Part shown: one piece after another, positions 1 through 35,247 of the stretch
Layout of the letters: every line of letters begins with the position of its first letter
Numbering within the stretch: position 1 is the first letter of the stretch
From: Roseibacillus sp.
GTDB lineage: Bacteria; Verrucomicrobiota; Verrucomicrobiia; Verrucomicrobiales; Akkermansiaceae
DNA length: 35,247 nucleotides
NCBI GenBank assembly: GCA_002709395.1
Contig: PAQU01000015.1
Coordinates: 1 to 35,247 of the forward strand
Direction: 5' to 3'
The notes under the pieces: generated by a model
What the model saw: the letters and a program-made list of their open reading frames with translations, nothing else
Told to the model about the DNA's origin: nothing
The model's database searches: none
Translations under genes and position numbers: made by a program

Positions 1-596
1 CAGCCATCATTCCAGCCCTGGTGCCAGCCGAAACCTTCAATTCGAGGGCTACGGCCAGCGAGCTCGGGAAACTCCGTGGCGAGGTTCTCAACACGATTTT
101 TGACGCTCAGGATGAGGTGGTCGTAGAGATCGCCGACCCCCTTTCCCCGTTGCTTTCCACTGCGGTGGGGTCCGGCACCCGGTGGGCGCCAGGGGCCAGC
201 GAGGCTTGTTCCTCCGGGGCCGAACTTGAGGAGGAGAACGGGGTCATCAAGGTAGTCGCCAACCACCCATCCGAAACCGAGTTCGGGGCCAATAGCTCCC
301 TTGGCGGCCCAGTTCCCTACTCCGAGCCTGCCCCTGCGCTCGAGCCACGTAATCCATACGTCTTCTCTGGTAATCCAAGTTCCGTCATTATGCAGGTGTC
401 TATAGCGTGCGGCGGAGGCAGGGTCCCGAGCCAGGGTTTCAAGGGTTCCTTTCTGTTTGCCAGCAATCCGGCCGTGACCTTCCATGTTTGATTGACCAGC
501 GAGGATGAAGATCCTGACAGCCTTGTCTCCGGCAAGCCCGGCAGAAGGGAGAACCAGAAAGGTGCAGGCGAGTATCAGGCTGAGGAGATGTATCAT
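1..596 (-). CDS. Partial secreted SGNH/sialate O-acetylesterase-like (SASA domain) protein
   Basis: Open minus-strand frame from an ATG at 596 to the left edge (198 codons, no stop, so the C-terminus is missing). The N-terminus is a typical signal peptide (MIHLLSLILACTFLVLPSAG) followed after a few residues by GQSNMEGHG, the nucleophile block of carbohydrate/sialate esterases of the SASA (CE6-like) family. A later GPELGFGWVVGDYL stretch and FGWHQGWND also match conserved blocks of that family. The catalytic Asp/His block lies outside the window. Members remove O-acetyl groups from sugars in the periplasm or outside the cell; the substrate here is unknown. It begins 41 bases after the stop of the sulfatase-fold gene on the same strand, so the two are probably co-transcribed. 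No clear Shine-Dalgarno precedes the ATG. Confidence 0.8.
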   Translation of the reverse strand, partial: MIHLLSLILACTFLVLPSAGLAGDKAVRIFILAGQSNMEGHGRIAGKQKGTLETLARDPASAARYRHLHNDGTWITREDVWITWLERRGRLGVGNWAAKGAIGPELGFGWVVGDYLDDPVLLLKFGPGGTSLAGPWRPPGAGPHRSGKQRGKGVGDLYDHLILSVKNRVENLATEFPELAGRSPRIEGFGWHQGWNDG

Positions 597-637
597 GTCA
601 GTTGAGTCTTGTTGGTGAATTTGAGCAGAGTTGAGCG

Positions 638-3037
638 TTACTTTACCGCCTGAAATTTCTCAAAATAGCGGCGAATTGAATTCGGGTAATGCTCTTTGAG
701 GGCTTGCTGACAGGAGCGCTGGTTCCGGATCTGCAGGGGGTCGAGCGGATTATCTGAAAAGTCGTTCCATCCCATGAAGTAAAGCGTTTCCGGAACGCCT
801 GCGAGCCAGAGCTTGGTAGCCTTGAAGTTGGCCTTCACCCCATCGGCGACCAGCGCCAGGCCAATGCCAGATTTTCCGGGCCAACGGGTGCTGAGCAGGG
901 CTTCTCCGGGGTGTTCGTCGAGGACGGAGTAACCGGCCAGTCCCTTGAAGTATCGTGGCTCCAGACCCAGGGCATGAAGAACGCTGGGCATGATATCCAT
1001 GTGCGAGACGAGTTCCTGACGAGGTTGGTTCCGCACCCACTCCGGCCACCGGATCATGATGGGAACTTCAACCTGTTCCCGTCTGAGGCTTGAACAGTGG
1101 AACCACGATCCGTTTTCCTGGAATTCCTCCCCATGATCTCCGGTCAGGATAATGATTGAGTTGTCGTAACGCCCCTGCTCCTTGAGATAGAGGATGAAAT
1201 TTTCCATCTGCCGGTCGACCCAGTTTACCGCATTCTCGTAACGTTTGACCACCTCCCGAATCTGTTCAGGAGTAGGCTTGAGAGCACCGAAATTGATGGA
1301 AGAACAGTCCCGGTGAAGGGGAGTGAAGTCTTCACCGGGCCAGTAGTAGTTGTAATGAGCTGAGTCGAGGGAAATGAAATGGAGATGGCCACCCCTGGGG
1401 CTGCTCTCCAGTTGACTCTTAAGGTCATCCATGATTTCCATTTCCCGTTCCGGGATTCCAAGGCCACCGGGGATGAGGGGGCCGTCAATGAATTCATCTG
1501 CGAGGATGTGATTTCTTCCGAAATTCAGGTCGCACATCTGCTTGTAAGAGAGATCGCATACTGCCCGGATGCTGCAGCGGTATCCGAGTTTATGGAGAAG
1601 ACGAACAGGGTAAGCCCCCTTGAACCCCCCGGGTTCTCCGGCCTCCTCCAGAGCATCACGCCAGTCAATACCCACTTTGCTGTGGAAGAGCGTATACCAC
1701 GATACCGGAGTGCAATTGGACCCGGCAAAAGTAGTGCCGAACTGCTGACACTCCTCCTTGGAAAACCGTGACAGGAATGGCATGATCTGCGGGTTTACTG
1801 TGTCTGCCCGCCAGGTCTCGACCATCACGATATAGATATCGGGTTTTTTCCGCAGCGAAGGCAGGGGGTCGGCGAGAAGTTGTTCTGCCTCCTGCCTCGT
1901 CTGGGTTGGCACGAAGCGGATGGAGAGTTTTTCGAGTCCCGGATCCGGTCGAAGTAATCCGACGTGGATCAGGAAGGTTGCATGCTCGTTCTGCCATACT
2001 TCCTTGCGCATGCTCATCATGCATAATCCTTGCTGGGCGATCGCCCCTATCCACAGTCCGGCAAGGAGAAGGATGGCCCTCGAGGTGTGGAGCCGAAGGT
2101 TTAATTTGCGGGACAGTTTTTGCAGGCCCAGGTAGGAGGCTATGGCAAGGGCGATAATGGCCAGGCTGACCAGGGTAACAAGCAGGGGGGGATGATTGAT
2201 TCCCGCGGCTTCCAGTTCCACCTGTAGATCGAATGTTCCGTCGAGAGTCAGATTGTTGACAAGATCGAGGAGAGGTTGCTTCCAGTAGAGGTTGGCAACA
2301 GAGTTAGCCAGGAAAGCAAGGGGGAGGAGGACGATCCCGGTGATGACGAGCCATCGGGTGTAGCGGGGAAAGAGTGAGAAAAGAAGCTGGGAGCCCAGGA
2401 TGGCGGTGACGGTTAATGCGCCCAGAGACAGGATTCGGCCCATGATCAGTAGGATGGACTCCCATGTATTCCGGCCCCCGATTCCCGAGAAGGAAATGAT
2501 ATCGATAAGCAGAAGAAGCAGCAGGACCAGGGCCCAGAAGATGCCGTTGAATGGCCAGGCCCTGGAGGGAATACGCGGCCGGAAGGTTTGGAGGGTTCTC
2601 CGTGGGAAACGAAAGGCATAAACCAGGAGAATTGCCGACCAGAGGCCAAGGACTGTGAGAGAATACCAGTAGAAGACGAAGGGAATAGTTGAGAACAGGG
2701 TCAGGAGAAAGGCGAGGTTGGCTATCCCGAGGGCCGCCAGGGTGACCCGGCACACAGAACGTTCGCCCGGGCTGTTTTCAGCAAGGCGATGGTGGAGACG
2801 AGCCATGCTGCTGAGGATAACCACTCCCAGGATGGAGGCGGCCGCCCCTATTAGGAGGTTATAGCCGAAATTTCCGGGTCCCAGTTTAAGGGTGTGCTGG
2901 AAGGGAACCTGGGGAGCGAGGATTCCCGCAAGCCAGGTCAGGATGAAAACACGATTCCAGTGCGGTGGCGTAGAGCGACTCTGGCTCGATTCCTGACCCA
3001 TGGTTTGCGGATTTCGCGAAGTGCGGTAGGGAGTCAT
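638..3037 (-). CDS. Multi-pass membrane protein with C-terminal sulfatase/alkaline-phosphatase-superfamily domain (LtaS/YejM-like layout)
   Basis: About 799 residues. The first ~340 residues hold some eight hydrophobic segments; the rest is a sulfatase-fold domain exposed outside the inner membrane. Visible motifs are a metal-binding-type MVETWR (about residue 405), SNCTPVSWYTLFHS (about 440), ISLDSAHYNYYW, and GDHGEEF (about 633) followed by a His-containing WFHC loop. The layout matches LtaS, YejM/PbgA and related lipid-head-group transferases or hydrolases, so a role in envelope lipid or glycan modification is likely; the substrate is unknown. The nucleophile could be the Cys, Thr or Ser of CTPVS. 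The sulfatase-type CxPxR arginine is absent. The frame stays open to a TTG at 3091, but the ATG at 3037 has a purine-rich leader; an ATG at 3001 is another option. It lies directly upstream of the esterase gene. Confidence 0.85.
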   Translation of the reverse strand: MTPYRTSRNPQTMGQESSQSRSTPPHWNRVFILTWLAGILAPQVPFQHTLKLGPGNFGYNLLIGAAASILGVVILSSMARLHHRLAENSPGERSVCRVTLAALGIANLAFLLTLFSTIPFVFYWYSLTVLGLWSAILLVYAFRFPRRTLQTFRPRIPSRAWPFNGIFWALVLLLLLLIDIISFSGIGGRNTWESILLIMGRILSLGALTVTAILGSQLLFSLFPRYTRWLVITGIVLLPLAFLANSVANLYWKQPLLDLVNNLTLDGTFDLQVELEAAGINHPPLLVTLVSLAIIALAIASYLGLQKLSRKLNLRLHTSRAILLLAGLWIGAIAQQGLCMMSMRKEVWQNEHATFLIHVGLLRPDPGLEKLSIRFVPTQTRQEAEQLLADPLPSLRKKPDIYIVMVETWRADTVNPQIMPFLSRFSKEECQQFGTTFAGSNCTPVSWYTLFHSKVGIDWRDALEEAGEPGGFKGAYPVRLLHKLGYRCSIRAVCDLSYKQMCDLNFGRNHILADEFIDGPLIPGGLGIPEREMEIMDDLKSQLESSPRGGHLHFISLDSAHYNYYWPGEDFTPLHRDCSSINFGALKPTPEQIREVVKRYENAVNWVDRQMENFILYLKEQGRYDNSIIILTGDHGEEFQENGSWFHCSSLRREQVEVPIMIRWPEWVRNQPRQELVSHMDIMPSVLHALGLEPRYFKGLAGYSVLDEHPGEALLSTRWPGKSGIGLALVADGVKANFKATKLWLAGVPETLYFMGWNDFSDNPLDPLQIRNQRSCQQALKEHYPNSIRRYFEKFQAVK

Positions 3038-3071
3038 TCTCCCAGCCTTTTCGGAGGATGCAAGAGGATCT

Positions 3072-3118
3072 GTGGGACATCCCACTTGCAAAGAGGTGAT
3101 CTTGGTGGTTTTAAACCA
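3072..3118. promoter_or_regulatory. Two adjacent dyads in the spacer upstream of the zinc-ribbon gene
   Basis: GTGGGACATCCCAC (3072-3085, 6-bp arms around CA) is followed by TGGTTTTAAACCA (3106-3118, 6-bp arms around T), ending five bases before the ATG at 3124. Between them lies a weak promoter-like pair, TTGCAA (3086-3091) and TTTTAA with a 17-base spacer. They could be operators for the divergent genes or a leader hairpin. The evidence is symmetry only. Confidence 0.3.
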
Positions 3119-3123
3119 TCCTC

Positions 3124-3453
3124 ATGCCAACGTATGACTACCTCTGTGAAAAATGCGAACATCGCTTCGAGTTCTTCCAGAGCATGAACGACGCGAAGTT
3201 GACGGATTGCCCTAAGGAGGATTGCGATGGTACGGTCAAGCGATTGCTGGGGACCGGGGCCGGCATTATCTTCAAGGGAGGGGGGTTTTATGAGACGGAC
3301 TACCGGAGTGAGTCCTACAAGAGCGGGGCCAAGAAGGAATCCGAGGCCTCAAAGCCCAAGGAGTCAAAGGAATCGAAATCGGGAGGGTCCTCCTCATCCA
3401 CTTCGCAGTCGGATACCGGCGCGAAAGGGAGTGGATCCAGCAAGACCGGGTAA
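3124..3453 (+). CDS. FmdB-family zinc-ribbon protein
   Basis: 109 residues. The N-terminus MPTYDYLCEKCEHRFE and the following CPKEDC give the two cysteine pairs of the small FmdB-type putative regulatory zinc ribbon, with a GTGAGIIFKGGGFYETDY stretch also usual for the family. The C-terminal ~45 residues are low-complexity Ser/Lys/Glu/Gly, as is common in these proteins. The biochemical role of the family is not established; a nucleic-acid-binding or regulatory role is usually suggested. It is divergent from the sulfatase-fold gene and is followed after 72 bases by an unknown membrane-anchored protein on the same strand. The start is supported by the conserved MPTYDY beginning. Confidence 0.9.
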   Translation: MPTYDYLCEKCEHRFEFFQSMNDAKLTDCPKEDCDGTVKRLLGTGAGIIFKGGGFYETDYRSESYKSGAKKESEASKPKESKESKSGGSSSSTSQSDTGAKGSGSSKTG

Positions 3454-3525
3454 CCAGACAATCTTCAGGCAGAGTTCTGATTTCTCGACAGAGTCTCCAG
3501 GATGAGGAATACTTTCTACTGAGCG

Positions 3526-4245
3526 ATGGCTGGGAAGGACGACGAAAGCAAGGAACGCAAGGAGGGAGAGAAGCCCAAGTTGAGTGCTCCTCCGCCTACG
3601 AAGAAGAGTATAATCCTCAAAAACCTGCTCTATGTATTACTGGTAGCCCTGACAATTGTAGGGATTCTGGCTTACCTCTCCTTTGATCCTCAGGACCTGT
3701 CCGACGTGGAGGGTTATGAATCCGATTCCTCCCGTCTCCCGGTGGGAGGGCGTGATCTTGGTGCCGTGCTCAAGGATGCGGAGAAGAACAAGCGTGCGGT
3801 TCGCATCACGGAAGAAGAGTTGAACAAATACCTCCGCCGTACTCTGAAGTTTGAGCAGGGCGGATGGTTCAAGAGTTTCATCACAGCACGTGGCGCGTGG
3901 ATTAAACTGGAGGAAGCCGGCATCGAGGTGATCATCGAGCGTGAGATTGCCTCGTGGGACAGGCGGCATACGGTTTCGATGCTCCTGGAAATTGAACAGA
4001 CCGTCAGGGAAGATGGAGGGGTTGATACTACTGGTCTCAAGCGCAAGTGGGGGAAATGGGGGCGAAGCAAGGTGATTAACGGCTTCGTGATGTTGACGCA
4101 GCCCTCCTTCAGGGCTCTCAAAGAGGCGTATTCCGAGGAAATAAAACGGTTCTGGAGGATGCTGGGATCTTTTCAGATCAAGATCTCAGATGGTGAGATC
4201 AAACTTACTCCCCCAGAAGCGGCTCCCCTGCGGAAAAAATCCTGA
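3526..4245 (+). CDS. Unknown protein with one N-terminal membrane anchor
   Basis: 239 residues, no family recognised. A charged, Lys/Glu/Pro-rich cytoplasmic leader (residues 1-28) precedes one membrane segment (about 32-51, LLYVLLVALTIVGILAYL). The remainder is a periplasmic domain with mixed alpha/beta character and no obvious catalytic motif. The segment RAVRITEEELNKYLRRTLKF and the later regular beta-like alternation suggest a lipid- or protein-binding fold rather than an enzyme, but that is a guess. The same topology recurs in neighbouring hypotheticals (7696 and 9601). It precedes the pseudo-peptidase-like gene at 4334 by 88 bases and may share a transcript with it. No strong Shine-Dalgarno is seen upstream of the ATG. 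Confidence 0.75.
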   Translation: MAGKDDESKERKEGEKPKLSAPPPTKKSIILKNLLYVLLVALTIVGILAYLSFDPQDLSDVEGYESDSSRLPVGGRDLGAVLKDAEKNKRAVRITEEELNKYLRRTLKFEQGGWFKSFITARGAWIKLEEAGIEVIIEREIASWDRRHTVSMLLEIEQTVREDGGVDTTGLKRKWGKWGRSKVINGFVMLTQPSFRALKEAYSEEIKRFWRMLGSFQIKISDGEIKLTPPEAAPLRKKS

Positions 4246-4333
4246 ATTGTTACAGGTGGCAGAGGGTCCGGCAGCTTTTAGTGGCGGCTTGGAGGTGATC
4301 CCTGTCTTCTTGCAATAGACGACCTTATGGGGC

Positions 4334-5779
4334 ATGAGTATCTTCCGTCGTATTCCAGTGAAGTTCCAGGGTTCAATCTATGTCTGCATGTTGTGGGTCC
4401 TCGGCACCCCAATTGAGACCTGTGGTCAGACGGAGAGTCTTCCCCCTCCACCGGAGGAGGGCCCGGGACTTCCTGATGTCGGGTCGGCCCCGGCACCTGC
4501 GGCGTCGATCGCAGTCGAACTTGTGGGCGAGAAGGAGTCGCAGGCTTCTCGCCGGAGGACCGAAAGCGAGTCGCGGCAGTTCGTGGTGCATGGAGCAGAC
4601 TTTTCCACTCGTGGGGCGATTGCCTCTCTCGCTGAGATGACGCGGGGAGCCCTGCTGAAGGCGATCGGGGGAGGTGAAGAGAAATGGGAGCATGCCATCG
4701 CGATTCAGCTGAGAGATGGAGAGGCTCCCATGAAGACAACGTTCTTCCAGGTGCCCGGAGGATACCGCTTGCAACTTGATGTCTATCTTGGTCGTGGGAA
4801 GCCTGCTGGATTGGAGAGAGCGTTAATGGAGTTACTCCTGGTCGAATACGGGTTGCGCGGTAGAGCCGGTGAGCCTCTGGAGTCCCTTGGAGTTCCACCC
4901 TGGCTGGTTGAGGGGATGCTGGAGAGTGTGCGCTGGAAAAGCGGAGAGCGGGAGCATGCTCTTTATGACGCCCTCTTTAGAAAGAATGAGCTCTACCCGG
5001 TGAAAAACCTTCTTGAGATAAGGCGACCAGGGGAAATGGATTCTCTTACACGGGTGGCATTTCGCGCTTCTTCCGGCGCGCTGGTCATGTCGCTCCTTGG
5101 GCAGAATGGAGGACAGGAGTCGATACGAGCAATGTTGCGGGAGCTGTCGACCTTTGAGGGTGATGAGATGGCCTTATTAACAAAGCATTTTCCGGGCATG
5201 AACCTGGGTCCTGAGAGCTTTTCCAAGTGGTGGGCTCTCCAGCTGGCACAAATGGCCGAGAAGCCGTTTCCCCATGTTCTCAACATCGGAGAGACGGAGC
5301 AGGAGCTGCGGGATCTCCTGGTGGTGCGTTTCAATGATCCTTCCGGGCAGTTGATAGAGGTTGGAGCCTCCCAGTTTCGTGACCTTCTTGCCCTTCCCAT
5401 CAAGGAGCGGCAGGCTTCGATTCGTCCGGTGCTGGAAAGGGGGAGACAGTTCATGTATCGAGCCTTCCCCGCCCATCGACCCTTGTTAAGGGAATATCTT
5501 GTTCTTCTGGGTGAGATTGCATCAGACCGGGACGAGGAGGTCGGGGAACGGTTGGAGAGACTGGCTACGGAGCGGGACCGGCTTCGTGGTATTGGGAATC
5601 GAACCCGCGACTATCTTGAGTGGTATCGGATCACCAGCTCAAGCCAGCTCTCGGGTGATTTTGAGAGCTTTGTTGAGATCAAGGAAGGACTGGAGAGCCA
5701 GCCAAGTTCCCGCCGGGGCCCGGTATCCGAGTATATGAATTCGATGCAGAGGCTCTTTGCGGAAGATTCCGGGAACTAG
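4334..5779 (+). CDS. Secreted gluzincin-like protein with degenerate zinc site (probable pseudo-peptidase)
   Basis: 481 residues with an N-terminal export signal (about residues 1-31) and a Pro-rich linker. Residues 160-197 look like the core of a gluzincin peptidase (peptidase-MA-like): a helix holding ALMELLLVEYG is followed by VPPWLVEGMLE, which matches the P-x-WL-x-EG third-ligand helix. The HExxH motif is replaced by MELLL (165-169), so both zinc-binding histidines are gone while the following Glu193 remains. It is therefore probably catalytically dead and acts as a binding or scaffold protein, if the homology is right. The C-terminal 150 residues are helical and charged. Convergent with the HAD gene, with only 22 bases between the stops. 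I know of no characterised homologue. Confidence 0.75.
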   Translation: MSIFRRIPVKFQGSIYVCMLWVLGTPIETCGQTESLPPPPEEGPGLPDVGSAPAPAASIAVELVGEKESQASRRRTESESRQFVVHGADFSTRGAIASLAEMTRGALLKAIGGGEEKWEHAIAIQLRDGEAPMKTTFFQVPGGYRLQLDVYLGRGKPAGLERALMELLLVEYGLRGRAGEPLESLGVPPWLVEGMLESVRWKSGEREHALYDALFRKNELYPVKNLLEIRRPGEMDSLTRVAFRASSGALVMSLLGQNGGQESIRAMLRELSTFEGDEMALLTKHFPGMNLGPESFSKWWALQLAQMAEKPFPHVLNIGETEQELRDLLVVRFNDPSGQLIEVGASQFRDLLALPIKERQASIRPVLERGRQFMYRAFPAHRPLLREYLVLLGEIASDRDEEVGERLERLATERDRLRGIGNRTRDYLEWYRITSSSQLSGDFESFVEIKEGLESQPSSRRGPVSEYMNSMQRLFAEDSGN

Positions 5780-5794
5780 GTGAGGTTCTCACCT
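5778..5794. terminator. Hairpin between convergent genes, possible bidirectional terminator
   Basis: AGGTGAG-GTT-CTCACCT is a perfect 7-bp stem with a 3-base loop. It overlaps the stop codon of the plus-strand gene and lies in the 22-base gap before the stop of the minus-strand HAD gene. It is followed by CTCCTGTTTATC, so the T-tract is weak. Position and symmetry support a terminator; the energy was not computed. Confidence 0.4.
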
Positions 5795-5801
5795 CTCCTG
5801 T

Positions 5802-6422
5802 TTATCGGGCAGGCATGCCAAGTTCCTGATCAAGCCAGTCGATGAACTGGTGGTGTCGTTCCTGAGCATACTGATGGCATCGCAGGCCCATTGATCGACC
5901 GGTGGCAATGTTTTCCGGGAGATCATCGAGATAGAGAGTTTTCTCCGGAGTAAGATCAAAAGTTTCGATCGCATGCCGGTAGATGGAAGGGTCGGGCTTC
6001 CGAAGACCCACATCATGAGAGAAAACCCTGCCCTCAAAGTCCTCGAAAACCTCATAGTTTTCAAGAAGCCAGCTGATGTGCATGGAATTGGTGTTGGAGA
6101 AAAGAACGAGCTTAATCCCAAGAGATTTGAGGAAAGAGACGATCGGCCACATTGCCCGGACAGGATGGAAGATTGAATTCCATGCCGTTCGAAATGTTTC
6201 TTCTGACCCAGAAAAGGAGAGGTCCCTGGAGGCGATTCCAATGAACTCGCTGGGGGAAACGCGGCCAGTTTCAAGGCCATCGATTCTGTCCAGTAGAGTG
6301 CGCAGCCGAGTGCCGGGATCTCCTGCTTCTGCCGGAACGAGTGGAGCCAGTCCGCGGGAGAAATCGACATCTACCAGGACATTGCCAATATCGAAGAGTG
6401 CAGCAGTTGGTTTGGCAGGCAC
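5802..6422 (-). CDS. HAD-superfamily (subfamily IA) phosphatase, YihX-like
   Basis: 206 residues with all four HAD motifs. Motif I is FDIGNVLVDVD (nucleophile Asp11), motif II FSNTN (Ser109), motif III Lys142 in LRKPDPS, and motif IV YLDDLPEN (Asp166/Asp167). The second Asp of the usual DxD is Gly, as in YihX-type alpha-glucose-1-phosphate phosphatases, which also share the FD(I/L)GNV and SNTN signatures. A sugar-phosphate substrate is plausible but not shown. The start is a GTG at 6422, chosen because the motif I strand follows directly. It starts 12 bases after the stop of the glycosyltransferase gene on the same strand, so the two form a two-gene operon, suggesting a linked role in sugar-phosphate or glycolipid metabolism. 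Confidence 0.88.
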   Translation of the reverse strand: MPAKPTAALFDIGNVLVDVDFSRGLAPLVPAEAGDPGTRLRTLLDRIDGLETGRVSPSEFIGIASRDLSFSGSEETFRTAWNSIFHPVRAMWPIVSFLKSLGIKLVLFSNTNSMHISWLLENYEVFEDFEGRVFSHDVGLRKPDPSIYRHAIETFDLTPEKTLYLDDLPENIATGRSMGLRCHQYAQERHHQFIDWLDQELGMPAR

Positions 6423-6434
6423 GAGGAGGAGGTT

Positions 6435-7574
6435 TCAGTCGATGGCCGGATCCAGCTGTTTCCTACCGACGATTTTCAGAACGAAACTCGCGGCTATTTT
6501 GGCTGCATGAGGGCGGGTATGGATAGAGAGGGACTGCTTCTGCCTGCGCCAGTCGGAGGCCTGATCTGAGAGAAGGTCATGGATGGCCCTGACCATGGCT
6601 GCTTCGGTATCGGCCAGAGAACCACCTCCGATCCGACGAAGGAGTTCCAGGTTGCCCTCCTCCTGCCCCGGGACGAGATGGCGAACGAGCATGGGGCAGC
6701 AAGCTGCGAGTGACTCGTGAACGGTGGCTCCTCCAGCCTTGCCGACCACGAGATGATGCTCGCACAAAAGTTGTGGTACTTTTCGGGACCACCCTTTCAG
6801 TCTTACACGGCGAGGATAGGAGTCTGCGATTTCCCATGCGGTCCGGTAGAGACGGCGCAGGTTTCTGCCGAGCACGATGGTAAGCTCCGTAGGCCAGTCA
6901 CCATGTTCGAGAATGGCACGTGCCGTTGGGGCGAGGGTGGATTTTCGGGCAGTGGGAAAGAAAAGGACCCGGAAGGGATCGGCAGGACTGGTTTCGGTGA
7001 GGGGATCGAGAGTGTCAAAGATGGGGTCTACAGGAAAACCAGTATCGATAACCTTGTCCTCGGGCAGCTTCTGCTCAATAAGGGACTTTCTCGTGTCGTT
7101 GTCGGTGACAAACCAGAAATCGGTTGGGGCTTTCCGCCAGGAGGCATTTATATTGATGGAGTCTGTGACGATTGTAATCACCGGTCTTCGTGGTCCCCCG
7201 GACCTGACGTAGCGTTCGGCGAAATATGGGTAGAGCGGGAAGGTGGAGACAATCACATCGGGGTCGAAAGCCTCAACGCGCTGAACGAATGCCCTCTCTA
7301 CCCGACGCATGTAGGAAGAGCTCTGTCGGGAGAAGTCCCGACGCTCAACGTTGTTGTAGATCTTCTTCCAGGTGCGCGGGTGATAGGTGGTAACGTAGCG
7401 GTAACTGCTGCGCAGGACGTTGTTGAAGCGGGGAGAAGCTTCATTAGTGGGGTCGATGATGATCGACTGAGCCTGGCCTTTCAATGCTTTCGCGAGTCCG
7501 CGGGCGGCGGTATTGTGTCCGTCTCCAAACCCCGCGGTGGCTATGAGAACGCGGGGGTGGTCCGGGAGAGTCAC
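6435..7574 (-). CDS. MGDG-synthase/UgtP-like GT28 glycosyltransferase
   Basis: 379 residues. AGFGDGHNTAARGL (residues 14-27) matches the N-terminal G-loop of monogalactosyldiacylglycerol synthases and processive diacylglycerol glucosyltransferases. The region about 35-130, with YHPRTWKKIYN and FDPDVIVSTFPLYPY, fits the lipid-acceptor domain. The C-terminal VVGKAGGATVHESLA and the following PGQEEGNLELL match the nucleotide-sugar-binding loops of GT28 enzymes. It probably transfers a sugar from a UDP-sugar to a lipid at the inner face of the cytoplasmic membrane; donor and acceptor are not predictable from sequence alone. Start GTG at 7574. It is the first gene of a two-gene minus-strand unit with the HAD phosphatase and is divergent from the unknown gene at 7696. 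Confidence 0.85.
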   Translation of the reverse strand: MTLPDHPRVLIATAGFGDGHNTAARGLAKALKGQAQSIIIDPTNEASPRFNNVLRSSYRYVTTYHPRTWKKIYNNVERRDFSRQSSSYMRRVERAFVQRVEAFDPDVIVSTFPLYPYFAERYVRSGGPRRPVITIVTDSININASWRKAPTDFWFVTDNDTRKSLIEQKLPEDKVIDTGFPVDPIFDTLDPLTETSPADPFRVLFFPTARKSTLAPTARAILEHGDWPTELTIVLGRNLRRLYRTAWEIADSYPRRVRLKGWSRKVPQLLCEHHLVVGKAGGATVHESLAACCPMLVRHLVPGQEEGNLELLRRIGGGSLADTEAAMVRAIHDLLSDQASDWRRQKQSLSIHTRPHAAKIAASFVLKIVGRKQLDPAID

Positions 7575-7695
7575 GAGAAGAGGTTGTAGGATAAGGAGGA
7601 TGCCCCCGCCAGTATGTTGTGGATTTTGTTCCTCTCGGATTCAATGTCTGGGATTGCCAGAAGCGATATTTGAGAGCAATCTGCGGGTTTCCGCG

Positions 7696-8763
7696 ATGGC
7701 GAAGCAGAGTCGACCGAGGGGAGGGGAACAGGAAACGGCGCCTGATTCGCGCCGGGATATTGTCCTTTTACAGGATTCGGAAGTTGCGGAAAGTAATCCA
7801 AGACAAGGTCTTGAGGCGAGGCCCCCTCGGGGAAGTGAGATCTCGGTGGAAGAAGGTAGAGAGTTGAGCCTGCTGGAAAAAGGAGAGACGGATCCAAGGC
7901 TCCGGGCACAAGAGCTCGGGGTGGGATGGGATACCGCTGGAAGAAGCAGTGCAGGAAAGACTCCGATGGGGTGGCTGGTTCTTATTGGGGTTCTGCTCGT
8001 GGTGCTGGGTGGGTGGTCCGCGATTACTCTGAGCAGGGGTGAGATCAATTTAAAGGCGCAGGAGGCTGAGAGCAGCAGAAAGAAGGAAAAGGAAGCACGG
8101 GACACAGCTTCTGCACGCGCCCTGGTAGAGCGGTTGGAACGGGCAGTGTCTGGCTATCTATCTGCCTCGACAGTTGAGGAGAAGTCGAGCTATGTCAGGC
8201 ACAGGGAAAGAGTACTCCCGCTCATGCGCGATCATTATCGGCGTCATGAATTGCTGGGTGAAGAATCTGAGAGTATTGAGAATCTCAGGGCTGCAGAAGT
8301 TGAGAATTACCCGTTTTTTGGAGTCGATGTGAAGGTTGCGGGCAAGACTGATGTGAAGTTGTTGTTAATTGAGGATTGTGAGGACGGGGAACTGCGTTTC
8401 GACTGGGAGTCAGAGGTAAGTTATCAGCCGATGGCGATTTCTGAATATGTCGGAAAGAAGCCGACCGATGTGATGGAGTTCCGGGTCTATGCGGAACTGG
8501 ACAGCTTCTACAGCTATGAGTTTTCGGATCAGGACCGCTATAGATCAATCAAGCTTACTTTCAGGGACGAAGATGAGTTTCTTTTCGGCTATGTTGAGAG
8601 AGGAAGTGTGCAGGAGCGCGGATTAACCGCTATCTTGGAAGGGAAGGAGAATGAATTTCCCTTGCTTCTGCGCCTGCGGTTTCTTCCGAACACAAGATCT
8701 CGAAGGTCCGTCCTTATTGAGGAGGTGCTGGCAACCTCATGGGTGCTGGTCAGGAACCGTTGA
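7696..8763 (+). CDS. Unknown single-pass membrane protein with coiled coil
   Basis: About 355 residues from the ATG at 7696, no family recognised. A charged, low-complexity cytoplasmic part (residues 1-85) precedes one membrane segment (about 90-112, WLVLIGVLLVVLGGWSAITL). A short Lys/Glu/Ala-rich coiled coil and a periplasmic domain of about 200 residues rich in Tyr, Phe and Glu follow. The frame is open back to 7513 and includes an ATG at 7600 placed directly after AAGGAGG. However, that extension is Cys-rich, unlike a protein N-terminus, and overlaps the start of the divergent glycosyltransferase, so I prefer 7696. It heads a plus-strand series of exported unknowns that leads into rsmD and waaA. 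Confidence 0.75.
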   Translation: MAKQSRPRGGEQETAPDSRRDIVLLQDSEVAESNPRQGLEARPPRGSEISVEEGRELSLLEKGETDPRLRAQELGVGWDTAGRSSAGKTPMGWLVLIGVLLVVLGGWSAITLSRGEINLKAQEAESSRKKEKEARDTASARALVERLERAVSGYLSASTVEEKSSYVRHRERVLPLMRDHYRRHELLGEESESIENLRAAEVENYPFFGVDVKVAGKTDVKLLLIEDCEDGELRFDWESEVSYQPMAISEYVGKKPTDVMEFRVYAELDSFYSYEFSDQDRYRSIKLTFRDEDEFLFGYVERGSVQERGLTAILEGKENEFPLLLRLRFLPNTRSRRSVLIEEVLATSWVLVRNR

Positions 8764-8848
8764 GTTTGCAATCAGTCTGGTTGCGGGGGCGGCCTGGTAG
8801 TGTTAAGGATTCGCGGTGGAGACGAGTGCAACGGAGTCCACCATGTCG

Positions 8849-8854
8849 TATAAT
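8849..8854 (+). promoter_or_regulatory. Possible promoter -10 element
   Basis: A perfect TATAAT lies 18 bases before the ATG at 8873. The sequence at the matching -35 position is poor (GTGCAA-like). If used, the leader would be only about a dozen bases. The gap before it (8764-8848) holds nothing else recognisable. Confidence 0.35.
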
Positions 8855-8872
8855 TCCTGATCCAGCTTTGAA

Positions 8873-9589
8873 ATGAATAGATACATCAAGTCAGCAGGCG
8901 TGATAATCGGCACTCTGGTTCTGCTGAGCCAGGGGGCGAATGCAGAGCAGGTCCCTGCAGTGCTGGGGAAATACCTGGTGCCGGGAGTTGCTGCGAGGGG
9001 ACAGGTGGTCGTAGTCGACCCCCCCAAGGAGATTAATGAATATGTTGCCAAGGTTGAGAAGGCCGCCCGGGACGACCCGGAATGGTTCAAGAGCTATTCC
9101 AAGAATGCCAAGCCGGGAATTCCGTTGCCGTTTCACGAGAAACTGGGTCTCAGCAAGGAGGATTATGCAACGTATAACAAGTTGTGGGATGAGCGGAAGA
9201 TGGTGCCGCTTAAGGACGGGAACGTAATGGTCAGGTTGGAACAGGCAAAAAAGGGAGAATGGATGGTCCGGGTTTCGGGTAAGGGAGCTCCTCTTTCGCT
9301 TCTTCGTTACCTGGCAGGAAAAGACGTTGTTAAATCCCCGAATGGAGAATTGACCCGCCTCGAGGATATTGATGCCGATCCCCGTAGTATTCTGGGCAAG
9401 TGGACCGGGCATGAGTGGAGGTTCCAGGAGGAGGACAGTCTGGGAAAGACCAAGGAAAATTTTGGAATAGGAACCTTGGTGGGAACTCGCTGGGGAATTC
9501 TTGTCTATCGGCTGCAATCGACCTCCGCGCAGGGAAAACTGCTCTTTGACCGTAGCATGGTAATCAGGTTTCCCATGCCCGGGAAGTAG
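8873..9589 (+). CDS. Unknown secreted protein
   Basis: 238 residues with a clean signal peptide (MNRYIKSAGVIIGTLVLLSQ..., cleavage probably after NAEQ or GANA, near residue 24). No family recognised. The mature part starts with a beta-rich segment, then a helical, Lys-rich middle with the pattern FHEKLGLSKEDYATYNKLW. It ends with a beta-rich region (about 170-238) with no catalytic motif. It is probably periplasmic. The next gene follows after 11 bases, so this protein and the AsmA-like protein are probably co-expressed. The start is supported by the signal peptide and by the TATAAT just upstream. Confidence 0.75.
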   Translation: MNRYIKSAGVIIGTLVLLSQGANAEQVPAVLGKYLVPGVAARGQVVVVDPPKEINEYVAKVEKAARDDPEWFKSYSKNAKPGIPLPFHEKLGLSKEDYATYNKLWDERKMVPLKDGNVMVRLEQAKKGEWMVRVSGKGAPLSLLRYLAGKDVVKSPNGELTRLEDIDADPRSILGKWTGHEWRFQEEDSLGKTKENFGIGTLVGTRWGILVYRLQSTSAQGKLLFDRSMVIRFPMPGK

Positions 9590-9600
9590 CTCTTCGTTTC

Positions 9601-11094
9601 TTGAAGAACAGTCGGAAAGCACCCTTGGGAACCTTGGTTACCCGGTGGCTGGTGGTGCCTTTGCTGGCTCTGTCCCTTGGACTACTGCTGATCTCCAATT
9701 TGCTGCTCCAGACACGGTGGTGCAGAGGTTGGCTGGAGGGCAAGCTGGAGCGGCGATCGAGATTTGACTGGACGGTGGCATCTCTTTCCTGGACTCCCTG
9801 GACAGGGATCCAGCTCCGGGATATTACAGTCCGGCCGCGTGGCCGTGACCGGCATCTGGCCTCGAGGGTGCTCTGCCGGGCTGATATTGATACAGGAATT
9901 TACTGGAGCTCTCTTCTCAGGGGAAAGGTTGTGCTGAGGGAGGTCTGTTTTCGTCGTGCAGAACTTGCGATCCCCCTGGAGTTACTCGCCTTGTTGCCTG
10001 AAGAGGAGACAGTGCCTCAGAAAGGCCCTCGAATCGCCAGGCGAGTCCCTGAATCGGAAGGTCCGGAAAGAGTTCCGGGGGGCAAGACGGACGGGAAGAA
10101 TGAGGCAAGGCCTCGTGTCACGGCACCGGCGAACAAAGAGGTGATCATTCCTCGCCCTTTCAGGGTCATTATTGAACGTTGTAAGGTAGAGCTATATTCT
10201 TCCACGGATCAGGGAAAAAGCGGGCTGGTCCTGCGTGGCTTGCGGGCAGATCTTCCCTTGCAGGGGGAGAATTCCTCGGGGTGGATTCGATGTGACGGAA
10301 TCGGTTTTGGGGGCCATGACATTGGGGGGTCGTGGCGGGGTCAGGTCGAATGGAGGAGTCCAGTTCTTGCCATGCCGCCCACCGAGTTCTTGTGGGAGGG
10401 CCTGCCCATTCGAGTTGAAGGTTCCCTGCAGATGGTGGGTAGTCCTCGTTTCCTCGTAACGATGGAAGTGCCGGATGGTCCGGTGAGGATGCGTCGTTTG
10501 CCGATGGTTCCGTGGTCGCAGGCGTCATTGGAGGCTGAAAGTGTTCGGATGGAGGGAAATCTCGGAGGAACCCTAACCTCTTTAGGCAGTTGGAGGGGGA
10601 GCCTCGTTATCAAAGCAAGCGGCCTTGCTTTGACAGGTGCAGGGAAGGAAAAGCAGGTTGGTTTTGAAGAGGGACGACTGAAGGCAGGTATGAGGAACGG
10701 CTCTTTTCAAGTCCTCGATGCCCGACTCCATAGCGAGGAGTTGTCCTTTCTCGGAAACGGCGTTCTTGTTCCTGATGGCAGGCTTCGGGGCGTGATTAGG
10801 GTGGTGGCGGATCAAGACAACGCCTCTGTAATCACGAGGTTTGCGAATGGTGCAATGTGGACCGGAGGCTGGACGCGTACCTGGTTGTCTCCTCTTGAGA
10901 CGCCCGACCGTTACTACCGGGATCTGGAGTTGAAAGGAACAGTGAATGGTGCGGTAATGAACGCCGGCAGGCACGGAGAGAACCTGGAAGTGTCAAAGGC
11001 CTGGAAGCAGATGGTGTCATTTGTCAGGAACGAAGAACGGGAAACTGGGCAAGTCGTTGCTCCCGTTCTGGAAAATCAACCCCTGACCCCATGA
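9601..11094 (+). CDS. AsmA-like membrane-anchored protein
   Basis: 497 residues starting at a TTG (9601). A basic leader and one membrane segment (about 15-34, VVPLLALSLGLLLISNLLLQ) are followed by a stretch typical of AsmA/YhdP-type N-terminal domains: a helix, then SFDWT-like RFDWTVASLSWTPWTGIQLRDI with repeated beta strands. Residues 140-180 are a charged Pro/Arg/Glu linker. The rest is beta-rich, as expected for a lipid-transfer or scaffold protein facing the periplasm. Homology is judged by pattern only. The last four bases overlap the start of rsmD (ATGA), so translation is coupled. The neighbours are a secreted unknown and rsmD-waaA, which suits a role in envelope assembly. Confidence 0.7.
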   Translation: MKNSRKAPLGTLVTRWLVVPLLALSLGLLLISNLLLQTRWCRGWLEGKLERRSRFDWTVASLSWTPWTGIQLRDITVRPRGRDRHLASRVLCRADIDTGIYWSSLLRGKVVLREVCFRRAELAIPLELLALLPEEETVPQKGPRIARRVPESEGPERVPGGKTDGKNEARPRVTAPANKEVIIPRPFRVIIERCKVELYSSTDQGKSGLVLRGLRADLPLQGENSSGWIRCDGIGFGGHDIGGSWRGQVEWRSPVLAMPPTEFLWEGLPIRVEGSLQMVGSPRFLVTMEVPDGPVRMRRLPMVPWSQASLEAESVRMEGNLGGTLTSLGSWRGSLVIKASGLALTGAGKEKQVGFEEGRLKAGMRNGSFQVLDARLHSEELSFLGNGVLVPDGRLRGVIRVVADQDNASVITRFANGAMWTGGWTRTWLSPLETPDRYYRDLELKGTVNGAVMNAGRHGENLEVSKAWKQMVSFVRNEERETGQVVAPVLENQPLTP

Positions 11095-11648
11095 GAGTGA
11101 TAGGAGGTTGCGCACGGGGAATGCGGTTACAGGCTCCCCCCACTCATACCCGCCCCTCGACGGATCGACTCCGTGAAGCCCTTTTTTCCATATTGCAGGC
11201 GCGCCTTGAAGGGGCGCATATTCTGGATCTCTTCGCTGGTTCAGGGGCGCTGGGAATTGAGGCTTTAAGCCGGGGAGCGGAGAAAGCGGTTTTTGTGGAA
11301 GAAGACAGGATTGCGGTAAAAACCCTGAAGAAAAACTTGGAGCAAGTGCGTCTTGCAGGGCGGGCTGCCGTCCTTGAGTGTGATGTTTTTGCATATCTGA
11401 AAAGTTCCCGCATGGTGTTTGATATTGTCCTGGCCGATCCTCCCTATGCTTCAAACGCGGACTGCGATCTGGCTGCTGATCTTCTTTCCGATTCGCGGCT
11501 CTCAGAACTATTGTCCGATGACGGGTTGGTGGTAATTGAAGTGGAAGCGGAACGGGAGAATCCTGTTGCGCCTGGTTGGGAGGTTGTCGACCGAAGGGTT
11601 TACGGCAGTAGCGCGATTCTGTTTTACGCCTGGCAGGAGTCCCGGTAG
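11091..11648 (+). CDS. rsmD: 16S rRNA (guanine(966)-N2)-methyltransferase RsmD
   Basis: 185 residues, normal length for RsmD. It starts MRVIGGCARGM, the usual RsmD opening, with RPSTDRLREALFSIL following. The SAM-binding motif I is LDLFAGSGALGIEALSRGA (about 46-63), and the catalytic motif IV is ADPPY (about residue 118). The enzyme methylates N2 of a guanine in the 16S rRNA of the small subunit. The ATG overlaps the stop of the preceding gene, and waaA follows after 11 bases; both are strong signs of one operon. Confidence 0.95.
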   Translation: MRVIGGCARGMRLQAPPTHTRPSTDRLREALFSILQARLEGAHILDLFAGSGALGIEALSRGAEKAVFVEEDRIAVKTLKKNLEQVRLAGRAAVLECDVFAYLKSSRMVFDIVLADPPYASNADCDLAADLLSDSRLSELLSDDGLVVIEVEAERENPVAPGWEVVDRRVYGSSAILFYAWQESR

Positions 11649-11659
11649 ATTTCGCCCCT

Positions 11660-12940
11660 ATGAATTTGGCGGTGCGGTTACTTTACAACTGCGTGCTGCC
11701 CGTTTTTTTCCTTCTTGCCGCACCAGCATGGCTTCTCAAGATGTTTCGCCGGGGTGGGGTTGATCGACGACTTTTCCAGCGACTGGGGCTTTTTTGCGAC
11801 CCTGTTGAATATGAGCGGGTGGGGGTGATCTATATTCATGCGGTGAGTGTCGGAGAGGTCAGGATGGCACTTCGATTAATAACCCGGTGGCTGCAGCATA
11901 ACCCTGATGAGCGTTTTGTCCTTGCGGCTACAACCTCCACGGGATTCAAACTAGGTGAGAACGAGGCGCCAGAGGGTGTGCGTGTGATATACAGCCCGCT
12001 TGATCTTCCCCTGATTCTCAGAGGTGTCTTCCGCCGCTTTGAGCCGGTGCTGATTGTGCTGATTGATTCTGAACTCTGGCCAAACCTCCTGCATTTCGGA
12101 GAGCGGAGGGGCATTCCGGTAGCGCTTGTGAATGCCCGTTTGTCCGAACGATCAGCTCGTCGCTATGAGAGATTGCGCGTTGTAACCGCGCCGTTGCTGG
12201 GACAGTTGAAGGTGGTTTGTGCGCAGGCCGCCAAGCATGCGGATTCGTGGGGTAGCATTGGGTTTTCGGATGAGGCCCTGATAGTGACTGGAAGTTTGAA
12301 ATATGACCTGCAGGGTGTGGAGCAGCCAACTGAACGGAATGAGTTCCGGGAAATGATCAAGGCATTTGGTCCCGGACGGCCGGTTGTGCTGGCAGCCAGT
12401 ACTCATGCAGGAGAAGAACGTCTGATTGCGGAGGCTATTCGCAAGGTGCCCGGGGCTCTCCCGGTAATCCTGCCTCGGCATGCGGAGCGCAGGGGCGCTG
12501 CCCGGGCAGATCTTGAGGATGCAGGTTTCGAAGTCATCCTGCGGAGCAACTTCATTCCTCCCCAGAGCCCTGAGTCAGCAGTGCTGCTGGTGGACTCCAC
12601 AGGCGAGCTGAGGGACTGGACAGCTCATGCCGATGTCGTAGTGATTGGGAAGAGTTTTCTTGGCCGGGGCGGGCAGAATCCCGTTGAGGCGATCGCAGCC
12701 GGTGTGCCGGTAATTTGTGGTCCCCATATGGGAAATTTCGAGCCCCTGATCACAGATCTCCGGGTCGAAGAGGCTGTTGAGAGCGTCCGACAAACAGACT
12801 TGGTGATGGGGCTTCGGGCTGTTCTTGATTCCGAGTCGCGCCGCCGGATGATGACGAAAGCCGCTACCTCAGTGCTTGATGAGCACTGGGGAGCAACGGA
12901 CCGGATTATCGACCGTTTACGCAAGCTGACTGACTCATAG
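11660..12940 (+). CDS. waaA: 3-deoxy-D-manno-octulosonic acid transferase
   Basis: 426 residues, the usual size for WaaA/KdtA. An N-terminal membrane helix (about 8-27) precedes RLGL, and IHAVSVGEVRMA (about 59-70) holds the conserved catalytic Glu66. SELWPNLL, NARLSERSARRYER and TGSLKYDL are further family hallmarks. The C-terminal GRGGQNPVEAIAAGVPVICGPHMGNF is the CMP-Kdo-binding GT-B loop. It transfers Kdo from CMP-Kdo to lipid A precursor at the inner membrane, which implies that the organism makes LPS. It is the last gene of the plus-strand run ending against a minus-strand cluster. Confidence 0.95.
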   Translation: MNLAVRLLYNCVLPVFFLLAAPAWLLKMFRRGGVDRRLFQRLGLFCDPVEYERVGVIYIHAVSVGEVRMALRLITRWLQHNPDERFVLAATTSTGFKLGENEAPEGVRVIYSPLDLPLILRGVFRRFEPVLIVLIDSELWPNLLHFGERRGIPVALVNARLSERSARRYERLRVVTAPLLGQLKVVCAQAAKHADSWGSIGFSDEALIVTGSLKYDLQGVEQPTERNEFREMIKAFGPGRPVVLAASTHAGEERLIAEAIRKVPGALPVILPRHAERRGAARADLEDAGFEVILRSNFIPPQSPESAVLLVDSTGELRDWTAHADVVVIGKSFLGRGGQNPVEAIAAGVPVICGPHMGNFEPLITDLRVEEAVESVRQTDLVMGLRAVLDSESRRRMMTKAATSVLDEHWGATDRIIDRLRKLTDS

Positions 12941-12992
12941 CATGAATCCCGGGAGAAGGTGCTGTCCGGTAAGGGGAAGAGAGATGAGCCGG

Positions 12993-13012
12993 TTCCCGTT
13001 TCGAAATGGGAA
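12993..13012. terminator. Inverted repeat between convergent genes
   Basis: TTCCCGTTTCGAAATGGGAA is self-complementary apart from one G-T pair and lies between the stop of waaA and the stop of the convergent gene. There is no clear T-tract on either strand, so it may be a weak bidirectional terminator or chance. Confidence 0.3.
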
Positions 13013-13024
13013 AGGCAGTCGCGG

Positions 13025-13897
13025 CTACCTGGGAGTGGGGGACTGCTTCCTGCGGAACTCCTCCAGCTTCTTCTGTTCGAGGTATTGGCGGAGTTGCCGG
13101 ATCACAGCGACATCAGGATCGGCTTCGGGGTTAACGAAGGGGTTGTTTGATCCGTACCATGACCAAGGTCCCCGGGGAACTCCTCCGAATTCAACAAAAC
13201 GCCAGTGGAGCTTGTCGCCTGACTTCAATCCAAGGTAGTCGCGTACGGCTGGTGAGACGTCGATGCCAGCTTGCCTGCTGCGGGGGGGGTGCCCTCCGAA
13301 GACGTATTTCCAGTCATCGGTGACCCAGGGTCCGCAGTCCTCCCATTGAGCATAGCAGACTTTGCGCTGGTAATAGAGTTGGATCCAGCGTCCCTTGCAG
13401 ACGCTTCGTCCAGGCTTCGGGTTGTAGCGTGAGAACCAGGGAATTACCCGTGAAGCCTCAGGGCGGTGCAGGCGGTGATTCAGGCAGTCGTTGTATGGCA
13501 GGGCAACGTAAAATGAATTGAGCTGTGGACGGAAAGACTTGGGAGCGAAATTGGCTCGCGCCTCTGGATTCGGGTCATCATATCCTCCATAGTTCACGGC
13601 CCATTTTCCGTCCCAGGATGAATGATGGTTGGATGTCTTGTTTCGCCCCCCTGGCTTTTCTCCGATCCAGAAGATGGTGGCGGTGATATCCCGGTGCCAG
13701 GGGTAAATGGTCTTGCGATAGTGGTAGGGGTTGGGAGGGGGCTTGGTGGGAGAAGTAACCTGTGGTCCTCCCTGTCCCTGAGCGGGGAAAGTAGCCCAGA
13801 GCGGCATCAGAATGGCAATGAGAAGGAGGCGGGTCACGTGTTCGCAGCAGGTGCAGCCTAGCATGAGGGTCAATGGGTTCTGTCGTTCTGCGCTCAA
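13025..13897 (-). CDS. Secreted protein with a double-psi beta-barrel-like C-terminal half
   Basis: 290 residues if read from the TTG at 13897, 279 from the ATG at 13864. Both give a hydrophobic export signal (RLLLIAILMPLWATF). A Pro-rich mature start and an aromatic-rich middle (FYVALPYNDC, GRWIQLYYQRKVCYAQWEDCGPW) follow. The stretch from CYAQWEDCGPW to AGIDVSPAVRDYLGLKSGD resembles the D-x-G-P ... ID-L-S core of RlpA-like double-psi beta-barrels. This match is by eye. Several Cys residues could form disulfides. The role may be binding or cutting of cell-wall or extracellular polysaccharide. The TTG overlaps the stop of the GH3 gene (TTGA), suggesting coupled translation with that secreted glycosidase. 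Confidence 0.75.
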   Translation of the reverse strand: MSAERQNPLTLMLGCTCCEHVTRLLLIAILMPLWATFPAQGQGGPQVTSPTKPPPNPYHYRKTIYPWHRDITATIFWIGEKPGGRNKTSNHHSSWDGKWAVNYGGYDDPNPEARANFAPKSFRPQLNSFYVALPYNDCLNHRLHRPEASRVIPWFSRYNPKPGRSVCKGRWIQLYYQRKVCYAQWEDCGPWVTDDWKYVFGGHPPRSRQAGIDVSPAVRDYLGLKSGDKLHWRFVEFGGVPRGPWSWYGSNNPFVNPEADPDVAVIRQLRQYLEQKKLEEFRRKQSPTPR

Positions 13898-16146
13898 TGC
13901 ACCGCTATCCGCTTTTTCAAGCCGCCGATCATTACCTCAAATTCACCGGGTTCCAGAACGAGAGAATTCTCCAGTCCGAAATAGGAGAGGTCTGTCACAG
14001 GGATCTCGAAGGTGACCCTCTTGGTTTCTCCAGGAGAGAGGTCGACTTGGCGGAAAGCCCGGAGGCGTTTGACGGGAGGCACAACAGACGCGAACAGGTC
14101 ACGGATAAAGACATGGACAGTTTCTGTACCCTTACGTTTGCCGGTGTTGGTGACGTCTACGGAGAGTCTTAGCTTGTCGTTCTTGTCGAGGGGGGTGGCC
14201 GGGACTTCGAGATTGTCGTAGTGAAAAGTTGTGTAACTGAGCCCGTGCCCGAATTCATAAAGGGGGTTGAATCCGGGAGTTTCCTTGTCAGGACCAATGC
14301 TGTCGCTGTGTTTGTGGTCGTAGGAGAGAAGACTGTGAGGGTTGCGGGGGTAGGTGAAAGGAAGGCGCCCGGTAGGATTGAATTGACCGGTCAGCACCTC
14401 GTAGAGTGCTTCGCCGCCGTGTGGACCGGGGTGCCCGGCATGAATGATGGCATGACAGTGTCCGGCAACCTTGGTGATGAGGCGGGGGCGATTCCCCAGA
14501 AGAACAAGGATGAGAGGTTTGCCGGTTGCAAGGTGCCGCACCAGGCGCAACTGGTTTTCAGGCATCGAGAGGTCGGAGATATTACCCGGAGTTTCCGTGC
14601 CGGGTTTTTCTGCCAGAACGCAGACGATGACATCAGCATTCCTGGCCTTGCGGAGAGCATAATCCAAGTCGGTGGACCCGTCCCACTGTGCTCCCCGTGC
14701 CCAGAGCACGTTGTCCCGTCCGTGACGGGCATTGAAGGATTCGAGGACCGTCTGGAGGGGTTCAGGGTAGGCGGCTTCGTCCGTCCCCTGCCACGTGTAG
14801 GACCAGGATCCATGGAGAGCGGACAGTGAATGGCATCCCGGTCCTGTCAGGAGGATCTTGCATTCCTTGGAGAGGGGCAGGGCGTCATCGTTCTTGAGGA
14901 GAACAAGTGATTCCCGGGCTGCCCGGGCTGAGAGAGCGTGTGCTTCCTTCGTTCCGATTTTATTGGCGGAGGCCGGGTCAGGGTAGGGGCTGTCAAAGAG
15001 GCCGAGGGAGAATTTCAGGCGCAGGATACGCCTGACAGATGCATCGAGGGCTTCTTCGGGGACCAGTTTTTCCCTGACGAGCTGGATCAGATTGTTGGTG
15101 AAGTGAAAATCGTTTGGCGCCATGCAGATATCGATACCCGCCTCTACTGAGAGGCGGACGGCCTCCTTGATGTTGGGAGCAACCTTGTGAAGATTGTGGA
15201 GTTTTTTTACGTCCTCCCAGTCCGTGACGATTACCCCCTTGAAGTTCATCTCTTCGCGGAGGAGCTTGGTAAGCATCTCATGGCTGGCATGAAGCGGGAT
15301 ACCATTTATCTCGCTGGAATTTACCATGACAGCCTGCACATTCTGTTCTACCGCCCTGATGAAGGGCGGTAGAAAATACTCACGGAGGTAGTGCTCAGGT
15401 AGAAGGGATTGAGTCCGGTCCTGTCCACTGAGGGGGAAACTATAGCCCAGAAAATGCTTGGCGGTGGCAGCTACCGAGGTCTTGGAGGAAAGAGACTCGC
15501 CCTGGAGTCCACGCACGGAGGCGGTAGCCATCACGCTGGAAATATGGACGTCCTCCCCAAAGGTCTCGACATAGCGGGACCAGAGCGGTTGGCGGCCCAC
15601 GTCGAGGGAGGGTCCAAAGTTCCATGGAATACCTGCCGCGCGGGTTTCACGAGCGGTTATGGCATGGCATTGTTCGACCAGCTTCGCATTGCGGGTAGCT
15701 GCAAGTCCGAGATTGTGGGGAAACAGGGTAGCCCCTCTCACGTAATTAGCACCATGCACGCTGTCGATTCCGTAAAGGACTGGTATCCGGTGCCGGGTCT
15801 CCTTGGTGGCCAGATCCTGGATCTGGGTCAGTATCTTGTGCCAGTGAGTGACACTGAAAGCCATGTTGTGGACATTGAGAACCGAGCCCACGTGCTTTTT
15901 CACGATGGCATTTCGTAGTTTGTCCGGGTCGAGTTCATGTCCGTCCGGATCTCCGGAGTTGGACTCACTGCTGGATAGCGCGCCCAGAGTAAGCTGAGTC
16001 ATCTGTCCGGCCTTTTCCTCCACGCTCATCTTCTCCAGTATTGCGGAGATGGCTCTCTCCGTATCCTCTCCTGCGAGAGAAAGGGGGGTCAGGAGAACAC
16101 CGGGAAGCGCAAAAAGGGCCAGACGGGGGAAAAGGTGGATCTGCAT
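13894..16146 (-). CDS. bglX: Secreted glycoside hydrolase family 3 (beta-glucosidase/BglX-like)
   Basis: 750 residues with an N-terminal signal peptide (about 1-25). The GH3 N-terminal barrel includes MSVEEKAGQM, GIDSVHGANYV (about 126) and KHF (about 230). The nucleophile Asp309 is in VIVTDWEDV. The second alpha/beta domain has LVLLKNDDALPL, and the C-terminal fibronectin-III-like domain begins after LSYTTF. The order and length match BglX-type periplasmic beta-glucosidases, though GH3 also includes xylosidases and other specificities. It releases non-reducing-end sugars from oligosaccharides outside the cytoplasm. It lies 131 bases downstream of nadB on the same strand and overlaps the next gene by four bases. 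A perfect 12-bp inverted repeat sits inside it at 15346-15374. Confidence 0.92.
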   Translation of the reverse strand: MQIHLFPRLALFALPGVLLTPLSLAGEDTERAISAILEKMSVEEKAGQMTQLTLGALSSSESNSGDPDGHELDPDKLRNAIVKKHVGSVLNVHNMAFSVTHWHKILTQIQDLATKETRHRIPVLYGIDSVHGANYVRGATLFPHNLGLAATRNAKLVEQCHAITARETRAAGIPWNFGPSLDVGRQPLWSRYVETFGEDVHISSVMATASVRGLQGESLSSKTSVAATAKHFLGYSFPLSGQDRTQSLLPEHYLREYFLPPFIRAVEQNVQAVMVNSSEINGIPLHASHEMLTKLLREEMNFKGVIVTDWEDVKKLHNLHKVAPNIKEAVRLSVEAGIDICMAPNDFHFTNNLIQLVREKLVPEEALDASVRRILRLKFSLGLFDSPYPDPASANKIGTKEAHALSARAARESLVLLKNDDALPLSKECKILLTGPGCHSLSALHGSWSYTWQGTDEAAYPEPLQTVLESFNARHGRDNVLWARGAQWDGSTDLDYALRKARNADVIVCVLAEKPGTETPGNISDLSMPENQLRLVRHLATGKPLILVLLGNRPRLITKVAGHCHAIIHAGHPGPHGGEALYEVLTGQFNPTGRLPFTYPRNPHSLLSYDHKHSDSIGPDKETPGFNPLYEFGHGLSYTTFHYDNLEVPATPLDKNDKLRLSVDVTNTGKRKGTETVHVFIRDLFASVVPPVKRLRAFRQVDLSPGETKRVTFEIPVTDLSYFGLENSLVLEPGEFEVMIGGLKKRIAVH
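15346..15374. repeat. Perfect 12-bp inverted repeat inside the GH3 gene
   Basis: TTCTACCGCCCT (15346-15357), a 5-base loop GATGA, and AGGGCGGTAGAA (15363-15374) are exact complements. On the coding strand it encodes part of FLPPFIRAVE, so it is compatible with protein function. No T-tract follows. Confidence 0.6.
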
Positions 16147-16277
16147 GCTTGGGACGCCAACTAAAGCAGAGATTCAGGGAGAGGCAATTGCGGCCTTGGC
16201 GCATCCACGGCATCTGAGTTCCCGTCTCCGCGAGGATGACCAGGGAGGCGCCATTTACCAGTCGTCCCGGAGTGGAA

Positions 16278-17888
16278 TCAGGATCGGTGCATGATGGTGT
16301 CCTTCTGGTAGTGCGGATCCGGTTCGGGGAAATCGAGAGTAAAGTGAATACCACGCGACTCCTTGCGATGGATGGCACAGTCGACAATCAGCGAGGCGAC
16401 ACTTACAAGGTTGCGGAGTTCAAGGATGTCGGCATTGACGCGGTATCCCCAGTAGAACTCACGGACTTCCCGGTCAAGGTTGCGCAGGCGGCAACTCGCC
16501 CTTAGCAGTCTTTTGTCGGTGCGGACGATCGAGACGTAATCCCACATGGTACGACGAATTTCATCCCAGTTGTGGTAGATGTTAACCAGTTCATCAGGAG
16601 GAGCAGTATCTCCATGTTCCCATCCGGGGATAGAAGGTGCGGAGGTATTGTCCCCGGGAGGGAACTGCTGCAGGATTCTGGCGAGAGCCCGGCGGGCCAT
16701 GACGTTGCCCTCAAGCAGGCTGTTGGAGGCCAGGCGATTGGCTCCGTGCAGTCCTGTGCAGGCTACTTCTCCGATGGCAAACAGTCCACGCAGGTTGGTT
16801 GTGCCATCAGGGTCAGCAACCACGCCTCCACATTGGTAGTGGGCAGCAGGAACAACCGGAATCGGAGATTCTTCAGCGTCGTGTCCGAACTGCAGGAGGG
16901 TCTGGTGAATAAATGGGAACCGTTGCGCCATGAAGCCCTTCTGCTTTTGAGTAACGTCGAGATAGACACAGGTTGCGCCGGTCTTCTTGATTTCGGTATC
17001 GATTGCGCGGGCGACAATGTCCCGGGGAGCGAGAGAGCCGCGTTTGTCGTAGTTCAGGGTAAATTCCTCGCCCTTTTCGTTGAGCAGGATTGCGCCTTCG
17101 CCACGCAATGCCTCAGAGATGAGAAATGAACGGGCTTCAGGTCCCGTTGCAGCGGGATTGTAGAAGCAGGTAGGGTGGAATTGGATGAATTCCATGTTGG
17201 CGACGGTTGCGCCTGCTCTCCAGGCCATGGCCACGCCGTCGCCCGTGGCGGAGTCGGGATTGGTCGTATAGAGGTAGACTTTTCCGCAGCCGCCGGTAGC
17301 AAGGATTGTGCGATCAGAGCGGAGGGTGTGGACTTCGCCAGTGCTCTTGTCTAGGACGTAGGCCCCGATGACCCGGTTGTCTGTGATGTTGCCCAGTTTG
17401 CCGGTAGTAATGAGGTCAATAGCAATGTGATCGGTCAGAATTTTCAGACCGGGAGTGTGATGTGCGGTATCCAGGAGAGAAGAAGCGATTTCATGTCCGG
17501 TAGTATCCTTGGAATGAAGGATCCGGCGTTCAGAATGTCCCCCCTCCCGCCCAAGGGAATACCGGTCGTTTTTTCTGTCGAAGGTTGTGCCCCAGGAAAC
17601 GAGTTCCTCGATGGTTTGCGCGCCTTCTCCGACAATGGTTCGAACTGCCTCCTCATCACAGAGGCCGGCCCCGGCATCAAGGGTGTCGGCAATGTGCTTT
17701 TCGATGGTGTCATTCTGGTCCCGCAGGCCATTGGGGAGGACTGCGGAGATCCCGCCCTGGGCCCACGCGGTGTTGGAATTGAGAGGATCGTTCTTCGTGA
17801 TCAGGGTTACAGAGCCATGCTCGGCAGCCCTGATGGCAAAGGAGATCCCGGCAATGCCACTTCCTATGACGAGAAAATCCGATGTCAT
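16278..17888 (-). CDS. nadB: L-aspartate oxidase
   Basis: 536 residues, the normal length for NadB. The FAD-binding VIGSGIAGISFAIRAAE is at residues 7-23, followed by the family marker NSNTAWAQGGISAVL. The substrate-site segment FIQFHPTCFYNP, the SEALRGEGAILLN block and GEVACTGLHGANRLASNSLLE are diagnostic. It oxidises L-aspartate to iminoaspartate, the first step of de novo NAD synthesis in the cytoplasm; no nadA or nadC is nearby. It is divergent from nagB, with 99 bases between the starts. Downstream genes on the same strand (bglX and the barrel-like protein) are functionally unrelated, so any co-transcription may be incidental. Confidence 0.96.
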   Translation of the reverse strand: MTSDFLVIGSGIAGISFAIRAAEHGSVTLITKNDPLNSNTAWAQGGISAVLPNGLRDQNDTIEKHIADTLDAGAGLCDEEAVRTIVGEGAQTIEELVSWGTTFDRKNDRYSLGREGGHSERRILHSKDTTGHEIASSLLDTAHHTPGLKILTDHIAIDLITTGKLGNITDNRVIGAYVLDKSTGEVHTLRSDRTILATGGCGKVYLYTTNPDSATGDGVAMAWRAGATVANMEFIQFHPTCFYNPAATGPEARSFLISEALRGEGAILLNEKGEEFTLNYDKRGSLAPRDIVARAIDTEIKKTGATCVYLDVTQKQKGFMAQRFPFIHQTLLQFGHDAEESPIPVVPAAHYQCGGVVADPDGTTNLRGLFAIGEVACTGLHGANRLASNSLLEGNVMARRALARILQQFPPGDNTSAPSIPGWEHGDTAPPDELVNIYHNWDEIRRTMWDYVSIVRTDKRLLRASCRLRNLDREVREFYWGYRVNADILELRNLVSVASLIVDCAIHRKESRGIHFTLDFPEPDPHYQKDTIMHRS

Positions 17889-17938
17889 GCTCGGGAGTAT
17901 CCTTCCGCCCTCAAGGCCTGTAGGACAAGCCGGTTATT

Positions 17939-17997
17939 CAGTTATTGGCTGTCAGGGGACTGAAGATGATGTCATAACTGGCTGAAGATGGATGTCA
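17939..17997 (+). promoter_or_regulatory. Repeats at the nagB translation start
   Basis: An inverted pair CAGTTAT (17939-17945) and ATAACTG (17974-17980) brackets the leader. A near-identical direct repeat CTGAAGATG(G)ATGTCA occurs at 17960-17974 and 17982-17997, the second copy containing the nagB start. The first copy yields a three-codon frame ATG ATG TCA TAA. This could be a translation-control leader or an old small duplication. Confidence 0.35.
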
Positions 17998-18728
17998 GGA
18001 TCTTCAAGACGAAGGATGAGCTGGGAGCAGAAGCGGCGTCCGCCGGAGCGGACAAGATCCGGAAGTCCCTGGCAGAGAGAAGCGAGGTCTGTATCGTGAT
18101 GGCCTCGGCGGCTTCGCAGTTCGAGGTAGTCGAAGCCCTTGCGAGGCACTCTGAGGTGGAGTGGGGCCGGGTAACCCTGTTTCATCTGGACGAATATATC
18201 GGGATCGGGGCGGATCATCCGGCATCTTTCAGTAGATTTCTCAGGGAGCGATTCATTGAGAGATTGTCATGTCCGCTGAAGGGGTTTCATGCGATCGGGG
18301 GAGAGAATGATCCCCATAAGGAATGTGCCCGGGTAGGTGGATTACTGGCAGAGGAAGACCCGGTAGTAGCCTTTATCGGAATTGGAGAAAACGGGCACAT
18401 TGCCTTTAACGACCCACCTGCCGATTTTGTAACGAGGGACCCTTACCTTGTGGTGGAGCTTGATGAAATGTGCCGTCAGCAGCAGGTTGGAGAAGGCTGG
18501 TTTCCGGAACTTGAGGCAGTTCCAACACATGCGATATCGATGTCGGTGCAGCAGATCCTGAAGGCGGAGCGGATCATCTGCTCTGTTCCTGATGAGAGAA
18601 AGGCGGATGCGGTATGGAAAACGGTAGGGGGAGAGGTGAATCCGGAGGTCCCCGCCACGATTCTCCAGAACCACGGGGACTGTACTCTTTATCTGGATGA
18701 ACCTGCTGCCAGCATGATCCAGCGATGA
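17988..18728 (+). CDS. nagB: Glucosamine-6-phosphate deaminase-like enzyme
   Basis: 246 residues. HLDEYIG (66-72) holds Asp68, the counterpart of the catalytic Asp72 of E. coli NagB. GIGENGHIAFNDP (131-143) holds the catalytic His137. In this motif the E. coli Asp141 is Asn135 and Glu148 is Asp142, a pattern I associate with a NagB-like subgroup, so activity should be treated as probable. The enzyme converts glucosamine-6-phosphate to fructose-6-phosphate and ammonia in the cytoplasm. It overlaps the next gene by four bases (ATGA), and that gene is NagA-like, which strongly supports an amino-sugar catabolic operon. The sequence near the start is duplicated (see the regulatory entry). Confidence 0.85.
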   Translation: MDVRIFKTKDELGAEAASAGADKIRKSLAERSEVCIVMASAASQFEVVEALARHSEVEWGRVTLFHLDEYIGIGADHPASFSRFLRERFIERLSCPLKGFHAIGGENDPHKECARVGGLLAEEDPVVAFIGIGENGHIAFNDPPADFVTRDPYLVVELDEMCRQQQVGEGWFPELEAVPTHAISMSVQQILKAERIICSVPDERKADAVWKTVGGEVNPEVPATILQNHGDCTLYLDEPAASMIQR

Positions 18729-19633
18729 GTTTCTTTGATCTCCAGGTTAATGGATATGCCGGGATCGACTTCAATTCCGGGGCCCTGACCACCGAGGAGG
18801 CCCGCGTGGCCTGTGAGGCCATGCGGGAGGATGGGACCACCGGAGCCCTGGCCACCGTGATCACGGACTCGATGGAGGGAATGAAGGGCAAGCTTCGAAG
18901 GCTGGTAAAGGCGCGGGAGGAAGATGAGGTGGTGCGCGAGACCTTGGCAGGGCTGCATATCGAGGGACCATTCCTGAACCCGGCCCACGGGTTCATCGGG
19001 GCCCATCCGCGCGATTGTGCCCGGCCTGCCACAGTGGATGCCATGAAGGAGCTTCTGGAGGCAGCAGCTGGCCTTACCAGAATCGTAACCCTCGCGCCTG
19101 AATATGATGAGGGGTTTGCTACAACTCGCTTTCTGGCGGGAGAGGACATCGTGGTTTCCGCGGGACATTGTGATCCCTCTCTGGACCAGCTGCGGGCAGC
19201 GATTGATGCGGGGCTCTCGATGTTCACGCATCTCGGGAATGGCTGTCCGTTGCAGTTGCAACGGCACGATAACATCGTGGAGCGGGTGCTCAGTCTCTCC
19301 GAAGATCTCTGGATCTGCTTTATCGGCGATGGGGTGCATGTGCCGCCCTATGCCCTGCGAAATTATCTCCGGGCGGCTGGGATAGAACGTTCTCTCATGG
19401 TCACCGATGCAATCTCGGCAGCACGGGCCGGTCCCGGAAAATACACCCTGGCGGGATGGGACCTCGAGATCGGGGAAGACATGATCGCGCGGTCTCCGGA
19501 TGGCTCGCACTTCGTGGGATCAACCGCGACCATGCCCCTGGTAGCCGATGTCCTGCAGGAAATGGGCATGGAAGATGAAGAAATTGCAGATCTCTGCTGT
19601 AAACGGCCGAGGGAAGTAATCGGGTATTCGTGA
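18725..19633 (+). CDS. nagA: NagA-like N-acetylglucosamine-6-phosphate deacetylase, short form
   Basis: 302 residues against about 380 in E. coli. It begins at FFDLQVNGYAGIDF, which aligns with the first barrel strand of NagA, so the N-terminal beta-sandwich part is missing. It ends at CCKRPREVIGYS, so the C-terminal sandwich strands are missing too. The barrel residues are kept: Glu80 in HIEGPFL, His148 in VSAGHCD, His169 in FTHLGNG, His205 in DGVHV, and Asp228 in VTDAI. It would remove the acetyl group from GlcNAc-6-phosphate before NagB acts. The ATG overlaps the nagB stop, and there is no room for a longer start in this frame without lying inside nagB. I see no frameshift; it looks like a natural barrel-only form. 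Confidence 0.87.
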   Translation: MSFFDLQVNGYAGIDFNSGALTTEEARVACEAMREDGTTGALATVITDSMEGMKGKLRRLVKAREEDEVVRETLAGLHIEGPFLNPAHGFIGAHPRDCARPATVDAMKELLEAAAGLTRIVTLAPEYDEGFATTRFLAGEDIVVSAGHCDPSLDQLRAAIDAGLSMFTHLGNGCPLQLQRHDNIVERVLSLSEDLWICFIGDGVHVPPYALRNYLRAAGIERSLMVTDAISAARAGPGKYTLAGWDLEIGEDMIARSPDGSHFVGSTATMPLVADVLQEMGMEDEEIADLCCKRPREVIGYS

Positions 19634-19682
19634 TTGGTTATTCCGATCAGTTATTGAATAGTGTCGGATGCGGAGGGTGACG

Positions 19683-20933
19683 ATGAGTATTCGTGAAACG
19701 CTGAAGTCGGTTGGGCCAGCCATTATCGTGGCGGCGGTAGTGCTGGGCCCGGGGAGTATTCTCACGAGTTCGAAGGTGGGAGCGCAGTTCGGTTGGCTTG
19801 GCGTGCCCATGTTGGCAATAGCGGTGGTTCTCATGATCGGGATGGTCGCGCTTTCCGCCCGTCTAGGAGTGGTCTACAGGCATAGTCTCTGTGATGAACT
19901 GACCCGGCGACTGAGCCGTTCAATCGCAATTGCCGTTGCGACTGTTCTGTTCCTCATCGTGGCTCTCTTCCAGTCCAGTAACAATATCGCAGTGGTGGGA
20001 GGTCTGGAGCCGCTCTTCGACAGCGCTGACAGTCCTCTGGCTGAAAGTTGGTTCAGGATCCTGATTGTGGTTCTGGTGAACGCCCTCGTGATCTTGTCGC
20101 TATACGCCATGCGCAGTCTCTATGGCCTTATCGAGAAGGCCATGAAGATTCTGATGGGTCTCATGATCATGGTTTTCCTGATCAACCTGGTGACTGTGAT
20201 GGTGGCGGAACCGGTCGAACGGGTGGTGGAGTCGGGTCAGCCCGCGGATTGGTTGCCCCTGATTGGAATGGTGGGTACGACCTTCTCGGTGGCAGGCGCC
20301 TTCTTTCAGGCTTATCTGGTGCGAGAGAAAGGTTGGGGGCTGCGCGACCTGCGAAAGGGCATGATTGATTCGGTGGTGGGGATCTCGGTTCTGGGCGGGG
20401 TGACAGCTGTCATCCTGATCACCTCGATCATGGTATTTTACCGGACTCCGGAGGCAGCCCAGCTCAAGAGCGTGGGAGATGTGGCGAGCCAACTGGAGCC
20501 ACTCTTCGGTTCGACCGCGAAGTATATCTTCGCGATAGGAATCCTGGCTGGAGCCTTCAGCTCGTTTCTGGTGAATGCCATCATCGGAGGGACGGTGATG
20601 GCTGATGGTCTTGGGAAAGGGAGTAAAATTGGTGACCGCTGGTCACGGCACGGCACTGCTGCAGCCCTGATAGTGGGAATGCTGATAGCAATTCTTGCCG
20701 GCGGGAAGCAGGGAAATACCGTCGGGTTGATCACCGTGGCGCAGGCTCTTACAGTGCTTGGGATTCCAGCCCTTGCATTGGCGCTTCTTTTCCTGGCAGT
20801 GCAGAAGGACCTTTCCGGTGAACGCCGGACGCCCCCTGCGCTCCTTGCAATTGCAGGGCTGGGTACGTTGGTGGCGTTTTTCTTTGCGACCCTGACCGCT
20901 ATCAAGCTATGGGGCAAGCTGTTCGGCAGCTAG
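19683..20933 (+). CDS. Nramp-related divalent cation transporter-like membrane protein
   Basis: 416 residues with about eleven membrane segments. The start at 19683 is chosen over the ATG at 19668 because GGAGGG (19672-19677) is a good ribosome-binding site at the right distance. TM1 has VLGPGSILTSSKVGAQFG, which fits the Nramp fold, but the metal-binding DPGN is GPGS. The TM6 MPH motif is also missing (FSVAGAFFQAYLVREKGW). Transport of classic Nramp substrates such as Mn2+ is therefore uncertain; Mg2+ or another solute is possible. It follows nagA after 49 bases, so it may be co-transcribed with amino-sugar genes. It converges on panC with 12 bases between the stops. Confidence 0.8.
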   Translation: MSIRETLKSVGPAIIVAAVVLGPGSILTSSKVGAQFGWLGVPMLAIAVVLMIGMVALSARLGVVYRHSLCDELTRRLSRSIAIAVATVLFLIVALFQSSNNIAVVGGLEPLFDSADSPLAESWFRILIVVLVNALVILSLYAMRSLYGLIEKAMKILMGLMIMVFLINLVTVMVAEPVERVVESGQPADWLPLIGMVGTTFSVAGAFFQAYLVREKGWGLRDLRKGMIDSVVGISVLGGVTAVILITSIMVFYRTPEAAQLKSVGDVASQLEPLFGSTAKYIFAIGILAGAFSSFLVNAIIGGTVMADGLGKGSKIGDRWSRHGTAAALIVGMLIAILAGGKQGNTVGLITVAQALTVLGIPALALALLFLAVQKDLSGERRTPPALLAIAGLGTLVAFFFATLTAIKLWGKLFGS

Positions 20934-20945
20934 GAGTGATGGTGG

Positions 20946-21782
20946 TCAGATCTCCACGTTGTCGATGAGTCGCACGTCATCATAGTAGACGGCAGCTGCG
21001 AGTAGGGCTGGACCGGCAACTTTGGGAAGAAGTTGCAGGTTCTCACGGTCGACTAACTCAAGATAGTCGATTTGCAGTCCGGCCGGGGCATCGTGCAGAA
21101 GATGATGGCGGGCGGCTTCAAGATAGACTTCACTGCGTTGTTCTCCGGTCTCGCGTAGATCGCGGGCAGCGAGGAGGGCACGGTGGATCCGGGGGGCATC
21201 AGCGCGGTGCTCCTGATTCAGGGTGAGGTTGCGTGAGGAGAGAGCCAATCCATCCGGGTCACGTACGGTTTCGATGTCATGGATCTCTATTGGAAGAAAG
21301 AGATCCCGGACGAGACGCCGGATGATTGCGAGTTGCTGATAGTCCTTTTTGCCGAAGACGGCAGCTGAAGGGAGTAGAGCGTGAAAGAGCTTGAGGACGA
21401 CAGTACAAACTCCCTCGAAATGGCCGGGCCGGGCTGCCCCGCAGAGGTTCCGGGAAAGCAGGTTTTCGGAGACCCTGACGGAGTGATCGGTAGCATAGAA
21501 TTCCGCAGGGGAGGGAGTGAACACGACATTCACGTCGAGGCTGCGGCACAGGGCGAGATCTTCCTCAAGAGAGGCCGGGTAGTCTGCGAGGTCACCGGGT
21601 CGGTCGAATTGAAGGGGATTCAGGAAGATGGATACCACCACGGATCCACTTGCTCCCGCTATTTCCCTTGCGGCACGGATAAGGGCTGCATGTCCTTCGT
21701 GAAGAGCCCCCATTGTCGGAACGAGGACGGAAGACGCGGGAATGTTTGAAGGGAGATCGGTGAGGGAGGAGAGTTGAAGCAT
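20946..21782 (-). CDS. panC: Pantothenate synthetase
   Basis: 278 residues, the typical length. The ATP-binding PTMGALHEGHAALI (22-35, HIGH-like) is at the N-terminus, followed by SIFLNPLQF, GHFEGVCTVVLKLF, FGKKDYQQL and SSRNLTL (the KMSKS-like position), all diagnostic of PanC. It joins pantoate and beta-alanine with ATP to make pantothenate, the precursor of coenzyme A. No panB or panD is near. It is divergent from the first ompH gene, and the two 5' regions are very close. Confidence 0.97.
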   Translation of the reverse strand: MLQLSSLTDLPSNIPASSVLVPTMGALHEGHAALIRAAREIAGASGSVVVSIFLNPLQFDRPGDLADYPASLEEDLALCRSLDVNVVFTPSPAEFYATDHSVRVSENLLSRNLCGAARPGHFEGVCTVVLKLFHALLPSAAVFGKKDYQQLAIIRRLVRDLFLPIEIHDIETVRDPDGLALSSRNLTLNQEHRADAPRIHRALLAARDLRETGEQRSEVYLEAARHHLLHDAPAGLQIDYLELVDRENLQLLPKVAGPALLAAAVYYDDVRLIDNVEI

Positions 21783-21872
21783 CTGGTTGTCCTGAGGTGG
21801 AGTCTTAATACTTTAATGAACTTGAGTTTCGGAAGAGGAAGAACTAAGCTTGTACAAGTTTTGAAATCGGTG

Positions 21873-22514
21873 ATGAGAGGCGTGAGGGTGTTGGGGATCT
21901 TGCTGGCATTCTCATCATTCGTGCCGGATGGAAGAGGTGGGGAGGAGGTTTCTGAAAAGCAGCCTCCCATTGGAAGCTTAGTGGCTCCTGCAGGCGAGGA
22001 AAAGCTGCAAACGGCGGTTGTCAATATTCAGGAGCTCTTTCGGAGTTATTACAAGGTGGAGAGGGCGCAGGAGGAGATCAACCTCGAGCGGGCTCGAATT
22101 CAGAAGGAGCATAACGATCTCATGGATCGCCTGCGTGGGATGGACCAGAGCCTGCGTCAGTTGGAGGGAGCTCTTCAGGCCACGGATCTAACCGAACAGC
22201 GACGTCTGGCTCTTGAGCGTGAAAAGGGCCTGCGCATTCATGAGCGGGAGAATCTCAATTACGATCGAATTTCAGATATTCACGTCCGCCATGCGGAACT
22301 GAATCGCAAGATGCTGGCCCGCATGGACGTGCTTCTCAGGGAGATTCATCTTCTGGTGGCGGAGCAGGCGGAGGACCTGGGATTTGACCTGGTATTTGAC
22401 CTTGATGGGTCGGGAACGTCGCAGGTTCCCATGCTGCTTTATGCAAGGGATGCCGCTGACATTACGCCCATGATCCTGAAGGAACTCCAGAAAAGGGTTC
22501 CGCCCGCAGGTTGA
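21873..22514 (+). CDS. OmpH/Skp-family periplasmic chaperone, paralogue 1
   Basis: About 214 residues from the ATG at 21873. That start puts a signal peptide (MRGVRVLGILLAFSSF) at the N-terminus; the frame continues upstream to 21774, with another ATG at 21816. The body is the Skp pattern: TAVVNIQELFRSYYKVERAQEEI, a long charged coiled coil (about 75-150), then FDLVFDLDGSGTSQVPMLLY and an ADIT segment. Skp-like proteins hold unfolded outer-membrane proteins in the periplasm. The N-terminal ~35 mature residues before the OmpH core are extra. A second paralogue follows after about 70 bases and lpxD after that, the gene order usual for skp. Confidence 0.85.
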   Translation: MRGVRVLGILLAFSSFVPDGRGGEEVSEKQPPIGSLVAPAGEEKLQTAVVNIQELFRSYYKVERAQEEINLERARIQKEHNDLMDRLRGMDQSLRQLEGALQATDLTEQRRLALEREKGLRIHERENLNYDRISDIHVRHAELNRKMLARMDVLLREIHLLVAEQAEDLGFDLVFDLDGSGTSQVPMLLYARDAADITPMILKELQKRVPPAG

Positions 22515-22584
22515 AAGGGGTTGAGGTTTGACGCCTGAGGAATTTTCGTCAGACTCCGGTTCAATCTTAAGAAACGCCAAGCAA

Positions 22585-23187
22585 ATGATTTTTCGCCAAC
22601 TTGCCTTTGCGGCTGCCACCACCCTGCTGTTCTCTCTGCCTGCGGTCGCGCAGGATAAACTCAAGATTGCCACGGTAGATATGCAGACGCTGTTCAAGCA
22701 GTATCACCGCACCAATGCCGCCCAGAAGGAGGTCAACGTTGAGCGGGCCAAGATCCAGCAGAATAACAACGAGCGTCTTGAAACAATTCGTGCGCTTGAG
22801 AACGAGTTGCAGGGGTTACGCAAGCAGTTGGATGACCCTTCTCTCAGTGACAAGAGGAAGCAGGAGTTGTTCAAGGACTTCCAGATGAAGACTCAGGAAG
22901 GGGTAGCCCTGGACCGGGAGCGTCGCGAGTTTCTCCAGCGCCGGAACACGGCCCTGAACGAGAAGATGGTTCAGAAGATGCGGGGAATACTCGAGGAAAT
23001 CCGGAAATTGGTGGAACAGCGCGCCAAAGCCGATGGCTACGATTACGTATTCGACAAGTCCGGACTCAGCACCTCCCAAGTGCCTTTTCTCCTGTATACC
23101 AAGGATGCGACGGATATCACGGCTGGTCTGCTGGGAGTTCTTAACAAGGATGCACCTGCACCTGCGGCCGCACCCACGGGTGAGTAG
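22585..23187 (+). CDS. OmpH/Skp-family periplasmic chaperone, paralogue 2
   Basis: 201 residues from the ATG at 22585, which begins a clean signal peptide (MIFRQLAFAAATTLLFSLPA, cleavage after VAQ). The upstream frame to a TTG at 22528 lacks such a signal and is probably not translated. The core starts KLKIATVDMQTLFKQYHRT, then the coiled coil (to about residue 145) and YDYVFDKSGLSTSQVPFLLY, almost the same ending as paralogue 1 (GSGTSQVPMLLY and DATDIT versus DAADIT). The C-terminus adds an Ala/Pro tail. It shares the outer-membrane-protein chaperone role inferred for the family. lpxD follows after 33 bases. Confidence 0.9.
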   Translation: MIFRQLAFAAATTLLFSLPAVAQDKLKIATVDMQTLFKQYHRTNAAQKEVNVERAKIQQNNNERLETIRALENELQGLRKQLDDPSLSDKRKQELFKDFQMKTQEGVALDRERREFLQRRNTALNEKMVQKMRGILEEIRKLVEQRAKADGYDYVFDKSGLSTSQVPFLLYTKDATDITAGLLGVLNKDAPAPAAAPTGE

Positions 23188-23220
23188 GAGGCTCTTCAGG
23201 AGGCCTTTGTTTCTAACATC

Positions 23221-24264
23221 TTGGTCACTGTGGAATTCCGGATCGCGGAAGTGGTTGCCCTGGTAGGGGGGACCTTGGTTTCTGGCGATGAAGAAGTAGT
23301 TCTGGACGGGGTAAAAACCCTGGAAGAAGCCGGTCCTGGCGATTTAAGTTTCTTTTCTCTTCCCAGGTATCGGACTCACTTTGAAAGAACAAGGGCAGGG
23401 GCTGTCCTGGTCACTCCTGATGTTGATGAGGGGCCTGATGGCGTGGCCCTTATTCAGGTTGAGAACCCGTCCTATGCTCTCGCAGCTCTTGCCGGGAAGG
23501 CAGAAGAAATGGCGCGCGACTTTACTCCCGGAATTCGAGCGGGAGCACATGTCTCAGAGAGTGCGGTGGTGGATGCGGGGGCTGCCATCCATCCCGGAGC
23601 CGTGGTGGGAGACGAGGCGGTTATCGGACCCGGATCGGAGGTATGTGCGGGAGCGGTAATTGGCCGGGGTGTGCAGGTGGGAGAAGATTGTGTCATTCAC
23701 CAGAATGCCAGTGTGCGTGAAGGGTGTATCCTCAGGGACCGTGTGATCCTGCAACCGGGAGCGGTGATCGGATCGGATGGATTTGGCTACGAATTCTCTG
23801 AAGGCAGGCATCAGAAGGTTCCCCAGCTCGGGATCGTGGTGCTTGAGGATGATGTGGAAGTTGGCGCTAATGCCTGTGTAGACCGGGCCCGGATTGGCAG
23901 GACAGTGGTCGGGGAGGGGAGCAAGATCGATAACCTGGTGCAGGTTGGGCACAATGTGCAGATTGGAAAGCATTGCATTCTCGTCGCGCTTTCTGGAGTG
24001 GCGGGGAGCTCAAGGCTGGGAGATCACGTAACCCTGGCGGCTCAGGTGGGAGTCAATGGGCATATTGAGATTGCCAGTGGGGTTCAGCTTGGAGGAAAGA
24101 CCGGGGCGTTTCAGAGTATCACCGAGCCGGGAGCTTATCTGGGTGCGCCGGCGAAGCCTCTCAAGGAGGAGATCAGGCTTTGGCGCGAGCTGGGCAAGCT
24201 GCCCGATACCCGCCGGGAGGTGAAGGCCCTGCGCAGGGAACTGGATAAACTTAAGGAAGAATAG
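23221..24264 (+). CDS. lpxD: UDP-3-O-acylglucosamine N-acyltransferase
   Basis: 347 residues. The N-terminal uridine-binding domain (1-100) has [15 protein letters not shown] and ends with [10 protein letters not shown] long left-handed beta-helix of hexapeptide repeats (about 105-300) follows, with [10 protein letters not shown] and the catalytic His244 in [10 protein letters not shown] (E. coli His239). The C-terminal helix is charged. It adds the second acyl chain to UDP-glucosamine in lipid A synthesis. The start is uncertain: a TTG at 23221 or a GTG at 23230, both with GGAGG rather far upstream. Gene order ompH-ompH-lpxD is close to the usual skp-lpxD. Only six bases separate its stop from the stop of the convergent gene. 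Confidence 0.95.
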
Positions 24265-24270
24265 GAGTTC

Positions 24271-25626
24271 CTAGATGTGAAGAGGTTTCCCGGGTGAGGG
24301 AATAACCGAACGTTCAATCTGATTGCCAAACCATTCCAAGGCAGAGGAATCACCGTGGACGAGGATGGTCTTCCGGGCATTGGCCTTCTGCATGAATTCC
24401 AGAAGTTGGTCGCGGGGTGCATGCCCGCTGAAATCGTAGATATTTACTCCGCAGTTGAGTGGAACCTCAGGAAGCTCCTCATCCAACCGGATACGGTCAC
24501 CGGGTTGAGCTGCACGGATCTTTCCTCCCGGGCTGTCGGGATCGGCATAGCCTACGAAGAGAAGCATGTTTTCCGGCTTGTTTATGAACCCTCGTGCAAA
24601 ACCGTTGGAGGTGGTCTTCTCCGTCATCATGCCGCTTGAGAGGGCGTAGATAGCGCCTCTTTCGAGAGGAATACGCCTGCGACCCCGGCGGTTCCCGGTA
24701 ATAGGGTTCATGTCACGCAGGATCTTGAAGCCCGGACAGGATCGGCGGGTGGAGTCTGAGAATTTGTCGTAGATCACGGTCATCTTGGTGCTCAGGCCGC
24801 CGATGTAGACCGGCGCATCCTGAAGGCTCCCGTCCTTCTGATGACCGTGAAGCATGGTGAGAATCTCCTGAGTTTTTCCGATTGCGAAGACAGGAATCAG
24901 GACCGATCCGCCATCGCTCAGACAACGGCTGATATCTCCGATGAAGCGTTCTTTCTCCTTCTGGTGGGAGTATTGAGGGTTGCGGGGAGCGTCGCCGCGT
25001 GTGGTCTCGACAATAAGAGCATCGAGGGACCGGTCTCCCAGTTCCGGAAAACGGGCTCCCCTGATCAGCGAATGGTCTTCGAAGTGAACATCTCCACTAT
25101 AGAAGAGGCTTGTCCCGTTTCCTTCGAGGAGGACTCCTGCAGATCCAAGGATATGACCGGCGTCGTAGAAGGTCGCACTCGTTTTGCCGCTCCAGTCGAG
25201 GTCGAAAGGTTTTTCATAATCGCGTGGCTCGATGCGGGGGAAGAGTTCCTCAATGGCACGGTGTGTAAAAAGAGGATAATCCTCTATTCCCAGTTCCGTT
25301 CGCTGGGATTTCATGACATTGACGGAGTTATGGAGCAGGGCATCAGCGAGGGCGCTGGTCGCGGGGGTCATGAAGACCCGGGCGGAGGGCTGATCGCGCA
25401 TCAGGATCGGAAGGGTTCCCACATGATCGAGGTGCGAGTGGCTGATGATAATCGCGTCGAGGCTGTCATGGGGGATCTCCTCGTAGCGCGGAAGGGCGAG
25501 GGGGCCTCTTTCCTTGGGGTGCATCCCAGCATCGATTACGATACGGGTTTGCCCAATCTCAAGCAGGTAGCTGTTAGCCCCGATCTCGTTGGCCCGGTTC
25601 AGAAGAGTAAATCGAGCATCAGCCAC
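24271..25626 (-). CDS. Metallo-beta-lactamase/beta-CASP-family protein (putative RNA or DNA processing nuclease)
   Basis: 451 residues. The zinc-binding HSHLDHVG (63-70), DAGHILGSAG (about 155) and FYSGDVHF motifs are those of the beta-CASP group. ETTRGD is in the usual motif position before the beta-CASP part. The middle has SVLIPVFAIGKTQEIL and SSGMMTEK, and the end has FSGHAPRDQL and LVHGD with the further conserved histidines. Relatives include CPSF-type and bacterial Ysh1-like nucleases that act on RNA. The substrate is unknown. It lies downstream of the minus-strand tRNA, so it may be on the same transcript, and it converges on lpxD. Confidence 0.9.
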   Translation of the reverse strand: MADARFTLLNRANEIGANSYLLEIGQTRIVIDAGMHPKERGPLALPRYEEIPHDSLDAIIISHSHLDHVGTLPILMRDQPSARVFMTPATSALADALLHNSVNVMKSQRTELGIEDYPLFTHRAIEELFPRIEPRDYEKPFDLDWSGKTSATFYDAGHILGSAGVLLEGNGTSLFYSGDVHFEDHSLIRGARFPELGDRSLDALIVETTRGDAPRNPQYSHQKEKERFIGDISRCLSDGGSVLIPVFAIGKTQEILTMLHGHQKDGSLQDAPVYIGGLSTKMTVIYDKFSDSTRRSCPGFKILRDMNPITGNRRGRRRIPLERGAIYALSSGMMTEKTTSNGFARGFINKPENMLLFVGYADPDSPGGKIRAAQPGDRIRLDEELPEVPLNCGVNIYDFSGHAPRDQLLEFMQKANARKTILVHGDSSALEWFGNQIERSVIPSPGKPLHI

Positions 25627-25705
25627 GGATACCGGGGAATCTGGCCATGAGGATGCGGGATGTCAAAGTAATGCGCCTATATGAAAAGGGGCAGAATGAG
25701 GGAAA

Positions 25706-25777
25706 TAGCAGGGGGCGGATTCGAACCGCCGACCCAAGGCTTATGAGTCCTTTGCTCTACCCCTGAGCTACCCTGCC
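25706..25777 (-). tRNA. tRNA with CAU anticodon (elongator Met or Ile2)
   Basis: On the minus strand, GGCAGGG pairs with CCCTGCT at the 3' end (last pair G-U), with discriminator A. The D-arm is GCTC...GAGC, the anticodon loop CTCATAA gives CAT, and the T-arm is GGCGG-TTCGAAT-CCGCC. The total is 72 nt with no encoded CCA. The anticodon stem has a possible A-G mismatch next to the loop. CAU could be Met or a lysidine-modified Ile; it cannot be decided here. It lies upstream of the beta-CASP gene on the same strand. Confidence 0.9.
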
Positions 25778-25803
25778 GATTTTCTCCCTCAGAGCGGATG
25801 GGG

Positions 25804-25830
25804 ACTATATTGTGGCCTTGGCACTGTCGA
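25804..25830 (-). promoter_or_regulatory. Probable tRNA promoter
   Basis: On the minus strand, TCGACA (25830-25825) and TATAGT (25809-25804) are each one base from consensus, with a slightly short 15-base spacer. A C-rich discriminator (CCCC) follows, as expected for stable RNA genes. The predicted start is about 20 bases before the tRNA 5' end. Confidence 0.5.
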
Positions 25831-26299
25831 TATCAAAAATACCGACAAGAGTGAAGAATACCTGAATTCCAGTGAACGGGTGGTAGGTGCGAATTCAAGG
25901 TGGGCGGTATCCCAGGAAGTAGGAGAGGTGCTCCCCGGAGCCATTTTCAGGGGAACTGTGACCAGAAGCCGCCGGCGGGGAGTGCAAAAGGGCTATAAAA
26001 GGTTATTTTCCGGAAAAAAACTATTGGGCGAGACGAACAATTTCGAGGGGACCTTTAAATTACTAAAAAATTGCCGAAATAGGCCTTGTCAACAGGGGTT
26101 TCGCTCCTATAGTCGCGCCCCCAAAATCGTGGCTGGAGGCCGTGTTTTCACGCGGAAAACAGCTTAAAACCAGCGATTTACCAGCTCATCGGGTGCAGCT
26201 CCGGATAACAGGCTTCCTGCGAGGGTAATTCTCGCTCGCCTGCCTCCTGCGCCCTTTGTGCGCCAATGCCCCCCCGAGACAGTCTCAAAAGCAGGAATT
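25831..26299 (+). other. Non-coding region and leader upstream of the ribosomal gene cluster
   Basis: No gene is seen in this stretch. Its main content is the promoter at 26086-26113 and, if that promoter is used, a leader of about 180 bases before rpsL. The leader can form TGTTTTC-ACGCG-GAAAACA (26143-26161, 7 bp) and GCGAG-GGTAATT-CTCGC (26219-26235), with outer pairing AGGC/GCCT (26210-26213 with 26238-26241). This could be a ribosomal-protein feedback site. The upstream part (25831-26040) shows only a TATAAA near 25994 with no matching -35. Confidence 0.5.
26086..26113 (+). promoter_or_regulatory. Probable strong promoter of the str-S10 cluster
   Basis: TTGTCA (26086-26091) and TATAGT (26108-26113), each one base from the sigma-70 consensus, with a 16-base spacer. 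Directly upstream is an A/T-rich stretch (26052-26080, TTTAAATTACTAAAAAATT) that may act as an UP element. The predicted start is near 26120. Confidence 0.6.
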
Positions 26300-26674
26300 A
26301 TGCCGACCATTAACCAACTTGTCCGCAAGGGACGCAAGCAGGCGATACGAAAGTCGAAGTCGCCGGCACTCTCCAACTGTCCACAGCGACGTGGGGTTTG
26401 TTTGCAGGTTTACACCCGGACGCCCAAAAAGCCGAACTCCGCCCTTCGGAAGGTGGCGAAGGTTCGTCTAACCAACGGCTATGAGGTAATTGCCTATATA
26501 GGGGGGGAAGGACATAACCTGCAGGAACATAGTATTGTGCTGGTCCGTGGCGGGCGGGTTAAGGATCTGCCAGGGGTGCGCTACCATATTGTAAGGGGCT
26601 CTCTTGATACCCTCGGGGTAGAGAACCGGAAACAAAGCCGTTCCAAGTATGGAGCGAAGCGACCGAAGAAGTAG
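26300..26674 (+). CDS. rpsL: 30S ribosomal protein S12
   Basis: 124 residues, the usual length from the ATG at 26300. The frame is open to an earlier ATG at 26258, but [12 protein letters not shown] is the universal S12 start and AGGA lies just before it. [19 protein letters not shown] (39-57) and [18 protein letters not shown] hold the streptomycin-region residues; the lysine of PKKPNS is present, as in sensitive strains. S12 sits at the decoding centre of the 30S subunit. It is the first gene of a 13-gene ribosomal run. Confidence 0.98.
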
Positions 26675-26706
26675 TCAAGGGCTGAACTAGAAAGGTAGAT
26701 ACGAAG

Positions 26707-27180
26707 ATGGCTCGAAGAAGAAGAGTTTACCATAAGCCGGATCGGCGAGATCCGAAGTTCGATAGTGAATTGATTGGGCACTTGATTTCCATGGTGATGA
26801 AGGATGGAAAGAGGTCCCTGGCCGAGCGGGTGGTCTATTCCGCTATCGACAAGGCCAACGAAGGAACTGACACGATTGATCCTCTGGAGGTCGTGACCCG
26901 GGCGATTGAAAATTCAAAGCCACGGGTGGAGGTGAAAAGCCGCCGGGTAGGGGGAGCAACCTATCAGGTGCCTCTTGAGGTTGCGGCTTCCCGTTCTCAA
27001 GCGCTGGCCATGCGCTGGATCATAGGGTTCGCCCGCGGTCGCAAGGGGACTCCAATGCATGTGGCTCTTGCAAACGAGATCAAGGACGCAGCCAATAATA
27101 CAGGCGGGGCTGTCCGCAAGCGTGACGATGTTCACAAGATGGCTCAGGCCAACCGCGCCTTTGCGCACTTCCGCTGGTAA
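26707..27180 (+). CDS. rpsG: 30S ribosomal protein S7
   Basis: 157 residues, full length. The start MARRRRVYHKPDRRDPKF and the blocks VGGATYQVPLEV and RGRKGTPMHVALANEIKDAA are typical of S7, which initiates assembly of the 30S head. AAAGGT precedes the ATG. It lies 32 bases after rpsL and 12 bases before fusA (or 45 if fusA starts at 27226). In other bacteria S7 is the feedback regulator of this transcript; no obvious target was found here beyond the rpsL leader hairpins. Confidence 0.98.
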   Translation: MARRRRVYHKPDRRDPKFDSELIGHLISMVMKDGKRSLAERVVYSAIDKANEGTDTIDPLEVVTRAIENSKPRVEVKSRRVGGATYQVPLEVAASRSQALAMRWIIGFARGRKGTPMHVALANEIKDAANNTGGAVRKRDDVHKMAQANRAFAHFRW

Positions 27181-27192
27181 GAAACGATATTA

Positions 27193-29382
27193 ATGCTCGC
27201 CACCGCCACAGTTGCATTCCCTCAGATGTCTGAAAGCCCAAACAGTCCTGACCGGCCGTATCCGCTTGAGCGGACACGGAATATAGGGATTGCGGCTCAT
27301 ATTGATGCGGGAAAGACGACCCTTACGGAGCGGGTTCTCTTTTATACCGGGATGATTCACAGGATCGGAGAGGTGCATGATGGTGCTACCACTACCGATC
27401 ACATGGAGCAGGAGCGAGAGCGTGGAATTACCATTACCTCGGCGGCGGTCACCTGCGAATGGGTGCAGAAGAAAGACGAAGGGGTCTGCAAGCTTTTTGA
27501 AGAGCAGAAACAGCGGGTGAACATTATCGATACCCCGGGGCACGTTGATTTTACTGCTGAGGTTGAGCGGTCCCTCCGGGTTCTGGATGGAGCCATTGTC
27601 GTGTTTTGTGGAGTGGCCGGGGTGCAACCGCAGACCGAGACGGTCTGGAGGCAGGCGTCCAAATACAACGTTCCCCGGATTGTGTTCGTCAACAAGATGG
27701 ACCGGGTAGGTGCTAATTTTCAGAATGTAGTGGAGGAGGTGCGGGAGAAACTGGGAGCCATTCCGCTTCGGATTCTTATCCCTATCGGAGCAGAGGATCA
27801 GCTCAGGGGACAAATTGACGTCCTGAACAAGAAGGCCGTGGTTTACACGGAGGACGATGCATTGGGTTCAACCTTCGAGGTCAGGGAGCTTGACGCCGAA
27901 CAGGCGGTTCAGGCAGAGGAGGCTTATGCTGAAATCCTCGATGCCCTTGCGAACGTTGATGACGAACTTGGTGAGAAGTTCCTGATGGAGGAAGAAATCA
28001 CCGTCGCTGATCTTAAGCAGGCAATGCGCCGGGCAACCATCGCGAACGAGGTTGTTCCCATTGCGGGCGGATCGGCCTTCAAGAACAAGGGGGTGCAGTA
28101 TCTGGTGGACGCAGTGGTGGATTACCTCCCCAGTCCGCTTGAGATACCGGCTGCCAGGGGGCAGAAAGTGGATGATGAGAGCGAGGAAGTGGTGGCTGCA
28201 ACGGATGACAACGCGAAGTTCTGCTCGCTGGCCTTCAAGCTCTGGGCCGATAAGTATGTGGGAAAACTGGTCTTCTTCCGCGTTTACTCTGGAACCGTGT
28301 CCAAGGGCGACATGGTCTACAATCCACGGACTCGCAGAAAAGAACGAATTGGGCGCCTGATCCAGATTCAGGCTGATAAGCACGAAGAGATCGAGACCTG
28401 CTACGCGGGTGACATCGCTGCGATCGTGGGAATCAAGAATGTGACCACCGGTGATACCCTGTGCGCGCAGAAGTTTGATGTATTACTGGAGCCGCCGAGC
28501 TTCCCGGAGCCTGTCATTGCGATGGCGGTCGAGCCGAGGACTACCGCTGACCAGGAGAAGATGTCATCCGGACTGGGCCGACTGATGGAGGAAGATCCCA
28601 CCTTTGTGGTTCATACCGACGAAGAGACTGGCCAGACGATCATTTCCGGGATGGGAGAACTTCATCTGGAGGTGATAATCGATCGCCTGCGCAGGGAATT
28701 CAGTGTGGAAGCTAATGTTGGCAAGCCGCAGATCGCCTATCGTGAGACTATCACGGCTGAAGCAGGAGGCGAGGGACTCCTTAAAAAGCAGAGTGGTGGA
28801 CGTGGTCAGTATGGGCACGTGGTTCTTGATGTGGCCCCCAATGAAAAAGGTGCAGGCCTGACGACCCGGAGCCTCGTGGTGGGTGGAGCAATTCCGAAGG
28901 AATACATGAACGCGGTTAACGCTGGTGTGACGGAGGCGATGACGAATGGAATTGTGGCCGGTTACCCGGTGGTGGATGTGCATGTAAATATCACCGATGG
29001 CTCGTCGCATGATGTCGACTCCAACGAAAATGCCTTCAAGATGGCGGCTATTTTCGCGATGAAGGATGCCTTCAGGAAGGCGCAGTCCATTCTTTTGGAG
29101 CCAATAATGGACGTGGAAGTGACCACCCCCGAGGATTACCAGGGCGACGTCATGGGCGACCTCAACCGGAGAAGAGGTCAGATTCAGGAAATGGGAAGCA
29201 AGGGCAACGTAGCGATAGTGAAAGCCAAGGTGCCACTCGCAGAGATGTTCGGCTATTCGACGGATGTCCGGACAATCTCATCCGGGCGCGCATCCTTTGT
29301 GATGACGCCATCGAGCTTTGATCCCGTTCCGCAGGCAATAGTAGAAGCGATCTGTAAAGAACGCGGGACCGTAGCCGCCTGA
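27193..29382 (+). CDS. fusA: Elongation factor G
   Basis: 729 residues from the ATG at 27193, 718 from the ATG at 27226. The latter would place [19 protein letters not shown] at the N-terminus; the choice is unclear because neither start has a good Shine-Dalgarno. The GTPase motifs are visible: AHIDAGKT (35-42 in the long form), [10 protein letters not shown] (switch I), DTPGHVDF and NKMD. The later domains include RRGQIQEMG and ATVDVRTIS-like [14 protein letters not shown], typical of domain V. It drives translocation on the ribosome. The usual tuf gene does not follow; rpsJ begins 32 bases downstream. Confidence 0.97.
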
Positions 29383-29414
29383 TTCGAACGGAAAATAATT
29401 ACCTTCTCTAGATC

Positions 29415-29723
29415 ATGGAAAACCAGAAAATCAGAATTCGCCTTCGAGCCTTTGACCATCGTGCGATCGATAAGTCAGCGGAGGAGATCGTGGAAACCGC
29501 CAAGCGCACGGGCGCAAAGGTGGCTGGGCCGATTCCCCTCCCGACCCGGACTGAGAAGTTCTCGGTGAACCGTTCGCCGCACGTGAACAAGAAGTCTGCT
29601 GAACAGTTCGAGATCCGCACTCATAAGCGGTTGCTCGACATTATGGACCCGACGGCACGGACAGTAGACGAACTCAAGAAGCTCAATCTGCCTGCCGGAG
29701 TGGATATCACGATTCGTATTTAG
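29415..29723 (+). CDS. rpsJ: 30S ribosomal protein S10
   Basis: 102 residues. [44 protein letters not shown] and [18 protein letters not shown] are the standard S10 blocks; the protein is in the 30S head and also takes part in transcription antitermination with NusB. It is the first gene of the S10-type part of the cluster but has no recognisable separate promoter, and no Shine-Dalgarno precedes its ATG. Confidence 0.98.
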
Positions 29724-29755
29724 ATCCAGACTTCATCTTTTAACCCTACAGAACC

Positions 29756-30406
29756 ATGTCGTTAGGACTGATTGGCAAGAAAATAGGAATGACCAGGATT
29801 TTTGATCAGGAAGCCGGGAGTGCAATCGCGGTTACCGTGATCGATGTAGCTGGCAATGAATTTGTGCAGCGCAAGACTGGCGGCGACAAGGACGGATACG
29901 ATGCCGTCCAAGTGGCTTATTCCGACCAGAAGGAGCAGCGCATGAAGCAGCCGGTAATGGGGCATCTGAAGAAGAATGGTGTTTCCGCTAAACGCGTTAT
30001 CCGGGAGTTTCGCGTGGAGGAAGGCGAAGAGTTGCCGGAATCTCATCCCGGAGCAGAGCTCTTCAAGGATGGGCAGTGGGTCGACGTTATTGGCACCACC
30101 AAGGGGAAGGGATTTCAAGGGGTCGTAAAGCGATACAATTTCGGTGGAGGACCAGCAGCTCATGGGCACATGACTCATCGTCGACCAGGAGCCGTTGGTG
30201 CGGGAACCTGGCCTGGACGAATCTGGAAAAACCAGTGCATGCCAGGACACGACGGACAGCGGAACAGAACCACGCAGAATCTGAAGATCGTTCAGGTTCG
30301 CCCGGAGGATAATGTCATTCTAGTCTCGGGAGCAGTGCCTGGATCGAAGGGAAGTTACGTTATTGTGCGTCCCGCGAAGAAGAAGCCCGCTCCTGCGGCG
30401 GAGTAG
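29756..30406 (+). CDS. rplC: 50S ribosomal protein L3
   Basis: 216 residues. MSLGLIGKKIGMTRIFDQ, TKGKGFQGVVKRYNFGGGPAAHG and the extended loop with HMTHRRPGAVGAG and WKNQCMPGHDGQ mark L3, one of the first 23S-binding proteins. The C-terminal AKKKPAPAAE tail is short and common. It starts 32 bases after rpsJ with the A/C-rich leader CTACAGAACC and no Shine-Dalgarno. Confidence 0.98.
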   Translation: MSLGLIGKKIGMTRIFDQEAGSAIAVTVIDVAGNEFVQRKTGGDKDGYDAVQVAYSDQKEQRMKQPVMGHLKKNGVSAKRVIREFRVEEGEELPESHPGAELFKDGQWVDVIGTTKGKGFQGVVKRYNFGGGPAAHGHMTHRRPGAVGAGTWPGRIWKNQCMPGHDGQRNRTTQNLKIVQVRPEDNVILVSGAVPGSKGSYVIVRPAKKKPAPAAE

Positions 30407-30436
30407 CTGAACCCCATACCATAAGGAGGAAATAAC

Positions 30437-31048
30437 ATGTCAGCGAGAACACTCACCATTGAAGATGCCAAGGCGGCCAGCATCACTGTCCTTGAGGACA
30501 GCGAGAAGGGTGGTCAGGCAGTCCACGATCTGATCGTGGCATACCAGGCGAACCGCCGGTCCGGTACCGCCAATACCAAGACGCGTGGGGAAGTCAGGGG
30601 AACTGGTAAGAAGATGTATCGCCAGAAGGGGACGGGCAACGCGCGTCACCGGACGTCAAAGGTTCCACTTTATGTCGGTGGAGGCGTCGCCCATGGTCCA
30701 CGACCAAGGGATTATTCGAAGCAGGTGCCCAAGAAAATTCGCAAGTTGGCCCTCCGGCGTGTCCTTGGTGACTGTATCGCCGAAGGCAAAATACAGGTGG
30801 TTGATTCTTTCGAGATCGCGGACGGAAAGACCAAGTCATTTGTAGCGGAGATAGGAAAGATTACCGAATCCGAAAAGGTTCTCGTGGTCTCTCCCAAGTT
30901 TGACGACAAGACCCTTCTGGCTCATCGGAACCTTCCCGGAGCTATGTGCCTTCCGGCTAGTGAGGTGAGTATCGAAGAGCTTCTTTATCACGACAGCATT
31001 ATTCTCACTGCTCCTGCCCTTGAGGTACTGGCATCACGGACTAACTGA
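30437..31048 (+). CDS. rplD: 50S ribosomal protein L4
   Basis: 203 residues. The basic loop that reaches the exit tunnel is intact: [20 protein letters not shown], then [18 protein letters not shown] and [20 protein letters not shown]. In enterobacteria L4 represses its own operon; no matching leader was sought in detail here. It has the strongest ribosome-binding site of the cluster, AAGGAGGA ending about eight bases before the ATG. Confidence 0.98.
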
Positions 31049-31068
31049 AGAAACAACCCTGCTTAACC

Positions 31069-31353
31069 ATGAGAGATATCTATTCCGTCATTGATAACGT
31101 GCGGTTATCCGAGAAGTCCACTCTTCTACAGGAGCTTAACAACGAATATGTATTCAAGGTGGATCGACGTGCCAACAAGATCGAGATCAAGCGTGCTGTG
31201 GAGCAGGCCTTCGGAGTAAAGGTCACTGGGGTGCGTACGGCGAACTACAGCGGCAAGTCCAAGCGCGTGCGCCGTGCTGACGAGGGTAAGACCGCATCCT
31301 GGAAGAAAGCCATGGTTCGCTTGAAGGAGGGGGACACCATAGACCTCATCTAA
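31069..31353 (+). CDS. rplW: 50S ribosomal protein L23
   Basis: 94 residues, of normal length. [41 protein letters not shown] and [16 protein letters not shown] are family blocks. L23 lies at the tunnel exit and is the docking site for trigger factor and SRP. The start is after an A/C-rich leader (CCTGCTTAACC) with no Shine-Dalgarno, 20 bases after rplD. Confidence 0.98.
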
Positions 31354-31403
31354 AGTCAGGAATCCATCAGTTCAAGATTCAGATATTAAACCAATTTCCA
31401 GTC

Positions 31404-32246
31404 ATGCCACTTAAAAGCTTCAAGCCAGTGACTCCCTCGAACCGCTACAAGATGTGGCCAACCTACGAGGAGATCACCAAGAAGAAGCCCGAGAAGGACC
31501 TGACCGAGCCGCTTCCGAGGAGTGGAGGTCGGAATAACCAGGGCAGGATCACGTGCCGCCACATTGGTGGGGGTCACAAGCGCAAGTATCGCCTGGCTGA
31601 CTTCAAGAGGCGCAAGCGTGAGATCGAGGCTCGTGTTACGGCGGTAGAGTATGATCCGAACCGCACCTGCCGCATCGCACTCATTCAGTATTCCGATGGA
31701 GAAAAGGCCTATATTCTCTGTCCGGTGGGTTTGCAGGTGGGAGCGACGGTGCAGGCCGGGGACAACGCCCCACCCTCTCCGGGAAATGCCATGCCTCTGA
31801 AGAGCGTGCCCCTTGGAACGGCAGTTCATAATATTGAGTTGCGCCCGGGGGGAGGGGGCAAGGTAGCTCGCTCAGCAGGCCAGCAAGCCGTGGTGTCGAA
31901 CCGGGAAGGTGGATACGCGCTTGTTAAAATGCCCTCGGGTGAAATCAGGCGCTTTCACGAGAATTGTTACTGCACCATCGGGCAGGTAGGGAACCGGGAT
32001 CATATGAATGAGGTTTCGGGTAAAGCGGGCCGGACCCGCTGGAAGGGAGTGCGCCCGACAGTGCGTGGAATGTGTATGAACCCAGTCGACCATCCGAATG
32101 GGGGAGGAGAAGGCAAGTCCAAGTCCGGTGGTGGGCGACAGCACCTGAAATCCCCCTGGGGACATACCAAGGGACAACGAACACGCTCCAAGTACAAGGG
32201 GAGCAACAAGTTTATCGTCGAGCGCCGCAAGTCCAAGAAGCGTTAA
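31404..32246 (+). CDS. rplB: 50S ribosomal protein L2
   Basis: 280 residues. [40 protein letters not shown] and the C-terminal [14 protein letters not shown] with the conserved His230, needed for peptidyl-transferase function, are present. The N-terminus [14 protein letters not shown] is of the usual kind. It starts 50 bases after rplW with no visible Shine-Dalgarno. Confidence 0.98.
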
Positions 32247-32258
32247 CCACTTTGAATT

Positions 32259-32528
32259 ATGCCACGTTCCCTTAAGAAAGGTCCTTTTGTTGACCAGAAA
32301 CTCCTGGCCAAGATCGATACTGCGGTCGCCCAGGGCGACAAGAAACCTATCAAGACATGGAGTCGTCGCTCCATGATAACACCGGATTTCGTAGGACTTA
32401 CCTTCATGGTCCACAGCGGAAAGGTTTTTACCAATGTGTATGTCACCGAGAACATGGTGGGTCACAAACTGGGTGAATTTGCGCCAACACGGATCTTCAA
32501 GGCTCACGGAGGCATGGGCAAAAAATAA
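32259..32528 (+). CDS. rpsS: 30S ribosomal protein S19
   Basis: 89 residues. [39 protein letters not shown] and [17 protein letters not shown] are universal S19 blocks; the protein contacts the 30S head with S13. It starts 12 bases after rplB. In most bacteria rplV follows at once; here a foreign-looking gene is inserted. Confidence 0.98.
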
Positions 32529-32565
32529 CACTCCGAAGTAGTCGTTAATAAAAAATCCAATTCTC

Positions 32566-33282
32566 ATGAAGAACACTCCCGCAAAAATAATACTCTGTGC
32601 CATGTTGGCAGCAGGGGCGGGAGTATCCGTGGCGGAGAATCAGCAATCGGACGAATCAAGTCGCCTCAAGTCGGAAAATGCCCGATTGAAAATTCGTAAC
32701 GCCAACCTGCAGAAAAGCCTGGTAGAGGCCAATCGTAGAGAGAAGGAATCCGCAGAAGCCCTGGTTAAAATCAGAGTAAGATTGCAGGCCCTTGGGAAGG
32801 ACCTCATCAGCGATGGTGATGAGCGAACGGTGGAAGCCTGGCAGAATGTAACAGTGCTGGATCGCCGTCTTCGCAGAATGGAGGAGGCTGCTATCCGGCT
32901 TTCTGCCGCAGCGCAGGAATTTATCAGGACCGCCATTACGTCCGACCCTGAGGCCCGGGCTCAGTTGGAGGCTTATCTGAGGGCTCTGGAAGTGGAGCTC
33001 GGTTTGCGCAACAAGCCCGAACGGAATATCGAGAGAGGGAACCTTCAGCACGCTTCAGTTAAAAGTATCGACGAGAAAAGTGGGTTGGTCGTTCTCAACG
33101 TGGGAGCCAAGGAGAATGCGCGAATAGGGATGGTGTTTAACATCATGCGTGGAGAGCAGATGGTGGCCGAGGCAATGGTGGCCGATGTGCGTCCTGATAT
33201 TTGCGGAGTGTTTGTCCAGAGGCTTGAAAATGACAACAACCCGGTGCGGTTCAACGATACTGCCTCTCTTAAGAAGAATTAA
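32566..33282 (+). CDS. Unknown secreted coiled-coil protein inside the S10 ribosomal cluster
   Basis: 238 residues, no family recognised. A clear signal peptide (MKNTPAKIILCAMLAAGAGV, cleavage probably after residue 23, VA/EN) is followed by a coiled coil with heptad-like Leu/Ile/Glu spacing (about 30-80). A helical region (80-155) and a small beta-rich domain (about 160-238) follow, with SGLVVLNVGAKENARIGMVF then a VAEAMVADVRPDICGVFV stretch. The beta part resembles the small C-terminal domains of some envelope proteins with the pattern G-V-x-L-N-x-G ... G-x-x-F, but I cannot name a family. It is 37 bases after rpsS and 15 bases before rplV, same strand, without a visible terminator or own promoter, so it must be co-expressed with ribosomal genes. 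It is presumably periplasmic. Confidence 0.8.
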   Translation: MKNTPAKIILCAMLAAGAGVSVAENQQSDESSRLKSENARLKIRNANLQKSLVEANRREKESAEALVKIRVRLQALGKDLISDGDERTVEAWQNVTVLDRRLRRMEEAAIRLSAAAQEFIRTAITSDPEARAQLEAYLRALEVELGLRNKPERNIERGNLQHASVKSIDEKSGLVVLNVGAKENARIGMVFNIMRGEQMVAEAMVADVRPDICGVFVQRLENDNNPVRFNDTASLKKN

Positions 33283-33297
33283 TCTCCCCCTCTAATC

Positions 33298-33942
33298 ATG
33301 GAAGTTCGTTCTATTTACAAAAATGCCCGGATCTCGCCCAAGAAGGCGCGGGATGTAGCCCGTGAGATTCAGGGCCTTCCCGTATCCGACGCAATTGATA
33401 CTCTCAATTTCACACCTAAGAAAGCGGCCTTTCTGATTGGGAAAACTCTCAAAAGCGCGGTTGCCAATGCGGAGAATAATCATGACCTCGCGGCCGACAG
33501 CCTTCACGTAAAGGAAGCGAACATCTCCGCTGGCCCCTCCTTCCGACGATACAAGCCGCGTGCCAGGGGGTCGGCCAGTCCGATTCGTAAACGGACCAGT
33601 CACATCTACATCATCCTGACCGATGAAGTAGAAAGTGACGAAAAGCCTGTTAGGGAGCGCAAACCAAGGAGCAAGAAGCCTGCCCCGGAGGAGCAGGAGA
33701 CTGAACCTGAGAAAGAGGAAACTGCTCCGGAAGAGAGCGATGAAGTAGCCACTGCTGAGGAGGCTCCAGTTGCAGGACAGGATTCTGCCGTAGTCGAAGA
33801 AAACGCAGAGGGGGAAGCAGATGAGACCCCGGAGGAAGTTAATGATGAGCCTTCCGAAGTAGCGGTTGCTGCCGAGGAAGAACCCGAAGATTCATCCGGG
33901 GTCGAGGAGGCCGCGGATGAAGAAGAAAAGAAAGAAGACTGA
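33298..33942 (+). CDS. rplV: 50S ribosomal protein L22 with long acidic C-terminal extension
   Basis: 214 residues. Residues 1-109 are an ordinary L22, with ARISPKKARDVAREIQGLPV, KKAAFLIGKTLKSAVANAEN and the RGSASPIRKRTSHIYIIL end that lines the tunnel. Residues 110-214 are an added low-complexity tail of Glu, Ala, Pro, Ser, Val and Asp. By my count there are about 44 acidic and 10 basic residues, most of the basic ones near the tail's start (RERKPRSKKP). Most L22 proteins end near residue 110. The reading frame is continuous, so it is not a frameshift artefact. It starts 15 bases after the secreted unknown and is followed by rpsC after 25 bases. The function of the tail is unknown. Confidence 0.95.
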   Translation: MEVRSIYKNARISPKKARDVAREIQGLPVSDAIDTLNFTPKKAAFLIGKTLKSAVANAENNHDLAADSLHVKEANISAGPSFRRYKPRARGSASPIRKRTSHIYIILTDEVESDEKPVRERKPRSKKPAPEEQETEPEKEETAPEESDEVATAEEAPVAGQDSAVVEENAEGEADETPEEVNDEPSEVAVAAEEEPEDSSGVEEAADEEEKKED

Positions 33943-33967
33943 GACCCTTTCCCCAAAACCAAGTATT

Positions 33968-34792
33968 ATGGGACAAAAAGTAAATCCCGTCGGATTCCGA
34001 CTCGTAGTCAACCGTGACTGGCGTTCCAAGTGGTATGCCGAGGGCGAGGACTATCGTGAGAAACTCCATGAAGATCTCAAGGTGCGAAAGTATCTTAGCG
34101 GTCGCCTTCAATTTGCGGCTCTTTCCAAGGTTGTGGTTGAGCGCGCGTGGAACAGTGTGAGGGTCACTCTGCATACGTCCCGACCGGGTCTGGTGATCGG
34201 GCGGAAAGGGTCTGAGATTGAGCGTATGACCAATGATATCTCAAAGATCTGCGGGGACGCTCAGGTCAAGATTGACATTGTGGAGGTCCGAAGTCCTGAA
34301 CTTGATGCTCAGTTGGTGGCCGAAAATGTGGCGGTGCAGCTGGAACGGAGGATCAGTTTCCGTCGTGCAATGAAGAGAGCGCTTCAGACCGCCATGGATT
34401 TTGGTGCAGAAGGTATCAGGATTCGTTGCGCTGGCCGTCTTGGTGGAGCTGATATCGCTAGGGCTGAATGGTATCGAGAAGGGAAGGTTCCCCTGCAAAC
34501 GTTGCGGGTGCCCATTGATTATGGTTTTGCCGAGGCCAGGACGGTTTATGGGATTATCGGTGTGAAGTGCTGGGTTAACCGCAAGGAGAAAAACGATAAG
34601 GAAGGAGCGGACCGAGGTTCTCGCCCTCCACGTCGGGATGATCGTCGCGGTGGCCGTGGACCTGGTGGCCGTGGACCCGGTGGACCTGGTGGCCGTGGGC
34701 CCGGTGGACCTGGTGGCCGTGGACCCGGTGGCCGTGGACCCGGTGGGCCCGGTGGACCCGGTGGACCCGGTGGCAGTAATAAACCCAGCTAG
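33968..34792 (+). CDS. rpsC: 30S ribosomal protein S3 with Arg/Gly/Pro repeat tail
   Basis: 274 residues from the ATG at 33968 ([12 protein letters not shown], the conserved S3 start); the frame is open to 33866 but that would run into rplV. The KH domain has GRKGSEIE (78-85) and the C-terminal S3 domain ends near [13 protein letters not shown] (about 207). The last ~68 residues are unusual: [14 protein letters not shown] followed by repeated RGPGG and PGG units up to SNKPS. S3 lines the mRNA entry channel and has helicase activity with S4 and S5. The tail is basic, in contrast to the acidic tail of the preceding L22. No Shine-Dalgarno precedes the start. Confidence 0.96.
34649..34774 (+). 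repeat. Variable 9/15-bp tandem repeat coding for RGPGG and PGG units
   Basis: Units GGTGGCCGTGGACC(C/T) (15 bp) and GGTGGACC(C/T) (9 bp) alternate through 126 bases inside the 3' end of rpsC. Both unit lengths are multiples of three, so gain or loss of a unit would not shift the frame. Silent C/T and A/G changes between copies show some divergence. Confidence 0.9.
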
Positions 34793-34812
34793 AAGTAAAA
34801 GGAACCAGAACA

Positions 34813-35235
34813 ATGGCACAGATTCCCAAACGCGTTAAATATCGTAAGTCGCAACGTGGCAACCGCGGCGGCAATGCCAGTCGTGGAGTGGACGTTAGCT
34901 TTGGCGATTTCGGCTTGCAGGCCCTTGACCGGGGTTGGATGAGCAGTCGCCAGATCGAAGCCTGCCGGGTTGCGATTAACCGCTATCTCAAGCGGAAGGG
35001 TAAGGTCTGGATCCGGGTATTTCCCCATAAGCCGATTACAGCCCGTCCTCCCGAAACTCGAATGGGTAAGGGTAAGGGACCAGTGGAAGGCTGGGTCGCC
35101 GTCATTCGACCAGGCACCATGCTTTTTGAAATAGCTGGTGTGCCTGAAAGCTCTGCCCGGGAAGCAATGCGTCTGGCTTCCTACAAGCTTGGAATACGGA
35201 CACGTTTCGTTTCGCGTTCCCACCACTCTGCATAG
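34813..35235 (+). CDS. rplP: 50S ribosomal protein L16
   Basis: 140 residues, complete. [52 protein letters not shown] and [16 protein letters not shown] are standard L16 blocks; the protein binds near the A site of the 50S subunit. AAAGGA lies about 11 bases upstream of the ATG. It is 20 bases after rpsC; only 12 bases of the window remain after the stop, where rpmC would be expected. Confidence 0.98.
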
Positions 35236-35247
35236 GCGGCAGTTCAC

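Follow-up and report, generated by a model that had tools for sequence, protein, structure and literature searches.

A coiled-coil and beta-barrel protein predicted to be exported and to be encoded by a cistron of the S10 ribosomal operon in Akkermansiaceae and much of the Verrucomicrobiota

INTRODUCTION

The S10 operon is among the most conserved gene clusters in bacteria, and in many bacteria the export genes secY, secE and yidC are found within ribosomal operons. Akkermansia muciniphila is a well-studied gut symbiont that is grown in pure culture. FlgT and TsaP both belong to rings of the cell envelope. FlgT, of the Vibrio flagellar H-ring (LPHT ring), is an exported protein with a small beta-barrel; MreC carries two barrels; and TsaP is a LysM protein that stabilizes the type IVa pilus secretin PilQ (PMC10653833). 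In addition, CT421.2, a hypothetical protein named from Chlamydia trachomatis, is reported as a signature shared across the PVC group (PMC3444138).

Here we describe a gene, called X throughout, that lies between rpsS and rplV in a genome of Roseibacillus sp. and its relatives. Our literature search found no paper on gene X or on an insert between rpsS and rplV.

RESULTS

Gene X in the S10 operon

The window is the whole stretch of DNA that was analysed, 35,247 nt in length. Its features in the S10 region are as follows.

30437..32246, + strand: rplD, rplW and rplB (uL4, uL23, uL2), S10 operon genes ahead of rpsS
32259..32528, + strand: rpsS (uS19), upstream neighbour of X (PF00203, E 4.6e-36)
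32529..32565, + strand: rpsS-X gap of 37 nt (family median 26 nt)
32566..33282, + strand: gene X, predicted exported coiled-coil and beta-barrel protein; ORF with ATG start, 238 aa, backed by homologs and dN/dS
32566..32634, + strand: predicted Sec signal peptide, residues 1-23, cleavage between SVA and EN (sequence; rule-based pattern in 77 of 77 family members)
32641..32790, + strand: predicted coiled-coil helix, residues 26-75 (AF2 helix; heptad enrichment, median z 4.1)
32818..33000, + strand: two more predicted helices within residues 85-145 (AF2 helices 85-122 and 128-145)
33037..33273, + strand: predicted C-terminal beta-barrel domain, residues 158-236 (AF2 pLDDT 96.8; alignment A3; FlgT/TsaP resemblance)
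33283..33297, + strand: X-rplV gap of 15 nt (family median 21 nt)
33298..33942, + strand: rplV (uL22; long acidic tail at the C-terminus), next gene downstream of X (PF00237, E 7.5e-36)
33968..35235, + strand: rpsC and rplP (uS3, uL16), S10 operon genes downstream of rplV

The rpsS stop codon ends at 32528 and rplV starts at 33298, so that the ORF coordinates and the Pfam names of both neighbours bear out the placement and the two gaps given in the original prediction, which had been made from the letters of this DNA. Among the other ribosomal proteins, uL2 was named by Pfam (E 1.7e-51), and uL4, uL23, uS3 and uL16 from their sequence and the conserved order in relatives. X had also been said to have no visible promoter or terminator of its own, and indeed neither a promoter-like site nor a + strand terminator-like site was found in 31350-34000, from rplB to rplV. 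A Rfam scan of the window returned nothing besides one tRNA. Two of the neighbouring ribosomal proteins have distinctive tails. The acidic tail of uL22 occupies 33598-33942; in the window's genus these tails are 76-136 aa long with a net charge of -19 to -43, and in some other Akkermansiaceae they are shorter or less acidic. The end of uS3 (window about 34600-34792) is a repetitive Gly/Arg/Pro-rich tail with GRGPGG repeats.

X thus resembles an internal S10 operon cistron in three respects: it is on the same strand, its median gaps in the family are 26 and 21 nt, and no intervening promoter or + strand terminator was found. The arrangement strongly predicts that X is co-transcribed within the operon. 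Codon adaptation, as a proxy for expression, gave no sign of high X expression and is uninformative on its level, as the ranges overlap (X 0.676, ribosomal proteins 0.66-0.74, background ORFs 0.62-0.74). In the genome that we took as the A. muciniphila type strain (G119), X is a protein of 236 aa and the order reads S12-S7-EF-G-S10-L3-L4-L23-L2-S19-X-L22-S3-L16-L29-S17-L14. The ribosomal cluster Amuc_0294-0308 of this species was upregulated as a unit by RNA-seq in GlcNAc media relative to mucin (PMC11480725), and gene order by itself puts X inside this cluster. The original prediction had also named a separate promoter, with expression unrelated to rpsS and rplV, as evidence against itself, and on this the published cluster bears only indirectly. 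In the locus tags of PMC7671984, L16 is gene335 and S10 is gene344, so that just one additional gene fits between the two; we infer that X is AMUC_RS01705.

Distribution in the family and order

X homologs, one per genome, were found in 137 of 145 Akkermansiaceae genomes, G119 included, and in all 109 with at least 90% completeness and at most 5% contamination. The eight assemblies without X (G029, G054, G089, G099, G110, G132, G136 and G137) are also without rplV, which indicates that the S10 region is missing there, not X alone; many of the surveyed genomes are MAGs. X lies directly after rpsS, and directly before rplV where the contig reaches, in 80 of the 81 family loci read. The exception is a MAG, G080, in which X has been relocated. 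Its new surroundings (contig C194, 1148-1864; L354) hold a HAD-like phosphatase gene and an mpl-like murein peptide ligase gene. The locus of A. muciniphila isolate Mouse_2 is 99.6% identical to one family member, and this match identifies genus g3 as Akkermansia and the family as Akkermansiaceae (NCBI lineage).

At the rank of order, every genome has an X match (143/143; 140/140 among those of high quality), and X lies between rpsS and rplV in 19 of the 21 representatives read (L124-L143, L359). In the remaining two, L133 and L134, it adjoins rplV, and no rpsS was seen in the stretch that was read. The matches in G220 and G228, whose assemblies have no rplV, are weak. One genome of family f2, G227, holds two X genes (G227:C509, L092, and G227:C168, L143), one of which matches Akkermansiaceae with E 4e-90 and is probably MAG contamination. 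Occurrence in this strain only, which the original prediction had named as evidence against itself, is not what the genomes contain: X is family- and order-wide.

Distribution in the phylum and outside

The distance between rpsS and rplV was measured in 77 further class and phylum genomes that have both genes, a tool-drawn sample that is unbalanced over families. Distant versions of X are found throughout the phylum, and the sampled genomes fall into three arrangements. X sits inside an rpsS-rplV interval of 417-967 nt in 22 genomes. In another 28 the two genes are adjacent without X, a count to be read as absence at the locus and not from the genome, given limited sensitivity to short, fast-evolving versions. 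In the last 27 they are apart, on different contigs or far from each other on one. Contig ends cannot account for all of these splits, since several lie within long contigs, two of which have both genes. X is directly upstream of rplV in at least 14 of the 27 split-operon genomes, and this makes rplV a firmer and more persistent linkage partner of X than rpsS is. Seven others of the 27 belong to genus g89 and have no X beside rplV.

In many families of the phylum the S10 operon is broken after rpsS, ahead of X or rplV, and X is usually the first gene of the second half; examples are L206, L209, L212, L215, L218, L220, L222 and L364. Genus g89 has an X-like gene with a signal peptide, coiled coil and the same barrel elsewhere (L161, G274:C14, 1891-2652), near an ftsH-like gene and an FHA-domain-like gene on the opposite strand.

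As a control, named genomes were scanned with a uL22 profile, which gave 80 loci. The 43 from other, non-PVC phyla all lack X, with no more than 81 nt between rpsS and rplV, and this refutes X as a general feature of the S10 operon. X is present in 28 and absent in nine of the 37 labelled Verrucomicrobia, Lentisphaeria, Kiritimatiellae, PVC or uncultured. The assumption that the rpsS-rplV junction is normally empty does not hold for this phylum, where an insert is common.

Evolution and selection

Among close relatives the median dN/dS of X is about 0.046, beside 0.024 for uS19, 0.016 for uL2 and 0.078 for uL22. Pairwise distances of X over 75 family members correlate with those of uL2 (r = 0.80), uS19 (0.72) and uL22 (0.66), where uL2 and uL22 correlate with each other at 0.59; these values retain shared phylogeny and are no evidence of interaction. 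X has passed down by vertical inheritance and is under purifying selection. The presence of X in each high-quality family genome, its dN/dS and the short non-PVC gap together show that X is more than a product of chance.

Protein architecture

The N-terminus of X, MKNTPAKIILCAMLAAGAGVSVA followed by EN, reads as a signal peptide, and by a simple rule-based check all 77 of the family members examined combine a hydrophobic core with an A-x-A-like site. Export of X is strongly predicted on this pattern. A lipoprotein is not indicated: a lipobox-like motif occurs in just three of the 77, and 45 have no cysteine after residue 24. In the distant versions L154, L156 and L173 the N-terminus looks membrane-anchored instead. 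Heptad a/d enrichment points to a coiled coil (median z 4.1; z above 1.64 in 94% of members), and the AlphaFold model places helices at 26-75, 85-122 and 128-145; its beta domain, at about 163-235, has a pLDDT above 90. The signal peptide, the coiled coil and the small beta domain of the original prediction have all held up, the first as a prediction still. The split-operon families have a long coiled coil, and versions of 130-160 aa have almost none; the rod is not essential to the X family, because versions with the beta domain only exist in some lineages. The barrel is the constant and most conserved part across the phylum (alignment A3, 68 sequences), and modelled in isolation it reaches pLDDT 96.8. 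The mature protein has a median pI of 5.8 over the family, against 9.7-11.6 for the neighbouring ribosomal proteins, uL22 with its acidic tail excepted.

Searches for known relatives

The single X protein gave no meaningful match in Pfam, NCBIfam or PDB sequence searches, and 56 members and eight distant versions gave no Pfam or NCBIfam family, only scattered chance matches to coiled coils. The original prediction would have been overturned by a known family with a cytoplasmic ribosomal role; none emerged, and the mature protein is not basic. Foldseek with the full-length model yielded weak barrel matches only. The isolated barrel gave clearer ones, with no structure at E <= 0.001. The best are FlgT structures 8z5n and 3w1e (E 2.3e-3 to 8.8e-3), with query-normalised TM-scores of 0.74 and 0.76 at rmsd 5.4-5.6 and 8% identity; N-terminal barrels of F1-ATPase match about equally (0.64-0.70 at rmsd about 3). 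The best PDB profile match is to residues 318-401 of Myxococcus xanthus TsaP (3jc8/3jc9), with a full-sequence E of 1.8e-4 that is made up of two weak pieces (best single-domain i-Evalue 0.085). These matches are suggestive of a barrel of the small class found in FlgT and TsaP, and kinship appears likely.

Four identities were considered and rejected. X is not MreC: it has no PF04085 match, hhalign gives a probability of 5.5%, and 19 of 20 relatives have a separate genuine MreC; the weak MreC matches have a PDB profile E of 0.26 and a Foldseek E of 8.8e-3 (2j5u, full-length model). It is not TsaP, as Pfam scans find no LysM and a secretin is present in 75 of the 77 class and phylum genomes regardless of X. 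Nor is it a ribosomal protein, given the signal peptide in 77 of 77, the median mature pI and its absence at this position in the 43 non-PVC loci. The product of the salt-tolerance gene stlA (PMC3861447) is described as a four-transmembrane protein, and stlA was set aside as a possible relative on that description.

DISCUSSION

Based on these observations, we propose a model in which X is a periplasmic scaffold or tether, a coiled-coil oligomer with its barrel docked on an envelope structure, supplied from an S10 operon cistron in step with growth. We give this model an even chance of being correct. X would be exported to the periplasm by its signal peptide, some distant relatives being held by a membrane anchor. 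The coiled-coil rods may self-associate into an oligomer, and the C-terminal FlgT/TsaP-like barrel would probably dock onto some envelope structure. As an internal cistron, X would be supplied according to ribosome synthesis and growth rate, which would suit a scaffold, collar or tether that is needed in proportion to new envelope. Most of the order, Akkermansia included, thus probably makes a part of the cell envelope as one unit with its ribosomes. The coupling to growth is not indispensable, because 28 of the 77 class and phylum genomes have no X at the locus and X is found out of the operon in g89 and G080. More tentatively, and with some doubt on our part, the Verrucomicrobiota as a whole might hard-wire an envelope scaffold, linked ancestrally to rplV, into the S10 operon and so hold an envelope structure in fixed proportion to ribosomes.

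What else could place such a gene here? The TsaP profile match raises the possibility that X is an accessory collar, similar to TsaP, on an outer-membrane secretin such as that of type IV pili, with the barrel binding PilQ, and the sole two of the 77 genomes without any secretin (G253 and G293, family f7) are also without X. However, 26 of the 28 genomes without X at the locus do have a secretin, so that X is not needed for secretins, although this co-occurrence is uninformative for a TsaP-like role when secretins are nearly universal. There is no LysM domain in X, nor would a pilus part have to follow ribosome synthesis, and we regard a collar as unlikely. The established residence of export genes in ribosomal operons would instead fit a periplasmic or membrane-associated translocon factor whose gene stays among ribosomal genes in the way that secY, secE and yidC do. 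Verrucomicrobia also export unusually many proteins, and about 26% of A. muciniphila genes encode signal peptides (PMC3048395). Yet X matches no chaperone, translocon part or foldase in sequence or fold, and lineages without it presumably still export proteins, which leaves a role in export improbable in our judgement.

Three further explanations were considered. Many families split the S10 operon exactly between rpsS and X or rplV, and in at least 14 genomes X heads the second half, as if it were kept to separate or couple the two halves of the operon and not for its protein; purifying selection at the amino-acid level (dN/dS 0.046), the conserved signal peptide and barrel, and the persistence of X outside the operon in G080 and g89 make this very unlikely. 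We give still less credence to a cytoplasmic, ribosome-associated factor with a hydrophobic N-terminus that is no signal peptide. Operon membership and the conserved adjacency to rplV are what one would expect of it, but the A-x-A-like cleavage site is universal among the 77 members, the mature protein ranges from acidic to neutral, and its domain kin are envelope proteins. In favour of a non-adaptive insertion or hitchhiker fixed in one lineage, the loss of X from the locus in several lineages of the phylum shows that it is dispensable over long times; set against 109 of 109 and 140 of 140 high-quality genomes of the family and order, and against purifying selection, such an origin is hardly credible.

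What are the implications of an envelope scaffold in the S10 operon? An order-wide and largely phylum-wide protein, predicted to be exported, that has no family name is unexpected in this operon. Co-transcription with ribosomal proteins is one simple solution for matching envelope growth to biosynthetic capacity, and X makes this solution testable; since A. muciniphila can be cultured, the location, the abundance and the null phenotype of X are all within reach of experiment. If the more tentative, Verrucomicrobiota-wide reading is true, translation capacity would be tied to envelope growth directly at the genetic level. Moreover, within a single phylum the S10 operon comes apart repeatedly at the boundary between rpsS and X-rplV, which is useful for studying how conserved operons disassemble.

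How does X compare with the systems already described? CT421.2 can be set beside it by description only, and is presumably much smaller than X. FlgT is exported, as X is predicted to be, and has a small beta-barrel of what is probably the same fold class; X differs in its single barrel joined to a coiled coil, in lacking a Pfam FlgT match and in having no flagellar context. MreC offers a similar plan of anchor or signal peptide, coiled coil and beta-barrel, with two barrels where X has one. TsaP, an envelope protein as X is proposed to be, appears to follow X in the order of its C-terminal motifs (VVDKGSADGV..G..F.I.R / IG..MV.EV.E / L..GDR), but X has a coiled coil in place of LysM and occurs independently of secretins. 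X also has paralogs in the Verrucomicrobiota that combine an anchor, a coiled coil and the same barrel, such as the tandem pair G119:C1:1478520-1479598 (L338) in Akkermansia; pairs of this kind also occur in other family and order genomes. They have the beta domain of X (E 1.7e-9 and 1.2e-11) and are laid out in much the same way, whereas their N-terminus looks more like a membrane anchor than like a signal peptide that is cleaved, and their genes lie away from the ribosomal genes among which X is found.
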